A DNA stretch of 64,000 nt from Caryophanales bacterium UBA6985 (lineage in GTDB: Bacteria > Bacillota_I > Bacilli_A > RF39 > UBA660), in contig DJYF01000043.1 in assembly GCA_002450035.1 (NCBI GenBank), positions 1-64,000 of the forward strand. The letters run 5' to 3'. Every line of letters starts with the position of its first letter. Position 1 is the first letter of the stretch. Below the pieces are notes generated by a model. That model did not search any database. It saw only the letters and a program-made list of their open reading frames with translations, and was not told the DNA's origin. The translations under genes were made by a program, and so were the position numbers. Below are positions 1 through 64,000 of this stretch, piece by piece.

Positions 1-63
1 GGAGGAATGAGGGGAGAGGGGGAAAACGCTTTTCCTCCCGCAATCTTCCGGTTATGGAAACAA
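1..63. other. GC-rich stretch, unassigned
   Basis: Much richer in G and C than the rest of the window. It can form a hairpin (GGGAGGAAAA against TTTTCCCCC on the minus strand, with one mismatch). It lies just downstream of the tRNA-Ser terminator in minus-strand reading and may be the edge of another structured RNA that continues outside the window. I looked for the SRP RNA core (GGTCAGG...GGAAGGAAGCAGC) on both strands and did not find it. No coding potential is evident. Confidence 0.3.
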
Positions 64-98
64 GGAAAAACCCACGGAGGAACGAATCCTTCGTGGGT
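64..98 (-). terminator. Terminator of tRNA-Ser
   Basis: In minus-strand reading the arms CCCACGAAGGA and TTCCTCCGTGGG flank a TTCG loop, followed by TTTTT. It starts about 10 bases after the tRNA 3' end. Confidence 0.8.
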
Positions 99-107
99 TA
101 TCTGCTC

Positions 108-196
108 CGGAGAAGGAGAGATTTGAACTCTCGCGCCGGTTATCCCGACCTACACCCTTAGCAGGGGCGCCTCTTCAGCCTCTTGAGTACTACTCC
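108..196 (-). tRNA. tRNA-Ser (anticodon GCU)
   Basis: The minus strand folds as a class II tRNA. The acceptor stem is GGAGTAG/CTTCTCC (one mismatch), the anticodon loop is CTGCTAA on a CGCCC/GGGTG stem, and the T-arm is GAGAG-TTCAAAT-CTCTC. The long variable arm (GTCGG/CCGGC) is typical of Ser tRNAs. Anticodon GCT reads AGC/AGU codons. CCA is not encoded, so the tail must be added by nucleotidyltransferase. Promoter and terminator are both visible, so it is a monocistronic unit. Confidence 0.93.
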
Positions 197-210
197 ATGC
201 CAACAAAAAA

Positions 211-240
211 ATTATAACAAAAAGTAAGTTGAGGTGTCAA
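211..240 (-). promoter_or_regulatory. Promoter of tRNA-Ser
   Basis: Minus strand: consensus -35 TTGACA (complement of 235-240), 18-base spacer, consensus -10 TATAAT (complement of 211-216). The -10 ends 15 bases before the tRNA 5' end. Confidence 0.8.
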
Positions 241-319
241 TATAAACTTAATGTAAAAGGTTTTAATTTTCTTTATAAAAAAAGTATAATATGTTATATA
301 TATTTATGAGGTAACTAAC

Positions 320-1378
320 ATGAATGACAAAGAACAAAATAAGAAAAATGATATAGATTATGATTTAGTAACTGATTTAAAAAAAGCTAAAGTAAAAGAC
401 GTTAAACCAGATATTATTTCTAAAGAAGAAGCAGAAAAAATAGTTGAGAATTTACAAATGAAAGTTATTTCCAAAAACAACGCTAAAAGAAAACTAAAAA
501 ATTTTATTTTCTTAATTGTTTTTATTATTCTTTTAATAGGTATGTATTTTATGTATATAAGATTTATTAAACCTACTATTGGTAACTCTAAAAACAATGG
601 TCAAGTAGATGAACCTATTAATGAAATAACTACATTAGATAAACTAAGATCTCTTGGTTACACTGAAAAAGAACTTGCAAGTAGAAGTACATTTGATCAT
701 GGTATTGAACTTGTTGAATATTCAGGAGAAGAGAGTAATAAATATACTAAAGATAATAAAGAGTATGAACTTATACTAAATGGAGGAGTATATTCCATAA
801 AAGGAGTTGATACTAAAGAACTTCTAACAGGAGTAACTTATATTAGTCCTTTAAAAGTATTTTCTAATAGTGTTTATCAATTTGCTATAAATGAGAATAA
901 TGAAATATATCTATTTAAAAATAGTTTAGTAGACGAGGAAGAATATACTTTTAGTAAAGTAAACACTTTAACTAATTATGTTAAACTATATACTTATTCA
1001 ACAAAGAATAATATTTATTTCTTCTATAAAAATACGAGTGATGAATATATCTTCTTAGCAAGTAATATAGATAATCTTGAACCATTTACTTTAAAAGATA
1101 TTGATTCTATTGCTTATATTAAACCTACATCTAATCTAGTTATATATAAAGATAAAACTATAACTATAAGAGGTGAAAAAGAAATAGATGGGGCAAGAGC
1201 TCTAATAGTAAAAGATGATGAAATTAATACTGTTATTACTGTTAACATGCATGCAATAACAGGGTTATCACCAAGTGCTAATAAAATAGTAAAAGTACTT
1301 ATTAAGGATGAATCTGTAGCACTTTTATATGATGATAATCAATATAAAGAATATTTATATCATGAATTAATCAATTAA
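320..1378 (+). CDS. Single-pass membrane protein of unknown function
   Basis: 352 residues, not recognised as a known family. The first ~60 residues are charged and Lys/Asp-rich and should be cytoplasmic. One hydrophobic helix follows at about 60-82 (FIFLIVFIILLIGMYFMYI), then a ~265-residue domain rich in Tyr, Asn and Thr that is probably outside the cell. No lipobox or sortase motif. The start is supported by GAGGT eight bases upstream; a TATAAT -10 lies at 285-290. It is transcribed alone and converges on the DHH phosphoesterase, sharing its terminator. Confidence 0.75.
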   Translation: MNDKEQNKKNDIDYDLVTDLKKAKVKDVKPDIISKEEAEKIVENLQMKVISKNNAKRKLKNFIFLIVFIILLIGMYFMYIRFIKPTIGNSKNNGQVDEPINEITTLDKLRSLGYTEKELASRSTFDHGIELVEYSGEESNKYTKDNKEYELILNGGVYSIKGVDTKELLTGVTYISPLKVFSNSVYQFAINENNEIYLFKNSLVDEEEYTFSKVNTLTNYVKLYTYSTKNNIYFFYKNTSDEYIFLASNIDNLEPFTLKDIDSIAYIKPTSNLVIYKDKTITIRGEKEIDGARALIVKDDEINTVITVNMHAITGLSPSANKIVKVLIKDESVALLYDDNQYKEYLYHELIN

Positions 1379-1408
1379 AAAAAGGCAAGAATTATTCTGC
1401 CTTTTTTT
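1378..1408. terminator. Bidirectional terminator
   Basis: AAAAAGGCA and TGCCTTTTT arms, extended inward by AGAAT/ATTCT with a one-base bulge. It is A-rich on the left and T-rich on the right, so it can serve both convergent genes. The stop codon of the DHH gene lies inside the stem. Confidence 0.8.
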
Positions 1409-2321
1409 CTTCTTCTATCTTTTCTACATCTTTAAAGTATGCTTTAACAATTTTATCTCGATCTTCATCACTGAATCTAGAACCACTTGCGAGTCTATGA
1501 CCTCCGCCTCCATAGGTAGAAGCAAATTCAGATACACTTACATCATCTCTCATAGCTCTATAACTTATTCTTGAAGATGCATCAATTAATATAATAAACT
1601 CTAACTCAGGGTGATTAATTGATAACACATTTCCTAAGTCACTTTTATAACGTTCTGCAAATACAACTCCAACATCATGTCCATCTATTTTATAATGTAC
1701 AAGTTTTTCACTTCTGTTATCTATATATCTTTGTTCTTCTTGAGTTTTAAGTTTATTATATCTTTTTTCAAAAGAAGTAAACTTAAATTCATCATTCTTT
1801 TTTAATCTTCTAGTAATTGTTTTAATAAATTCTTTACTACCATATACACTTTTTAAATTATCTATTTCTCTTGGTATATCACTTGTAAAAGTAAATGTAT
1901 CAAGTTCTCTTACATAATTAACATATTCTTTTATAATTGGTTTATCTAGTTCTTTATATTTCTTTTTTAAATATAAATAGAAAAGTTCTGTACCACATGT
2001 TTTAACACCATTAATATCAACTCTTACATCTACATATTCATATTTGTTTGCAAATAGGTGAGTTTCATGATGATCAAATACTTTTACATTTAATTTTAAA
2101 TTTTCTATATCATCATATATTTCTTGAGGAATTGTTAAGTCTGTTATAAATATTTCTTCGTACTTTTCAAAACCTTCATTTTTTAATTCTTCCCACATAG
2201 TAGGTATATCATGTATTTCTACACTTTTATATTCAAACTTAATACCTACTAGATTAAGAAGAATAATAGGTGATATACCATCTAAATCTGTATGAGTAAT
2301 TAATAATGTTTTCTTTTTCAT
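1392..2321 (-). CDS. DHH family phosphoesterase
   Basis: 309 residues, soluble. The N-terminal DHH domain shows HTDLDGIS (residues ~10-17), an Asp in the ITDLT segment and the namesake VFDHHETH near 80. The C-terminal DHHA1 domain shows YGGGGHRLASGSRF near 270-285. Known members of this superfamily hydrolyse phosphodiesters in short oligonucleotides or cyclic dinucleotides (NrnA, NrnB, GdpP); the exact substrate cannot be told here. A strong AGGAGG precedes the start. It lies one base downstream of the lipoprotein gene and is probably cotranscribed with it. Confidence 0.85.
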   Translation of the reverse strand: MKKKTLLITHTDLDGISPIILLNLVGIKFEYKSVEIHDIPTMWEELKNEGFEKYEEIFITDLTIPQEIYDDIENLKLNVKVFDHHETHLFANKYEYVDVRVDINGVKTCGTELFYLYLKKKYKELDKPIIKEYVNYVRELDTFTFTSDIPREIDNLKSVYGSKEFIKTITRRLKKNDEFKFTSFEKRYNKLKTQEEQRYIDNRSEKLVHYKIDGHDVGVVFAERYKSDLGNVLSINHPELEFIILIDASSRISYRAMRDDVSVSEFASTYGGGGHRLASGSRFSDEDRDKIVKAYFKDVEKIEEEKKAE

Positions 2322-2322
2322 T

Positions 2323-3228
2323 CTAGTAAACCTCCTGTTTTAATAATTCTACAAAGTCTTCCATGATAGATTTATAACTAATACCATTGTTGATTTCATC
2401 ATCATCTAAATTAGCAAGTGAGTTAATTACTACTTTAGTTGCTCCATTATTTACAAGGTTTTTAACTTTTTCAGTTTCTTCGTCTCCTTCAAGCATGAAT
2501 ATATATTTAATATTTTTATTTTTAACTTCACTTAAAGCTTTATTATAATCAGCTGATGTATATTCTTCAGACTTATCATCTATTGAGTAAACTTTATAAC
2601 CATATTTATTTTCTAAGAATTTAAATGCATTATTAGTAACAACTATTTGACTATCAGATGCATTTTCTTTAACCATTTTAAGTTCAGCATCAAATGTAGA
2701 AATAATTAATTTTAAATCTTCAAACTTCTCATCTATATCTTTTAATATAACTGTTGAATTAATATAACTTTCTAAATCATCTTTAATATTTTGAGTAACC
2801 ATTAAATAGTTACCTGGATTAAACCATATTTCATCTTCAGAATAAATAGAACAATCTTTATTTTCTTTATTCTTTATACATAAACCCTTAGAAATATCTA
2901 TAAGCTTTATATTTTTATTATTATTTAAAAATGTAATAGCTAAATCTCCTTCTTTAGAAAGTCCATTATAAATAAGCATATTACTCTTTGAATATTCTTT
3001 GGCCTTTTTATCAGTTATTTTATATTTATCTACATCAACACCATTTGGATAAACAGATGTAATAGTAGAGTAATCACTATAAAGCATATTTATTGCATAT
3101 GTAATAGGATACTTTGTAGTAACTATATCAATTTCCTCCATAGTGTCTCCTTTAAAACACCCTGTTAAGCATGTAATACCAAGTACACCAACAGCACTTA
3201 ATTTCACTAATTTATTAAAAAACTTCAT
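2323..3228 (-). CDS. ZnuA/TroA-like lipoprotein with degenerate metal site
   Basis: 301 residues. The signal peptide ends in lipobox LTGC (Cys24), so this is a membrane-anchored lipoprotein. The body follows cluster A-I metal-binding proteins: YPNGVD near 60-65, LIYNGLSKE near 85-93, WFNP near 135 and AFKFLENKYG near 201. The three His ligands of that family appear replaced: Asp67 in the position of the DPH His, Glu133 before IWFNP, and Asn199 before NAF. No permease or ATPase is adjacent; the downstream partner is a DHH phosphoesterase. It may bind another ligand or have lost transport function. The start has an AAGGGAG site. Confidence 0.8.
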   Translation of the reverse strand: MKFFNKLVKLSAVGVLGITCLTGCFKGDTMEEIDIVTTKYPITYAINMLYSDYSTITSVYPNGVDVDKYKITDKKAKEYSKSNMLIYNGLSKEGDLAITFLNNNKNIKLIDISKGLCIKNKENKDCSIYSEDEIWFNPGNYLMVTQNIKDDLESYINSTVILKDIDEKFEDLKLIISTFDAELKMVKENASDSQIVVTNNAFKFLENKYGYKVYSIDDKSEEYTSADYNKALSEVKNKNIKYIFMLEGDEETEKVKNLVNNGATKVVINSLANLDDDEINNGISYKSIMEDFVELLKQEVY

Positions 3229-3258
3229 TAATAGTTTTCTCCCTTCAAATACACTTAA

Positions 3259-3287
3259 AATATACCATTTTACTGGTTTTTTGTAAA
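3259..3287 (-). promoter_or_regulatory. Promoter of lipoprotein-DHH operon
   Basis: Minus strand: -35 TTTACA, 17-base spacer ending in TGG, then -10 TATATT (an extended -10). It drives the unit leftward; rnc is divergent. Confidence 0.6.
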
Positions 3288-3340
3288 TTGTAACTAGAAT
3301 AAAAGTACTATATCCTGTATAATTAGAAAAGGTGATTATT

Positions 3341-3982
3341 ATGAAATTTTTAAGTGATCTTGGAATTGAAGTAAAAAATGAAAACCTACTAATGGAAGCT
3401 TTAACTCATTCTTCTTATGCAAATGAACATGAGCACACTAAATTCTATGAAAGATTAGAATTCTTAGGAGATGCAGTTCTTCAACTTGCATCCTCTGATT
3501 ATTTTTATAAGAAGTTTGATTTGAACGAAGGACAAATGTCTAAAACACGTGCATCATACGTATGTGAAAATGCACTTTATGAATATTCTAATAAAATAGG
3601 ATTAACTCCAAATATAAGAGTAGGAAATGGAACTGAAAAAACTCCTTCAATAGTAGCAGACTGCTTTGAAAGTGTTCTAGCAGTTATTTACTTAGAACAC
3701 GGTTTTAGTGTTGCTAAAAAATATGTACTAGGTATTATTGCTCCATATGTTGAAGAAGGAGTTAAGTTTATTACAGACTATAAGTCTTACTTACAAGAAA
3801 TGGTACAACCTGAAAGAACAACTATCGAGTATGTAGTAACTAACGAGGAAGGTCCTGCTAATGATAAAACATTTACTATGGATGTTTTAATAGATGGAAT
3901 TCGTTATGGAACTGGAATAGGTAAATCTAAGAAAAGTGCCGAACAAAATGCAGCAAAAGATGCAATTGGAAAAATTGCTTAA
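3341..3982 (+). CDS. rnc: Ribonuclease III
   Basis: 213 residues from ATG 3341, a little shorter than many homologues. It cleaves double-stranded RNA in rRNA and mRNA processing. The catalytic signature ERLEFLGDAVL and the second acidic cluster DCFES near 110-115 are intact. A C-terminal dsRNA-binding domain (about 145-210) ends in GIGKSKKSAEQNAAKDA. A GTG at 3332 is in frame, but it lies within the AAGGTGA Shine-Dalgarno that serves ATG 3341 at 5-base spacing, so the later start is preferred. A TATAAT lies at 3318-3323. smc follows after 12 bases, the usual Firmicutes rnc-smc order. Confidence 0.95.
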   Translation: MKFLSDLGIEVKNENLLMEALTHSSYANEHEHTKFYERLEFLGDAVLQLASSDYFYKKFDLNEGQMSKTRASYVCENALYEYSNKIGLTPNIRVGNGTEKTPSIVADCFESVLAVIYLEHGFSVAKKYVLGIIAPYVEEGVKFITDYKSYLQEMVQPERTTIEYVVTNEEGPANDKTFTMDVLIDGIRYGTGIGKSKKSAEQNAAKDAIGKIA

Positions 3983-3994
3983 GGGTGTGATAAC

Positions 3995-6940
3995 GTGAAG
4001 TTAATAAGTATAGAAGCACATGGTTTTAAATCGTTTGCTGATAAGATGGAAATAGCAGTAAATGATGGTATTACTTGTGTAGTAGGTCCAAATGGATCGG
4101 GTAAAAGTAATATAGTAGATGCAATACGTTGGGTATTAGGTGAGTCTTCCCTAAAAGAAATAAGAGGAGGAGACACATCAACTGATGTAATATTTCAAGG
4201 TTCAGCCACAAGAAAAGCAGAAACTCGTGCCTGGGTTTCTCTTACATTTGATAATACAGATCATTATTTAGCAACAGAACTAGAAACTGTAGAAATAAAA
4301 AGAGAAATATATAAAACCGGAGAAAATGAGTATTATATTAATAATGCTAAATGCCGTAAGAAAGATATTACAGATTTATTCTTAGATTCAGGTACTAATC
4401 CAGATTCTTACTCAATAATTGGTCAAGGTAAAATTCAAGAAATACTTAAAGGTAGACCACAAGATAGACGTGCAATTATTGATGAAGCAGCAGGAGTACT
4501 AAAATATAAGAAAAGAAAAGAAGATAGTCTAAGAAAATTAGAAAATACTAAAGATAATATAGAAAAAATAGACTTAGTTATAAAAGAACTTATGGTTTCT
4601 CTTGAACCATTAAGATTAGAATCTATCGAAGCAAAAAAATATGTAGAATATAAAGAAGAATTAAAAGGTATTGAAATAGCTTTACTTGCTAAAGACATTA
4701 GAACTATTAATGATGAATATGTTATTAGTAAAGATAAACTAAAAGTACTTAATGAAGAACTTTTAAAATTAGAAGGAACAAGTAATATAGATTCTTCTAA
4801 AATAGAAAAGTTAAAAAATAAACTAAGTAAGCTAGATGAAGAAATAAGTGAGGTACAAGATTCACTTATGTCTATTACAAGAGATATCTCTAGTCTTGAA
4901 ACCAAGAAACAAGTATTATCTGAAAGAAAGAAATATGAAGTTGATGATCAAAAGTTAGAAAACAATATCTTAGCTTTAAAAGAACAAGAAGTAGATTTAA
5001 AAAAGAATATAAATGCTTTGAAAGCAAATGTAGAATTGCTTAAAAGTGAACTTGCTAAGAATGAAGAAACATTAAATAAAAGTGAAACAGAATATAAAAC
5101 ACAAATAGCTAAAAGAGAAGTAGTAAGTGAAGACTTAAATAAAAAGAATAGAGAACTGCTTATCTTAAAAAATAAGATTGAAATGCTAGAAGCAGATATA
5201 GCAAATGACGTAGGTGTTCCTTATGCTGCTAAAAGTGTTATAGCTAATCCTAAATTAAAAGGTATTCATAATGTACTTTGTAAGTTATTTGAAACTAAGA
5301 ATGAATATATTAATGCTATAAATGTGTCGTTAGGCGCAAACACTAATGTAGTAGTGGTTGATGATACTACATCAGCAACTAATGCTATTGATTTCTTAAA
5401 AGAAAATAACTTAGGAAGACTTACATTCTTCCCAATAAGTGTTATTAAACCAAGATATGTTGATCCTGATACACTTGATATTGCCAAAAGTGTTCCAGGT
5501 TTTATCGGGGTAGCATCATCTCTTGTTACAACTGATAAATTATATAGTTCTATTATTGATAATCAACTAGGTAATATTTTAGTAGTAGATAACATGGATA
5601 CTATGAAGAATCTTGGTAACAAGATTAAACATAGATATAGAATAGTTACATTAGATGGTGAGATACTTCATACAGGTGGAGCACTAACAGGTGGTAAACT
5701 TAATTCTAAACAAACAAGTATAATTACTAATAAACTTACATTAGAAAAATATAAAAAAGATTTAAGTATTCTTAATAATGAAATTAAGTTACTAGATAAT
5801 CATTTAAATGAGTTAAATGGAGATATTAAAATACTTGAACCAAGTCTTGTGTCAAAGAGAAGCGAACTAAGTGCTGCTCGTGCAGTAATAGAAATGAAGA
5901 ATAATGAAATAAATGATGTAACATCTAGATTAGATTCTATTACATCTGAAATAAAAGGAACTAATAATGTTCTTAAAAATGAAGTAGATAAAGAACTAGA
6001 TAAAGTACTTAATGACTTAGTTAAAACTTCAAAAGAAAAAGAAGAAATTAGTAATAAACTTGTTCTTCTTAAGACAGAAAGAAATGAACTTTCAAGTGAA
6101 ATTGAAGAAATTGAACTAATAAGCAAGAAACAAAATTCTGAGTTTAACAAAAAACAAAATGAAGCTCATGAATTAGAAGTTGAAATATCTAAGATGGATG
6201 TTAAACTTGATAGTTATTTAAATAAGTTAAGTGAAGAATATGAAATGACTTATGAAAGAGCTAGTCAAGAATATACTCTTGAATTAGATGAAACTGTTGC
6301 TAGAAGCAAAGTTAATAGTCTTAAACGTAGTATTAATGAATTAGGTGAAGTTAATATTGGTTCTATTAAAGAGTATGAAAGAGTAAATGAAAGATATACA
6401 TTCCTTGCAACTCAAAGAGAAGATCTTGAAAGAGCAAGTGCCGATTTACTCGAAATCATTACAGACTTAGATACAACAATGATTGAAAGATTTGAGAGTA
6501 CATTTGCTAAGGTTAATGAAGAGTTTGGTAAAACATTTAGGGAACTATTTAAAGGTGGTAAGGCAACTTTAATACTTACTGATCCAGATGACTTACTAAA
6601 TACTGGTGTAGATTTAAGTGCATGTCCTCCAGGAAAGAGTCTTAAGAATATGACAGCTTTATCTGGTGGAGAAATGACTCTTACTGCTATTGCCTTACTA
6701 TTTAGTATATTAAATATAAGAATAGTACCTTTCTGTGTACTTGACGAGGTAGAAGCAGCGCTTGATGATGCTAACGTAACTGCCTTTGGTGAATATATAG
6801 AACATTATAGAAATAAATCTCAATTTATAGTTATTACACATAAGAAGAAGACCATGGAATATGCCGATACTTTATATGGTATTACAATGCAAGAAAGTGG
6901 TGTATCTAAACTAGTAAGTGTAAGACTAGAAGATAGATAA
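3995..6940 (+). CDS. smc: Chromosome segregation protein SMC
   Basis: 981 residues, starting at GTG behind AAGGGTGTGA. It forms the ATPase core of the condensin that compacts and segregates the chromosome. Walker A is GPNGSGKS (31-38). Two long coiled-coil arms (about 170-390 and 575-820) flank a hinge at roughly 400-560. The C-terminal head has the ABC signature ALSGGEM and Walker B VLDEVEAALD. Typical Bacillus SMC is nearly 1,190 residues, so the arms are about 200 residues shorter, as also seen in reduced-genome relatives. scpA and scpB are not in this window, and ftsY, often next, is absent here. Confidence 0.95.
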   Translation: MKLISIEAHGFKSFADKMEIAVNDGITCVVGPNGSGKSNIVDAIRWVLGESSLKEIRGGDTSTDVIFQGSATRKAETRAWVSLTFDNTDHYLATELETVEIKREIYKTGENEYYINNAKCRKKDITDLFLDSGTNPDSYSIIGQGKIQEILKGRPQDRRAIIDEAAGVLKYKKRKEDSLRKLENTKDNIEKIDLVIKELMVSLEPLRLESIEAKKYVEYKEELKGIEIALLAKDIRTINDEYVISKDKLKVLNEELLKLEGTSNIDSSKIEKLKNKLSKLDEEISEVQDSLMSITRDISSLETKKQVLSERKKYEVDDQKLENNILALKEQEVDLKKNINALKANVELLKSELAKNEETLNKSETEYKTQIAKREVVSEDLNKKNRELLILKNKIEMLEADIANDVGVPYAAKSVIANPKLKGIHNVLCKLFETKNEYINAINVSLGANTNVVVVDDTTSATNAIDFLKENNLGRLTFFPISVIKPRYVDPDTLDIAKSVPGFIGVASSLVTTDKLYSSIIDNQLGNILVVDNMDTMKNLGNKIKHRYRIVTLDGEILHTGGALTGGKLNSKQTSIITNKLTLEKYKKDLSILNNEIKLLDNHLNELNGDIKILEPSLVSKRSELSAARAVIEMKNNEINDVTSRLDSITSEIKGTNNVLKNEVDKELDKVLNDLVKTSKEKEEISNKLVLLKTERNELSSEIEEIELISKKQNSEFNKKQNEAHELEVEISKMDVKLDSYLNKLSEEYEMTYERASQEYTLELDETVARSKVNSLKRSINELGEVNIGSIKEYERVNERYTFLATQREDLERASADLLEIITDLDTTMIERFESTFAKVNEEFGKTFRELFKGGKATLILTDPDDLLNTGVDLSACPPGKSLKNMTALSGGEMTLTAIALLFSILNIRIVPFCVLDEVEAALDDANVTAFGEYIEHYRNKSQFIVITHKKKTMEYADTLYGITMQESGVSKLVSVRLEDR

Positions 6941-7015
6941 AAAAATATGTATAAATATATATACAAATAAATATAAAGATGTTAAAATTATTTTAAGAAT
7001 ATGTCTACATTTTAG

Positions 7016-7044
7016 TTGACATCGTATTCGAGCATGATTATCAT
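7016..7044 (+). promoter_or_regulatory. Strong promoter of the 959-aa protein gene
   Basis: Perfect -35 TTGACA (7016-7021), 17-base spacer, -10 TATCAT (7039-7044). The -10 lies inside the palindrome 7033-7051. Confidence 0.7.
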
Positions 7045-7051
7045 AATCATG
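7033..7051. promoter_or_regulatory. Perfect palindrome over the -10, candidate operator
   Basis: CATGATTAT-C-ATAATCATG is a perfect 9-1-9 inverted repeat. Its 7-1-7 core TGATTAT-n-ATAATCA has the layout of Fur-family sites but not the usual Fur sequence. Its position on the -10 fits a repressor site. The regulator is unknown. Confidence 0.55.
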
Positions 7052-7076
7052 TTAAATATGTTTGGAGGAAAAGAAA

Positions 7077-9956
7077 ATGAATGAATCAAGAAGAATGGAA
7101 ATGATCAATCAATTCATGGACTCATTTAGTGAAAACATAGTTGGATTTAACAATACTGTTTTTGATGCTATGCAATCACTAGATGCTGAATTGGCAAATG
7201 TTCAAAGCAACGCACAAGTTTCTTACAATGAACCAGCTAACTTCGATAAGTTCAAAAAGAAATACAAACAAGAATTCTTTGAAGAACAATATCGTAAACA
7301 AGCTGAACGTAATCAAGAGGTAGAAGCAAGCACTAATTCAATTAATAATAGAATGGATGCTGTTAGAAGATCTGCTTCATTAGGTGTAAATGAAATTATT
7401 GCAGAAAGCTCAAGAGATTTAGAAAGCATGAGAACATTCAGAAATAGAATGCAAGCTGAATTAGACGATTTACAAAGTGAATTAAGTGCTAAGAAGCAAC
7501 AATTCTCTGAAATAGTTCACAATGATGCTTTAAGTCTAGAAGAAAGACATGCTCAAATTGAAGCATTAAAAGAACCAGGATTAAATGCAAGAATCGAAGA
7601 ATTAACAAGTAGAATTGCATCTATCGATGCATTTACTAATGAAGTTGAAAAACTTTCTAGTTTAGATGTTGAAGATACTGAAAAAATTCAAGATACTTTA
7701 TTCGAAGTTGCACAAAACTTAGAAGAACAAGTAAACACTAGAGCTCAAAGCAAAGGTGTAGCTGAAGAAGTTCAAAAACAAGCCGAGGAAGTAGCTCAAG
7801 AACAAGTTGAGGAAGTTGCTCCTGAACAACAAGAAGAAGCAGTTGAAAGTGTAACTAAACCAAATGAACAAACTGCTCCAGAAGTAGTTGAACAAATGGA
7901 TGAAGAACAAATCAGAAGAAGAATGGCTGAATTAATGGGTCTTTCTTATGATGAATTTGTTAATAGAGAAATTAAATATGAAGTATCAAATCCTGGAAAG
8001 AATTATATAAATGATATTAATCCACATGATATTGAATATCAAATGGATGATTGGGCTGTTGATGAATTTAATAACTTAAGAGATAAATTACATCAAATAA
8101 AAGGCACTATAGTTACAGAAGAAAATCAAGAAAATAACAGAATTGATGAAATAAGAAAGAGAATGGGTGAATTATTAGGAATTCCACCATTCGAAGGAAT
8201 TGAAAACGAAAACGAACATGCTATTGAATATCAAATGGATGATTGGGCAATTGATGAATTCCAAGAATTAAGAGATGAATTAAAGAAATTATTAAATGAA
8301 CAAAAAACTAATACATCTCCAGCTACTCCAGTAGCACCTGTTCCTCCAGTTTCTGATGAACCAGTAGAAACTCAAGGAAATGCACAAACTCCTGTAGTTC
8401 CTGCTGAACAACCAGAAACTAATAATGAATTAAATGAAACAAATAATGATACATTAGAAAACATTTCAGAGAGAAATTTCTCTACTGAAGCACCAGGATT
8501 AAACTTTAATGCAAAGAAAACTGCTAATACTAATGCAAAAAGAGTAATTGGAAAGAGAAAAGCAGGAATCGCTATGGTTCTTGGTGGTGCAGCAGTTGCT
8601 GGTATAGCAGCTACAACATTATTTGGCGTTCCAGTTGCAACAGCAGTTTTATGCGGAGCATCAGTATTAGGAACTGCCGAAGCACTTGATACTATAAGTA
8701 GAGTTACTCGTGAAAAGATCGTTACAAGAAATTTAGATAAATTTGCTAAGAAAATGGGCTTAGAAGTAGTATATGATTATGATGCTGGTACTGTAGATTT
8801 TGCTAAAGCAGTTAAGAAGGGTGACAAATATGAATACGTACCTGTTAAAGATGTAAAAACAATGTATGAAATTGCTGCAAGCCGTGGACTTAGTGAAGAA
8901 CAAACTAATGAGTTATTTAGAAAATGCACTAGAAAACCTGCATCAAATCCATTTAGTGCTATGGCACGTGGAGTAAAAGATTTATTTGTTGAAAATAAGT
9001 CTGGTAAAGATATATCAATAATTGGATTAACTGGTACTAATGCATATCAAAATGGTTTAGCAGATCTTTACTCAGAATTTGGTGGAATTAGAATAACTGA
9101 TCCAGAAATAGAACAAAAAGAAATTGATAAAGTTGTTGAAGAAGCTAAAAATGCTGGTATGGACAAGATTAATCAAAATATTAAAAAACTTGAATATATT
9201 AGAGAAAATTCAACAAAATATAATTTAACTGAAGCTCAAATTGCTTTAATTGATGAAGCAATTGAAAATCAAAATGCAGTTAAAAGAAATGCTGGTTATA
9301 GAGCAAAGAACTTCTTAAAGAATATGCCAATTGTTAATAGTATTAAGAATATAAAGAATAGATTAATAGCTGGACGTTCTGAAGAACTTGAAGATGAAGA
9401 TGAACTTGAAAATCCAGAAACAGAAGTTATTACTCAAGCAGAAGCTGAAGAAACACCAGCTGTTACTCAAACTGAAGTAGAAGAAACACCAGCTGTTACA
9501 GAAGCAGAAGCTGAAGAAGTAGTAGAAAGCGCTCCAGTTGCTCAAGAAGCACAAACTGAAGCTCCAGCAGCACCTGCACCAGAAGCTCCAAGTTCTACTG
9601 ATAATCTTGATAAAATTGAAACAAATCTTAATAATGAAGTTGATAGATTACTTGCAGAAGATAGTTTAATTACAGATGATGAAGAAAAAGAAAAAGAACA
9701 AACTGAAGCTCAAGTAGCAACAGAACAACAAGCAGCAGAAGCTGTTGTAGAAGCTGCCCAAGCTTCTACAGAAGCTACACCTGTTGTTAACCCTGAAGTA
9801 GTTGAACAAATTCAAAATGCACCTGATCAAACTACAGTTGATATGATGGTTGAACAAATGAGAGATGCAAATGTTCCAGAAGAAAATATTGAAGCTGCTT
9901 TAGCTCAAGCTGGAATAGCTCAACAACAAGATCAAGGTAGAACATTAGGATTATAG
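7077..9956 (+). CDS. Large coiled-coil, low-complexity protein of unknown function
   Basis: 959 residues from ATG 7077, chosen because GGAGGA sits 7 bases upstream (TTG 7062 would overlap that site). Residues 1-220 are predicted coiled coil. 220-275 is Glu/Gln/Val-rich. 279-341 and 359-406 are two copies of a repeat sharing RMxELxG and IEYQMDDWA. About 410-465 is Pro/Thr/Asn-rich. About 495-540 is a Gly/Ala-rich hydrophobic segment that could form a membrane hairpin. About 545-760 looks folded and helical. The C-terminus is a long Glu/Ala/Thr tail with EETPAVT repeats. It has no signal peptide. It is cotranscribed with a DUF1292-like gene. A scaffold or envelope-associated role is only a guess. 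Confidence 0.75.
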   Translation: MNESRRMEMINQFMDSFSENIVGFNNTVFDAMQSLDAELANVQSNAQVSYNEPANFDKFKKKYKQEFFEEQYRKQAERNQEVEASTNSINNRMDAVRRSASLGVNEIIAESSRDLESMRTFRNRMQAELDDLQSELSAKKQQFSEIVHNDALSLEERHAQIEALKEPGLNARIEELTSRIASIDAFTNEVEKLSSLDVEDTEKIQDTLFEVAQNLEEQVNTRAQSKGVAEEVQKQAEEVAQEQVEEVAPEQQEEAVESVTKPNEQTAPEVVEQMDEEQIRRRMAELMGLSYDEFVNREIKYEVSNPGKNYINDINPHDIEYQMDDWAVDEFNNLRDKLHQIKGTIVTEENQENNRIDEIRKRMGELLGIPPFEGIENENEHAIEYQMDDWAIDEFQELRDELKKLLNEQKTNTSPATPVAPVPPVSDEPVETQGNAQTPVVPAEQPETNNELNETNNDTLENISERNFSTEAPGLNFNAKKTANTNAKRVIGKRKAGIAMVLGGAAVAGIAATTLFGVPVATAVLCGASVLGTAEALDTISRVTREKIVTRNLDKFAKKMGLEVVYDYDAGTVDFAKAVKKGDKYEYVPVKDVKTMYEIAASRGLSEEQTNELFRKCTRKPASNPFSAMARGVKDLFVENKSGKDISIIGLTGTNAYQNGLADLYSEFGGIRITDPEIEQKEIDKVVEEAKNAGMDKINQNIKKLEYIRENSTKYNLTEAQIALIDEAIENQNAVKRNAGYRAKNFLKNMPIVNSIKNIKNRLIAGRSEELEDEDELENPETEVITQAEAEETPAVTQTEVEETPAVTEAEAEEVVESAPVAQEAQTEAPAAPAPEAPSSTDNLDKIETNLNNEVDRLLAEDSLITDDEEKEKEQTEAQVATEQQAAEAVVEAAQASTEATPVVNPEVVEQIQNAPDQTTVDMMVEQMRDANVPEENIEAALAQAGIAQQQDQGRTLGL
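7911..8294 (+). repeat. Two tandem protein-level repeats
   Basis: Copy A (7911-8099) and copy B (8151-8294) inside the 959-aa gene encode the same pattern: IR+RM.EL.G, a variable linker, then IEYQMDDWA(V/I)DEF..LRD. Copy B has a shorter linker. Confidence 0.75.
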
Positions 9957-9965
9957 GAGGATAAA

Positions 9966-10250
9966 ATGACTGAGGTTGGTAATATTGTTACACTAGAAGA
10001 CAATTTAGAATATTTAATTCTAGAACAACTTTTAAAAGATGGTAGTAAATATTTATATGCTGTAAGAGTTTTAATTGATGAAACTCCTACAGATGAATAT
10101 TTAATATTCGAAGCTCTTAAAGATAATGAAGGAGAATATCTAAAAGTTGTTGAAGATAAAACATTATACGATGAATTAATTGAAGAATTCAAAGATATCG
10201 TATCTGAGAAAATCTTAAACGGAACTGTTAATCTTGAAGGAAGTAATTAA
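9966..10250 (+). CDS. DUF1292-like small acidic protein
   Basis: 94 residues, acidic, soluble. The pattern (VTLEDNLEYLILEQL, then KYLYAVRV, EYLIFEAL, YLKVVED) resembles the DUF1292/YrzB family, whose function is unknown. GGAGGATAAA immediately precedes the ATG. It is 9 bases downstream of the 959-aa protein and closes that operon. A second member begins at 63879. Confidence 0.65.
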   Translation: MTEVGNIVTLEDNLEYLILEQLLKDGSKYLYAVRVLIDETPTDEYLIFEALKDNEGEYLKVVEDKTLYDELIEEFKDIVSEKILNGTVNLEGSN

Positions 10251-10266
10251 AAATTACTTCTTTTTT
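10240..10266 (+). terminator. Terminator
   Basis: GAAGTAATT/AATTACTTC hairpin followed by TTTTTT. The stop codon lies in the loop. Confidence 0.85.
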
Positions 10267-10276
10267 GTTGAATAAA

Positions 10277-10303
10277 TTAGCACTATCTATTGACGAGTGC
10301 TAA
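10277..10303. promoter_or_regulatory. CIRCE element (HrcA operator)
   Basis: TTAGCACTA-N9-GAGTGCTAA matches the consensus TTAGCACTC-N9-GAGTGCTAA with one mismatch in the left arm. It overlaps the -35 of the hrcA operon promoter, as expected for HrcA autorepression. Confidence 0.95.
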
Positions 10304-10318
10304 TTTTTGCGTTATATT
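10290..10318 (+). promoter_or_regulatory. hrcA operon promoter
   Basis: -35 TTGACG (10290-10295), 17-base spacer, -10 TATATT (10313-10318). The -35 is within the CIRCE element. Confidence 0.8.
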
Positions 10319-10357
10319 TAATATGCACTGGTATAAATGTGCGAAGGATGTGATTAC

Positions 10358-11362
10358 ATGGGGGATAGACAACAAGAAATTCTAAGAGAAATCGTAGAAT
10401 CCTACATTAAAACATTTGAACCAATTCCATCAAAAGCATTGGTTGAAAAATTTAATTGTAGTTCTGCAACAATTAGAAATGATATGGCAGAATTAGAAGA
10501 ATTAGGTTATCTAGAAAAAGAACACACATCATCAGGACGTATACCTTCTGAAAAAGGATATAAGTACTATGTAGATAAACTAATGAAACCTAAAGAAATG
10601 ACAGGTGAAGATGTATTAAAACTACAAACTATATTAAATAATAATAAGTTAGTAGTATCTGATGCAGTAGAAAAATGCATGGAAATTATAAGTGACATAA
10701 CTCACTATACAACTATAGTAATTGGCCCTAATAAGAGCACTAGTACATTAAAACAAATTAATATTGTTCCATTAGACTCATCAATTGATGGGGATAGACC
10801 TGTTATTGCTGTATTAATAACTAATCAAGGTGATGTTGAGAATAAACAAATGGTTATATCAAAAGATATAAATATTAAAGAATTAACTCAAACATGTGAT
10901 ATTATTAATAAAGCTTTATCTGGAACACCAATAGATAAAGTAATTGAAAGACTTGAATTAGAAATTAAACCAAGAATTAGAGAAGTTGTTAACCAATATG
11001 AGCAAGTATATAATTTCTTCTCATCAGCATTCCAAGACTTTGCTATGGATAAGTCAGATGTTGTATTTGGAGGAAAAACTAATTTATTAGATTTTAAAGA
11101 ATACTCTGAACCTGATAAATTAAAAGAAATGGTATCAAAACTAGAAAACATTGATTTAGTTAAAAAGATTGATACTGATGATAACGATGTTAAAGTTTAT
11201 ATTGGTGAAGAAAATGAATTCGATTCTGATTCAACTATAATTAAAACTCATTATAGTGTTGAAGGAAGCGAAGGTACAATAGCTATTATTGGACCAAAGA
11301 GAATGGAATATGATAAAGTAGTTACTTTATTAAACTTCTTAAAGAAATATATAGAAAAATAG
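10358..11362 (+). CDS. hrcA: Heat-inducible transcription repressor HrcA
   Basis: 334 residues from ATG 10358, served by AAGGA nine bases upstream; an in-frame ATG at 10337 lies upstream of that site. HrcA binds CIRCE and represses chaperone genes, and its activity normally depends on GroEL. The N-terminal winged helix (DRQQEILREIV, SSATIRNDMAELEELGYLEKEHTSSGRIPSEKGY) is typical, as is the C-terminal GAF-like domain. It is first in the operon, directly behind CIRCE, and its stop codon overlaps the Shine-Dalgarno of grpE. Confidence 0.95.
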   Translation: MGDRQQEILREIVESYIKTFEPIPSKALVEKFNCSSATIRNDMAELEELGYLEKEHTSSGRIPSEKGYKYYVDKLMKPKEMTGEDVLKLQTILNNNKLVVSDAVEKCMEIISDITHYTTIVIGPNKSTSTLKQINIVPLDSSIDGDRPVIAVLITNQGDVENKQMVISKDINIKELTQTCDIINKALSGTPIDKVIERLELEIKPRIREVVNQYEQVYNFFSSAFQDFAMDKSDVVFGGKTNLLDFKEYSEPDKLKEMVSKLENIDLVKKIDTDDNDVKVYIGEENEFDSDSTIIKTHYSVEGSEGTIAIIGPKRMEYDKVVTLLNFLKKYIEK

Positions 11363-11371
11363 GTGACGAAA

Positions 11372-12004
11372 GTGGAAGATAAGAATAAAAAATGTAATTG
11401 CACACCTGAATGTGAATGCGGTTGCCAAGAAGGTAAAGAATGCACATGCGAAGGCGAATGTACATGTGGATGCCAAGAAGGCAAAGAGTGTACATGTGAA
11501 GGTGAATGCAAAAACGATAAAAAAGAAAAGAAACATGAATCACATCATGATCATAAAAACCACGAAAAAGTTCAAAAACTTGAAACTGAGTTAGCACAAG
11601 AAAAAGAAAAAGCACTTAGAATTCAAGCTGAAATGATGAATTTTAAAAGAAGAAGTGAAGAAACTATGGCTACTTTTAAAAAGTATGCTAACGAAGATAT
11701 CTTAAAAGAACTTTTAACAGTTCAAGATAACTTTGAAAGAGGTTTAACACTTGAAAGCGAAGAAAACAAAGAATTATTAAAGGGGTTTAGAATGATTTAT
11801 CAAAATATTGGTAAGATTCTAGAAGAAAATGGCGTAACTGAAATAGTCGCTGAAAATGTAGAATTTGATCCTAATGTACATCAAGCAGTTATGACTGGTA
11901 AAGTTGATGGTGTAGCACCAGGAATGGTAATACAAGTTTTACAAAAAGGATATAAATATAAAGAAAGAGTACTAAGACCAGCCATGGTTAAAGTATCTGA
12001 ATAA
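11372..12004 (+). CDS. grpE: GrpE nucleotide-exchange factor with metallothionein-like N-terminus
   Basis: 210 residues from GTG 11372, which has AGGTGA five bases upstream; an earlier in-frame GTG at 11363 has no ribosome site. The coiled coil (about 65-110) and the beta domain ([35 protein letters not shown]) are normal GrpE, which releases ADP from DnaK. Unusual: residues 8-46 contain 13 Cys in CxC and CxxxC patterns, including two copies of a 15-residue unit ([15 protein letters not shown]), followed by a His cluster ([10 protein letters not shown], 55-64). This resembles a metal-binding or redox tail fused to GrpE. Confidence 0.93.
11417..11509 (+). repeat. Cys-rich 15-codon direct repeat in grpE
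   Basis: Copies at 11417-11461 and 11465-11509 encode the identical peptide [15 protein letters not shown], separated by one Thr codon. Eight of the 15 codons differ between copies, all synonymously. The protein sequence has therefore been kept while the DNA diverged. Confidence 0.9.
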
Positions 12005-12023
12005 TAAGAAAAGAGGAATTATA

Positions 12024-13844
12024 ATGGCAAAAATAATTGGTATTGACTTAGGTACAACAAACTCTTGTTGTGCAGTATTAGAAGGTGGTTCTCCAGTAGT
12101 TATTGCTAACTCAGACGGAGATAGAACTACTCCTTCTGTAGTAGCATTTAAAAATGGAGATGAAATAGTAGGTATTCAAGCTAAAAGACAAGCTATAACT
12201 AATGCTGATAATACTATTGCTTCTATTAAAAGAGAAATGGGAACATCTCATAAAGTAAAAGCTGAAGGTAAAGAATATACTCCTGAAGAAATTTCTGCAA
12301 AGATTCTTATGAAGATCAAACGTGATGCAGAAGCATATTTAGGAGAAAAAGTAACTCATGCAGTAATTACTGTTCCAGCATATTTTAATGATGCTCAAAG
12401 ACAAGCAACTAAGAATGCAGGTAAAATTGCAGGATTAGAAGTAGACAGAATTGTTAATGAACCAACAGCAGCTGCACTTGCTTATGGTTTAGATAAACAA
12501 GATAAATCTCAAACTATTTTAGTATATGACTTAGGTGGAGGTACATTCGATGTATCAATCCTTGAATTAGGTGATGGTGTATTCGAAGTTAAATCTACAT
12601 CTGGTAATAATAAATTAGGTGGAGATGATTTCGATGAAAGAGTATCTAAATACTTAATTGATGAAATCAAATCTCAAACTAAAGCTGATGTTTCTAAAGA
12701 TTCAATGGCTTTACAAAGAATTAAAGACGAAGCTGAAAAAGCTAAGAAAGCTCTATCTACTTCAACAACTACAACTATCAGCTTACCATTCATTGGTATG
12801 GTAGATGGTTCTCCAGTTAACTTCGAAATGGATTTAACTAGAGCTAAGTTTGAAGACTTAAATAAAGATTTATTTGATTCTACATTAGTACAAGTTAGAA
12901 ATGCACTTAAAGATGCAGGACTATCAAGTAGTGATATAGACCAAGTCGTTCTTGTAGGTGGATCTTCAAGAATTCCATATATTCAAGAACTTGTTAAGAA
13001 AGAATTAGGTAAAGAACCTAACAAAGGTGTTAACCCAGATGAAGTAGTAGCAATGGGTGCTGCTATTCAAGGTGGTGTTTTAACTGGTGAAGTTAATGAT
13101 TTAGTATTATTAGACGTAACTCCATTATCACTTGGTATTGAAACTTTAGGAGATGTAATGACTGTATTAATTCCAAGAAATACAACTATCCCAACTTCTA
13201 AATCACAAGTATTCTCAACTGCTCAAGATAATCAACCAGCTGTAGATATTCACGTATTACAAGGTGAAAGACCAATGGCTGCTGATAATAAGACTTTAGG
13301 AGAATTCCAATTAACAAATATTCCACCAGCAAGACGTGGAGTACCTCAAATTGAAGTTACATTTGATATCGATGCAAATGGTATCGTAAATGTTAAAGCT
13401 AAAGACTTAGGAACAGGAAAAGAACAAAAGATTACTATTACTAATAATACAAATCTATCTGATGAAGAAATCGATAAGATGATGAAAGAAGCTGAAGCAA
13501 ATAAAGAAGCAGATGAAAAACGTAAACAACTTGCTGATGCTAAGAATGAAGCTGAACAAGCAATATTCGCTGCTGAAGGTGCTATAAGAGATCTTGGAGA
13601 TAAAGTTAAAGATGATGAAAAGAAAGACGTTGAAGAAAAGACTGAAGCTCTAAGAAAAGCACTTGCTGAAGAAAAACCTGAAATCGATGACATCAAAGAA
13701 AAGACTAAAGCTCTACAAGATGTAGCAATGGCTTTAGCTGGCAGAGTATATGAGGAAGCATCTAAGAATGCAAATAATGATTCTGCTGATGCATCAAATG
13801 ACACTGCTGAAGAAGCTGAATTTGTAAATAAAGAAGATAAATAA
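12024..13844 (+). CDS. dnaK: Molecular chaperone DnaK (Hsp70)
   Basis: 606 residues. This ATP-dependent chaperone works with DnaJ and GrpE. The signature [11 protein letters not shown] is at 5-15, [12 protein letters not shown] near 170, and [13 protein letters not shown] near 310. A substrate-binding domain with typical [11 protein letters not shown] follows, then a helical lid and an acidic C-terminus ([12 protein letters not shown]). The start is supported by AGAGGAATT. It follows grpE by 19 bases and ends at a strong terminator that may reduce expression of pepF and dnaJ downstream. Confidence 0.97.
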
Positions 13845-13846
13845 GA

Positions 13847-13875
13847 AAAAAAGTTCTAGATAGTCTAGAACTTTT
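13847..13875 (+). terminator. Terminator between dnaK and pepF
   Basis: AAAAAGTTCTAGA/TCTAGAACTTTT hairpin with a TAG loop. It sits inside the chaperone cluster, so it is probably partial or the downstream genes have another promoter. Confidence 0.75.
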
Positions 13876-13894
13876 AACTATGGAGGATGAATAA

Positions 13895-15688
13895 ATGGAT
13901 AAATACAAGAATCGAAACGAAGTTCCTTCAAAATATAAATGGGATTTAAGTGATTTTTATAAAAATGATGAGGAGTTAGAGAGAGACTTTAAAAAGGGAG
14001 AAGAACTAATAAACCTTCTTCCTTCTTATAAAGGCTTTTCTAAAGACTCTAAAAAGACATTAGAATTATTAAAACTTATAATAGATGCAAATATAGTTGT
14101 AGAAAACCTTTATGTTTATACATATTTAGTTAACGATCAAGAATTAGGATTATCAAAGAGTATTAAGAATAAAGCAAGAGCAGAAAATCTTATGTCTTTA
14201 TTCTCCGTTAACACTAGTTATTTTGAACCTGAACTATTAAGTTTAAGTGAAAGTGAATATGAAGATTTATTTAAAGAAGATGGTTTAAAAGAATTTAGAG
14301 CAATGCTTGATCAAATCTATAGGGAAAAAGAACATGTATTAAGTGATGCAGAAGAGAAAATAATTGCATCTCTTACTCATGCAGCCGATCACTATGATGA
14401 TATGTCATCAACTATGCTTAATAGTGAACATGACTATGGTACTGTAGAAATAAATGGTACTCCTACAACTATTACATCAACTAATTATAGAAGTTTAATG
14501 AAAAATGACTCAAGAGAGTTAAGAAAAGAAATAAGAGAGAAATACTCTAAGACTTTAGAACAATATGGTGCATCTTCTGCAATGTTCTTAAGTACATATG
14601 TTGCACTTAATGAAACAGAAGCACGTATTCATAAGTTTAATTCTGCTTGGGAAAGAAAAATGTTTGGTCTAAATATGAGTGAAGATGTATTTAGAACACT
14701 TGTTAGTACAGTTGAAGAACATGTAGGCTCTCTTCAAAACTATTTTAAACTTTATAAAAGTGAATTAGGTCTTGATGAATTACATCAATATGATACTTCT
14801 TTAGAAATGAGTAAAAATACTAAAGAATATACTATTGAAGAAGCTCAAGATATTATTTTAAAAGCACTTAAACCATTAGGTGAAGATTACCTAAAACATA
14901 TTAAAAAAGTATTTGATAATCATTATATAGATTATTGTGAATATAAAGGAAAATGCTCAGGTGGTTATTCATTCTCAACAATTGACCACGATTCTAGAAT
15001 TCTTTTATCCTTCAATGGTAACTTAGATGATGTATCAACTATTGCTCATGAAGGTGGTCATAATGTACATCATCAATATGTTAAAGATTCAAATCCTCCA
15101 GAGTATAGAGAACTTCCATCTATAGTATGTGAAGTAGCATCTCTTACAAATGAGTGCCTATTATCTAGTTATTTAGCTGATAATGGAGAAACTAAAGAAG
15201 AAAAACTTGCTGGTATAGATAATATACTAGGAGTAATTATATCTAATCTATTTGGTGCTGTAAGAGAAGGTAAGATTGAAGAGGATATGTATAAAGAGTA
15301 CTCTAAAAATGGTGCTGTAACTAAAGAATTTATGGATAAAGAAGTAATTGATTCATTTAAGAAGTACTATGGAGATACTCTAGTTTTAGATGATTACTCA
15401 AATGTTTCATGGATGAGAAGAAGCCACTATTACATGAATTACTATTTATATAGTTATTCAATATGTATAAGTGTGGCATCATTCGTTGCAAAACATATCT
15501 TAGATGGAGATAAATCAATGTTAGATAAATACTTAAACTTCTTAAAAACAGGAGGAGATAAATATCCAACTGAGATATTTGAAATATTAGGTATAGATCT
15601 AACTAAAAAGGAAGTATATGAAGATGCTATTAAGTATTTTGATAGCATGATTGATAAATATAAAGAAATAAGTAATACAAGAAAGTAG
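13895..15688 (+). CDS. pepF: Oligoendopeptidase F (M3 family)
   Basis: 597 residues, the usual length for PepF. It is a cytoplasmic zinc metallopeptidase that cleaves short peptides. The zinc motif HEGGH is at 385-389 within STIAHEGGHNVHHQY, and the third ligand Glu lies in the following CEVASLTNE segment. The N-terminal PepF fold (PSKYKWDLSDFY) is clear. GGAGGATG precedes the ATG. It sits between dnaK and dnaJ, an uncommon place, and ends 9 bases before dnaJ, so peptide clearance may be co-expressed with the chaperones. Confidence 0.93.
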   Translation: MDKYKNRNEVPSKYKWDLSDFYKNDEELERDFKKGEELINLLPSYKGFSKDSKKTLELLKLIIDANIVVENLYVYTYLVNDQELGLSKSIKNKARAENLMSLFSVNTSYFEPELLSLSESEYEDLFKEDGLKEFRAMLDQIYREKEHVLSDAEEKIIASLTHAADHYDDMSSTMLNSEHDYGTVEINGTPTTITSTNYRSLMKNDSRELRKEIREKYSKTLEQYGASSAMFLSTYVALNETEARIHKFNSAWERKMFGLNMSEDVFRTLVSTVEEHVGSLQNYFKLYKSELGLDELHQYDTSLEMSKNTKEYTIEEAQDIILKALKPLGEDYLKHIKKVFDNHYIDYCEYKGKCSGGYSFSTIDHDSRILLSFNGNLDDVSTIAHEGGHNVHHQYVKDSNPPEYRELPSIVCEVASLTNECLLSSYLADNGETKEEKLAGIDNILGVIISNLFGAVREGKIEEDMYKEYSKNGAVTKEFMDKEVIDSFKKYYGDTLVLDDYSNVSWMRRSHYYMNYYLYSYSICISVASFVAKHILDGDKSMLDKYLNFLKTGGDKYPTEIFEILGIDLTKKEVYEDAIKYFDSMIDKYKEISNTRK

Positions 15689-15697
15689 GCAGATTAT

Positions 15698-16825
15698 ATG
15701 GCAGATAAAATGGATTACTATGAACTACTTGGTGTAAGTAAAACTGCTAGTGATGCTGAGATAAAATCAGCATTTAGAAAACTTGCTAAAAAATATCACC
15801 CAGATAACAAAGAAACTGGAGATGAAGCTAAATTTAAAGAAATTGGTGAAGCATATGCTGTTTTAAGTGATAAACAAAAACGTGCTCAATATGATCAATT
15901 TGGACATCAAGCATTCACTAATGGTGGTGGATATGCAAATGGTGCCGGAGGATTTGGTGGTTTTGACTTTGGAGACTTTGACCTAGGAGATTTATTCGAT
16001 ATGTTCGGAGGAGGTAGCTTCGGAGGATTCGGAAGAGGATCTAGAAGTCACTCAAACTCTGCATCCAAGGGTGCTGATATAGAAGTAAATATTGATTTAA
16101 CATTTGAAGAAGCTGTATATGGCTGTGAAAAAACTTTCAAAGTTAAATTATTTGACTCATGTTCTGAGTGTAATGGCAAAGGTGGTAAAGGAGAAAAAAC
16201 ATGTGCTACTTGTCATGGAAGTGGAAGAGTAGTAACTCAACAAAGAACAATTCTAGGTGTTGTACAAACTCAAACAACATGTCCAGATTGTCATGGTAAA
16301 GGTGAAACATTCTCTGAATCATGCTCTGAATGTGGAGGTAAAGGTATTGTTGAATCTTCTAAAGAAATTAAATTACGTGTTCCAAGAGGCGTTGAAAGTG
16401 GAGACACTATGCGTATGGCTGGAAAAGGTAATGCTGGTTTAAATGGAGGTCCAAGAGGAGATATCTATATTAACTTCACAGTTAAAGAACATGAATTATA
16501 TAAAAGAGATGGAAGAGATATTTATATCAACATTCCTCTTACTATTACAGAAGCAGTTCTAGGATGTGAAAAAGATGTACCAACTATTCATGGAACAGTT
16601 GTTACAAAGATACCTGCAGGTACTCAAAACCTAGAAAAATTCAGATTCAAAGGTAAAGGTGTTGATGATGAGAAGTCAGGTAAACTAGGAGATGCATATG
16701 GTATTATTAATATCATTATTCCTACTAAACTTGATAAGACTCAAAAAGAACTATTTAAAGAATTAAGTGAAACATCTTTAGATAAGAATCCTGAATTTAA
16801 AAACTATTATAAATATACAGAATAA
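15698..16825 (+). CDS. dnaJ: Co-chaperone DnaJ (Hsp40)
   Basis: 375 residues. The J domain with HPD (KKYHPDN, ~33) activates the DnaK ATPase. A Gly/Phe-rich linker at about 75-125 is followed by a zinc domain with four CxxCxGxG repeats (CSECNGKG, CATCHGSG, CPDCHGKG, CSECGGKG) and the C-terminal substrate-binding domains (VPRGVESGDTMRMAGKGNAG). All domains of a type I DnaJ are present. Its Shine-Dalgarno (GTAGGCAG) is weak. It ends the chaperone cluster. Confidence 0.96.
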   Translation: MADKMDYYELLGVSKTASDAEIKSAFRKLAKKYHPDNKETGDEAKFKEIGEAYAVLSDKQKRAQYDQFGHQAFTNGGGYANGAGGFGGFDFGDFDLGDLFDMFGGGSFGGFGRGSRSHSNSASKGADIEVNIDLTFEEAVYGCEKTFKVKLFDSCSECNGKGGKGEKTCATCHGSGRVVTQQRTILGVVQTQTTCPDCHGKGETFSESCSECGGKGIVESSKEIKLRVPRGVESGDTMRMAGKGNAGLNGGPRGDIYINFTVKEHELYKRDGRDIYINIPLTITEAVLGCEKDVPTIHGTVVTKIPAGTQNLEKFRFKGKGVDDEKSGKLGDAYGIINIIIPTKLDKTQKELFKELSETSLDKNPEFKNYYKYTE

Positions 16826-16856
16826 AAGAAAATCAATTTAATGATTTTCTTTTTTT
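16824..16856 (+). terminator. Terminator after dnaJ
   Basis: AAAAGAAAATCA/TGATTTTCTTTT hairpin followed by a T-tract. Confidence 0.85.
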
Positions 16857-16905
16857 ATTTTCTACTTAAAATATATGCTATTATATACTAAAGGAATGAT
16901 TAAGT

Positions 16906-17829
16906 ATGAGTGATAGAGTAGAACATTTTGAAATAACTAGACCTAGAATAGAAAGAGTAGAAGAAGTATTTCAAAGCGATAATGAATATATAAAAATGTT
17001 TTATAAAGAACTAAGTAACCTTGATACTGAAATTCCTCTTTTCTATAAAAATCTTAGTACATTAACTTTTGAAAAAGATGATACTTTGTATAGTAGAAGA
17101 AAATCATCTTCATATTATGACGCCCTTACTAATAATATAGTTACTAATTCAAAAGAGATGGATCAACAATTATCTCATGAACTATTACATATGTCGTCCT
17201 CTATTGTTGAAGGCGATACTATTCATGTAGGATTCTATCAAGCAAATAGGAAAGACGGATATCAAATAGGTGAAGCACTTAATGAAGGATTTACAAACTC
17301 ACTTGATTATAGATTATTTAAAGATATAATACCTGGTAAAGAAAAAACAAAAATAGATATATACCCAATTACTACTAAAATATCTGAAGATTTAGAATCT
17401 ACTTTAGAGACTAAAAGAATGTTAGATTGCTATTTTAAAGCTGATTTAAAGACAATTTACAACTATTTATCAAGATTGATGGGTAAAGATAAGTCTTTAA
17501 TATTTTTATATTCATATGATGCTCTATTACATTGTAGTGATGACTGTTCTAGATTTAGACCAATTATGCTTCATCTTTTATACCCTGATATACAAATCTT
17601 TGTAGTTGAAGCTTTTTATACTAAAATTACTGATTGTTATAGAGCTGGAACTCTAGATAGAAATTCTTATAAAGCTTATCTTGAATTAGTGAAAATAATG
17701 TTACTTGAAAAAGTAACTATCATGGGTATACCACTTACTCCAAAGTTAAAAGAAGCATATCCATATATTGAAAAAAGATATGATGGAAAATATAAAATAA
17801 GAGAAAAAAACAACTGCTTAGTAAAGTAG
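16906..17829 (+). CDS. Putative zincin-like metalloprotease, paralogue A
   Basis: 307 residues, no signal peptide or membrane segment, so probably cytoplasmic. His91-Glu92-Leu-Leu-His95 forms an HExxH zinc motif, and ALNEGFT (Glu127) offers a third ligand in gluzincin fashion. I do not recognise the family. It shares most motifs with the protein at 18661, including FKADLK, YTKITDxYRA, YPYIExRY and the C-terminal REKNNCLVK. A hairpin is formed by its last codons. Protease activity is inferred from the motif only; a non-catalytic zinc protein is possible. Confidence 0.7.
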   Translation: MSDRVEHFEITRPRIERVEEVFQSDNEYIKMFYKELSNLDTEIPLFYKNLSTLTFEKDDTLYSRRKSSSYYDALTNNIVTNSKEMDQQLSHELLHMSSSIVEGDTIHVGFYQANRKDGYQIGEALNEGFTNSLDYRLFKDIIPGKEKTKIDIYPITTKISEDLESTLETKRMLDCYFKADLKTIYNYLSRLMGKDKSLIFLYSYDALLHCSDDCSRFRPIMLHLLYPDIQIFVVEAFYTKITDCYRAGTLDRNSYKAYLELVKIMLLEKVTIMGIPLTPKLKEAYPYIEKRYDGKYKIREKNNCLVK

Positions 17830-17831
17830 TT
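17812..17831 (+). terminator. Weak hairpin at the end of paralogue A
   Basis: AACTGCTT/AAGTAGTT, the same hairpin as at 19571, but followed by TAATTATTTAT instead of a pure T-run, so termination is probably leaky. Confidence 0.45.
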
Positions 17832-17852
17832 AATTATTTATCTACTCCATTA

Positions 17853-17861
17853 TGTTATAAT
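17853..17861 (+). promoter_or_regulatory. Extended -10 promoter
   Basis: TG-T-TATAAT, 29 bases before the next gene. No clear -35. Confidence 0.55.
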
Positions 17862-17889
17862 AATTGTTAATTGTTAGGAAGAAGATAAT

Positions 17890-18642
17890 ATGAGAAGTAT
17901 ATCAGCATTAAGTAATCCAGAAATAAGACGTATTTTCTTAAAACTAAAAGAACATGGTTGGCCTACATCTAATTATTTAAATAATGTAGATGGAATAAAT
18001 TTAATACCTATGTCACAAGAAGAAATTGATGAGATATATCATAGAAGAGATATAGAACATTTACTTAGAAACAATATTTTCTATATACCAGGTAATGAAA
18101 CTTTCTTAAGAAGAGAACTTATAAGATGTGCTCACTCAAAAACAATGTATATGTTGCCTGATGAGTATCGAAAATTAGTTGATAATGATTATAGTTTATT
18201 TAAATATCCATCAGTCATGGGATTTGAAAGATATGCAGTAAATTACTTTGCATCTGAACTTTTTCTTGATGAGTATGAACTATTTGATGCATATCAAATA
18301 AGTCCTAATCGTACAACAATCATGGGAGCTATTATAAATACTATAGGAATAGAAAAATTTGCTAAGATGTTTTTTACTGGAGATAATCATTGCCTAACAA
18401 CGGAAATTTTAAACAAATTAGGAGAAGATTTTACTAAAGAGTTACTTGATTACTTTAGCATATATAATTCAGATGATGATTATGTAATCGAAGATTTTTT
18501 TCATTATTTGAATAAATTTCTTTATTATTTACCAGGTAATGGTTATATTGATGAAGTAATAGAAAAATACAAAAAATATCAAGATTATCAAAATGAAAAA
18601 ATAAGAAGCTTAGGTAAAAACATTATTCCATTTAGAAATTAA
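17890..18642 (+). CDS. Hypothetical protein between two zincin paralogues
   Basis: 250 residues, soluble, mostly helical, with many Tyr, Asn and Asp. I do not recognise it. No signal peptide, membrane segment or catalytic motif is visible. AGGAAG precedes the ATG and an extended -10 lies just upstream. It is 18 bases before paralogue B, so the two are probably one transcript. Position suggests a partner or substrate of the zincin-like proteins, but nothing in the sequence proves it. Confidence 0.7.
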   Translation: MRSISALSNPEIRRIFLKLKEHGWPTSNYLNNVDGINLIPMSQEEIDEIYHRRDIEHLLRNNIFYIPGNETFLRRELIRCAHSKTMYMLPDEYRKLVDNDYSLFKYPSVMGFERYAVNYFASELFLDEYELFDAYQISPNRTTIMGAIINTIGIEKFAKMFFTGDNHCLTTEILNKLGEDFTKELLDYFSIYNSDDDYVIEDFFHYLNKFLYYLPGNGYIDEVIEKYKKYQDYQNEKIRSLGKNIIPFRN

Positions 18643-18660
18643 TGTGAAAGGGTGGTTTAA

Positions 18661-19590
18661 ATGGATAAAGTGTGGTTAAATGATTTAGAAATAGATAGAT
18701 CTCCTAAAATAGAAGTAGATCACGTATTAAAAAATACTGATAATGATGTTGTTAGATATTATGAGACTGTCTCTAAACTAGGAGTTAATTTAGACTATTT
18801 CTTTCATAATGAGAAGACACTTAAAATATATCCTATGTTTGTAAATGATAAAAAGGTTGTTAAGGCTGCTTATCACTTAATTAATAATCAAATCATAACT
18901 CCAATTGGTGATTATAGTGAAGAAATAACACATGAGTTAACACATATGGCAACAACTTATTTTGATAAAGAAAAAAATAAAGTGTATTCAGGTTTTCATC
19001 AAGTAGATTTAAATAAGAACATGCAAGTTGGAGTAGGACTAAATGAAGGATATACAGCTTTATTCGATTTAAGATATTTTGCTGATTATACAGGTAATAA
19101 TGGTAAATACAAAAACACGGTATATCCAATTATTAGACCTGTTGCTGATTACATGGAAATGATTATTTCTAGAAGTGATATGGAAAAAGCTTTTTTTAAT
19201 GCTGACTTAAAATATATTAAAGACTTTCTTTCACTTCTTATGGGTGAAGAATTAGCTTTATCATTCCTTTATTCATTAGATGCTTTATATCACTCAATGG
19301 AAAACGGAAGAAAGAGGCTAATTATAGCAAAATTTATATATGAGGAAATACAACTTTTTTGTGCAGAAGCATATTATACTAAAATAACTGATATGTATAG
19401 AGCTGTTACATTATCACAAAGTGATTATAAATATTTTCTAGATGTTCCTAAAATGATTCTTATGGATAGAATAAAACTGTTTGGCAAGATAAACTTAACA
19501 AAAGATATGTTTAATGCATTTCCGTATATAGAAGAACGTTATAATAATAAATATTTAGACAGAGAAAAAAACAACTGCTTAATAAAGTAG
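18661..19590 (+). CDS. Putative zincin-like metalloprotease, paralogue B
   Basis: 309 residues, cytoplasmic. HELTH at 91-95 occupies exactly the same residue numbers as HELLH in paralogue A, and GLNEGYT gives Glu129 as the probable third ligand. The C-terminus REKNNCLIK matches paralogue A nearly exactly. Start supported by AAGGGTGG. Its last 12 bases overlap the end of the convergent Crp/Fnr gene, and its last codons form part of a shared terminator. Identity between paralogues is moderate and spread along the length, which indicates an old duplication under selection. Confidence 0.7.
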   Translation: MDKVWLNDLEIDRSPKIEVDHVLKNTDNDVVRYYETVSKLGVNLDYFFHNEKTLKIYPMFVNDKKVVKAAYHLINNQIITPIGDYSEEITHELTHMATTYFDKEKNKVYSGFHQVDLNKNMQVGVGLNEGYTALFDLRYFADYTGNNGKYKNTVYPIIRPVADYMEMIISRSDMEKAFFNADLKYIKDFLSLLMGEELALSFLYSLDALYHSMENGRKRLIIAKFIYEEIQLFCAEAYYTKITDMYRAVTLSQSDYKYFLDVPKMILMDRIKLFGKINLTKDMFNAFPYIEERYNNKYLDREKNNCLIK

Positions 19591-19602
19591 TTGTATTTTT
19601 TT
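19571..19602. terminator. Bidirectional terminator within two coding ends
   Basis: ACAACTGCTT/AAGTAGTTGT, a 10-bp stem with one G-U pair and an AATA loop. It is preceded by AAAAAA and followed by a T-run, so it works in both directions. Both convergent stop codons lie inside it. Confidence 0.85.
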
Positions 19603-20214
19603 ACCTCTTTTTTCTATCATACCCTCATCTCTAAGGTTTCTAAGTTCTCTCATCATTGCACATCTATCTATACATAAGTATGATGCTAATTGAGATAAAG
19701 ACATAGTTAATTCGAATGATTTAGTTTTAGCTTCTTCTTTAGTTTGTTGATTGAAATATGTTAAAAGTTTATCACGAATAGATTTTTTACTAATAACTTC
19801 AATTCTTTTATTTTTAATTGATATTTGATCAAAGATAATTGTAAGCAAATTCTGTACAAATGTTATATAAAACTCAGACTTTATAAAGTCAGCATTAGTA
19901 ATCTCTGCATAGTCTATGAATGTAATAGAAGTGTTTTCTTTAGTAATAATAGAACACTCTGGATTAAGTACAGTAGAGTAGATCATAGAACCAAATAAGT
20001 CATTTTGATTTAATTCATCAATTAATGTAATATCTCCTTCATAGTCTGTGATTAATATATCAACACTTCCTTCATCAACAATTCCTATAGTATTAGTTCT
20101 ATCCATATAAGAAATAATATTAATACCTTTTGTAAACTTTACAGTACTTGCTTTAAAAATTTTAAATAGCTTTTCCTTGTTTTTATCCGTTATATCGGCA
20201 AATAAATTTTTCAT
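19579..20214 (-). CDS. Crp/Fnr family transcription regulator
   Basis: 211 residues. The N-terminal cyclic-nucleotide-binding-like beta barrel (about 20-120) is followed by a long dimer helix (~125-150) and a C-terminal HTH_Crp domain (LSQLASYLCIDRCAMMRELRNL, then EKRGKKIQLL). It lacks the four-Cys iron-sulphur motif of true Fnr, having only scattered Cys, so its signal is unknown. It is divergent from nrdDG-dut, with a perfect palindrome between them. In minus-strand reading a TTGCAA -35 of its own lies in that palindrome, so autoregulation is likely. Confidence 0.88.
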   Translation of the reverse strand: MKNLFADITDKNKEKLFKIFKASTVKFTKGINIISYMDRTNTIGIVDEGSVDILITDYEGDITLIDELNQNDLFGSMIYSTVLNPECSIITKENTSITFIDYAEITNADFIKSEFYITFVQNLLTIIFDQISIKNKRIEVISKKSIRDKLLTYFNQQTKEEAKTKSFELTMSLSQLASYLCIDRCAMMRELRNLRDEGMIEKRGKKIQLLY

Positions 20215-20255
20215 ATTTCATCATCTCTAAAAAAAGTTTATCAAATTTATGTAAG

Positions 20256-20271
20256 TGTTGCAAATGCAACA
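20256..20271. promoter_or_regulatory. Palindromic operator between crp-like gene and nrdD
   Basis: TGTTGCA-AA-TGCAACA, a perfect 7-2-7 inverted repeat. Its centre (~20263.5) is about 33 bases upstream of the centre of the nrdD -10, i.e. near -42 relative to the expected start. That is the class II activator position used by Crp/Fnr proteins. Confidence 0.75.
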
Positions 20272-20293
20272 ATACATAAAATATAAAAAATAA

Positions 20294-20299
20294 TATAAT
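20294..20299 (+). promoter_or_regulatory. -10 of the nrdD promoter
   Basis: Perfect TATAAT, 51 bases before the nrdD start. There is no recognisable -35 at the correct spacing, which fits activator dependence. Confidence 0.65.
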
Positions 20300-20349
20300 T
20301 TAGGTGTGATAAGTAATCATAGAAGAAAATGGGAAGAGGTAAAAAAATT

Positions 20350-22542
20350 ATGAAAGTTATCAAAAGAGATGGCCACATGGTCGATTATAGCCCTGACAAA
20401 ATCGAGCAAGCGATTGAAAAGGCTAATGCTGAAGTTGAAGAGGAATTCCAAGCTAGCCCTGTTCAAATCAGAAACATCATCAAGTATATCGAAAAATTAG
20501 GAAAGAAGAGGATCCTAGTTGAAGATATCCAAGATATTATCGAAACAAAATTAATGTCTATTGGTAAATATGAACTTGCTAAACATTATATTACATATAG
20601 ATACACGAGAGAACTTGTAAGAAAATCTAATTCTACTGATCTTGCTATCAAAGAATTAATTGATGGAGAATCAGAATACTGGAATACTGAAAATTCTAAT
20701 AAGAATGCTAAAGTAGTAACTACTCAAAGAGACTATCTTGCTGGTATTACTAGTACAGATATTACTAAACGTTTCTTACTTCCTGAAGACATTGTAAAAG
20801 CTCATGAAGATGGTATTATTCACTTCCATGATGCTGACTACTTTGCTCAAAATGCTTTACATAATTGTGACTTAATCAATCTAGAAGATATGTTACAAAA
20901 TGGAACAAATGTAAATGGAGTAATGATTGAAAAACCTCATAGATTCTTAACAGCTATGACTATCGCTACTCAATTAATTACAGCAGTTTCATCAAGTCAA
21001 TATGGTGGTGCTACAATTACACTTACACATTTAGCTCCATTTATTAGACAATCAAAAGAAGCTTATGAAAAGAAGTATAAAGAAAGAAAATTAACTAAAG
21101 CTCAAATTGCAAAATTTGTTGATGAAGATTTAAGAAAAGAAATAACAGATGGAGTTCAAACTTTCCAATATCAAATAAATTCCATGACTACTACAAATGG
21201 TCAAGCACCATTCTTAAGTGTTAACATGTATTTAGGTGAAACTGAGGAATACAAAGAAGAACTTGCAATGTTAATTGAAGAATTCTTAAAACAAAGAATT
21301 CAAGGTATGAAGAATGAAAATGGAGTTTATATTACTCCAGCATTCCCTAAATTACTTTATGTACTAGAAGAAGATAATATTAATCCAAAAGGAAAATATT
21401 ATTATTTAACTAAGTTAGCTGCTGAATGTACAGCTAAACGTATGGTACCAGATTATATTTCTGAAAAAGTAATGAAAGAATTAAAGATTAATGAACTTGG
21501 TGAAGGAGAATGTTATCCATGTATGGGATGTCGTTCATTCTTAACACCAGATAGAGGTATTACAAGAGGTAATGTTGCTAAAGCTAAAAACTATGTTCCT
21601 GGTAAAGGAAAATACTATGGTAGATTTAACCAAGGTGTTGTTACTATTAACTTAGTTGATGCTGCTTTATCTAGTGATAAAGATATGGACTACTTCTGGC
21701 AAATTATGGATGAACGTCTTGAACTATGCCATAGAGCACTTCAAATTAGACATAAACGTTTATCTAAAGTAACAAGTGATGTTGCTCCAATTCTATGGCA
21801 ACATGGTGCACTTGCTAGACTTGATAAGGGTGAATCAATCCATGAATTATTACATGGAGGATATTCAACTATTTCACTAGGATATGCAGGACTTTATGAA
21901 TGTGTTAAATACATGACTGGTCACTCACATACTGATGGTGGTAAAGGTTATGAATTTGCTATTCAAGTAATGCAAAAATTAAATGATAAATGTAAAGAGT
22001 GGAAAGATGCAGAAGATATTGATTATTCTGTATATGGTACTCCAATTGAATCAACTACATATAAATTTGCTAAATGCTTAAAAGAAAGATTTGGTGTAAT
22101 TAAAGGTATTACAGATAGAAATTATATTACTAATTCATACCATGTACCTGTATTTGAAAAAATTGATGCCTTTACAAAATTAAAATTAGAATCTGAATTC
22201 CAAAAATTATCTCCAGGAGGTGCTATTTCATATATTGAAACAGCAAATCTTGCAAATAATATTCCAGCAGTAATGGAAGTTATTAAATTTATTTATGATA
22301 ATATTATGTATGCTGAACTTAATTCTAAATTCGATTATTGTAAAGCATGTGGTTACACAGGAGAAATATTAATAGATGATAATCTTGAATGGTATTGTCC
22401 AAACTGTGGTAACAGAGATCATGATAAATTAAACGTTGCTCGTAGAACATGTGGTTATATTGGATCTAACTTCTGGAACAAAGGAAGAACTCAAGAAATA
22501 AAAGAAAGAGTAATTCACTTAGATAACGAAAAAGCTGAATAA
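20350..22542 (+). CDS. nrdD: Anaerobic ribonucleoside-triphosphate reductase
   Basis: 730 residues from ATG 20350, preferred over ATG 20329 because GGAAGAGGT lies between them at good spacing. It reduces NTPs to dNTPs without oxygen. It has an N-terminal ATP-cone (MKVIKRDGHMVDYSPDKIEQAI), a catalytic barrel, a C-terminal zinc ribbon (CKACG...CPNCG) and the glycyl-radical motif RRTCGYIG. Length is close to E. coli NrdD. It heads an operon with its activase NrdG and dUTPase, and is probably controlled by the divergent Crp/Fnr protein. Confidence 0.97.
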   Translation: MKVIKRDGHMVDYSPDKIEQAIEKANAEVEEEFQASPVQIRNIIKYIEKLGKKRILVEDIQDIIETKLMSIGKYELAKHYITYRYTRELVRKSNSTDLAIKELIDGESEYWNTENSNKNAKVVTTQRDYLAGITSTDITKRFLLPEDIVKAHEDGIIHFHDADYFAQNALHNCDLINLEDMLQNGTNVNGVMIEKPHRFLTAMTIATQLITAVSSSQYGGATITLTHLAPFIRQSKEAYEKKYKERKLTKAQIAKFVDEDLRKEITDGVQTFQYQINSMTTTNGQAPFLSVNMYLGETEEYKEELAMLIEEFLKQRIQGMKNENGVYITPAFPKLLYVLEEDNINPKGKYYYLTKLAAECTAKRMVPDYISEKVMKELKINELGEGECYPCMGCRSFLTPDRGITRGNVAKAKNYVPGKGKYYGRFNQGVVTINLVDAALSSDKDMDYFWQIMDERLELCHRALQIRHKRLSKVTSDVAPILWQHGALARLDKGESIHELLHGGYSTISLGYAGLYECVKYMTGHSHTDGGKGYEFAIQVMQKLNDKCKEWKDAEDIDYSVYGTPIESTTYKFAKCLKERFGVIKGITDRNYITNSYHVPVFEKIDAFTKLKLESEFQKLSPGGAISYIETANLANNIPAVMEVIKFIYDNIMYAELNSKFDYCKACGYTGEILIDDNLEWYCPNCGNRDHDKLNVARRTCGYIGSNFWNKGRTQEIKERVIHLDNEKAE

Positions 22543-22555
22543 ATAGGTAAAGCCA

Positions 22556-23047
22556 ATGAGATACAATACAATTAGACAAACAGATATTTCTAATGGTCCA
22601 GGAATAAGAGTATCAATTTTTATGCAAGGATGCGTATTTCATTGTAAGAACTGTTTTAATCCAGATACTTGGGATTTTAAAGCAGGAAATGAATTCACTG
22701 ATGAAACCATAGAAAAAGTCCTTAACTTATGTGAACCATCATATATAAAAGGACTTTCTATTCTAGGTGGAGAACCAATGCATCCTAAAAATATAGAAGG
22801 AACTACTAAACTTGCTCGTATGTTTAAAGAGAGATTCCCTGATAAGACTATTTGGTCTTGGACAGGTTACTTATTTGATGACATTAAGGATAATGAAGTA
22901 TTTAAATATATAGATGTTTTAGTAGATGGTAGGTTTGTTGATGAACTTAGAAACCCAAACCTTAAATGGAAAGGTTCAAGTAATCAAAGAGTAATAGATG
23001 TACAAAAATCTCTTAAAAAGGGAGAAGTAGTACTTTCAAAAGAATAG
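22556..23047 (+). CDS. nrdG: Anaerobic RNR activating protein (radical SAM)
   Basis: 163 residues. It installs the glycyl radical on NrdD using SAM and a 4Fe-4S cluster. The cluster motif GCVFHCKNC (CxxxCxxC, about 26-33) and the SAM-binding segment LSILGGEPM are intact. It follows nrdD by 13 bases with an AGGT ribosome site. Confidence 0.95.
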   Translation: MRYNTIRQTDISNGPGIRVSIFMQGCVFHCKNCFNPDTWDFKAGNEFTDETIEKVLNLCEPSYIKGLSILGGEPMHPKNIEGTTKLARMFKERFPDKTIWSWTGYLFDDIKDNEVFKYIDVLVDGRFVDELRNPNLKWKGSSNQRVIDVQKSLKKGEVVLSKE

Positions 23048-23058
23048 ACGGAGTGAAA

Positions 23059-23517
23059 ATGAAAACAAGAGGATTTGAAATTGCAAAAGGCTGGGAAGAT
23101 AGAGATATAAATTTTCCAGTTAGAAAAACATTACATGCAGCAGGATATGATGTAGAAGCTGCAGAAGATACAGTTATTCCTCCATTTGAAAGAGGTTGTA
23201 AACCAACACTTATTCATACAGGATTAAAAGCTTATTGCCAAGATAATGAATGGTATATGCTTGCAAATCGTTCAAGTAATCCTGGTAAGAAAAAGTTAGT
23301 TCTTGCAAATGGAATAGGTATAATTGATGCCGATTACTATGGTAACCCTGATAATGATGGAGAATTCATGTATGCATATTACAATATGAGTAATGAAGAT
23401 GTTGTTATCAAGAAACATGATGTAATTGGTCAATTAGTATTCATGAGTTATTTAACTGTGGATGAAGATAAAGCTGAAGGTGTAAGAACTGGAGGATTTG
23501 GTTCAACTGATAAATAG
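23059..23517 (+). CDS. dut: dUTP diphosphatase
   Basis: 152 residues from ATG 23059, with GGAG five bases upstream (GTG 23053 overlaps that site). It hydrolyses dUTP to dUMP, keeping uracil out of DNA and supplying dTMP synthesis. Trimeric dUTPase motifs are seen in order: AAGYDVEAAED, NRSSNPGKK, ANGIGIIDADYYGN, and C-terminal RTGGFGSTDK. It is the third gene of the nrdDG operon, a sensible partner because class III RNR yields dUTP/dCTP. Confidence 0.92.
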   Translation: MKTRGFEIAKGWEDRDINFPVRKTLHAAGYDVEAAEDTVIPPFERGCKPTLIHTGLKAYCQDNEWYMLANRSSNPGKKKLVLANGIGIIDADYYGNPDNDGEFMYAYYNMSNEDVVIKKHDVIGQLVFMSYLTVDEDKAEGVRTGGFGSTDK

Positions 23518-23538
23518 TACCATTTGGTACTATTTTTT
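23512..23538 (+). terminator. Terminator after dut
   Basis: AAATAGTACC/GGTACTATTT hairpin followed by TTTT. The stop codon lies in the stem. Confidence 0.88.
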
Positions 23539-23586
23539 AGTTAATAAACACATTTACACATTATGTATATTATGCTCTTTAAAAAT

Positions 23587-23615
23587 TTGACTAAAAGCCT
23601 TAAAACGAGTAAAAT
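23587..23615 (+). promoter_or_regulatory. Promoter of 23643 gene
   Basis: TTGACT (23587-23592), 17 bases, TAAAAT (23610-23615). Confidence 0.65.
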
Positions 23616-23642
23616 ATGTAACTATTGAAAGGAGAAAGTATT

Positions 23643-24536
23643 ATGATTAGAACAAATACATTTGAAAAGAAATACAGCATACTAGCTCCTTATATAACTG
23701 ATGAAGGCGTTAGAAAAAATATGCTTCAAAATAAAGACTTAATTAGAAAATATGAATCTAATATGTTTATGATTAAAGCATATATAACTGAACTAGATAA
23801 AAGATTTGACAAACTTACTATTAATAAATTTATTGTAGATACAATATTTAAATTTCCTGATGAAGTATTAGTATCATTTATAACAGCTTATCTTAATAGT
23901 AGCGAGGAATCTAAAAATAATTTAAATGTTGTACAATTCTATAAAAAAGTATTATCATTTGGACCTGATGTAATTAAATATATTGAAGATCATGGTATTG
24001 TTACAAATCGTGAATGTAAAAAGTTACCTCAAAAGATTATAAATGATAGATTTAATTGTTTAGAACGTGGATTAACTTATAATGGTCTTCCTTTAAAAGA
24101 AGCATTTGATTTTCTTTCTCCAAACGAAAAAGAAATCTTAGTTGAATTTTTACAAACTAATAATTATTCCTTATTAGATGAATTATTTGGAAATTACTTT
24201 AATCTAAAAACACTTCTAAATTTACTAAAACATACAGGTATTTCTACAGATATTATTAATAAAAATAATTATAATGCTCTAGGTGGTGAAGGATTACAAA
24301 TGATTGTAATAGTTCTATTCTCATCTCTAGGAGATATAAATATTAAGAATACTATTAATAATATTAAAACGTTACTTGATAATAAGAGATATGATTTAAT
24401 TCATTCCTTACTTGCAAGCAACATGCTAATATATGCACATTATATAGATACAACAAATGTTGAATCTTTAAGCGAAGAAGAAATGCTTGATCACATAAAT
24501 GTATCTCGTGTAATCTTAGAAAAGACTGCAGCTTAA
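23643..24536 (+). CDS. Hypothetical helical protein
   Basis: 297 residues from ATG 23643, served by AAAGGAG at 9-base spacing (TTG 23625 overlaps it). Not recognised. It is predicted all-helical and soluble, rich in Leu, Asn and Lys, with no motif or membrane segment that I can name. It is a single-gene unit with its own promoter and terminator. Confidence 0.7.
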   Translation: MIRTNTFEKKYSILAPYITDEGVRKNMLQNKDLIRKYESNMFMIKAYITELDKRFDKLTINKFIVDTIFKFPDEVLVSFITAYLNSSEESKNNLNVVQFYKKVLSFGPDVIKYIEDHGIVTNRECKKLPQKIINDRFNCLERGLTYNGLPLKEAFDFLSPNEKEILVEFLQTNNYSLLDELFGNYFNLKTLLNLLKHTGISTDIINKNNYNALGGEGLQMIVIVLFSSLGDINIKNTINNIKTLLDNKRYDLIHSLLASNMLIYAHYIDTTNVESLSEEEMLDHINVSRVILEKTAA

Positions 24537-24563
24537 ATGAACTATTTAATAGTTCATTTTTTT
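24535..24563 (+). terminator. Terminator
   Basis: AAATGAACTAT/ATAGTTCATTT hairpin with a T-tract. Confidence 0.87.
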
Positions 24564-24596
24564 ATGGTATTATATCCATTGAAATGAAGTGATTAT

Positions 24597-25625
24597 ATGG
24601 AAAACATTAATAATAAAGATGCATACTTAGAAAAAGTAAAACAAATACAAAAAAGATTTAAAAAAGATGAATTAATTTATGATTCTTTATTTATCAATTA
24701 TCAAAATATGTCTATTTATGTAGGTCTATTCTTTATTAAAAAACTAAAATGCTATAAACTTATTTGGATTGATTTAGATGATTATAATAATAGATACTTT
24801 AATAGATATATAAACTTAGTACGTGTAAGTAATTATTATGTTAATTTACTTTTAAGTTTCTTAAGCACATATGATGGATTGACTGAAATATCAGATGTTA
24901 CCTCAGATGATAAAATATTCTCATTTTATTGTTATAAGAAAACAGGAGATAATAAAAACATTAATATTTCTGTTAATAGATTCCTTCCAAGAGAAGCTTT
25001 TAAACTATGTGATTTAATTCTTTCAATGGGAGAGTATTTACCACATAACTTATATTCACTTTTTGATGAATTACTTGCTCGTATAAATAATAAGGTAAAT
25101 AATCAAGATTATTTAGAAGACTATGAAATAGATATCATGAATTGTAATCTTGATGATGTATATGGATCTAAGATATCTAAGGATGGTGAGTCTTTTTATT
25201 CTAAAGACAAAATTAAATTTTTAGAAAAAATTGGAGATGAGTACTATGCGTATATAGAAGATAACGATGAAGTTTATACTGTAATTATTACACCAGATGA
25301 AAAGCGTGGTACTACTCAAATATATTGTTCTTGTCCAGGAGAATATTTATGTAAACACTCAAATGCAGTTATTAGAGCGATAAGAGATAAGAAATGGAAA
25401 AGATTTGCAAAAATAGTTTATATGAATCCAAACGTACCTGCAATTGAACGTATAGAAGACTTTAATTATTTCTTATGTGTAGATGTCGTGGATGATAAAT
25501 TTGTTGTAATCAATCATGAAGGCAAGATTGATGAAATAGAAATATATGATCCAGGAAGAGTATGTAACTGGAAAATAATATCTGATACTAAAGATAAAAT
25601 GCTTAAAAATAAATTAAATATATAA
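24597..25625 (+). CDS. SWIM zinc-finger domain protein
   Basis: 342 residues, soluble. The SWIM motif CxC-x5-CxH is seen as Cys244, Cys246, Cys252 and His254 (YCSCPGEYLCKH), preceded by a beta-rich segment (EVYTVIITPD). SWIM domains bind zinc and mediate DNA or protein contacts, sometimes near Snf2-type helicases, but no helicase is adjacent. The N-terminal 200 residues are not recognised. It ends about 65 bases before the tRNA-Arg gene. Confidence 0.75.
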   Translation: MENINNKDAYLEKVKQIQKRFKKDELIYDSLFINYQNMSIYVGLFFIKKLKCYKLIWIDLDDYNNRYFNRYINLVRVSNYYVNLLLSFLSTYDGLTEISDVTSDDKIFSFYCYKKTGDNKNINISVNRFLPREAFKLCDLILSMGEYLPHNLYSLFDELLARINNKVNNQDYLEDYEIDIMNCNLDDVYGSKISKDGESFYSKDKIKFLEKIGDEYYAYIEDNDEVYTVIITPDEKRGTTQIYCSCPGEYLCKHSNAVIRAIRDKKWKRFAKIVYMNPNVPAIERIEDFNYFLCVDVVDDKFVVINHEGKIDEIEIYDPGRVCNWKIISDTKDKMLKNKLNI

Positions 25626-25640
25626 TTTATAAACTTTTGG

Positions 25641-25669
25641 TTGCATTTTGCTGCGAATTATTATATAAT
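25641..25669 (+). promoter_or_regulatory. Promoter of tRNA-Arg
   Basis: TTGCAT (25641-25646), 17 bases, TATAAT (25664-25669), 20 bases before the tRNA. Confidence 0.8.
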
Positions 25670-25689
25670 CAATTTGTTCGCAGTGATAT

Positions 25690-25766
25690 GTCTGGGTAGC
25701 TCAGCTGGATAGAGCATCCGCCTTCTAAGCGGCAGGTCAGGAGTTCGAATCTCCTCCTGGACACCA
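25690..25766 (+). tRNA. tRNA-Arg (anticodon UCU)
   Basis: 77 bases including encoded CCA. The acceptor stem is GTCTGGG/CCTGGAC, the D-arm is GCTC...GAGC, the anticodon loop CTTCTAA sits on a CCGC/GCGG stem, and the T-arm is AGGAG-TTCGAAT-CTCCT. Anticodon TCT reads AGA/AGG, the dominant Arg codons in this AT-rich genome. It has its own promoter and terminator. Confidence 0.97.
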
Positions 25767-25776
25767 TTTTGAATAT

Positions 25777-25806
25777 AAACCAATCATTTGATTGGTTTTT
25801 ATTTTT
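25777..25806 (+). terminator. Terminator of tRNA-Arg
   Basis: AAACCAATCA/TGATTGGTTT hairpin followed by TTATTTTT. Confidence 0.88.
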
Positions 25807-25897
25807 GCTTTAAAAAAGCATTTATGAACTTAGATTTTAGTTGTTAAATAATTATTTAACTATTATAATAATAAACAACAAACAGGGAGTGATTACA

Positions 25898-27796
25898 ATG
25901 GCAATGGAGCAATATACTGTTCTAAAATCTTTGATGGGGGAGGCAACAGTTCAAAGACTAATTTCTTTAGAAAAGATTAAAAAAGAAGCAGACGATTATA
26001 TTGTTACAGATTCTAATCTTTTAGAACAACTATTTGTACAATGTTTAGACTTATCACTTAATCCAAAGTTTTTACTTGTTCCTGATTCTTGTAAAGAAGA
26101 TAAATTATTAAATTCTATTTACGTTTATACAATTGAAAAAAATTACTCTCTTGCAATTGAAGCTTTAATTGAGTTATATAAAGTAGTTCCAACTTTAGGA
26201 ATTAAATTATTAATAGAAGCATTTAAAAAATATGATGATGAAAATATTTATATATTAAAAGATAATGTTATGAAAGATCCTGCTGTAACAGAAGGATTAC
26301 ATAAAGTTGAAAGAAAACTATTAATAAATATTGATATGTACAATGTAGCAGAAGCACAAAAATTATCAGATATATTAATAAATTCTTATGGTGAAGATGT
26401 AAAAACAATGTTTTTTATTAATATGAAGTTGATGGGAGACATAGGTACTAAACTTTCACTTGATCCTACATATCAAGGTTCATTTGATAGAAATCAATAC
26501 ATGGGAGACCCTGCTTCAATTTTAAATGCTGTTCTTAAGTCTGAAGACCTTTATAGAGCAATAGAAATTGTTAATAAAGGAGTTGAAGATAATCCTAATT
26601 CTATTGAATGGCGCCTATATTCAAATACTATGAAACAACTAGAAGTATTACTTGAAAAGAATTCTAAATCTTCACAGTTAAAATCAATGGTTAATGCATC
26701 AGTTGCTAAATCATATAGTGATGTTTTTTCAAACACACCATATCCAGGTTTTACTGTATCTCAAATAGATGAAATAGAAACATTTGATTTAAAAGAATTT
26801 GAAAACGAAGACTTCTTTGAAAAATATGAAGATGCATTCTTTAAAGAACATGATTATAATAAAGCAAGAGTATATTTACTTAAAGCTATAAAACAACAAG
26901 CAATAAATGGAGAAAGTGATTCATTTGATTATCTTATGGAAGAATTAGATAAGCTTATTATGAATGAAGAAAACGGTGTAGATTTACATAATTATAATGT
27001 TGCATTTGATTTTGCATTAAGTTATATAGATAAAGAAGAATATGATAAAGCACTTCCTTATGCTTCTAGAATGGCTAATGAACTTACATATAGTACAGGA
27101 AGAGCATACTCATTACTTGGTATTTGCTATGCTAATCTTGGAGATAAAGAAAAAGCTGCAAAATGGATATTTGCTGCTATTAATAATGGTGTTGCTCCAT
27201 CATTTATAGAAGAATATATTGATGTTTTATATGATGCTGGTAAATATAATGAAGTAGCTATTGCAGCAAATAATTATGTAGCATATTCAAATGAGGATAG
27301 TGTTAAAGTACTTTATGTATTTGCAGCAGCTTTATTAAAAATTGGTGAATATGATGAAGCACTTATAGAATTAGATGAATGTGCCGCAATACTATCGGAT
27401 GAATATAATTTAGATATATCATTTGAAGAAGAAAGAAATGCTATTGAAGAATCTCGAAGAGGTAACACTAAAGATTTCTCTTATGCAGATTATATAGATT
27501 ACACTCTAGATGATGTTGCAATTGAATTAACAGATTCAATAGATCAATGTTACAAGGAAGCAGAAGATATATTAGTTAATTTAAATAAAGAAAGTGATCC
27601 TTCAAGAATAAATATGCTTGTAGATCATTTATTTACTGTTACTAGAATGTTATTTTATAAAGAAGATGTTAATAGAGCAGTTAATATTTTATATGGTATT
27701 GAACCATATCTTGATGAAAAAATACTTCCAAAGGAAAAAGTTAAAACATACAAAAAAATGTTTAAAGATTTAACAATTAGACCAAAAAAGAGATAG
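25898..27796 (+). CDS. TPR-like repeat protein
   Basis: 632 residues from ATG 25898, behind AGGGAGTGA; an upstream in-frame TTG at 25841 lacks a ribosome site. Helical throughout. TPR-like units are clearest around residues 365-480 (YDKALPYASRMANEL, SLLGICYANLGDKEKAAKW, LLKIGEYDEALIELDE). No enzyme or membrane domain is visible. It is likely a soluble scaffold or peptide-binding protein; partners are unknown. Confidence 0.75.
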   Translation: MAMEQYTVLKSLMGEATVQRLISLEKIKKEADDYIVTDSNLLEQLFVQCLDLSLNPKFLLVPDSCKEDKLLNSIYVYTIEKNYSLAIEALIELYKVVPTLGIKLLIEAFKKYDDENIYILKDNVMKDPAVTEGLHKVERKLLINIDMYNVAEAQKLSDILINSYGEDVKTMFFINMKLMGDIGTKLSLDPTYQGSFDRNQYMGDPASILNAVLKSEDLYRAIEIVNKGVEDNPNSIEWRLYSNTMKQLEVLLEKNSKSSQLKSMVNASVAKSYSDVFSNTPYPGFTVSQIDEIETFDLKEFENEDFFEKYEDAFFKEHDYNKARVYLLKAIKQQAINGESDSFDYLMEELDKLIMNEENGVDLHNYNVAFDFALSYIDKEEYDKALPYASRMANELTYSTGRAYSLLGICYANLGDKEKAAKWIFAAINNGVAPSFIEEYIDVLYDAGKYNEVAIAANNYVAYSNEDSVKVLYVFAAALLKIGEYDEALIELDECAAILSDEYNLDISFEEERNAIEESRRGNTKDFSYADYIDYTLDDVAIELTDSIDQCYKEAEDILVNLNKESDPSRINMLVDHLFTVTRMLFYKEDVNRAVNILYGIEPYLDEKILPKEKVKTYKKMFKDLTIRPKKR

Positions 27797-27814
27797 ATAA
27801 TTATCTATCTTTTT
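27791..27814 (+). terminator. Terminator
   Basis: AGATAGAT/ATCTATCT hairpin with AATT loop followed by TTTT. The stop codon is inside the stem. Confidence 0.85.
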
Positions 27815-27860
27815 GTTTTACATAGAAAACACACCAAAACTATTAAAAAATAATGAAAAA

Positions 27861-27869
27861 TGGTATAAT
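27861..27869 (+). promoter_or_regulatory. Extended -10 promoter of ATP-grasp gene
   Basis: TG-G-TATAAT, 21 bases before the ATG. Confidence 0.6.
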
Positions 27870-27889
27870 TTATACATGGAAGTGATTTT

Positions 27890-28912
27890 ATGAGCTTGGT
27901 TAAATACGCATTAAGTGGAAGTATTAAAAGATTTAGTGATAAACTTGAAGTTATCTCTAAAAAAACAGGAAAATCTAAAAAACAATTATTTAGACATTTT
28001 CTTCATTGTTTTAGAATAACAGGTGGAGGTTATAGTGATTACCTTAACTATGAGTTTTATAATAAAACAGATAAAGAAATAAAAGAGTATGCTACTATTA
28101 AAACTCAAGATGTTTTCTATAGTATTGTATCTCCTGGAGCATATAAAGATTTTTTTTCTGTTAAATCTAATTTTTTAAAAAACTTTTCAAAATATATAAA
28201 AAGAGATTCTTTTTATAAAGGAACTAAAAAAGAATTAAAAGAGTTCCTAGAAAGAAATAAAAAAATAGTCTATAAACCAGTTACAGGTCTTGCTGGAGAC
28301 TCTGTAAAATCAATTGTTACAAAGGATATTAAAGATATAGACGCGTTTTATAAAGAAATTACAGAAGAAAAAGATATCTTACTAGAAGGATTTGTAGAAC
28401 AACATCATGAAATATCTGAGTTTGCAAGTAAGAGTTGTAATACTATAAGAGTAATGACTTTTGGTTATAATGGTCACTCAGAAATACTATGTGCAATCAT
28501 GCGTTTTGGTAATGGAGAAGCAGATGTTGATAATTTCCATCAAGGTGGCATGGCATGCTTAGTAGATGTTGAAACAGGTACTCTTGTAGGAGATGCTATT
28601 AATAAGAATGTAGAACATTTTAAGAAACATCCAAAAAGTGGTAAAAAGTTTGATGGATTTAAGATTCCTAACTGGGATATAGTTAAAAAGACATGTCTAG
28701 AAGCAGCTTTAGTAAGTGATAAGATTCATGTAGTAGGTTGGGATGTAGCAGTTACTGAAGATGGATGTACATTTATTGAAGGAAACAGAAGAGCAGGATT
28801 TGATCTTGTTCAAGTACTTTATCAAACTGGTAAAAAAGATATCATGAGATATGTATTATCGGAGATGAATAAAGAAGGAGAATTTAAAGGTCAAATAAAG
28901 GTGAAAATATGA
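27890..28912 (+). CDS. Sugar-transfer-associated ATP-grasp protein
   Basis: 340 residues, soluble. The C-terminal two thirds follow the ATP-grasp family linked to sugar-transfer genes: VYKPVTGLAGDSV (nucleotide loop, ~125-137), LLEGFVEQHHEI, NTIRVMTF, and the metal-binding end FIEGNRRAGFDLVQ. Such enzymes ligate a carboxylate to an amine or similar group; the substrate is unknown. Its TGA stop overlaps the ATG of the flippase gene by four bases (ATGA), so the two are translationally coupled and probably act in one envelope polymer pathway. Confidence 0.82.
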   Translation: MSLVKYALSGSIKRFSDKLEVISKKTGKSKKQLFRHFLHCFRITGGGYSDYLNYEFYNKTDKEIKEYATIKTQDVFYSIVSPGAYKDFFSVKSNFLKNFSKYIKRDSFYKGTKKELKEFLERNKKIVYKPVTGLAGDSVKSIVTKDIKDIDAFYKEITEEKDILLEGFVEQHHEISEFASKSCNTIRVMTFGYNGHSEILCAIMRFGNGEADVDNFHQGGMACLVDVETGTLVGDAINKNVEHFKKHPKSGKKFDGFKIPNWDIVKKTCLEAALVSDKIHVVGWDVAVTEDGCTFIEGNRRAGFDLVQVLYQTGKKDIMRYVLSEMNKEGEFKGQIKVKI

Positions 28913-30555
28913 AAAAGAATGGGTTTGTAGAAGGAACAGTTATAGCTACAGCCATCATCATATTAGTTAAGCTACTAGGAATGCTTTATGTTATTCCTTT
29001 CTATGAAATAGTTGGCTCAAGAGGAGGCGCACTTTATAGTTATGGATATAATATTTATTTATTATTCCTTGGAGTATCAAGTGCAGGTCTACCTGATGCT
29101 ATAGCAAAAATAATTTCCGAATATAATGCTCTTGGTTATGAAGATGCCAAGAGAAGAGCATATAAAATAGGAAGAAACTTAATACTTTCTATCTCTGTTA
29201 TATCATTTGTAATACTTATGGTATTTGCAGAAGAAATAGGAATGTTTATAATTGGTGAACTAAAAAATGGTAATACTTATAAAGATATTGCTTTTGTAGT
29301 AAGATGTGTTGCACCATCTGTACTATTAATTCCATTTTTAAGTATTACAAAAGGATACTTACAAGGACATAACTTCATTGCTGCTTCTTCTATGAGTCAA
29401 TTAATTGAACAAATAGTTAGAATTTTTACTATATTAGTTGGTTCATATTTAGTAGTAAAAGTTTTTTCAGGAACAATTTCTTTAGCAATAGGTGTTGCTA
29501 TGACTGGTGCCTTCTTTGGGGGCTTATTTGCATACCTTTACTTAAGATATGCGATTAATAAAAATAAGAAGGAACTTGATTTAAAAGAAAAAGCTAAAGA
29601 AGATAAAATAACTAATAAAGAAATAACTAAAAAGATATTTAAATATGCTATTCCTTTTATAGTTATTTCTATAGTTACTAATATATATAATTCAACAGAT
29701 CAAATATTAGTACTAAGAACACTTGAATATTTAAAATTTGATACTGATACTGTAGAATTTTGTGCAAGTGCTATAAGTACATGGTCACCTAAGATATGTA
29801 TGATTATTAATGCCATGGCTATGGGTATGACAATGTCACTTGTACCAACCATAGTAAGCGCATATGCTAAAAATGATTTTAAAGATGTTGAAAAAAGAAT
29901 AAATCAGTCTCTTACTATGATAGTATTTATTTCATTACCACTTAGTATTGGATTAAACTTTTTATCATATAATTTCTGGACTGCATTCTATGGTTATAGT
30001 GATATAGGTGGAACAATTCTTAAAGTAACATCATTCAGTGCATTATTTGGTAATCTATATATGGTTGTTTCAACTATTTGTCAAAGTTTAAATAAATACA
30101 GCGCCGTATATAAAATATCAGCAGCAGGTTTTATTTTAAATGCACTATTAGATGTACCAATTATGCTTTTATATCATAAGATTGGTATTCCTGTTTACTT
30201 AGGAAGTATAACAGCATCTATTATAGGATTCTCAACATCAACGCTTGTTGGTCTTGCACTAATTAGAAAAGCAGGAAGACTATCTTATAGACAAACTTTA
30301 AAAACAAGTTTAAAAATACTTGTACCAGCTCTTATTATGTTAGGAAGTCTTTACTTAGTGAAATTAGTTATTCCATCATTTGAAACTACATCAAGACTTT
30401 GGTCAGTAATAAATATTGCAATATATGCATTTGTAGGAGCAATAGTATATATATTTACTTCCTATAAAACAGGTTTACTAGAAGAAGTATTTGGTAGAGA
30501 CTTGCTTAATAAAATATTATCCAAAATTACTTTTGGTAAAATACAAGTTAAATAA
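28909..30555 (+). CDS. SpoVB/YtgP/MurJ-type lipid-linked sugar flippase
   Basis: 548 residues with about 14 hydrophobic helices, typical of the MOP superfamily polysaccharide flippases. The N-terminus (KLLGMLYVIPFYEIVG) and the conserved GLPDAIAKIISEYNALG segment match the SpoVB/YtgP branch, which includes the Gram-positive lipid II flippase. It moves undecaprenyl-linked precursors across the membrane. Coupled to the ATP-grasp gene upstream. Whether it handles lipid II or another glycan is not decided by sequence. Confidence 0.88.
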   Translation: MKKNGFVEGTVIATAIIILVKLLGMLYVIPFYEIVGSRGGALYSYGYNIYLLFLGVSSAGLPDAIAKIISEYNALGYEDAKRRAYKIGRNLILSISVISFVILMVFAEEIGMFIIGELKNGNTYKDIAFVVRCVAPSVLLIPFLSITKGYLQGHNFIAASSMSQLIEQIVRIFTILVGSYLVVKVFSGTISLAIGVAMTGAFFGGLFAYLYLRYAINKNKKELDLKEKAKEDKITNKEITKKIFKYAIPFIVISIVTNIYNSTDQILVLRTLEYLKFDTDTVEFCASAISTWSPKICMIINAMAMGMTMSLVPTIVSAYAKNDFKDVEKRINQSLTMIVFISLPLSIGLNFLSYNFWTAFYGYSDIGGTILKVTSFSALFGNLYMVVSTICQSLNKYSAVYKISAAGFILNALLDVPIMLLYHKIGIPVYLGSITASIIGFSTSTLVGLALIRKAGRLSYRQTLKTSLKILVPALIMLGSLYLVKLVIPSFETTSRLWSVINIAIYAFVGAIVYIFTSYKTGLLEEVFGRDLLNKILSKITFGKIQVK

Positions 30556-30578
30556 AGTAGACATAAGTCTGCTTTTTT
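30555..30578 (+). terminator. Terminator
   Basis: AAGTAGAC/GTCTGCTT hairpin followed by TTTT. Confidence 0.8.
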
Positions 30579-30631
30579 ATTGTTATTGGGTAGTCTATGT
30601 TTTATAATTACCATAGAGTAGGATGTTTAAT

Positions 30632-32473
30632 ATGAAGAAGTTTATGATTACAGTTTTAGCCTTGCTAGTATTCTTACCATCAGTGGTAAGCGCAAGAAAC
30701 TATCGTTTAGTTAATACAAAGTTATATGGTGGATCCTTAGATGACCAAGGAATAGATTTTATACGTTTAGAAGATGGAGGATACGCCATAGCAGGATTAA
30801 CATATAGTACAGATATCCCAGGTCTTACGAATCTTGGTGAATATGACGGTCTATTATTTGTAGTTGATTCCAACTATGATGTTTTATGGAAAACAAATAT
30901 AGGGGGAACAAAAGGTGACTATTGTACTGATATTATTGAATATCATGGATATTTAATAACAACAATTAGTTCACATTCTTCCCAATATACAAATAATGCA
31001 AACCCTGGAATGGGAGTTTTACGTTATAACAAAGATGGATCATATATAAGGGGATTTTCGTATCATAATTCATCGCCAACAAAATCTTTTGTATATGATG
31101 ATAAAGTATTTTTTTCATATACAAAATATGATGGTAGTTATATTGCCTCATTTACTGATACTAATCCTGAATTAAATGATTTTGATACAAAATACAAAAT
31201 TAATTCTTCAAATTATTTTGAAAACTATATATTTTTCCCAAAAGGAGACAATAAGTTTGATATCATTGGAAATTCTTACGGAGCCTTAAATGGTAACATA
31301 GGAACAAATATGGGTGATCAATTTGTTACAATTACCAGTCATACATTTAATAACCTAAGTGATGTAACAATTAAGCCTTATGGTGGTACAGGATATGATG
31401 CTGCATTTGGTGCTGTTGAAGATGATGAATATTACTATATAGCTGGTACAACAAATTCTACTGATTTTAATGGTGCATCCACTCACGGAAATTATGATGT
31501 ATTCTTACTTAAGGTAAGAAAAGATGATAAGTCTGTTGTTTGGAATAAGATGTTTGGAGGAACAGAACGTGATACAGGTGGTGAAATCGTTAATCTACCA
31601 AACGGGAATATGCTAATTAATATTATGACATCTTCTAATTTGCCTAATCATGAGTCTCAAGGATATGATATATATCTATTAGAAGTTGATAAAGATGGTA
31701 ACGTGGTAAACGAATGGTTCTATGGTACACAAGGGTTAGATTCAATTAGAAATCTAATAGTAAATCCTGATGGTTCATTAACATTGGTTGGTTATACTGA
31801 CGCTCCTACATTTAATAACGTAAGTAACCATGGAGGGGCAGATATATTCTTAACAGATGCTTACCCTGAGTATATTGTTGATGTTTCAAATACAACTCAT
31901 GGTACAGTTACTACTGATAAAGAAAATGGTATCTTAAATGAAGATATTACAATTACTACAACTCCAGATGAAGGCTATGTTTTGGATTCTCTTATTGTAG
32001 TTGATAAAGAAGGTAATATAGTAACAGTTACTAATAATGTATTTAAAATAAGCAATAAAGATGTAACAGTATATGCTACATTTAAACCTAGTCTATATAA
32101 ATTTGAAGAAAAAGATTTAAAGTATCAAAATAAAGCTATGTCATTTACTCTAGATGTTTCCACATCTTTGATTTCTAAAATATACATGAATGATTTAGAA
32201 CTTGTAAGTGATAACTATACTTTAGAAGAGAATACTATAACTCTTAAAAACGAATATTTAACTACACTTGAAGATGGTGTATATACTTTAAAAGTAGAGT
32301 TTAAAAATGGAACATTTATAACTACAGAAATTTCTAAAGAACCAGAAGAAAAAATAGTTAATCCAAATACAGGATTAGATATAACTATTGTTTATGTTTT
32401 ACCATTTATATTAGGTATTTTAATTCTTTTATTTAAGAATAAGAATAAATATACTTTATTTAAAAGATTATAA
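30632..32473 (+). CDS. Surface protein with beta-propeller-like repeats and NPNTG sorting signal
   Basis: 613 residues from ATG 30632 (TAGGATG upstream; an in-frame ATG at 30623 overlaps that site). A signal peptide (~1-22, ending VVSA) is followed by repeats of the type KLYGGS.DD...GGYAIAGLT.STD...GEYDGLLFVVD (about 25-410), probably a beta-propeller. Next come an InlB-B/Flg_new-like repeat (TTHGTVTTDKENGILNED) and an X2/Ig-like module. The C-terminus has NPNTG (577-581), a hydrophobic helix and a Lys/Arg tail, which is a sortase cell-wall sorting signal with Asn instead of Leu. Ligand unknown. Confidence 0.85.
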   Translation: MKKFMITVLALLVFLPSVVSARNYRLVNTKLYGGSLDDQGIDFIRLEDGGYAIAGLTYSTDIPGLTNLGEYDGLLFVVDSNYDVLWKTNIGGTKGDYCTDIIEYHGYLITTISSHSSQYTNNANPGMGVLRYNKDGSYIRGFSYHNSSPTKSFVYDDKVFFSYTKYDGSYIASFTDTNPELNDFDTKYKINSSNYFENYIFFPKGDNKFDIIGNSYGALNGNIGTNMGDQFVTITSHTFNNLSDVTIKPYGGTGYDAAFGAVEDDEYYYIAGTTNSTDFNGASTHGNYDVFLLKVRKDDKSVVWNKMFGGTERDTGGEIVNLPNGNMLINIMTSSNLPNHESQGYDIYLLEVDKDGNVVNEWFYGTQGLDSIRNLIVNPDGSLTLVGYTDAPTFNNVSNHGGADIFLTDAYPEYIVDVSNTTHGTVTTDKENGILNEDITITTTPDEGYVLDSLIVVDKEGNIVTVTNNVFKISNKDVTVYATFKPSLYKFEEKDLKYQNKAMSFTLDVSTSLISKIYMNDLELVSDNYTLEENTITLKNEYLTTLEDGVYTLKVEFKNGTFITTEISKEPEEKIVNPNTGLDITIVYVLPFILGILILLFKNKNKYTLFKRL

Positions 32474-32504
32474 AAAGATATAAGAAAACACTTATATCTT
32501 TTTT
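32472..32504 (+). terminator. Terminator
   Basis: AAAAAGATATAAG/CTTATATCTTTTT hairpin and T-tract. Confidence 0.88.
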
Positions 32505-32566
32505 AGTTTTATTTACATAATGTATTAAATTTTATATAATTAATCTAAAGAATAGGGATGAAGAAA

Positions 32567-33667
32567 ATGGAAATAATAACAGTAGGAAAACCAGCCATTG
32601 ATGTGTATTTAAACTTAGTAGAATTCCCAATGGAAGGTGACGTATTCAGAATAAATAAGAAGGTAGAATCAGTTGGTAATGCATCTGCTACTTCTGCAGT
32701 TATGTTAGCTAAATGGGGATTCCATGTTAACTTTGTAGGTAGTATAGGTGACGACGGTTATGCTGATAAAATCCAAAATGTATTAAAAGAACATAAAATA
32801 AATACTAAATACATGGAAACAGACTATGAAGGTGGATGTGCAGTAAATAACTTTATTGTTGATTTAAAAAATAAAGCTATTACTAAAATCCTTTATTCAT
32901 CTGATACATCTGCATGTAAGAGATTTAAATATGATTTTAATCCAGACTGGGCTGTTTTCGATGGAACAGATATTCCAGCAACCCTTGGTGTAATTAATAC
33001 TAACCCAGGTTTAAAATCCGTTTTCTATCTTAATACAATTAATAAAGATATTAATAATATAGCAAAGAAATGTACTTGGATTATTACTAATCAAAATTAT
33101 GCTGTTAATTTAACTAAAGCAACACTTGATGGTTCTGCTGAAGCATATGTTGCTATGTACCAACAACTAGTTGATGAAAATGGTCAAAGTAATTATATTA
33201 TTCTTCTTAATAATCATAAGATTCTTTATTGTGAAGATGGTAAAGTAAAAATGCTTCCAGATTTACAATTTAATGTAGAAGATGTTTCAAGTTATGAATC
33301 TATTTTCACAGGTGCATTTACATTTGGTCAAATCCTTGGAATGAGTTTAGATGAATCAATTAAATTTGCTAATACAGCAACTTCTCTAGGATTTAGTAAA
33401 ATTGGAGAAGTAGATGCTATTCCTGAGTTAGATGTAATCTTAGAAAACTGTTCTATGAAAGAACGTTTCGAAGAACTAAAACTTAAGATTAATCAAGAGC
33501 AAGGTATTTTGGCTAACTATGTTCCTGAGAAAAAAGGACCTGTTGCAACTCAAGTAAATGCCCAAACTGCAGCAGCAGCTACTTCTAATGAAGTTCATCA
33601 TGAAAATACTGTTCAACAAGCAGCTGTTAATGCTTTAACTCCTCCTCCAAATAATCCAAATGTTTAA
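32567..33667 (+). CDS. PfkB-family carbohydrate kinase-like protein lacking the catalytic Asp
   Basis: 366 residues from ATG 32567 (AGGG nine bases upstream; ATG 32558 overlaps less well). The N-terminus shows the ribokinase fold (GKPAIDVYL, GNASATSAVMLAKWG, NFVGSIGDDGYAD). The family's C-terminal anion-hole motif DTxGAGDxFxxGF aligns with DVSSYESIFTGAF at 239-251, so GAGD is replaced and the catalytic base is Ser245. It is probably not an active sugar kinase. A ~45-residue Ala/Gln/Pro tail ends the protein and overlaps the Smr gene by 8 bases. Fused by operon to smr and obg. Confidence 0.8.
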   Translation: MEIITVGKPAIDVYLNLVEFPMEGDVFRINKKVESVGNASATSAVMLAKWGFHVNFVGSIGDDGYADKIQNVLKEHKINTKYMETDYEGGCAVNNFIVDLKNKAITKILYSSDTSACKRFKYDFNPDWAVFDGTDIPATLGVINTNPGLKSVFYLNTINKDINNIAKKCTWIITNQNYAVNLTKATLDGSAEAYVAMYQQLVDENGQSNYIILLNNHKILYCEDGKVKMLPDLQFNVEDVSSYESIFTGAFTFGQILGMSLDESIKFANTATSLGFSKIGEVDAIPELDVILENCSMKERFEELKLKINQEQGILANYVPEKKGPVATQVNAQTAAAATSNEVHHENTVQQAAVNALTPPPNNPNV

Positions 33668-33923
33668 AAGAATAGATCCTTTTACAGTATTTTTACCACA
33701 GTTAGATGTTCATGGTTATACCCGTGATATCGTTATGACTGTGGTAAATGACTTTATATATGAAAATTATCGAATGGGTAAAAAGAAAATAATTGTTATT
33801 CACGGAAGAAGTGGAGGAGTACTTAAAGATACCATTCATAAGAATCTTAAAAAGAATAAATATGTTAAAAACTTTTACTTGTATAATATGAATACAGGTT
33901 GTACAATAATCGAGTTATTTTAG
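33660..33923 (+). CDS. Small Smr-domain protein
   Basis: 87 residues, almost only an Smr domain: LDVHGYTRD (motif LDLHG), IIVIHGRSGGVLKD (motif HGxGxGxL) and GCTIIEL at the end. Smr domains are nicking endonucleases or RNA-cleaving modules linked to MutS2 and to rescue of collided ribosomes. Here the domain stands alone. The ATG lies within the last codons of the PfkB-like gene. obg follows after 15 bases. Confidence 0.85.
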   Translation: MFKRIDPFTVFLPQLDVHGYTRDIVMTVVNDFIYENYRMGKKKIIVIHGRSGGVLKDTIHKNLKKNKYVKNFYLYNMNTGCTIIELF

Positions 33924-33938
33924 AAAGGAGAAATTATT

Positions 33939-35210
33939 ATGTTTGTAGATGAAGTTACTTTAAAAGTTGAAGCCGGTAAAGGTGGAGATGGTTGTACATC
34001 ATTTAGACGTGAAAAATTTGTTGATATGGGTGGACCAGATGGTGGTAATGGTGGTAAAGGTGCCTCAGTTAAACTAGTAACTGATCCTGGTCTTAAAACT
34101 TTAATAGATTTAAAAATGATGAAACACATTAAGGGTGAAAAAGGTGTAAATGGTAAAGGTTCTAATAGAAATGGAGCTAATGCTGATGATGTAGTTATTA
34201 AAGTTCCATGTGGTACTACTATAACAGACGTAGAAACTGGAGATGTAATTGCAGACCTTACTAAAGCAAACGAAGAAGTAGTTATTGCTAGAGGTGGAAG
34301 AGGAGGACTTGGAAACCGTGCACTTGCAAGTCACGAAAATGTTGCACCTAAGATGTCAGAGCTAGGAGAACCCGGTGAAAAGATAATTATTAAATGTGAA
34401 CTTAAAGTTCTTGCTGATGTTGGTTTAATAGGTATGCCATCAGTAGGAAAATCTACTTTAATTAATATGATTAGTAATGCTAATGCTAAAATTGGAGCAT
34501 ATCACTTTACTACACTTAATCCAAACCTTGGAGTAGTATTTGCACCAAAGGGAACATTTGTCATGGCAGACTTACCTGGTTTAATTGAAGGTGCCTCTGA
34601 GGGTGTTGGTCTTGGATTAAAGTTCTTAAAACATGCTATGCGTACAAAGGTGCTTGCTCATGTAATTGACATGGGTGCTGAAGAAGGAAGAAATCCAATA
34701 GAAGACTACGAAAAGATTAAAAAAGAAGTAGAAAATTATGGTAATGATCTATCAAAGAAACCTACTATAGTTGTAGCAAACAAGATGGATTTACCAAATG
34801 CTAAAGAAAACCTTGAAGCATTTAAAAAGGCTTATCCAGACTTAAAAATATTTGAAATATCAGCACTTAATAATGAAGGATTAAAAGACTTAATTAATTA
34901 TCTTGCAGAAGAAGTTGCAAAGATTGATGAAGTTGAATTATATAAACCAAGTGAAATAGAATCACATATTCTATTTAAATATAAACAAGAAAAACCATTT
35001 ACTATTCACAAGAATGGAAATATTTGGGAACTATCTGGAAAAGAAATTGAAACTCTATTCTATATGACTAGATTCACAGAAGATGAAGCAGTACAAAGAT
35101 TTGGACGTAAGCTAAAAGGCATGGGAGTAGATGCTGCCTTAGAAGAGGCTGGAGCTAAACGTGGAGATGAAGTTAAGATCCTAGATTATATATTTATATT
35201 TAAAGATTAA
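33939..35210 (+). CDS. obg: GTPase ObgE/CgtA
   Basis: 423 residues, full length. The N-terminal glycine-rich Obg fold is followed by a GTPase domain (G1 GMPSVGKST ~168, G3 DLPGLIEGAS, G4 NKMD, G5 SAL) and the C-terminal OCT domain (about 345-423) found in Gram-positive Obg. It acts in 50S ribosome assembly and stringent and stress responses. AAAGGAG precedes the ATG. Cotranscribed with the Smr protein, both linked to ribosome function. Confidence 0.97.
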   Translation: MFVDEVTLKVEAGKGGDGCTSFRREKFVDMGGPDGGNGGKGASVKLVTDPGLKTLIDLKMMKHIKGEKGVNGKGSNRNGANADDVVIKVPCGTTITDVETGDVIADLTKANEEVVIARGGRGGLGNRALASHENVAPKMSELGEPGEKIIIKCELKVLADVGLIGMPSVGKSTLINMISNANAKIGAYHFTTLNPNLGVVFAPKGTFVMADLPGLIEGASEGVGLGLKFLKHAMRTKVLAHVIDMGAEEGRNPIEDYEKIKKEVENYGNDLSKKPTIVVANKMDLPNAKENLEAFKKAYPDLKIFEISALNNEGLKDLINYLAEEVAKIDEVELYKPSEIESHILFKYKQEKPFTIHKNGNIWELSGKEIETLFYMTRFTEDEAVQRFGRKLKGMGVDAALEEAGAKRGDEVKILDYIFIFKD

Positions 35211-35211
35211 G

Positions 35212-35237
35212 GAATGTATAAAATACATTCTTTTTTT
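35212..35237 (+). terminator. Terminator after obg
   Basis: GAATGTAT/ATACATTC hairpin followed by seven T. Confidence 0.87.
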
Positions 35238-35245
35238 GTTATAAT
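35237..35245 (+). promoter_or_regulatory. Extended -10 directly after a terminator
   Basis: TG-T-TATAAT begins at the last T of the preceding terminator tract. Confidence 0.55.
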
Positions 35246-35260
35246 TAAATAGGTGATTAT

Positions 35261-35881
35261 ATGAAAAAGAATATAAGTAGACTTTTATCATTTCTTTTAG
35301 GAATGTTTATTTTTATTCCTAACACTTTTGCTAAGACATTAGCAGAAACTTCATATAAATCAGCAAAAGAAATAGAAGCAATAAATAATTATAAAGGAAC
35401 TATCACCTTTGGAGACATCTTTGTTTATTTACTTGTAATCATTTTAATAGGCATATATATTTATTATTTATTAAAGTGTAAGAATAATAGTATTAGATTA
35501 AAGTCACTTATTATTCCAATTAGTAGTCTTTTTACTATATTTATTCAAACATCAGTATATTCATATACTAAATATAAAGTACTAACATGTTTAATTGTTA
35601 TAACTCTTTTAATATTATTAGAACTATTCTTAATTATTTATAATAAGTATTCTTTGAAGAAAAATATACCTGAGATGAATCCTAAGCATTTATCTATATA
35701 CATATATATAATAGATATATTCTTAATCCTAGTATCATTTATCAAGTCAATTGGAACTATCTTTAAAGTAATTGGTATAATAGAACTATTACTATTTAGT
35801 TTAATATACTCATATAATAATAAGAGATTTAATAAGATATATAAAAGAAAGGTGAAGATGGTGATGCTAGATGAAGAATAA
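35261..35881 (+). CDS. Multi-pass membrane protein of unknown function
   Basis: 206 residues. A signal-peptide-like N-terminus (ending TFAK) is followed by a short outside segment and about five hydrophobic helices, with few charged residues until the Lys-rich end. Not recognised. GGTGAT precedes the ATG. It overlaps the next gene by 11 bases, which also encodes a membrane protein with a similar N-terminal signal, so they probably form a complex. Confidence 0.7.
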   Translation: MKKNISRLLSFLLGMFIFIPNTFAKTLAETSYKSAKEIEAINNYKGTITFGDIFVYLLVIILIGIYIYYLLKCKNNSIRLKSLIIPISSLFTIFIQTSVYSYTKYKVLTCLIVITLLILLELFLIIYNKYSLKKNIPEMNPKHLSIYIYIIDIFLILVSFIKSIGTIFKVIGIIELLLFSLIYSYNNKRFNKIYKRKVKMVMLDEE

Positions 35882-36845
35882 ACTAAGAACATTACTTACA
35901 CTTCTCATTCTTTATATACCAAATGTATATGCTAAACCATTAACATCCTCATGGTTTTTAAATGTCTTATTCTTTATAGTTATAAGTGTTATTCTTTTAG
36001 TAGTTGCGTATTTTATAAATAAAAGAAAAAATATAACTTATAAAGATTTAACATTTAAGAATAAATACTTACTAATAGAATCAATTATTTATTTAGTAGT
36101 ATTTTTGGCAGTTGATATATGTGAATTTGTATTAGCACTTAACTTACTTGTAGTTCTTTATTCATATCAAGACTATAACAATAAGAAAATACTAGATAAT
36201 ATTACAGATGATAGACTTATAGTTAAAAAAATAACAGTATTCTTTTTAAAATATTTATTTTTAATATTTATAGTAGATCTTATTTTTAGCTTCTTTGCTG
36301 GTTTTAAAGCAATTGGTATATTCTTTATCTACTTCCTTGTAATTACTTTAATAGTAGCCTTTAAAATAGTAAAGAAGACAAGTGAAGAGGATACATATAA
36401 AGTTAAAACAAAAGAAGAAATAAGTAAGTTACTAGGTAACTATGATGTTAATAAATTATATAAGATGTGTTTTGATGAATATATAACAATTGAGGCTAAT
36501 TTAACAACATACACTATTGATAATGTAAAAACTTATTTAGATGACAATATGTATAATTCTTATAAAGAAGAACAAACAAGTCTTTTAAATAAGAATGAAA
36601 AACATGTTTTAATTAATCCAACATTTGTATCTGGTGGTTTAATAGATTATAAAGTAGTAGGTAACATACAAGAGTTTCAATTAGAAATAGTTTTTAATAC
36701 TATAGAATATACTGTTAATTTAGAAACAGGAACTATTACATCAGGATCAACTACGAGAGTTAAAAAGTATACTTATGTATTTACTTTTAATTATGAAAAT
36801 AACATTTTAAAACTAGTAAACAAAAAGAAATATAAAGAAGAATAA
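35871..36845 (+). CDS. Membrane protein with C-terminal Tim44-like domain (tentative)
   Basis: 324 residues. A signal peptide-like start (ending VYAK) precedes hydrophobic helices up to about residue 165, then a soluble C-terminal domain of ~150 residues. That domain (NKLYKMCFDEYITIEANLTTYT, then a beta-rich stretch ending YVFTFNYENN) resembles Tim44/NTF2-like folds in many membrane-anchored bacterial proteins. The assignment is by pattern only. Translationally coupled to the membrane protein upstream. Confidence 0.65.
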   Translation: MKNKLRTLLTLLILYIPNVYAKPLTSSWFLNVLFFIVISVILLVVAYFINKRKNITYKDLTFKNKYLLIESIIYLVVFLAVDICEFVLALNLLVVLYSYQDYNNKKILDNITDDRLIVKKITVFFLKYLFLIFIVDLIFSFFAGFKAIGIFFIYFLVITLIVAFKIVKKTSEEDTYKVKTKEEISKLLGNYDVNKLYKMCFDEYITIEANLTTYTIDNVKTYLDDNMYNSYKEEQTSLLNKNEKHVLINPTFVSGGLIDYKVVGNIQEFQLEIVFNTIEYTVNLETGTITSGSTTRVKKYTYVFTFNYENNILKLVNKKKYKEE

Positions 36846-36855
36846 AAATTTCGTC

Positions 36856-36883
36856 AAAAGGAGTAAATGATACTCCTTTTTTT
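36856..36883 (+). terminator. Terminator
   Basis: AAAAGGAGTA/TACTCCTTTT hairpin with AATGA loop and T-tract. Confidence 0.88.
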
Positions 36884-36884
36884 A

Positions 36885-36913
36885 TTGAAATATGCACTTT
36901 TAAAATATATAAT
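36885..36913 (+). promoter_or_regulatory. Promoter of helD-like gene
   Basis: TTGAAA, 17 bases, TATAAT (36908-36913). Confidence 0.75.
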
Positions 36914-36940
36914 GAAACTATTGTTGGGAGGTTGATATAA

Positions 36941-38944
36941 ATGGCTATAAGTGCCCAAGAAATGGCATTAGAAGAGAAAAAACTAAAAAACGTAGTTGGT
37001 ATCATTGATGAGCAATTATCATCCGCTGGTTCTAATTTATTTGAAGAAGAGCAAGAATTAAAAGAATTTCAAAAGCTCATGTGGGAATCACAACAAGAAA
37101 TGGACGAAGAAGAACTTGCATCATTTCTTTATGAAAATGAAGGTAAAGTTGATAGACTTGATGAAAAATTAAAAAAATTAAGAAAACTTGTAAAAGTTAA
37201 AGACAAACCTTACTTTGGTTCTATAGTATTTAATCAAGAACCAATTTATATAGGTATTACTTCAGTTAAAAAAGATTTAGATTATCATGTATATGACTGG
37301 AGAGCTCCTATTTCAACAATGTTTTATGATTATGATGAATTAGGAGAAGCACAATATAAAACTCCTGGAGGAATTGAAAGAGGAGTTATAACAAGAAAAA
37401 GACAATATCAAATAGAAGAAGGAAAAATTAAAGAAGTATTTGATACAGGTCTTAACATTCAAGATGATATGTTACAAACAGTATTATCTCAAAGTAAATC
37501 AGATAAGATGCGTAACATAGTTAATACAATACAACAAGAACAAAACCAAGTTATTAGAAATGAAAGAAGTAAAAATATCGTAGTTCAAGGTATAGCAGGA
37601 TCTGGTAAAACATCTGTTGCCCTTCATAGAATTGCCTTTTTACTTTATAGATTTGAAGTATTAACTTCACAAAATGTACTTATCTTTTCTCCAAACCAAG
37701 TATTCTCTGAGTACATTTCAAATGTACTTCCAGACTTAGGAGAAGAAAATACATTACAAACAACATTCCATGAGTTTGCATCCTCATTTATAAGTGAATA
37801 TTACTCAGTAGAACCTTATTCATCTTTTGTTGAACGTTACTACAAAGGTAATAAGCAAGATAATAGTTTAATTAAATTCAAACTATCAGATAAAATGGGA
37901 GAAGCAATAGAAGAGTTTGTTAAATACTATGCAAAAGCATCGAAGTTTGTAAAAGATATAGAACATAAAAATAAAGTTATTCTTGCTGAAGACTTAAATG
38001 ATTTATTACATAATAGATATGCTAATAAACCTTTATTTGAAAGACTTGAACTAATTGGTGAAAAAATAAATAACTCTATGTTCAAGGGTACAAAAATGGA
38101 TTTAAAATCAATTATTTCTAAATTAAAGAAAGCAGCTAACTTTACAACTGATTATAGAAAGATTTATAAAGCTTTCTTTGATTCAGCAATATTTAATAAA
38201 ATGTATAACAATAGTTTTAGTAGAATAGAAAATAATTCAAACCTAAGTGAACATGTGCTTCCTTATGAGGATTCAACTCCTTTTATTTACATGAAATGTT
38301 TACTTGAAGGATATCCTTATAAAGTAGCAATGAAACATGTAGTAATAGATGAAGCTCAAGACTATACATATTCTCAATATAAGATGATTAGAAAAATATT
38401 TAAAAATGCTAATTTTACTATCCTAGGTGATATTAATCAAACAGTTAATCCATTTTATAAATATGATGACTTAAAAGTATTATTAAATCTATTTGAAGAT
38501 GGAGAATATATAGAACTTAATAAAACATATCGTTCTTCACCTGAAATAATAGAATATGCTAATAAGATACTTGGCCTTAAGCATGTAAGTGCAATTAGAA
38601 GAGACCAAAATCTACCAGTTATTAAAAGACCTATAAGTGATCTAAAACACATTGGTAGAGATATTAATTACTTACATAAAAAATATAAAAGTGTTGCAAT
38701 TATTACTAAGAGTATAGATGAAGCAAAAGCTATAGTAAAAGCTTTTGAAAAGAGTTATAAGATTATATCTTTAATAGATATTAATACTGAATCCTTTAAT
38801 ACAGAATTAGTAGTATCTCCTGCATATGGAGTTAAAGGATTAGAGTTTGATGCTTGTGTAATTGTTAATAATTTCTCAAGTGATCCTTATCTATATTATG
38901 TTGCAGTAACACGTGCTCAACATGAGCTAATAGTTTATGAATAG
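36941..38944 (+). CDS. helD: HelD-like RNA polymerase-recycling ATPase (UvrD superfamily)
   Basis: 667 residues. An N-terminal coiled coil (about 1-95) is followed by the HelD-specific segment YDWRAPIS...FYDYDELGEAQYKTPGG...RKRQYQIEEGK, then Walker A GIAGSGKTS (~217-225), Walker B VVIDEAQD near 467 and a C-terminal motif VTRAQHEL. HelD removes stalled RNA polymerase from DNA after transcription. It is shorter than the 774-residue B. subtilis protein. TGGGAGG precedes the ATG. Monocistronic. Confidence 0.88.
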   Translation: MAISAQEMALEEKKLKNVVGIIDEQLSSAGSNLFEEEQELKEFQKLMWESQQEMDEEELASFLYENEGKVDRLDEKLKKLRKLVKVKDKPYFGSIVFNQEPIYIGITSVKKDLDYHVYDWRAPISTMFYDYDELGEAQYKTPGGIERGVITRKRQYQIEEGKIKEVFDTGLNIQDDMLQTVLSQSKSDKMRNIVNTIQQEQNQVIRNERSKNIVVQGIAGSGKTSVALHRIAFLLYRFEVLTSQNVLIFSPNQVFSEYISNVLPDLGEENTLQTTFHEFASSFISEYYSVEPYSSFVERYYKGNKQDNSLIKFKLSDKMGEAIEEFVKYYAKASKFVKDIEHKNKVILAEDLNDLLHNRYANKPLFERLELIGEKINNSMFKGTKMDLKSIISKLKKAANFTTDYRKIYKAFFDSAIFNKMYNNSFSRIENNSNLSEHVLPYEDSTPFIYMKCLLEGYPYKVAMKHVVIDEAQDYTYSQYKMIRKIFKNANFTILGDINQTVNPFYKYDDLKVLLNLFEDGEYIELNKTYRSSPEIIEYANKILGLKHVSAIRRDQNLPVIKRPISDLKHIGRDINYLHKKYKSVAIITKSIDEAKAIVKAFEKSYKIISLIDINTESFNTELVVSPAYGVKGLEFDACVIVNNFSSDPYLYYVAVTRAQHELIVYE

Positions 38945-38972
38945 AAGAGTGATTAAATAATCACTCTTTTTA
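38945..38972 (+). terminator. Terminator after helD
   Basis: AAGAGTGATTA/AATCACTCTT hairpin followed by TTTATT. Confidence 0.85.
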
Positions 38973-38998
38973 TTGGTTATTTCTTATAGAGTAAAGAG

Positions 38999-39025
38999 AT
39001 GGTTTTTAAAGCCGTCTTTTTTATT
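38999..39025 (+). terminator. Second weak terminator
   Basis: AGATGG/CCGTCT stem with one G-U pair and a T-tract after it. It may back up the first terminator. Confidence 0.4.
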
Positions 39026-39044
39026 TATATATTAAATATATAAC

Positions 39045-39073
39045 TTGTTAATTAACCTTATTTCAAGTATAAT
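39045..39073 (+). promoter_or_regulatory. Promoter of yneF-DUF177-rpmF
   Basis: TTGTTA (39045-39050), 17 bases, TATAAT (39068-39073). Confidence 0.7.
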
Positions 39074-39094
39074 ATTCACGAAGGAGTGATTAAT

Positions 39095-39304
39095 ATGTTG
39101 CATGATATTTTAATGGTATTAATTGGATTAATAATTGGTGCTATTGCAGGTTTCTTTATTGCAAGAACACTTATGAAAAAATATATGGAAAAGAACCCAC
39201 CTATTAATGAAAAGATGATTGAAGTAATGATGTCATCTATGGGTAGAAAGCCTAACCAAAAACAAATAAGACAAGTTATGGCTCAAATGAATAGAGTTAA
39301 ATAA
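39095..39304 (+). CDS. yneF: YneF/UPF0154 small membrane protein
   Basis: 69 residues from ATG 39095 behind AAGGAGTGA. One N-terminal helix (LMVLIGLIIGAIAGFFIA) is followed by a basic cytoplasmic tail with the family pattern NPPINEKMIEVMMSSMGRKPNQKQIRQV. Conserved in low-GC Gram-positives; function unknown. Confidence 0.92.
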   Translation: MLHDILMVLIGLIIGAIAGFFIARTLMKKYMEKNPPINEKMIEVMMSSMGRKPNQKQIRQVMAQMNRVK

Positions 39305-39305
39305 T

Positions 39306-39719
39306 ATGAATATAGATATTTATAAGTTTAATGGAAATTCCAAAGTATTTGTTGATCAAGATGTAGTATTTCCAAGCGAATATACTACAGATGATATAAG
39401 TGAATTAAAAAATGTTCATGTATCAGGTTATTTTGATATAGATGAATATGATAATTTAAATTATGATTTCACTATTACAGGTACTATGGTATTAAAAGAT
39501 AGCCTTACATTAGAGGCTGTAGATTATGATTTTGAATCTATATGTGAAGATTCAGCAGGTAATTATGAAAATTATTTAAATAAAACTCGAAATTTACTTG
39601 ATATTTTACCTATTTTATGGGAGAATATTGTTTCGGAAGTTCCTATTCAAGTGAAAAACGAAGGAAGCACATTACAAAAGTTAAGTGGTAATGGATGGGA
39701 ATTTGAAAGTAATGAATAA
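39306..39719 (+). CDS. DUF177/YceD family protein
   Basis: 137 residues. YceD proteins take part in 23S rRNA accumulation and are nearly always encoded just before rpmF, as here. The pattern LDILPILWENIVSEVP near 97-112 and the beta-rich start fit. The usual Cys pair is not obvious. It starts one base after yneF stops, with only a weak ribosome site, so translation is probably coupled. Confidence 0.85.
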   Translation: MNIDIYKFNGNSKVFVDQDVVFPSEYTTDDISELKNVHVSGYFDIDEYDNLNYDFTITGTMVLKDSLTLEAVDYDFESICEDSAGNYENYLNKTRNLLDILPILWENIVSEVPIQVKNEGSTLQKLSGNGWEFESNE

Positions 39720-39744
39720 TTAATTACGAAAGGAGTGAATGAAG

Positions 39745-39930
39745 ATGGCAGTTCCATTTAGAAGAACAAGTAAAACTAAAAAGAGAATGCGTCGTACTCA
39801 TTTAAAGAAAGAATTACCAGGTATTACTACTTGCCCAAATTGTGGTGCAGCAATTAAACCACACAGAGCTTGTACAGTATGTGGTCAATACAAAGGTAAA
39901 GAAGTAATCGCTGTTAAAGACGCTGAATAA
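39745..39930 (+). CDS. rpmF: 50S ribosomal protein L32
   Basis: 61 residues from the ATG giving [17 protein letters not shown], the family's standard N-terminus; an in-frame ATG at 39739 is closer to AAAGGAG and may also be used. The zinc ribbon CPNC...CTVC is intact. It follows DUF177 as in most bacteria. Confidence 0.96.
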
Positions 39931-39945
39931 TCTTTAAAAAGTATT

Positions 39946-39972
39946 AAAACGAGAAGTAATTCTCGTTTTTTT
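39946..39972 (+). terminator. Terminator after rpmF
   Basis: AAAACGAGAA/TTCTCGTTTT hairpin and T-tract. Confidence 0.88.
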
Positions 39973-39999
39973 GTGTAAATATAAATTTTTTTTGATTTT

Positions 40000-40032
40000 G
40001 TAACTTAGTTGTAACTTTTGGTAACTTATAAT
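40000..40032 (+). promoter_or_regulatory. Three GTAACTT direct repeats at the ABC operon promoter
   Basis: GTAACTT occurs at 40000, 40011 and 40021, i.e. with 11- and 10-base spacing (one helical turn). The last repeat runs into a TATAAT -10 (40027-40032). No standard -35 is present. This is the layout of OmpR/PhoB-type response-regulator sites, and such a regulator is encoded downstream at 43408. Confidence 0.7.
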
Positions 40033-40061
40033 GGGTATGTAAAAAGGAGAGAAAAAACAAA

Positions 40062-40733
40062 ATGGAAATTTTAAAAGTTGAAAATTTAACAAAAGTATAT
40101 GGAAAAAATACATCTAAAGTCGTAGCACTTGATAATGTATCATTTACAGTTAATAAGGGTGAGTTTGTAGCTATAGTAGGAGCGTCTGGTTCAGGTAAAT
40201 CAACACTTCTACATTTACTTGGAGGTGTAGATAGACCTACAAGTGGTAAAGTATTTATTGATGGAGAAGACATTTATAATTTAAATGATGATGCTCTAGC
40301 AATATTTAGAAGAAGACAAGTAGGTTTAATTTATCAATTCTATAATTTAATACCTATATTAAATGTAGAAGAAAATATTACATTACCTCTTGCTCTTGAT
40401 AATAGAGAAGTAGATAAGAAAGAACTTAATGATTTAATCGAAACTCTAGGTTTAACTAACAGAAAGAAACACTTACCTAATGAATTATCAGGTGGACAAC
40501 AACAAAGAGTATCAATTGGTAGAGCTTTAATTACAAGACCAACTATAGTTCTTGCAGATGAACCAACTGGTAACTTAGACTCTAAGGCAAGTGATGAAAT
40601 AGTAGCTTTACTTAAGAAAATGAATAAAGAAATGAAACAAACTATTATTATGATCACTCATAACTTAGATATTGCATCTGAAGCAGATAGAATTATTAAA
40701 ATAGAAGATGGACATATAGTTAAGGAGGATTAA
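40062..40733 (+). CDS. ABC transporter ATP-binding protein (MacB/LolD type)
   Basis: 223 residues. Walker A GASGSGKST (~38-46), Q-loop, signature LSGGQQQR, Walker B ILADEPTGNLD and the H-loop ITHN are all intact. It belongs to the MacB/LolD/BceA branch that powers FtsX-type permeases. AAAGGAG lies upstream. The permease gene begins one base after its stop. With the two-component system downstream it looks like an antimicrobial-peptide or envelope-stress module. Confidence 0.95.
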   Translation: MEILKVENLTKVYGKNTSKVVALDNVSFTVNKGEFVAIVGASGSGKSTLLHLLGGVDRPTSGKVFIDGEDIYNLNDDALAIFRRRQVGLIYQFYNLIPILNVEENITLPLALDNREVDKKELNDLIETLGLTNRKKHLPNELSGGQQQRVSIGRALITRPTIVLADEPTGNLDSKASDEIVALLKKMNKEMKQTIIMITHNLDIASEADRIIKIEDGHIVKED

Positions 40734-40734
40734 T

Positions 40735-43353
40735 ATGAACTTACTTAACAGATTAACAATTAAGAATTTAAAATTAAATAAGAAACGTACAATAGTAACT
40801 ATAATTGGTATCATGTTATCTGTTGCACTTTTAACAGTTATGTCTACTGTATATTCAGGTGGAGTTAAGTCTTTAATAGAACTTGAAAAGAACTTACAAG
40901 GAAACTTCCATGTAGCATTCCTTGATGTTCCTATCACGGAAGTTAAAAAAATTGAAAAGAATCAAGGAGTAGAAAGCGTATATTTTTCAAGAAAAATAGG
41001 ATATGCATCTATTCCTTCTAAAAATGATGCCAAACCTTATGCTTATATAGCAGCATTTGATGATGTTTCTATTAAAAACTTATCAATTAATTTACTTGAA
41101 GGAAGATATCCTAAAAATGATTCTGAAATATTAATTCCTTCTCACTTAGAATCAAATGGTAGAGTAAAATACAAAGTAGGAGATACAATTACTCTAAATA
41201 TAGGTAAAAGAGTCTCTACTGAAGATGGTGCCGAGTTAACTCAAGATGATGACTTCTCGGAAGATTCCGAAAAAATAACTGATACACATCCAAAAGAATA
41301 TAAAATTGTTGGTAAGATAGCTAGACCATCAAACAAAGTAGAAAACTTTAGAGCACCTGGTTATACATTTGTAACTTACTATGAAGGTAATAGTACAGAA
41401 GGTAATACTACCATGTACGTATTACTTAATAAATATGGTAGAAAAAATTACTATAAAATAGTTGCAAATATATTAGGTATTGATGAAGTAGCATTCCAAA
41501 AATTATATGAAGGTGACTATGAAAGCACCGAAGAATATGATGCTATCTCAAAAGAAGTCCAGAAAGCTAAATATGAAATATTATTTAACAAATATTTAAT
41601 ATTACTAGAATCTAATCCATTTGATAAAAAATCTTTAGGTGGACTTGCTACATTATTCATGATAGTTGTAATAATTACTATTGTTGCATCAGTATTCTGT
41701 ATAAAGAACTCCTTTGATATATCTGTAACAGAAAAAATTAAACAATATGGTATGTTAAGAAGTGTAGGAGCAACTAAAAAGCAAATTAGAGCAAATGTCT
41801 TTAGAGAAGCAACTATACTTGGATTAATTGGTATTCCTTTAGGTGTAGTTCTTGGATTAGTTGCTGATATTATCTTTACTGCTGTAAGTAATACACTTAT
41901 TGGAAAAATTAATATGCAAGATGGCTTTAAATTATATTTAAGTTTTAGACCAATGTTTATAGCAATTGCTATTATCGCTGGAATTATTACAGTATATTTA
42001 TCAGCACTATCAAGTGCAATTAAATCAGGTAGAATTACACCAATAAAGTCAATTACTAATGCTGATGATATAAAGATCAAAAGAAATAGCATTCGTTCAC
42101 CTAAAATAATTAAAAAGATATTTGGTATAGGTGGAGATATTTCATATAAAAACTTAAAGAGAAGTAGAAAAAAATATAGAACGACAGTTATTTCTATCGT
42201 AGTATCTGTTGCTATATTTATAGCGTTATCTTATTTCATGGTTTCTCTTGTGAATGTAACTAAAGACACTGTTGGAGGGTCTGATTATGATATTCATTAC
42301 ACTACTACAGTTTATAAAGCTCCAACAGCACCAGAAAAGATCCTTAAAACTTTAAAATTAGATGGTATTAAAGAGTATTCAATTAGAAGAGAAAACTCTA
42401 TTAACTTAAGTTTATCTTATGTTGATAAAAAAGTATTATCAGGTCTGTCATATGTACCAACCGATGGTGAAGGAAAACTATATGCTAAAGTTGTTGCTAT
42501 TGGTGAAGATGCTTATAAAAATTATATAAAAACTCTAAATTTAAAATATGAAGATGTTAAGAATAAAGCAATTCTTTATAATTATTTCTCATATACTACA
42601 GAAGATGGTAAGAAACACTTTAAAGAACTTCTTTCTCTTAAAGGAGGAGATAAAGTAGATGTTACAAGTATAGATGATTTAAAGTTTACTTTAGATATAG
42701 AAACCACTACTAAAGAACTTCCTTTAGGTGGTAACTTTGATAATGAAATTGTATTCATTGTATCTGATGAATTATATGATTCAATTAAGTTTGATTCTCA
42801 ATATGAATGGGAAGTATATTTAACTTTAGAAGATAAAAAAGATGCTTCTAAGATTCAAGATGAAATAGATAAAATATTACTTGATGAACAATATAACTTA
42901 ACAAATGTAATAGAACAAAATGAACAAACTGAAAGTGTTGTACTTCTAATTGGTATTACTTTATATGGTTTTATTATTGTAATATCTTTAATTGGTATAA
43001 CTAATATATTTAATACAATTACTACTAACATGGAATTAAGAAGAAGAGAATTTGCAACTTTAAAGTCTGTTGGTATGACTAAAAAAGAATTTAATAGAAT
43101 GGTTAGACTAGAGTCTTTATTCATGGGAGTAAAATCTCTAGTATTTGGTACTATACTAGGATTCTTAATATCATTCTTAATGTATAAAGTATTATACAAA
43201 GATGAAGTAGATGTAGAATTCTTATTCCCTTATAAATCAGTTATAATTGCAAGTATTGCTGTATTTATAGTTATATTTGCAATCATGAGATATTCTATTA
43301 AAAAGATTGAATCTCAAAATATAATTGAAACAATTAGAAATGAGAATATATAA
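40735..43353 (+). CDS. FtsX-like ABC permease with two large external domains
   Basis: 872 residues in two homologous halves. Each half has one helix, an external domain, then three helices: TM near 17-40, external ~41-300, TMs ~305-425; then TM ~475-500, external ~505-735, TMs ~740-860. This 8-helix, duplicated FtsX layout differs from BceB (10 helices, one external domain). It probably acts as a mechanotransmission or lipid/peptide-extruding transporter; substrate unknown. AAGGAGG precedes the ATG. Confidence 0.88.
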   Translation: MNLLNRLTIKNLKLNKKRTIVTIIGIMLSVALLTVMSTVYSGGVKSLIELEKNLQGNFHVAFLDVPITEVKKIEKNQGVESVYFSRKIGYASIPSKNDAKPYAYIAAFDDVSIKNLSINLLEGRYPKNDSEILIPSHLESNGRVKYKVGDTITLNIGKRVSTEDGAELTQDDDFSEDSEKITDTHPKEYKIVGKIARPSNKVENFRAPGYTFVTYYEGNSTEGNTTMYVLLNKYGRKNYYKIVANILGIDEVAFQKLYEGDYESTEEYDAISKEVQKAKYEILFNKYLILLESNPFDKKSLGGLATLFMIVVIITIVASVFCIKNSFDISVTEKIKQYGMLRSVGATKKQIRANVFREATILGLIGIPLGVVLGLVADIIFTAVSNTLIGKINMQDGFKLYLSFRPMFIAIAIIAGIITVYLSALSSAIKSGRITPIKSITNADDIKIKRNSIRSPKIIKKIFGIGGDISYKNLKRSRKKYRTTVISIVVSVAIFIALSYFMVSLVNVTKDTVGGSDYDIHYTTTVYKAPTAPEKILKTLKLDGIKEYSIRRENSINLSLSYVDKKVLSGLSYVPTDGEGKLYAKVVAIGEDAYKNYIKTLNLKYEDVKNKAILYNYFSYTTEDGKKHFKELLSLKGGDKVDVTSIDDLKFTLDIETTTKELPLGGNFDNEIVFIVSDELYDSIKFDSQYEWEVYLTLEDKKDASKIQDEIDKILLDEQYNLTNVIEQNEQTESVVLLIGITLYGFIIVISLIGITNIFNTITTNMELRRREFATLKSVGMTKKEFNRMVRLESLFMGVKSLVFGTILGFLISFLMYKVLYKDEVDVEFLFPYKSVIIASIAVFIVIFAIMRYSIKKIESQNIIETIRNENI

Positions 43354-43380
43354 AAAGAGATTAATTATAATCTCTTTTTT
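43352..43380 (+). terminator. Terminator after ABC permease
   Basis: AAAAAGAGATTA/TAATCTCTTTTT hairpin with T-tract. An extended -10 (TG-T-TATAAT, ending 43388) starts right at its end, so the regulator pair has its own promoter. Confidence 0.85.
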
Positions 43381-43407
43381 GTTATAATTATAGATGAGGT
43401 GATTGTT

Positions 43408-44058
43408 TTGAATATACTACTTATAGAAGACAATGAAATCATTTCTAAAAGTTTAAAATATAATCTAGAACTAAATGACTATAAAGTTGCAATTGCACCT
43501 GATATTATTACTTCTAAAGAATATTTAAATAATAGTATTAATTTAATTATATTAGATTTAAACTTACCTGATGGATCAGGAATTGATCTTTATAAAGATA
43601 CTATTAAGGAGTTATCTATTCCTACAATTATTCTTACAGCTGTAGATGATGAAGACAGTATAGTTGATGCACTTGATTTAGGTGTAGAAGAATATATGAC
43701 TAAACCATTTAGTACTAAAGAACTTCTTGCTCGTATTAAAAGAGTTATTCTAAAGAATACTTCTTCTTCGTTAATAAAAATAGATGATATTTCTTATAAC
43801 GTTGATAAGATGGAAGTGTATGAAAAAGAAAGGCAAATAACTTTATCTTCTCTTGAATTAAAGCTTGTTAACTTACTATTTATGAATATCAATAAAGTAG
43901 TAAGTAGAAATGAAATACTTGATAAGATTTGGGAGTGGACAGGTAATGATGTAGATGATCATACTGTTACAGTATATTTTAAAAGAATAAGAGAAAAGTT
44001 TAATACAGATTTTATTAAAACCGTAAAAGGAATAGGTTATAGAATAGATGAAAAATAG
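43408..44058 (+). CDS. OmpR-family response regulator
   Basis: 216 residues from TTG 43408, chosen because GAGGTGA sits five bases upstream (GTG 43399 overlaps it). The receiver domain has the phosphoacceptor Asp50 (LIILDLNLPDG), with acidic residues at 7-8 and Lys in MTKPF. The C-terminal winged helix ends VKGIGYRI. It overlaps the histidine kinase gene by 11 bases. The repeats at 40000 are its likely target. Confidence 0.95.
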   Translation: MNILLIEDNEIISKSLKYNLELNDYKVAIAPDIITSKEYLNNSINLIILDLNLPDGSGIDLYKDTIKELSIPTIILTAVDDEDSIVDALDLGVEEYMTKPFSTKELLARIKRVILKNTSSSLIKIDDISYNVDKMEVYEKERQITLSSLELKLVNLLFMNINKVVSRNEILDKIWEWTGNDVDDHTVTVYFKRIREKFNTDFIKTVKGIGYRIDEK

Positions 44059-45253
44059 AATAGAAAATAAAAATGTATTAATTCTATCAATTATTATATT
44101 TTTAACAGGTTTAGTAACTTTCTCAGCATTTAATATATACGAGTATCACTCATATAATAAAAACTTTAATAAAAAGCTCCTAGAAGTAGTAACAGCTATA
44201 AGAAATAAATACCCTGATATGGGAGAAGATGAAGTTACAGATATAATTCTTTCTGATAATCTAGATGAAGAGTTAGTAACTGCGTATTCAATTGATTTAC
44301 CAACATCAAATCTTTTAAAAGAAAATAGTATATTACATACTAAATATTTAATTTATACTTTATTATTGTTCTCTTTATTTATATTATTAATAATATTTAT
44401 ATATACTATCTATAATAAAAAGAGAAGCAATAAGATAAACGATATTGTATCCTTAATAAAGAAAATAAATAATAAAATATATGATATAGATATAAGAGAT
44501 ATGAGAGAAGATGAAATATCTATATTAAAAAGTGAAATTTATAAAACAACAATCATGTTAAAACAAGAGGCAGAAAACTCTACAATTGATAAAGTAGAAC
44601 TTAAAAAATCTTTATCTGATATATCTCATCAATTGAAAACTCCTCTTACATCTATATCTATTATTCTAGATAACTTACTAGAAAATGAGGCCATGGACGC
44701 AGAAACTAGAAATATATTCTTAAGAGAAATAAAAAGAGAAACTATTAATATAAACTTCCTAGTACAAAATATACTTAAACTATCTAAATTAGATACTAAT
44801 ACAGTTATATTTAATAGTAATACTCATACTTTAGAAGAACTTATTAATAGTTCTTTAAAAAACATATCTATAATAAGTGAAATAAATGAAGTTAAAGTAG
44901 TTACAGATATAGTTAAAACTACTCTTAAAATTGATTTAAAATGGCAATCTGAAGCTATTTCTAATGTACTTAAGAATTCTATAGAGCATTCTCCAAAAGG
45001 AAGCGTTATTGAAGTTACTACAAGAGATACATCAGTATTTACAGAAATAAAAATAAGAGACCATGGAACAGGAATAGATGAGACTGACTTAAATCATATA
45101 TTTGAAAGATTTTATAAAACAAAGAATGCTAAAGGTGATTCCATAGGAATAGGTTTATCTTTAACTAAATCTATTATAGAAAAAGAAAATGGTTCCATAA
45201 GCGTCACATCAAATAACAAAGGAACTACATTTAAAATCAGATATTATAAATAG
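44048..45253 (+). CDS. Sensor histidine kinase
   Basis: 401 residues. TM1 (about 10-30), an external loop of ~65 residues, TM2 (~98-122), a dimerisation domain with H-box SDISHQLKTPL (His194), and a catalytic domain with N-box (VLKNSIEHS) and G-boxes (DHGTGID, GIGLSLTKSI). The external sensor loop argues against the loop-less Bce/intramembrane kinase class. Cognate of the response regulator upstream. Confidence 0.94.
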   Translation: MKNRIENKNVLILSIIIFLTGLVTFSAFNIYEYHSYNKNFNKKLLEVVTAIRNKYPDMGEDEVTDIILSDNLDEELVTAYSIDLPTSNLLKENSILHTKYLIYTLLLFSLFILLIIFIYTIYNKKRSNKINDIVSLIKKINNKIYDIDIRDMREDEISILKSEIYKTTIMLKQEAENSTIDKVELKKSLSDISHQLKTPLTSISIILDNLLENEAMDAETRNIFLREIKRETININFLVQNILKLSKLDTNTVIFNSNTHTLEELINSSLKNISIISEINEVKVVTDIVKTTLKIDLKWQSEAISNVLKNSIEHSPKGSVIEVTTRDTSVFTEIKIRDHGTGIDETDLNHIFERFYKTKNAKGDSIGIGLSLTKSIIEKENGSISVTSNNKGTTFKIRYYK

Positions 45254-45254
45254 A

Positions 45255-45284
45255 CATCATCATAATAGATGATGTTTTTATTTT
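45255..45284 (+). terminator. Terminator
   Basis: CATCATC/GATGATG hairpin followed by TTTTTATTTT. Confidence 0.85.
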
Positions 45285-45335
45285 GTAGAATTAAATAAAT
45301 ATATGTTGTATAATATTTAAGAAAGGTAGAATATC

Positions 45336-45692
45336 ATGAATAAGAATAAACAAATATTAAAACATTGTCCTAACTTTTATAAAATAATTAATTTTGATTA
45401 TTATGAAGATGATGATTTATCTGAAAAGATAATAGATATTTATCAAAAATATGTATTCGTGGTAAATCCTTCAAAAGAAAAAGAAGTTAAAAAATTAGAA
45501 GAATTAGATTATATAATTAATAAATATATTGATGATTATTTCTTTAGGAAAGAACTAAGAGCTTGGATGACTAATATTCAAGTTAGAAAAGGTGAAGACA
45601 TCATGGAAGCAATAGTTTCTTGGATCATCAATGTATTTGATAATTATGAGGTTGGCTATACAAAGAATATTTATTTATCGAGGTGGATTTAG
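45336..45692 (+). CDS. Hypothetical small protein
   Basis: 118 residues, soluble, rich in Tyr, Ile and Asp, with helix-forming segments. Not recognised. AAAGGTAG precedes the ATG. Its stop is directly followed by the next gene's ATG, so they are cotranscribed. Confidence 0.65.
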   Translation: MNKNKQILKHCPNFYKIINFDYYEDDDLSEKIIDIYQKYVFVVNPSKEKEVKKLEELDYIINKYIDDYFFRKELRAWMTNIQVRKGEDIMEAIVSWIINVFDNYEVGYTKNIYLSRWI

Positions 45693-46580
45693 ATGGAAGA
45701 TTATTACTACGAGGCTACTAGCAAAAAAGAAGTTATATTTAAATTATTCTTAGGATTAGTAATAGTTGCATGTTTCGTTTTATTAATTATTTTTATGATT
45801 AATAAAGATAATGTTTCTATTAAGAAAAATATAGAATTAGAAGCAGGAGAAGTACTTCCTAAAGATGTTAGTTTTTATGTTAGTTCCAAAATAACTAATG
45901 AAAGTGATTATACTGTTACTGTTAAAGACCTTACTTTAGGAGAAAAAGCAACTACTGCAGGAAAGTATAACTACAAGGTAGAATACAAAGATAAAGTATT
46001 AAAAGGTACTATTACAGTAAAAGATACTACTCCTCCAAGAGTAGAAGTAAGTGATTTAACAATTGGTGTTGGTGAAGATTATAACCCAGATGAGTTCCTT
46101 TCAAAATGTGAAGATTATTCAAAACCATGTACAGTAGTTATGAAAGATGAAAAAGATGAATCTCTTAATACAAAAGTTGGAGAATACAAGGTTGAACTAA
46201 TAATAACTGATGCATATAACAATAAGACTACTAAAACTGGTAAACTAATTGTTAAAGAAAATTACTCAAAAGAAGAAGCAGCTAAGAAAGATACTACATT
46301 TGTAGCAACTAATCCTGAAGTAGAAGATATTACTACAAAAGATGCATTTAAAATGTATGACCATGCATTTATAGATGATCCTCATGAAAGCAAAGAATAT
46401 GAAGATATCTATGAAGTACTAGAAACTGACCTTAGAGAATATTTACCAGAAGAATACTCAGGACTAAATATAGTAAATCAAGAAATTATATATATGTATA
46501 ATAGACACGGATTTATTGTAGGATTTGCTGTAAGAGTACAATTATCAAGTGGAGAAACAATATATCTTCATAAAAATTAA
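45693..46580 (+). CDS. Membrane-anchored protein with Ig-like domains
   Basis: 295 residues. One N-terminal helix (LGLVIVACFVLLIIFMI, ~20-38) anchors an external part with two Ig-like beta modules: VTVKDLTLGEKATTAGKYNYKV (~70-105) and VEVSDLTIGVGEDYN...GEYKVELIITDAYNNK (~115-190, DUF5011-like). A final ~80-residue domain ends in GETIYLHKN. Probably an envelope protein. GAGGTGG precedes the ATG. Confidence 0.72.
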   Translation: MEDYYYEATSKKEVIFKLFLGLVIVACFVLLIIFMINKDNVSIKKNIELEAGEVLPKDVSFYVSSKITNESDYTVTVKDLTLGEKATTAGKYNYKVEYKDKVLKGTITVKDTTPPRVEVSDLTIGVGEDYNPDEFLSKCEDYSKPCTVVMKDEKDESLNTKVGEYKVELIITDAYNNKTTKTGKLIVKENYSKEEAAKKDTTFVATNPEVEDITTKDAFKMYDHAFIDDPHESKEYEDIYEVLETDLREYLPEEYSGLNIVNQEIIYMYNRHGFIVGFAVRVQLSSGETIYLHKN

Positions 46581-46598
46581 AAAAAGTTAAATTTTTAC

Positions 46599-46626
46599 TT
46601 GCATTTTATTCTCAAAAGAGTATAAT
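46599..46626 (+). promoter_or_regulatory. Strong promoter of the small RNA
   Basis: TTGCAT (46599-46604), 16 bases, TATAAT (46621-46626). Same -35 variant as tRNA-Arg and rplS. Confidence 0.75.
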
Positions 46627-46632
46627 GATTAT

Positions 46633-46797
46633 TTGTGGGCGTCATTTACCCGGAAGAACATAGATAATAACTTAAACACTTAATTATTTCTTTATACACA
46701 ACTTAAATTATCTATATATAACATCCTAGACCTAACAACTTAAGATTCTTCCAAACAAATGGTTATATAAATTCTAGAGTTTAGCTCTAGTTTTTTT
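46633..46797 (+). ncRNA. Candidate ~165-nt structured small RNA (6S-like layout)
   Basis: A non-coding interval has a strong promoter on one side and a terminator on the other. The arms close into a rod: CATTT (46643) with AAATG (46757), GGAAGAA (46652) with TTCTTCC (46746), and ATAGATAAT (46660) with ATTATCTAT (46707), leaving a large one-sided internal loop. Size and rod shape recall 6S RNA, which binds RNA polymerase. I cannot confirm a family. The alternative is a leader that attenuates polC. Confidence 0.5.
46774..46797 (+). terminator. Terminator of small RNA
   Basis: CTAGAG/CTCTAG hairpin followed by seven T, 80 bases before polC. Confidence 0.85.
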
Positions 46798-46876
46798 GTG
46801 CTCAAAAATATAAACTTTTTCTATTAAAACGAACAAATATTTGATAGAATGTTATATAGGAAATGGAAGATGAAAA

Positions 46877-49800
46877 ATGGATGAGAAGTTAATCAGATTT
46901 TTTAAAAAAATTGGATTTAATGATATTGTTTCTTTTGAAAATGCGAGCCTTGAATCTTGTACTGTTCATAAGAAAACATCTACTTGGACAATTAAGATTA
47001 AAGCACCAGAACTAATTCCTTTATCATCTATTTTAAGTCTTAAAAAACTTTGTAAAGAAGGAGTAGACTCAGTTAAATCTATAGATATTATATTAGATTA
47101 TAGTTCCTTAAATGAAGAACTAGTTTTAGAGTATTTTAAATACTTCTTTAATCTTGTAACTAGAGACTTAGTAAGTCTCTCAGGTATTAATAAAGATACT
47201 ATTAGCATTGATGGGAACTATATTTCAATAGATGTTACTTCTAAGATGGAAGAAACTAATATCAAAAAGGTAGAAAAAAGACTATTAACTCTTTTAAGTG
47301 AATGTGGTGTAACTGGTTTTAAGATTAAATGTAATTTAAATGAAGAAGCAGAAAAAGAAGTTCAAAAGACTATTAAGAAAACTATTGATAATGTTGTTTT
47401 ACCTAAAGTAATGGTGTCTCCTCAAACAACTACTAAATCATGGACTCCAAAGAAAAAAATTGAGTATCAAAGAGAAGGAGTAGTTCCAATTAAGACTCTT
47501 ACTAAAGAAGAAAATGCTGTTAACTTAGAAGCTTATGTAATAGATCTTGAAGGAATGGTTAGAACTAAGAAAACAGGCGGAGAGTTTTATTTAATAAATA
47601 TTAAACTATCTGATAACTCATCTTCTATATTAGGAAAATACTTTGCAAGTGATTCAGATGAGTTTGAGAAAGTATGTAAAGAACTTAAAAAAGGTAATTG
47701 GTATCACTTCACAGGTCAAGTAAGAGATGATGCTTATGCTCATGATCTTGTTTTTAATATGCGTACATATGAAGCAATTGATAATCCAATTGTTAAGAGA
47801 ATTGATGAAGCCGATGAAAAAAGAGTTGAACTTCATGCACATACAATGATGTCTCAAATGGACGGAGTTATCAATGAAGAAGATTTAGTTGATCAAGCAA
47901 TTAAATGGGGACATAGAGGTGTTGCTATTACTGACCATGATTGTTGCCAAGCATTCCCTCATGTATTTGATAAAGTAACTAAATATAATAAAAGTAAGAA
48001 AAAAGAATTTGATGAAAAAATAAAAGCTAATGAAGAAACTATCAAAGAGTTAAGTGACTCAGGTAATATTGAAGGAGTAAAAGCTCTTGAAGAAATGAAT
48101 AATGAGTTACGTGAAGAAAAGAAGAACTATGTTCCTTTTAAAGCTGCTTATGGTGTAGAACTTGATATGTTTGATTCTTTCCTTAATGTTTGTTTCAATG
48201 CTGATGATAGAGATATAAATAAAACTGAATTTGTTGTATTCGATACTGAAACAACAGGATTTAATCCTGGTATTGGAGACTCTATGATTGAAATAGGTGG
48301 AGTACGTATTAAAGATGGAGAAGTAGTTGATAGATTTGATGAACTTATTAATCCAGGTCATCATATTGATGAAGCAATAACAAAAGTAACGGATATATCC
48401 GATGATGATGTAAAAGATGCTGATAACGAAGAAAATGTTACTAAACGTTTTAAAGAGTGGATAGGAGACTTACCACTTGTTGCTCACAATGCTAAATTCG
48501 ATAAAAATATGCTTGATATGGCATATCATAAATATAATTTAGGAGAACTTAAAAACCCTATTATTGATACACTTAATTTATCTAGAGTAATTAATTTAGA
48601 TTTAAAACGTCATAGTCTTGCTGCTTTAGGTAAAAACTATGGTATTGATACAGGAGAAGCTGACACTGGAGATGAAGAAGAAAGTGATTCTTCTGTAACT
48701 TTAGTAGATATTCCTGAAGAAGTTGGTGCCTTACTTGAGGATATTAAACTAGATGGAGTATCTATTCTAGAAGTTACATCTATAGAAAATGATGTAAAAG
48801 ATATAGCAACTGAAACTGTAGTAAAGGGATTCAAGAAAAAATATTCTATATCTAATGCATTCAGAGCATCTAAAACTGATTCAGTAGAGTTAGAAGTAAT
48901 ATTAAATAATATAGATTTTAGTGTTGTAAGCCCAACTGGTGTTATAAAGTTGCATCCAGCTTCTAATGATATTTCTATAGATATTACAAATGGATTACAA
49001 GAATATAACATTACATTTAATATCTATGTTGGACAACACCATGGTGCTGATGTCGACTCTGAAAATACTGCTTTAATATTTAATAGTATGTTAAAGCAAA
49101 TAAAAGGAATTAATACTTTAAATGAACTAAATGACTTAGGTTTATTAGAATCTATTTCAATAAAGAATAATCCTAAGTATTTAAAGAATATACAAGATCT
49201 TATTTCTTATAAGAATTATATAAAAATTCAGATGGATAGTGACACTAACAAAGAAAATCCATTTGAAGAATATGGAGTAAATGGATACTCATGGAAGTTT
49301 GACTGGTGTCATAAAGATCACCTTCAAATGTATGAAAATATACCTGCTGAAAGTTTTACAGAAAACATAGCAAATGAATATGATGGTACAAAGCATATTA
49401 CACTTATAGCTAAGAATCATGATGGCTTAAAGAGTCTATTTAAGATTATTTCCTTTGCTAATACAAACTTCTTAAGTAAGAATGCAAGAATACCTAGAAG
49501 ATTAGTTAATGAGTTAAGAGAAAACATTCTTGTTGGAAGTGCATGCTTAAATGGTGAAATATTTAATATTGCACTTACTCGTAGTGATGAAGAGTTAAAG
49601 AAAGCAATGGAGTTCTATGACTATATAGAAGTTCAACCTTTAGATAATTATCGCTTTCTAATTGCAAGCCACGATATAGATTCAGAAGCACATTTAAAGA
49701 AAGTAATTAAGAAGATTATTAAGTGTGCTAAAGAAGTAGGTAAGATGATTGTTGCAACAGGAGATGTTCATAATCTAAATCCTGAAGATGTTTTATCAAG

Positions 49801-52630
49801 AGAGATTATAGTTAATCAAAATGTACCTGGAAAAGGTAGACATCCTCTTGCAAGATGTCTAAAACCAAAAGCTAAAAATAATACTAATAAAAAGAATATT
49901 GCTGATGCAATAGAAAAAGCTAAGAAGAATGGTGTAGAACTAAATCCAACAGATATAAAAGTACTTAAATATATCTACACAATGACTGCGTTTAAAGACA
50001 TTCCTATTACTGCTTCAACTATTCTTGATATATATGCAACACCTAAAGGTGATAAAGCAAGTGACGAAGTAGAAGTATTAAAGACTGATGATGATAAGAA
50101 GTATAGAATAGAAAGTTCTCTACGACGCTTACAAATTGCTGGTGTTCTTACAATTAACTTTGCAGATGGCACTTATAAATTACTTTCTAAATACTCATCA
50201 ACTGGTTCTACCGTTCATGGTGATATACCTAATCAATACTTTAGAACTACGAGCGAAATGTTAGAAGAGTTTGCATTCTTAGAAGATAAAAAGTTAGTTA
50301 AAGAAATAGTTATTGATAACCCTAATAAGATTATTGATATGATGGACGAAATAGAGGTAATTGTTTATCCTGAAAAACCTTACTCTCCAATTATTGAGCA
50401 TTCTCAAGAAATATGTCGTGATTTAGTATTTGACAAAGCACATTCTATGTATGGAGATCCACTTCCAAGAAACATAGAAGAGCGTATTGCTCAAGAGTTC
50501 TATGGAGATAAGATAACTGATTTAGTTAAAGCTCATATGGATAGTGAATATCCAGATATGAGTGAAGAAGAAAAACAAGAGAAGTTCTCTAGTTACTTAC
50601 ATGATGTAATCATGTCAGGATATGATGGAGTAGTAAAATTAAAAACAGAAGAGGTTAAGTCTCAAGAACCAGACTTAAGTGAAAAAGATGCTATAGAAAA
50701 AGCTAAGTTATTATTAACTGGTATCATAGGTGGAGGTTTTGACGTTATCTACCTTATAGCTCAAAAACTGGTTAAACACTCAAATGACGATGGATATTTA
50801 GTTGGTTCCCGTGGTTCTGTAGGTTCATCATTTGTTGCATCAATGATGGGTATTACAGAGTGTAATGGTCTTCCAGCTCATTACTATTGCCCTAAGTGTT
50901 GCCATAATGAATTTACTGATAAAGATGGTAATCCATTATCAGAAGCATATCCATCTGGATATGACTTACCTAATAAAAAGTGTCCTGAATGTGGAGAAAT
51001 GATGGTTCATCAAGGAAATGACATGCCATTTGCAACCTTCCTAGGTTTTGCAGGTGAGAAAGTTCCTGATATAGACCTTAACTTCTCGGGAGATAACCAA
51101 GCAAGTGCCCATGCTTATACAAAAGTACTATTTGGTACTGATAATGTATATCGTGCGGGTACAATAGGTACAGTTGCAGATAAGACAGCATTTGGTTATG
51201 TTCAAGGTTTCTATGAAGATCAAATGTTTAACGATCTTCAAAATGAAGCAAAAACATATGGTATAAAAATAGCTTCTAAAGATGACTTAAAGAAGAAAAA
51301 ATTAATTAAATGTAATATAAGAGATGTTGAAATTGAACGTCAAGCAATTGGTTGTACAGGTGTTAAAAGAACAACTGGTCAACACCCAGGTGGAATCGTT
51401 GTAGTTCCAGGTTACAAAGATGTCTGGGATTTCACACCATTCCAATATCCTGCTGATGATCCAACTGCTGAATGGAGAACAACACACTTCGATTATCATA
51501 AGATTGAAGCAGATCTTTTAAAACTTGATATACTTGGTCACGATGACCCAACAGTTCTAAGAATGTTACAAGATTTATCAGGCATGGATGTTACAACAAT
51601 TGATTTAGGTGATAAAGATACTATGTCTATTTTCACAGGTCCTGAGATTCTCGGCGTTAAACCTGATCAATTAAGAGGATTAACAAAAGATGGACGTAAA
51701 TACTGTCCAACAGGAACTCTTGGTATCCCTGAATTTGGTACATCATTCTTACTTGGAATGCTTGAAGAAACAAAACCAACAACATTTGCAGAACTTATAA
51801 AAATATCAGGTTTATCGCATGGTACAGATGTATGGTTAGGTAATGCTCATGACCTATGTACACCTGATGAAAATGGTGACATAAAAGTACCATTTAAAAA
51901 TGTAATTGGTTGTCGTGATGACATCATGGTTAATCTTATACAATGGGGTCTTCCTGCTGGTAAAGCCTTCAAAATCATGGAGTTTGTTCGTAAAGGTAGA
52001 GCAAGTAAAGACCCAGCTACTTGGAAAGAACATGCAGCCTACATGAAAGAACATAATATTCCTGATTGGTATATTGAATCATGTAGTAAGATTAAATACA
52101 TGTTCCCAAAAGCACACGCAACAGCATATGTAACAAGTGCATTTAGAATTGCATGGTTTAAAGTACATCATCCAATTTGGTATTATTCAGCATACCTTTC
52201 AATTCGTAAAGATAAATTTGATATTGCATCCATGGTAGGTGGAGAACAAGCAATAAGAGATAGAATTGATGAGATGGATATGGATCCAAACTTAAGTGAT
52301 GTAGATAAAGAAAAACGTGATACTTTATACATTTGTCTAGAAATGTGTGCACGTGGATTTAGATTTGAAAATATCGATATTGAGAGAAGTGATGCACGTA
52401 AGTTCCTTATAACTGAAGATGGAAAAGGTTTAATTATTCCTTTCAGTGCTCTTGATGGTCTAGGTGAAAACGTTGCTTTAAAGATTATTGAAGAACGTAA
52501 GAAAGCGCCATTTATATCACAAGAAGATTTACATGATCGTGGTAAATGTCCAACAAGTGCTATGGAAAAATTAAAAGAACTTGGATGTTTCAAGAACTTA
52601 AGTGAATCAAATCAATTATCATTATTTTAA
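46877..52630 (+). CDS. polC: DNA polymerase III PolC-type, enlarged
   Basis: 1917 residues against about 1440 for Bacillus PolC. It is the replicative polymerase with built-in proofreading. In order: N-terminal domain, OB fold (~210-280), PHP domain (HAHTMM, His320) with a coiled-coil insert near 375-415, exonuclease (DTETTG at 456-461; VAHNAKFDKN), polymerase core (zinc cluster YYCPKCC...CPECG, PDIDLNFSGDNQ, AYVTSAFRIAWF) and a C-terminal HhH region. About 120 residues (~593-715) are inserted in the exonuclease before its third motif, HHGADVD (722-727). Another ~65 follow near 750-830, and ~120 residues near 993-1114 look like a winged helix. GGAAG precedes the ATG. Confidence 0.95.
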   Translation: MDEKLIRFFKKIGFNDIVSFENASLESCTVHKKTSTWTIKIKAPELIPLSSILSLKKLCKEGVDSVKSIDIILDYSSLNEELVLEYFKYFFNLVTRDLVSLSGINKDTISIDGNYISIDVTSKMEETNIKKVEKRLLTLLSECGVTGFKIKCNLNEEAEKEVQKTIKKTIDNVVLPKVMVSPQTTTKSWTPKKKIEYQREGVVPIKTLTKEENAVNLEAYVIDLEGMVRTKKTGGEFYLINIKLSDNSSSILGKYFASDSDEFEKVCKELKKGNWYHFTGQVRDDAYAHDLVFNMRTYEAIDNPIVKRIDEADEKRVELHAHTMMSQMDGVINEEDLVDQAIKWGHRGVAITDHDCCQAFPHVFDKVTKYNKSKKKEFDEKIKANEETIKELSDSGNIEGVKALEEMNNELREEKKNYVPFKAAYGVELDMFDSFLNVCFNADDRDINKTEFVVFDTETTGFNPGIGDSMIEIGGVRIKDGEVVDRFDELINPGHHIDEAITKVTDISDDDVKDADNEENVTKRFKEWIGDLPLVAHNAKFDKNMLDMAYHKYNLGELKNPIIDTLNLSRVINLDLKRHSLAALGKNYGIDTGEADTGDEEESDSSVTLVDIPEEVGALLEDIKLDGVSILEVTSIENDVKDIATETVVKGFKKKYSISNAFRASKTDSVELEVILNNIDFSVVSPTGVIKLHPASNDISIDITNGLQEYNITFNIYVGQHHGADVDSENTALIFNSMLKQIKGINTLNELNDLGLLESISIKNNPKYLKNIQDLISYKNYIKIQMDSDTNKENPFEEYGVNGYSWKFDWCHKDHLQMYENIPAESFTENIANEYDGTKHITLIAKNHDGLKSLFKIISFANTNFLSKNARIPRRLVNELRENILVGSACLNGEIFNIALTRSDEELKKAMEFYDYIEVQPLDNYRFLIASHDIDSEAHLKKVIKKIIKCAKEVGKMIVATGDVHNLNPEDVLSREIIVNQNVPGKGRHPLARCLKPKAKNNTNKKNIADAIEKAKKNGVELNPTDIKVLKYIYTMTAFKDIPITASTILDIYATPKGDKASDEVEVLKTDDDKKYRIESSLRRLQIAGVLTINFADGTYKLLSKYSSTGSTVHGDIPNQYFRTTSEMLEEFAFLEDKKLVKEIVIDNPNKIIDMMDEIEVIVYPEKPYSPIIEHSQEICRDLVFDKAHSMYGDPLPRNIEERIAQEFYGDKITDLVKAHMDSEYPDMSEEEKQEKFSSYLHDVIMSGYDGVVKLKTEEVKSQEPDLSEKDAIEKAKLLLTGIIGGGFDVIYLIAQKLVKHSNDDGYLVGSRGSVGSSFVASMMGITECNGLPAHYYCPKCCHNEFTDKDGNPLSEAYPSGYDLPNKKCPECGEMMVHQGNDMPFATFLGFAGEKVPDIDLNFSGDNQASAHAYTKVLFGTDNVYRAGTIGTVADKTAFGYVQGFYEDQMFNDLQNEAKTYGIKIASKDDLKKKKLIKCNIRDVEIERQAIGCTGVKRTTGQHPGGIVVVPGYKDVWDFTPFQYPADDPTAEWRTTHFDYHKIEADLLKLDILGHDDPTVLRMLQDLSGMDVTTIDLGDKDTMSIFTGPEILGVKPDQLRGLTKDGRKYCPTGTLGIPEFGTSFLLGMLEETKPTTFAELIKISGLSHGTDVWLGNAHDLCTPDENGDIKVPFKNVIGCRDDIMVNLIQWGLPAGKAFKIMEFVRKGRASKDPATWKEHAAYMKEHNIPDWYIESCSKIKYMFPKAHATAYVTSAFRIAWFKVHHPIWYYSAYLSIRKDKFDIASMVGGEQAIRDRIDEMDMDPNLSDVDKEKRDTLYICLEMCARGFRFENIDIERSDARKFLITEDGKGLIIPFSALDGLGENVALKIIEERKKAPFISQEDLHDRGKCPTSAMEKLKELGCFKNLSESNQLSLF

Positions 52631-52658
52631 AGACAATAATTATTTATTGTCTTTTCTT
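52629..52658 (+). terminator. Terminator after polC
   Basis: AAAGACAATAA/TATTGTCTTT hairpin followed by TCTT. Confidence 0.8.
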
Positions 52659-52661
52659 ATG

Positions 52662-52670
52662 TGCTATAAT
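52662..52670 (+). promoter_or_regulatory. Extended -10 promoter
   Basis: TG-C-TATAAT, 19 bases before the next start codon. Confidence 0.6.
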
Positions 52671-52689
52671 AGATACTACAGGTGATAGT

Positions 52690-53043
52690 ATGAAATATTC
52701 AACTAAGGACTTATATCTTGCACGTCTTGGAAAAGTAACAAGTATTAAATTTTTATCATATGACCATTATAGAACTTATTATGATAAACTTAATAGATTT
52801 ATATTTGCTAGAAAAGATGGGCTTTATTATTATGACATTTTTACAGGTACAGAGTATCGAGATTTATCTCATCTAAACGATGAAGGAGATATAATTATTG
52901 TTGAGAAAACTCCTATTTCTATTAATCAAAAAAAGGTATCTAAAGAAACACTTGAAAAGATAGTAGCAGAGTGTAATCCAAATGTTTTAATTATAAAAGA
53001 AAGTCCATTACAAAGTATTAAACAACGTTTATTAAGAAAATAG
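52690..53043 (+). CDS. Hypothetical protein upstream of ruvA
   Basis: 117 residues, basic at the C-terminus, no membrane segment. Tyr-rich N-terminal half (YYDKLNRFIFARKDGLYYYD). Not recognised. AGGTGAT precedes the ATG. A single-gene unit with its own extended -10 and terminator. Confidence 0.65.
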   Translation: MKYSTKDLYLARLGKVTSIKFLSYDHYRTYYDKLNRFIFARKDGLYYYDIFTGTEYRDLSHLNDEGDIIIVEKTPISINQKKVSKETLEKIVAECNPNVLIIKESPLQSIKQRLLRK

Positions 53044-53061
53044 TAGGAATACTATTTTTTT
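53038..53061 (+). terminator. Terminator
   Basis: AAATAGTA/TACTATTT hairpin with GGAA loop and T-tract. The stop codon is in the stem. Confidence 0.82.
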
Positions 53062-53106
53062 ATTTATCTAAACAATACATTTATATATACGAAAGTATGT
53101 TTGGTA

Positions 53107-53115
53107 TGCTATAAT
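53107..53115 (+). promoter_or_regulatory. Extended -10 promoter of ruvAB
   Basis: TG-C-TATAAT, 19 bases before the ruvA start. No LexA box is visible nearby. Confidence 0.6.
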
Positions 53116-53134
53116 TAACTAGGAGATGATAAAT

Positions 53135-53686
53135 ATGTTTAACTACATAATTGGAACAATAACTGAAGTTACTGCAAGTGGAATAGTAGTTGATAATAAT
53201 GGAATTGGATATGACATTTTTGTACCTAATCCATATGCTTTTGAAGAAGGAAAAGAATCTAAAGTATATTTATATCATCAAATAACTGAAAATGGACAAG
53301 CCTTATTTGGTTTTAAAAATAAAGATGAAAAAGAATTATTCTTAAGACTTATTAATGTAAAAGGACTAGGCCCAAGAATAGCTCTACCAATGTTTGCAAC
53401 TGGTTCTGTAGATGGAATAATTGATGCTATTGATAGAGAAAATGTTTTATATTTAACTAAATTTCCTAAGGTAGGAGATAAGTTAGCAAGACAAATAATA
53501 CTTGATTTAAAAGGAAAACTTGCTCCAACTAGTTCAGGTGATATTGTAGATTCTGGTGAACTTGTTGAAGTATTATTAAATCTTGGTTATAAGAAACCTG
53601 AGATTAAGAAAGTATTACCTAATATAGATTATTCAAAGAGTCTTGAAGAACAAATTAAAGACGCTTTAAAACAAATGCTTAAATAG
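53135..53686 (+). CDS. ruvA: Holliday junction helicase subunit RuvA
   Basis: 183 residues from ATG 53135 (AGGAG nine bases upstream; ATG 53126 overlaps it). RuvA binds four-way junctions and loads RuvB. The N-terminal OB fold ([27 protein letters not shown]), two HhH motifs ([26 protein letters not shown]) and the C-terminal RuvB-contact domain are present. ruvB follows after 8 bases. Confidence 0.95.
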
Positions 53687-53694
53687 GAGATAAT

Positions 53695-54696
53695 ATGGAG
53701 AGAATAATTGATAATGAAAAACTATCAGAAGATTTTGAAAGTGATCAATTTATAAGACCTCAGACTCTTGATGAATATGTAGGTCAAGATGAAGTTAAAA
53801 ATAACTTACATGTCTTTATTGAAGCTGCAAAATTAAGAGATGAACCTCTTGATCATGTTTTACTATATGGTCCTCCAGGACTTGGTAAAACAACACTTGC
53901 TCATATTATTGCAAATGAACTTGGAGCTAAGTTTAAAACTGCATCAGGTCCTTCAATAGAAAAGTCAGGGGACTTAGCAGCAGTTCTTTCAACTCTTGAA
54001 CCAGGTGATGTATTATTTATTGATGAAATACATAGATTACCTAAGTTCATAGAAGAAATGTTATATCCTGCCATGGAAGACTTTGAACTTGATATTGTTG
54101 TAGGAGGTGAAGGAAGTTCTAGATCGATTAAAATTGATTTACCACCTTTCACATTAGTCGGAGCAACTACTCGTGCTGGAGATGTATCAAGTCCTCTAAG
54201 AGATAGATTTGGTATTGTTAATAAACTTAATTACTATACAGATGAAGAATTACAATCAATTGTAAAAAGAACTAGTAGAGTCCTAGAAATGCCTATTAAT
54301 GATGATGCAGCCATGGAACTTGCTAAACGCTCAAGAAAAACACCAAGAATTGCTAATAGATTATTTAAAAGAGTAAGAGACTTTGCTTTAGTTGATGGAG
54401 ATAATGAAATTAGTTTTGATTTAACTAAAAAAGCTCTTGATAGATTAAAAGTAGATAACTATGGTTTAGACCAAATAGATATTGAATACTTAACTGCATT
54501 AATTGAAAAATTTAATGGAGGTCCAGTTGGTGTTGAAACTATTTCAAGTGCAATTGGTGAAGAAATATCTACTCTTGAAGATGTTGTAGAACCTTTTCTT
54601 ATGCAAGAAGGTTTTATTAAACGTACTCCTCGTGGAAGAGTAGTAACTGAAAAAGCCTATCAACATATGGGTATTACAGAAGGTAGATTGTTTTAA
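53695..54696 (+). CDS. ruvB: Holliday junction branch-migration ATPase RuvB
   Basis: 333 residues. Hexameric AAA+ motor. Walker [10 protein letters not shown] (~61-69), Walker [10 protein letters not shown], sensor 1 GATTRAG, arginine finger region RDRFG, and a C-terminal winged helix ([14 protein letters not shown]). AGGAGA precedes the ATG. In an operon with ruvA. Confidence 0.97.
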
Positions 54697-54698
54697 TT

Positions 54699-54727
54699 AA
54701 AGAAATATAGATTATATTTCTTTTTTT
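54699..54727 (+). terminator. Terminator after ruvB
   Basis: AAAGAAATATA/TATATTTCTTT hairpin and T-tract. Confidence 0.85.
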
Positions 54728-54818
54728 ATGGATAATATATGTAAATTAATAATTAATTAAAATCTAAATTAAATAATATATTTGCATATTTTGTATAATA
54801 TAAATAGGATGTGTTTTT

Positions 54819-55871
54819 ATGAAAATTAGTACTAAGTATTTATATCCAGGGATGGAATTAAATGAAGAAATTAAAACATATGAAGGAGACCTTTTTTCTA
54901 AGGGTACACTTATTAGTAAAAATATAATAAATACTATTATTAAAAACGATTATAGTGAAATAGATATCTTAATAAGTAATTCTAATGAAACTTTCAATGG
55001 GAACTTTAAAGAATACATAAAAAATGCTATTAAAGATAATAATATTGAATTACTTAAATATATTTCTACATTGTTTGAAAGAATCTATCATAATATAAGT
55101 TTTAATATAGACTTATCTAAATATACTTCTAAAGAGTATGATTTATATGATCATATTGTTAATATGATAATATTTGCAACAAGAGTTGCAACTCTTTATA
55201 ACGTTAATGCTCCTAAAGATAAACAAATAGATATAAGTGAACTTGCTTTATCGTGTATGTTATCTAAATATGGTAAACGTTGTAAGAATGAAGAATATTT
55301 TAAGAAAACTAGAGAACACATGAACTTTTGGGATAAAGAAAAGTTTCCTAATATAAAAGCAGAAGACTTCTATAAATATAATGATAGAGTTAATACTTTA
55401 TATGCATACATTTTGCTTGATGAATTTGATATAGATGAAAATGTAAGAGAAAACATCTTACTTTCAAATGAATACTATAATAATCCATCATCTCCTCTTG
55501 GAGCAAAACTACTTGATTATGGTTTTTCCTCATATGTAGCATCTTTAATAAGTGTTGCAGATACATATGATATGTTACTTATAGAAGGTGCCTTAAAAGA
55601 TAAAAATGAACCATTTAAAGAAGTGGTATCAAAGATTAATAAATATGTATCTATTGGATACTTAAATCCTTTCTGGACTAAGTTTATACTATATGATATT
55701 CCTCTTTATAAGGAAGGGGATAAAGTAATATTAACTGATTCTACAATTGCTTATGTTAAATTATACGATCCTAAAGATCCTCTTAGACCTAAGATAACAG
55801 ATAAATCAGGAAATATTATAGAATATAAAGATGATTTAAGAGTATTAAGATTAGTGGATACAAGTTACTAA
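54819..55871 (+). CDS. Degenerate HD-GYP-like protein
   Basis: 350 residues, soluble. The N-terminus (LYPGMELNEEIKTYEGDLFSKG) and C-terminus (DPKDPLRPKITD) follow HD-GYP proteins, which normally degrade cyclic di-GMP. Between them the catalytic residues are mostly gone: His112 remains (YDHIVNM), but the HD pair is Ser149-Lys150 in SKYGK, and neither the HHE nor the GYP motif is present (SNEYYNNPSSPLG). VADTYDML keeps the ADxYDAL pattern. Probably a non-catalytic sensor or binder. No other cyclic di-GMP gene is in the window. Confidence 0.75.
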   Translation: MKISTKYLYPGMELNEEIKTYEGDLFSKGTLISKNIINTIIKNDYSEIDILISNSNETFNGNFKEYIKNAIKDNNIELLKYISTLFERIYHNISFNIDLSKYTSKEYDLYDHIVNMIIFATRVATLYNVNAPKDKQIDISELALSCMLSKYGKRCKNEEYFKKTREHMNFWDKEKFPNIKAEDFYKYNDRVNTLYAYILLDEFDIDENVRENILLSNEYYNNPSSPLGAKLLDYGFSSYVASLISVADTYDMLLIEGALKDKNEPFKEVVSKINKYVSIGYLNPFWTKFILYDIPLYKEGDKVILTDSTIAYVKLYDPKDPLRPKITDKSGNIIEYKDDLRVLRLVDTSY

Positions 55872-55876
55872 AACAT

Positions 55877-55905
55877 TTGTAAATACTTAAAAAAAGAAGT
55901 ATACT
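55877..55905 (+). promoter_or_regulatory. Promoter of queA-tgt operon
   Basis: TTGTAA (55877-55882), 17 bases, TATACT (55900-55905). Confidence 0.65.
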
Positions 55906-55933
55906 AGTGTAACGATTTAAAGGAGAGAAAGAC

Positions 55934-56965
55934 ATGAGAACTGATGACTTTGATTATTATTTACCTGAAGAACTAATTGCACAGTCTCCACTTATGGATA
56001 GAGACTCATGTAAATTACTTGTTCTACATAAGAATACTGGAGAAATTGAACATAAAGTATTCTCAGATATCATAGATTATTTACGCCCTGGAGATGCTTT
56101 AGTAATTAATGATACTAAAGTAATTCCAGCAAGAATAATTGGAGAAAAAGAGGATACTCACGCTGTTATAGAGTTACTTCTTTTAAAAGATTTAGGTAAA
56201 GACGAATGGGAATGTTTATCTAAACCTCAAAAACGTTTACATGTTGGAACAACTCTTACATTTGGAGATGGTTCCCTAAAAGCAGAAGTAACGGAAATAC
56301 TTCCAGATGGTATTACTCATGTTAAATTACTTTATAAAGGTATTTTAATGGAAATACTTGAACGTCTTGGAACTATGCCACTTCCTCCATATATTCATGA
56401 AAAACTAGATAAACAAGATATGTATCAAACAGTTTATGCTAAGAATTATGGATCAGCAGCAGCACCAACAGCAGGTCTACATTTTACTCCTGAGTTACTA
56501 GAAAATATTAAGAATAAGGGTGTAGAAATAGTACCTGTTACACTTAATGTTGGTCTAGGTACATTTAGACCCGTACAAGTAGAAGATGTAACCAAACATG
56601 TAATGCACACTGAAAGTTATGTTTTATCTAAAGCATCATGTGAAAAACTTAATGAAATCCGCTCTAAAGGAGGACGTATTTTTGCTGTTGGTACAACATC
56701 AACAAGAGTACTAGAAACTAATAGAAGTAGATTTGATAAGTTTACTCCAGAAGTAAGTGAAACAAATATATTTATTTATCCAGGATTTGAATTTAAAGGA
56801 ATAGATAATCTTATTACAAACTTTCATTTACCAAAGAGTACTTTAGTTATGCTTGTTTCAGCACTTGCTGGAAAAGATAATATAATGAAAGCCTATAAAG
56901 AAGCAGTTGATAATAAATATAGATTTTTCTCCTTTGGAGATGCTATGCTTATAATAGAAGATTAA
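55934..56965 (+). CDS. queA: S-adenosylmethionine:tRNA ribosyltransferase-isomerase
   Basis: 343 residues. It transfers the ribosyl group of SAM to preQ1 in tRNA, giving epoxyqueuosine. The N-terminus [17 protein letters not shown], the [13 protein letters not shown] segment and C-terminal SFGDAMLI are typical. AAGGAGAG precedes the ATG. Cotranscribed with tgt through a small gene between them. The preQ1 synthesis genes are not in the window, so preQ1 or queuine may be salvaged. Confidence 0.96.
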
Positions 56966-56987
56966 TTTAAAAATAGGTGGTGTTTAT

Positions 56988-58513
<1,526 letters not shown>

Positions 58514-58565
58514 ATTTATTAATGATATAATTACCTTAGAAATAAAAGCATGAAGGAAGATATAC

Positions 58566-58892
58566 GTGAAAAAAGGTCAAAATATAATTACATTCTTACT
58601 TGTAATAGGTCTATTAGCTATATTCTTAACAATTAAAGTATATAAAGAATATGATAAAGATTATAAAGCTAAAAGAACTATATCAATTAAGAATCAAATA
58701 ACATATAAAGCTAAAAGATGTTTTATAGAAAGTAAATGTGAAAATAATTCCACGATAAGTGATTTATATAAAAATGGTTATTTAAAAGATAATATTATTA
58801 GTCCTAAAACAGGAAAATATCTAAATTTAGATACTAAGTTACAATATGATAATGGAGTAGTTAAAGTTCTTTGGAACGAAGATGAAATATAA
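58566..58892 (+). CDS. Small pseudopilin-like membrane protein
   Basis: 108 residues, GTG start behind AAGGAAG. KKGQNIITFLLVIGLLAIF at the N-terminus resembles a type IV pilin helix (KKGFTLIELLVVI...), but the Glu at position 5 is Thr. The external part has LYKNGYLKDNIISPKTGKYL, a pattern common in pseudopilin-like globular domains, and two Cys (~52, 58) that could pair. No prepilin peptidase or secretion gene is nearby, so the assignment is tentative. Confidence 0.6.
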   Translation: MKKGQNIITFLLVIGLLAIFLTIKVYKEYDKDYKAKRTISIKNQITYKAKRCFIESKCENNSTISDLYKNGYLKDNIISPKTGKYLNLDTKLQYDNGVVKVLWNEDEI

Positions 58893-58895
58893 GTA

Positions 58896-58924
58896 TTGCA
58901 TGAATTAAAAAAACATGCTATACT
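58896..58924 (+). promoter_or_regulatory. Promoter of rplS
   Basis: TTGCAT (58896-58901), 17 bases ending in TGC, TATACT (58919-58924). Confidence 0.8.
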
Positions 58925-58929
58925 AACGT

Positions 58930-59016
58930 TGCTTTGTGAAAAAAGCTAAATGTAATCCGCTGGGAAATGTGTTCTATGATTATGTGGGTGTAATTTAAAA
59001 GAAAGGATGGTTTTTT
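58930..59016 (+). promoter_or_regulatory. L19 leader (ribosomal protein autoregulation)
   Basis: An 85-base structured leader precedes rplS. It has a GCTTT/AAAAGC hairpin and the segment CCGCTGGGAAATGTG...GTGGGTG, which resembles the Firmicutes L19 leader that binds L19 and lowers its own expression. Family match is from memory and was not run. Confidence 0.6.
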
Positions 59017-59355
59017 ATGAATTTAGTTGATAAAGTAAATGCTAAATCTGTAAGAAAAGATATTCCTGAGTTTCGTGTTGGTAATACTGTAAAAGTAGAC
59101 TACAAAATTAAAGAAGGTAACAAAGAAAGAATTCAAGCTTTCCAAGGTATCGTTGTAGCTATTAAAGGTGGATCAGTAGGTAAAACATTCACTGTTAGAA
59201 AAAAATCTGGTAGTGTTTGGGTAAAAAGAGTTTTCAAAGTAAACTCACCATTAATTGATTCAATCCAAGTAGTTAAAAAAGGTGTAGTTAGAAGAGCAAA
59301 ACTTAACTTCATTGACAATATGTCAAAGGAATATAACGCTAAAGAAGGAGAATAA
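59017..59355 (+). CDS. rplS: 50S ribosomal protein L19
   Basis: 112 residues, standard length. Found at the 30S/50S interface. IPEFRVGNTVKVDYKIKEGNKERIQAFQGIV and FTVRKKSGSVWVKRVF are typical. AAAGGATGG precedes the ATG. Preceded by a strong promoter and a structured leader. Confidence 0.97.
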   Translation: MNLVDKVNAKSVRKDIPEFRVGNTVKVDYKIKEGNKERIQAFQGIVVAIKGGSVGKTFTVRKKSGSVWVKRVFKVNSPLIDSIQVVKKGVVRRAKLNFIDNMSKEYNAKEGE

Positions 59356-59370
59356 TATTCTTCTTTTTTT
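59341..59370 (+). terminator. Terminator after rplS
   Basis: AAGAAG and AGAAT arms against ATTCT and TCTT, with a bulge, then a T-tract. The stop codon is in the loop. Confidence 0.75.
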
Positions 59371-59435
59371 GTTATATAAATTATTTGATAATTTATTAAT
59401 TCTTTATTAAAATAAAATTGAAAGAAGGAATGTAT

Positions 59436-59855
59436 ATGGAAAAACTAGAATATAATGTTAATACTTTACTTGCTATTAAAGAAAAATTAAAGTCTCACAA
59501 ATATATTAGAGTTGTAGGAGAAGAGTATGCCAATATAGAAGAGTTTAAAAGAAAATTATTACTATTTAGAAAAGGATTCATGCCTTTTAAAACAGTTGTT
59601 GATTTTCCTCCTTTATACTATATAATTGATAAAATAATAACTGGTAGTCCAATAGAAAAGGATAACTTCTATACACTTTACCTAAAAAACTCTACAGAAG
59701 AAGAACTATATGCATTTCTAGATAAAGAAATTAATAATATTAATTTTGAAGAATTAAATAAAATACACAATAAAGCATTAGAAAATATACAAGTTATTAA
59801 ACAAGAAAAACCAAATCTATTAAGTAGATTTAAGAAAAGAAAAAAGATAGATTAA
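59436..59855 (+). CDS. Hypothetical protein
   Basis: 139 residues from ATG 59436, with AAGGA six bases upstream (an earlier in-frame TTG at 59418 lies upstream of that site). Soluble, helical, basic C-terminus (RFKKRKKID). Not recognised. Its end overlaps the end of convergent plsC by four bases and shares a terminator. Confidence 0.65.
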   Translation: MEKLEYNVNTLLAIKEKLKSHKYIRVVGEEYANIEEFKRKLLLFRKGFMPFKTVVDFPPLYYIIDKIITGSPIEKDNFYTLYLKNSTEEELYAFLDKEINNINFEELNKIHNKALENIQVIKQEKPNLLSRFKKRKKID

Positions 59856-59867
59856 TTTCTATCTTTT
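59842..59867. terminator. Bidirectional terminator
   Basis: AAAAGATAGA/TCTATCTTTT hairpin between convergent genes. Both stop codons are inside it. Confidence 0.85.
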
Positions 59868-60454
59868 CTTTTTGGTGTTCTTTTTCTTACTTGTAATTCT
59901 CTAACTTTTTCTTCAAGTACTTGATCATATTCTTTTCTATCATACTTGCTTAAATCAATTGGTTCTCCAAAGTTAATTTGAAGTCTAGCACCAGGGATAT
60001 AGCTACCATTTATACCAAATGGAACAAGCTTAGCTTTTCCGAGTAGAGAAATAGTAGGAACACCATTTTTAAAAGGAACATATACTTTATATTTATGAGT
60101 TTTTCCTTCAGGGAATATTACAACATTATTCTTTTCTTTTAAAAGATCTACTGCAGTTCTAACAGCTTTTAAATCACTTTTATCTGGATCAATTGGGAAA
60201 GTACCAACTCTTGTAAAGAAGTTTTTCCATGATTTATATCTATATAACTTTTTATCTACCATGAATCTTAAATTATCATCTAAAGCTGTAACAAGCAACC
60301 AAGAATCTAATATATTTAAATGATTTCCAGCAAATAAATTAACTTCATTTAAATCTACATTTTCAAGACCATTTACTTCAATTCTATATACGAAATTCAT
60401 AATCTTCTTTACACGACGTCTAAAATTTTTATAGTATTCGATATCATACTCCAT
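59852..60454 (-). CDS. plsC: 1-acyl-sn-glycerol-3-phosphate acyltransferase
   Basis: 200 residues. It acylates lysophosphatidic acid to phosphatidic acid at the membrane. The catalytic NHxxxxD motif is GNHLNILDSW (~44-53) and the substrate motif is FPEGKTHK near 116. No long membrane helix is evident, so it is probably membrane-associated. AGGGGGA precedes the ATG. Divergent from lepB. Confidence 0.92.
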   Translation of the reverse strand: MEYDIEYYKNFRRRVKKIMNFVYRIEVNGLENVDLNEVNLFAGNHLNILDSWLLVTALDDNLRFMVDKKLYRYKSWKNFFTRVGTFPIDPDKSDLKAVRTAVDLLKEKNNVVIFPEGKTHKYKVYVPFKNGVPTISLLGKAKLVPFGINGSYIPGARLQINFGEPIDLSKYDRKEYDQVLEEKVRELQVRKRTPKRKDRN

Positions 60455-60541
60455 AACAAAATCCCCCTAAATTGAGTACTATTATAACATATTTAATTAA
60501 ACGAGGAAATTTTTATGTATTATTTAACTTTTATCAAAATA

Positions 60542-60550
60542 TGTTATAAT
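60542..60550 (+). promoter_or_regulatory. Extended -10 promoter of lepB
   Basis: TG-T-TATAAT, 16 bases before the start codon. Confidence 0.6.
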
Positions 60551-60566
60551 TTTATTGGTGATTTAA

Positions 60567-61265
60567 ATGGCTACAAGAAGACGTAGAAAAAATAAAAATA
60601 AAGAAGAAGTAAATAATATAAAAGCAGTTGAAGAAACAAAAGAAGAAACTAAAGAAATTGTAGAACTACCTCCTAAGAAAAAACACTCTCAAGAAGAAAT
60701 AGATGAAACCACTAAAAAAGCTGAAAGAGATACTATAAAAGAAATACTTCCATATATAATAATTATTATATGTGTAATAATTATAAGAACATTTATAGCA
60801 ACTCCGGTTGATGTAAATGGAGACTCTATGAACCCAACACTAAAAAATGGGGATATTATGCTTCTATATAAATTAAGACTTAAAACAGTAGGTATTAATA
60901 GATTTGATATAGTTGTTATAAAAACGGATGATGGAAAGCTAATTAAAAGAGTAATTGGTCTACCTGGTGAAAAAGTAAGATATGAAATTGATGAAGATAA
61001 TCAAAAAGGTATTCTTTATATTAATGACAAAAAGGTGGAAGAAAACTTCTCAGATGATGCTCATTTAGTTCAAACTTGTAAATTTGTATCAGAGCTATGT
61101 GGAGATGGTATAACTGTTCCAGAGGATGAATATTTTGTAATGGGAGATAATCGTGGAAACTCCAAAGACTCAAGAATGCTTGGAACAATAGAAAAAGATG
61201 ATATACAAGGTATAACATCAATTGTTTTATTCCCATTTAATAGATTTGGTAATGTTAATAAATAA
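60567..61265 (+). CDS. lepB: Signal peptidase I
   Basis: 232 residues. A ~55-residue charged cytoplasmic N-terminus, longer than usual, precedes one helix (ILPYIIIIICVIIIRTF). The catalytic dyad is Ser87 (NGDSMNPTL) and Lys127 (GKLIKRVIGLPGE). The box MGDNRGNSKDSR near the end is intact. It removes signal peptides outside the membrane, such as that of the surface protein at 30632. GGTGAT precedes the ATG. Confidence 0.95.
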   Translation: MATRRRRKNKNKEEVNNIKAVEETKEETKEIVELPPKKKHSQEEIDETTKKAERDTIKEILPYIIIIICVIIIRTFIATPVDVNGDSMNPTLKNGDIMLLYKLRLKTVGINRFDIVVIKTDDGKLIKRVIGLPGEKVRYEIDEDNQKGILYINDKKVEENFSDDAHLVQTCKFVSELCGDGITVPEDEYFVMGDNRGNSKDSRMLGTIEKDDIQGITSIVLFPFNRFGNVNK

Positions 61266-61266
61266 T

Positions 61267-61289
61267 AGAAGAAGTAATTCTTCTTTTTT
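61267..61289 (+). terminator. Terminator after lepB
   Basis: AGAAGAA/TTCTTCT hairpin with GTAA loop and T-tract. Confidence 0.82.
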
Positions 61290-61326
61290 ATTTAATTTAT
61301 AATATAATTATAATGAAGGTGAGAGA

Positions 61327-62043
61327 GTGGACGAGAAAATAAAACAAATACAAAAAATAATAGATGAATCAGATAATATAGTATTCTTTGGAGGTGCAGG
61401 TGTTTCTACAGCATCAGGTATTAAAGATTTCAGAAGTGTAGATGGCTTGTATTCTATTAAATATAAGTATCCTCCCGAAGAAATGTTAAGTATTGATATG
61501 TTAGAAAGAAATCCTAAAGACTTTTATGATTTTTATAAAACATATTTAAACTGTTTGGATGTTGAACCTAATGTGACGCATTTCTATTTGAAGTCACTGG
61601 AAGATAAAGGTAAATTAAAGGCAGTAGTTACTCAAAATATAGACGGACTTCATACTAAAGCAGGATCTACTAATGTTCTTGAAATACATGGAACAATTTA
61701 TAAAAACTATTGTATGAAATGTGGTAAAAAATATAAACCTGAATATGTATTTAATAGTGAAGGTGTTCCTACATGTGAATGCGGAGGTATTATTAGACCT
61801 GAAGTAACTTTATATGGGGAGGCCTTACCACCTGCATTTGATGAAGCTATAAGAGCAATAACTTATGCAGATACATTAATAGTTGCCGGTACATCTCTTT
61901 TGGTTTATCCTGCAGCTAATCTAGTAAGATACTTTGGAGGTAAACATCTAATACTAATTAATAAAGAAAAAACTCAATATGATGATATAGCAGAAATAAC
62001 TGTGCATGGAGATATGAAAGACATATTTAGTAAATTAAAATAA
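61327..62043 (+). CDS. Sir2-family NAD-dependent protein deacylase
   Basis: 238 residues from GTG 61327, behind AAGGTGA. It uses NAD to remove acyl groups from lysines. NAD loop GAGVSTASGIKDFRS (~21-35), TQNIDGLH, catalytic His in EIHGTIY, and a zinc finger of four Cys (CMKCG...CECGG) are intact. Final NAD motif AGTSLLVYPA. Monocistronic. Confidence 0.95.
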   Translation: MDEKIKQIQKIIDESDNIVFFGGAGVSTASGIKDFRSVDGLYSIKYKYPPEEMLSIDMLERNPKDFYDFYKTYLNCLDVEPNVTHFYLKSLEDKGKLKAVVTQNIDGLHTKAGSTNVLEIHGTIYKNYCMKCGKKYKPEYVFNSEGVPTCECGGIIRPEVTLYGEALPPAFDEAIRAITYADTLIVAGTSLLVYPAANLVRYFGGKHLILINKEKTQYDDIAEITVHGDMKDIFSKLK

Positions 62044-62054
62044 AGCACATTTCA

Positions 62055-62080
62055 AACTGAGTATTTAAACTCAGTTTTTA
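62055..62080 (+). terminator. Terminator after sirtuin gene
   Basis: AAACTGAGT/ACTCAGTTT hairpin followed by TTTA. Confidence 0.83.
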
Positions 62081-62094
62081 TTAGTTTTAAAAAA

Positions 62095-62109
62095 TGAAAA
62101 TTGTTTTCA
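62095..62109. promoter_or_regulatory. Fur-type 7-1-7 box, upstream copy
   Basis: TGAAAAT-T-GTTTTCA, one mismatch from perfect symmetry, just upstream of the -35. Confidence 0.7.
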
Positions 62110-62117
62110 ATTTATTA

Positions 62118-62146
62118 TTGACTATATTTTTACATTAACATATAAT
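62118..62146 (+). promoter_or_regulatory. Promoter of fur-like operon
   Basis: TTGACT (62118-62123), 17 bases, TATAAT (62141-62146). Confidence 0.82.
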
Positions 62147-62152
62147 ACAAAA

Positions 62153-62167
62153 TGAAAATTATTTTCG
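62153..62167. promoter_or_regulatory. Fur-type 7-1-7 box, downstream copy
   Basis: TGAAAAT-T-ATTTTCG with the perfect core GAAAATTATTTTC. It covers the expected transcription start, so binding would block initiation. Confidence 0.75.
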
Positions 62168-62186
62168 ATTTAAGGAGACACATTAT

Positions 62187-62567
62187 ATGAGAACAGAAAC
62201 ATATAAGACTAAACAAAAAGAAAGTATTAATACAGTTATAAAATCACTAAATAAAGATTTTACAATCAAAGACTTATATACAAAACTAAATTCAAGTGTT
62301 GGTCTAACTACACTTTATAGATATGTAGATAAACTACTAGAAGAGGGAAGAGTAATTAAACTAGATGATACTCATTACCAATATCTAGAAGAGTGTGAAG
62401 AAACTAATCACTTCTATTTAAAATGTACATCATGTGGATCTCTTATTCATATTGATTGTGACTGTGTAAATGACTTATTTAGTCATATTACAAGTAATCA
62501 TGACTTTTTACCAGAAAGTAAAAATATAATTATAAATGGTACATGTAAATTATGTGGAGGCAAATAA
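62187..62567 (+). CDS. Fur-family metal-dependent repressor
   Basis: 126 residues. N-terminal winged helix (FTIKDLYTKL, GLTTLYRYVDKLLEEG), then the metal-sensing dimer domain with NHFYLKCTSCG and a closing CKLCGG, which together give the CxxC...CxxC structural zinc site. A HIDCDC segment adds further possible ligands. Short for the family but complete. It overlaps the transporter gene by one base (TAATG). Metal identity (zinc, manganese or iron) cannot be fixed from sequence; the Zur type is most likely given the Cys/His content. Confidence 0.9.
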   Translation: MRTETYKTKQKESINTVIKSLNKDFTIKDLYTKLNSSVGLTTLYRYVDKLLEEGRVIKLDDTHYQYLEECEETNHFYLKCTSCGSLIHIDCDCVNDLFSHITSNHDFLPESKNIIINGTCKLCGGK

Positions 62568-63409
62568 TGATAGACGTATTACTAGATGCTTTAATGGATA
62601 CTTTAAAAATAGTTCCATATTTATTCATAACATATCTAATATTAGAGTTATTTGAACATAAACTAAATAAAAAAACAGAAAATGCTATAACAAAATATAA
62701 AGCTGCTGGTCCAATTGCTGGGGGTATCCTTGGTGCTCTTCCTCAATGTGGATTTGGAGCTATGTGTGCAAGTTTATTTTCTTCAAAAGTAATTACAGTT
62801 GGTACTTTAATAGCTGTATTCTTATCTACAAGTGATGAGATGCTACCAATTATGTTAGGAGAAAAAACAAATATTAAAACTCTTTTACTTATTATTCTAT
62901 TTAAAGCAGTAATAGGTATTATAATTGGTTTCTTAGTAGATTTATTTATAAATAAAAAGACTGATAACAAAAAAGAAAAAATACATGAAATATGTGAACA
63001 TGATCATTGTGATTGCAATCATCATGGAATTATTTTATCAAGTATAAAACATACTTTAACAGTAACTTTATTTATACTAGCTGCTAATGTAATAATTGGT
63101 TTACTAATAATGTTTATAGGAGAAGATGCTATATCAAATATACTACTTCAAAAGAATATTTTAGTATATTTACTAGCTAGTTTAATAGGTTTAATACCAA
63201 ACTGTGCAGCATCAGTTATTATAACTGAATTATACTTAGGTGGTTTTATTACTATAGGTGTTACAATGGCTGGCTTATTAACCGGATCAGGAATTGGACT
63301 ATTAATGTTATTTAAAACAAATAAAAATTTAAAAGAAAATATGACTATATTATCAATAGTATATTTATCTGGAGTTATAATTGGATTCCTAGTAGACTTA
63401 TTTATTTAA
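62567..63409 (+). CDS. ArsP_2/putative manganese-transporter family permease
   Basis: 280 residues from ATG 62567, with GGAGG six bases upstream. Eight to ten hydrophobic helices. GALPQCGFGAMCASLFSS (~45-65) and LSTSDEMLPIM (~86-96) are family hallmarks, repeated in part as GLIPNCAASVIITELY in the second half. A central hydrophilic loop (~138-150) has HEICEHDHCDCNHH, a Cys/His metal-binding patch. Likely a heavy-metal exporter or importer under control of the Fur-type protein with which it is translationally coupled. Confidence 0.85.
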   Translation: MIDVLLDALMDTLKIVPYLFITYLILELFEHKLNKKTENAITKYKAAGPIAGGILGALPQCGFGAMCASLFSSKVITVGTLIAVFLSTSDEMLPIMLGEKTNIKTLLLIILFKAVIGIIIGFLVDLFINKKTDNKKEKIHEICEHDHCDCNHHGIILSSIKHTLTVTLFILAANVIIGLLIMFIGEDAISNILLQKNILVYLLASLIGLIPNCAASVIITELYLGGFITIGVTMAGLLTGSGIGLLMLFKTNKNLKENMTILSIVYLSGVIIGFLVDLFI

Positions 63410-63421
63410 GTCTACTTTTTT
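63391..63421 (+). terminator. Terminator overlapping the transporter 3' end
   Basis: AGTAGACTTA/TAAGTCTACT, a perfect 10-bp stem whose left arm encodes the last residues, followed by TTTTTT. Confidence 0.88.
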
Positions 63422-63461
63422 GTAAAGGAAAGCATAATAATAAACAAAACGGCATATTTAT

Positions 63462-63470
63462 TGCTATAAT
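63462..63470 (+). promoter_or_regulatory. Extended -10 promoter
   Basis: TG-C-TATAAT, 23 bases before the start codon. Confidence 0.6.
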
Positions 63471-63493
63471 ACTATTAATAGGGAGTGATATAT

Positions 63494-63877
63494 ATGCAAG
63501 AAAATTATAATAATGCAAACTTAGAAGTTGATAGAGAAAAATTAGAAAACTATAAAAAAGTTAAAAAAGGATTTGGAATAGCTAAAGCTGCAGTAGATAC
63601 AGTTGGTACTATTGCTACAATTGTACTTGTTGCAATTCCTATGGATGGACCAGTTGGAGAATTAATTGCTCTTGCAGCAACTGGAGTATTACATGGACTA
63701 GTCGCTGGAGCAGAAAAGATATATGATGCAGCAATGGATATACCAAACCCAAATACTGATGTAGCTGATAATATAAATGATATAAATAATACTATAGCTG
63801 AGAATTCAGAAAACATAAGAAAAGTAATAAGTGCTGTACAAAAATTTACGCCAGCAAGTGAAGGAAGATCAAGATAA
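63494..63877 (+). CDS. Small protein with Gly/Ala hydrophobic core, unknown function
   Basis: 127 residues from ATG 63494 (AGGGAGTGA upstream). The hydrophilic N-terminus is followed by a Gly/Ala/Val-rich stretch at about 30-75 (VGTIATIVLVAIPMDGPVG, ALAATGVLHGLVAGA) that could insert in a membrane, then a polar tail with an Asn/Ile-rich heptad region. Not recognised. The next gene starts one base after its stop. Confidence 0.65.
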   Translation: MQENYNNANLEVDREKLENYKKVKKGFGIAKAAVDTVGTIATIVLVAIPMDGPVGELIALAATGVLHGLVAGAEKIYDAAMDIPNPNTDVADNINDINNTIAENSENIRKVISAVQKFTPASEGRSR

Positions 63878-63878
63878 T

Positions 63879-64000
63879 ATGGATAATGTAAGAGAATATA
63901 TTGATGAAAATGGTAATAAAATAACAGTAGAAGTAATTGAAACTTTTAGATTACCTAATTTAAATAAAACATTCATGGCTTATACTTTAAATGATGATGG
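63879..64000 (+). CDS. DUF1292-like protein, 5' part only
   Basis: 40 codons before the window ends. YIDENGNKITVEVIETFRL...FMAYTL fits the start of DUF1292/YrzB proteins (DENGxE, then a Tyr/Ala strand). AAGGAAG lies upstream. It repeats the pattern seen at 9966, where a DUF1292-like gene follows an unknown protein with a hydrophobic central segment. Confidence 0.65.
   Translation, partial: MDNVREYIDENGNKITVEVIETFRLPNLNKTFMAYTLNDD

Follow-up and report, generated by a model that had tools for sequence, protein, structure and literature searches.

A Metallothionein-Like N-Terminal Tail on a Bacterial GrpE and Recurrence of Its Cysteine-Rich Module on Unrelated Proteins

In the bacterial Hsp70 cycle GrpE is a central component, whose disordered N terminus is commonly regarded as a generic tail. 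Escherichia coli SlyD, which assists folding, carries a Cys/His-rich tail at its C terminus, and an FKBP-domain protein found in this study (L019) is similar in that an 11-residue peptide of the module described here follows a His-rich repeat; this is another protein, however, with its tail at the opposite end from that of GrpE. The nearest functional precedent for the GrpE tail, as a co-chaperone with a metal tail, is HspA, the GroES of Helicobacter pylori, a single-copy essential co-chaperone with a nickel-binding His/Cys C-terminal extension; deletion of the extension is viable, nickel content goes down and nickel sensitivity up, and a role in nickel storage was proposed (PMC3856676). HspA differs in being a GroES with a C-terminal tail for nickel and no homology, whereas the GrpE tail is N-terminal, occurs in many species, and is also found as a separate gene. 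GRPEL2 and Ruc (Rv0991c) likewise work with Hsp70 and have redox-active or zinc-coordinating features, but neither is known to us to carry a metallothionein-like array, and the tail is not homologous to them as far as compared.

Tandem CxC-rich units like those of the tail are found in fungal Cu-thioneins (Neurospora crassa, Cryptococcus, and Tremella), which differ in being free-standing eukaryotic proteins, and sequence homology to the GrpE tail was not seen. We know of none that is fused to a chaperone cofactor. The Tremella protein is a Cu-thionein of six 7-Cys blocks, CXCX3CSCPPGXCXCAXCP (PMC4755600). Among the matches listed in the open-licence literature on GrpE tails, bacterial metallothioneins, and RF39, a metallothionein-like GrpE was not described.

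The gene studied here lies in a 64,000-nucleotide stretch of DNA from Caryophanales bacterium UBA6985 (the window), where the gene order is CIRCE-hrcA-grpE-dnaK, followed by a pepF-like gene and dnaJ. The CIRCE operator, the HrcA binding site (10277..10303, + strand), stands upstream of hrcA with one mismatch to what we take to be the consensus, and it is the single match in the window against 0.02 expected by chance. The heat-shock repressor gene hrcA (10358..11362, +; PF01628, E 6.4e-46) has a mechanical open reading frame from 10337, but on reading the sequence we prefer the second ATG at 10358 for its better Shine-Dalgarno. The mechanical frame of grpE opens at GTG 11363, immediately past the hrcA stop; read directly, a Shine-Dalgarno-like AGGTGA (11361..11366, +) that overlaps the end of hrcA would serve GTG 11372, giving a 210-residue protein (11372..12004 with the stop codon, 11372-12001 without, +; PF01025, E 1.4e-46). 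Next come dnaK, encoding the 606-residue GrpE partner (12024..13844, +; PF00012, E 9.5e-242), the pepF-like peptidase gene (13895-15688), and dnaJ with its CXXCXGXG central domain (15698..16825, +; PF00226, PF00684, and PF01556). As expected of GrpE, the gene thus sits between hrcA and dnaK with a CIRCE upstream. The same window also encodes a ZnuA-like zinc-uptake binding protein (2326-3228, - strand).

With GTG 11372 as residue 1, a recount bore out the preliminary description of the tail, which had 13 cysteines at residues 8-46 and five histidines at residues 55-64. The Cys-rich segment (11393..11509, +) holds its 13 cysteines in 39 residues at successive spacings of 2, 4, 2, 2, 6, 2, 4, 2, 2, 6, 2, and 4, and the His-rich linker (11534..11563, +), which is similar in near homologues, has its histidines at residues 55, 58, 59, 61, and 64. 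Two identical 15-residue repeat units (11417..11461 and 11465..11509, both +) use different, synonymous codons at 8 of their 15 positions, just as had been described. A degenerate pattern of the unit matched only these two places in the window, and the mean over 100 shuffles was 0.00. The Cys spacing of the unit is CxC-x5-CxC-x3-CxC, which we take to be that of the Neurospora crassa metallothionein. In residues 1-49 there are 13 cysteines, no aromatic residue, and no histidine, which is the composition of a metallothionein; the segment is nevertheless the tail of a 210-residue protein rather than a small free-standing protein. No Pfam model matched the tail, and a sequence search of the PDB found no metallothioneins.

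Behind this tail the protein has an ordinary GrpE core. It scores 158.6 bits against PF01025 (cut-off, 25.8) and also exceeds the cut-off of NF010738. The whole core aligns with PDB entries 4ani (E 4.2e-33, from residue 65) and 1dkg (E 6.4e-23, from residue 62), presumably the Geobacillus and E. coli GrpEs, respectively, and the only match reported to start inside the Cys-rich segment, at residue 20, is the mitochondrial GrpE 9qid_B. An AlphaFold2 model (monomer, 39 sequences; pTM 0.47) predicts a GrpE-like core (11543..12001, +) made of a long helix (58-126), a second helix (137-152), and a C-terminal beta domain with strands at 155-209, with pLDDT of 74-94 by ten-residue blocks, mostly at least 87, and no structure for residues 1-57. 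In the model, the core thus follows a disordered tail of 57 residues. Because the modeled tail joins the long helix directly through the His-rich linker, it might act as a metal or redox switch, in which bound metal or a disulfide would make the paired tails of a GrpE dimer fold up or become crosslinked and so alter the release of ADP or client by DnaK. The preliminary description had proposed such a response to metals or redox state, which is conceivable, and also that the tail could recruit GrpE to metal-stress damage. Precedents for such regulation include human GRPEL2, which under oxidative stress dimerizes through disulfides (PMC8347752), and Ruc, a redox-regulated, zinc-coordinating disordered chaperone that aids Hsp70 (PMC7448276). 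Given the variability of the tails among relatives, which is taken up below, we consider a switch unlikely.

The preliminary description had allowed that translation might start downstream of the Cys-rich part, which would remove the tail from the protein. Between GTG 11372 and ATG 11633 there is no in-frame ATG, GTG, TTG, or CTG, and the sole ATT is at 11621, so a downstream start would work only if the long GrpE helix were shortened as well. We therefore rejected it: the tail is encoded in frame and must be translated.

Among the 26 best homologues of the window GrpE, 23 have at least 8 cysteines in the N-terminal tail, so we rejected a chance repeat or an assembly artifact. The proposal that relatives share the tail thus stood for most of these homologues, and the absence that was to count against it, relatives without the tail or without Cys conservation, was found in only three. 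In two of these (P0008 and P0024) the Cys part is missing and a similar His-rich linker is kept, which argues against a precise switch; the third (P0026) has an unrelated N terminus, possibly a misjoin, and was counted as being without the tail. The next ten homologues (P0027-P0036) have 0 or 1 tail cysteine. The nearest GrpE among 33 genomes from the exact-peptide loci described below was that of the goat-rumen Bacilli MAG RGIG3504 (G015; 68% identical), and later searches found GrpEs in G123 and G272 that are 71-72% identical to the window GrpE over the matches.

To place these tails more widely, we surveyed the order to which G015 belongs. A GrpE match was present in 230 of the 241 genomes searched, and tails were read from 146 among the matches listed (30 loci from the searches plus 116 more), with G191, G084, G234, and G087 left out for internal stops in the matched stretch. 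At least 8 tail cysteines were present in 19 of these, 4-7 in 30, 1-3 in 16, and none in 81. The resulting 49 of 146 with at least 4 tail cysteines over-represents tails, since the query carried a tail and the reading was taken from the best 150 of 230 matches; the share would be 49/230 if the other 84 genomes had none. Cysteine makes up 401 of 7,440 tail residues versus 136 of 20,303 core residues. For comparison, we drew 40 GrpEs from the phylum (translation table 11), none in the order draw although they may include unsampled members of the order, and 33 had no tail cysteine, 6 had 1-3, and one (L299) had 12. The claim that ordinary GrpE tails are free of cysteine therefore holds in this control. 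The L299 tail is of a different Cys-rich kind, with repeated CC motifs, and is probably an independent case.

This distribution bears on two of the alternatives. The 49 Cys-rich tails differ in length, have from 4 to 25 cysteines, and follow no common order, unlike the single geometry that a switch would be expected to have; in addition, the sister pair L116 and L234 has 24 and 26 tail histidines, respectively, and no cysteine, and 81 of the 146 relatives have no tail cysteine at all. Three other GrpEs of the order combine 4-7 tail cysteines with 12-19 histidines. A second alternative is that GrpE hands over metal during refolding, such as zinc destined for DnaJ or for client proteins. The window does encode a DnaJ with the CXXCXGXG domain, and the HspA extension has a part in hydrogenase maturation in addition to storage (PMC3856676). 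Such delivery is nonetheless very improbable, because no client or partner is indicated and most of the relatives read are without the tail.

Judged from the loci translated, the Cys-rich tail is also not a by-product of proteomes rich in cysteine. The pattern CxCx3CxC gave 127 matches in 8 genomes, and among 50 translated loci, some of which represent the same match, a long frame was found only at grpE (G263, G272, and G116), while the others contained stops or had at most 74 codons. In the remaining five genomes there were matches at the known grpE coordinates, and in G015 also at a stand-alone gene. When the window tail alone was the query, 7 of the 241 order genomes matched, in two cases at grpE, and the repeat unit had no match in viral contigs.

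We followed the history of the tail on a FastTree tree built from 140 columns of 188 GrpE cores, in which many forks are open. On this tree the state of having at least 4 tail cysteines requires at least 22 changes, 7 of which are forced by well-supported branches, compared with an average of 60 for shuffled labels. The tail state on GrpE has thus changed several times, whether by gain, loss, or transfer. The clade of the window holds 16 rows, 14 of them Cys-rich, and is nested in a supported clade of 24 rows in which the other eight are Cys-poor. With these Cys-poor rows around the window clade, the window tail and the near-identical peptides on the distant GrpEs P0039, P0055, and L065 probably did not arise by a single unbroken descent.

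A further alternative is that the tail is a neutral, low-complexity expansion of a disordered region that is Cys-rich by happenstance. Some features do look neutral: GrpE tail length varies freely, whole units of 6 or 16 residues were inserted or deleted within six subclades, and the tail dN/dS of one close genome pair (L209/L219) is about 0.7, a value that rests on few changes. In the same six hand-chosen subclades (50 sequences), however, only 3 of 87 Cys columns vary versus 58 of 160 other columns (p 5e-10), so that Cys positions are kept while their neighbors change, in agreement with the conserved extension proposed at the outset. The dN/dS analysis suggested at that stage gave a divided answer: among the four closest Cys-rich genome pairs, the tail ratio is about 0.14-0.31 in three, above that of the core, and L209/L219 is the exception. 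Individual pairs show the same at the cysteines themselves, with 6 synonymous changes and no replacement over 12 Cys columns in L097/L111 (tail dN 0.11, dS 0.74) and 8 synonymous changes and none replaced over 15 Cys columns in L095/L100; in the more divergent L110/L153, Cys was replaced in 5 of 7 columns. Spacing is also distinctive, as CxC accounts for 48.6% of nearest Cys spacings in the 49 Cys-rich GrpE tails versus 19% in shuffles and adjacent CC for 3.9% versus 25%. Together with the excess of tail over core cysteine and the synonymous-only changes of Cys codons, such near fixation makes a neutral origin scarcely credible.

The module is not confined to GrpE. A protein search using the Cys-rich residues only, among proteins of limited length, returned 61 proteins, 50 with a GrpE domain and 11 others that include DUF1292 proteins with an insert and DUF1904-like, ArsR, and AbrB/MazE-like proteins. 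An exact DNA scan of genome contigs for the 11-residue peptide found 60 stretches, which by reading comprise 29 stand-alone open reading frames, 6 GrpEs, and 25 others, among them a histidyl-tRNA synthetase (HisRS), an aquaporin, an FKBP, and a YlbF-family protein (Pfam-checked in L007, L020, L019, and L031). The same or a near-identical peptide occurs on ArsR, ferredoxin, HisRS, DUF1292, and aquaporin proteins. The titles of the 60 records name Bacilli, Clostridia, Alphaproteobacteria, Rickettsiales, Akkermansia, Gastranaerophilales, and Cryptobacteroides; the records are mostly MAGs, and the titles point to animal guts. A profile of the module (14 rows, 7 of them GrpE tails) found it in 21 of the 241 order genomes, at grpE in 8 and also at ArsR, ferredoxin, and HisRS, although this search does not rank the bearers since five of the eight genomes with a grpE match had supplied rows of the profile. 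Sharing of one module with unrelated proteins is a further argument against a switch specific to GrpE.

Several of these architectures are worth describing individually. HisRS carries a metallothionein-like C-terminal tail in three genomes (L007, L368, and L369, with L368 assigned by similarity to the other two), and two ArsR-family repressors (L361 and P0138) have a long C-terminal tail of this type. In five DUF1292 proteins (P0122, P0125, P0127, P0128, and P0131) the Cys-rich module is inserted in mid-domain. Ten small proteins among the 25 others of the exact-peptide scan, from alphaproteobacterial (or Pseudomonadota) MAGs (L003, L022, L026, L033, L037, L038, L039, L045, L047, and L053) have the module ahead of a hydrophobic stretch and end in a Cys/His-rich sequence.

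Other carriers bear on the idea that the tail is a thiol shield or a store of sulfur or metal cofactor, buffering oxidants, persulfide, or Fe-S/zinc for clients rather than detoxifying metal. Short ferredoxin-like proteins (L363 and L364, at about 1291-1629, and L373) have a similar C-terminal Cys-rich module, and L363 and L364, which were Pfam-checked, are 4Fe-4S ferredoxins; in L372, a long open frame, the module stands shortly before a C terminus that by eye is thioredoxin/glutaredoxin-like. These partners suit such a store, but the prevalence of CxC, the depletion of CC and CxxC, and the lack of aromatics form the pattern of a metallothionein, and the CsoR-family and ArsR partners point to metal, so that we find a shield or store quite unlikely.

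The stand-alone forms seem to represent a family of their own. They are 42-78 residues long, except for two of 136 residues. A protein with three module copies (P0132) passes Pfam Metallothio_5 with 31.0 versus 25 bits over the whole protein; of nine stand-alone proteins compared with the same model, eight fall below its cut-off and L043 has no match. No NCBIfam match was found for 7 stand-alone frames. Homologues of one member fall into 70 clusters, none with a precomputed Pfam domain, two of which are named 'hypothetical protein' and the rest unnamed. One stand-alone gene (L023) adjoins an Hsp90 (htpG-like) gene, which is possibly a further link to chaperones.

The neighborhoods of the stand-alone genes were examined at 26 of the 29 loci, with a Pfam scan of 49 of the 178 listed neighboring frames. 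CsoR-family genes (PF02583) account for 4 of the 49, at 4 of the 26 loci, and the other metal-related matches are one to a cation efflux family and one to an ArsP-like permease family. In three Bacilli MAGs the CsoR-family gene is directly upstream of the small metallothionein-like gene, and the choice of start decides whether the two overlap or are some 10 nt apart (L040:5827-6274, in G015; L050:6598-7048; and L032:7051-7550); the L009 CsoR-family gene is found downstream instead, at a distance of about 100 nt. The three upstream pairs are probable metal-sensing operons with an undescribed metallothionein-like protein. All four CsoR-family proteins have an invariant Cys-His-Cys at spacing 25 and 4, as in the triad with which CsoR binds copper. 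In the PDB, the L040 protein is matched best by a CsoR, 4m1p (E 1.6e-15), and then by further members of the family, a nickel sensor and a formaldehyde sensor among them. For L040 and L009, the two tested, the best NCBIfam model is the copper sensor RicR, far below its cut-off, and neither protein reaches the cut-off of a copper, nickel, or formaldehyde sensor model. Judged from these sequences, the CsoR neighbors favor copper for the stand-alone form, and less so for GrpE. Across the 146 genomes we found no association of the GrpE tail with CsoR (a CsoR-family match in 8 of 51 tail-bearing genomes versus 26 of 95 others; p 0.15). The two forms seldom co-occur in a non-random set of 22 genomes with both a stand-alone module and a GrpE match, where only G015 has a tail with at least 8 cysteines and three more have four.

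Taken together, we lean toward a portable metallothionein-like module on a normal GrpE, chelating soft metals as a buffer at the Hsp70 machine. In this uncultured Bacilli lineage of the gut, GrpE would remain a normal nucleotide exchange factor with the module mounted on its disordered N terminus, a metal buffer tethered to a chaperone and not a new enzyme. We infer metal binding, the identity of the metal, co-induction, and a benefit at the Hsp70 machine as follows. The module would bind soft, thiol-loving ions such as Cu(I), Zn(II), Cd(II), or As(III) in metal-thiolate clusters, with copper perhaps slightly favored among these candidates; CsoR-family neighbors and the ArsR fusions support metal-related settings for the module as far as its genomic associations go. 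With grpE in the CIRCE/HrcA heat-shock operon, chelating capacity would rise together with Hsp70 upon protein damage, and the chelator would be held beside DnaK, where misfolded, metal-exposed clients may gather. Conserved composition, variable geometry, and the stand-in of poly-His fit chelation better than a precise allosteric switch. Soft metals and metalloids (Ag, Au, Hg, Te, Cd, and As) aggregate proteins in anaerobic E. coli, as reported in an abstract that does not name copper or zinc among them (PMC10699150), and such aggregation would make it useful for chelators to stay close to Hsp70. The Hsp70 machine may even double as a metal device, in which repeatedly acquired Cys or His tails become loaded in the cell and gate or localize DnaK under soft-metal stress by way of a mobile module that is also on ferredoxin, HisRS, ArsR, and other proteins, a possibility that we regard as doubtful.

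Beyond GrpE, the analysis brings to light small metallothionein-like proteins of bacteria that make up a family, with CsoR-family genes next to some of them, as well as a module that is found on unrelated proteins in several phyla. For GrpE itself, the recurrent gain or loss of metallothionein-like or poly-His tails would link metal stress to protein folding in a way that can be tested.
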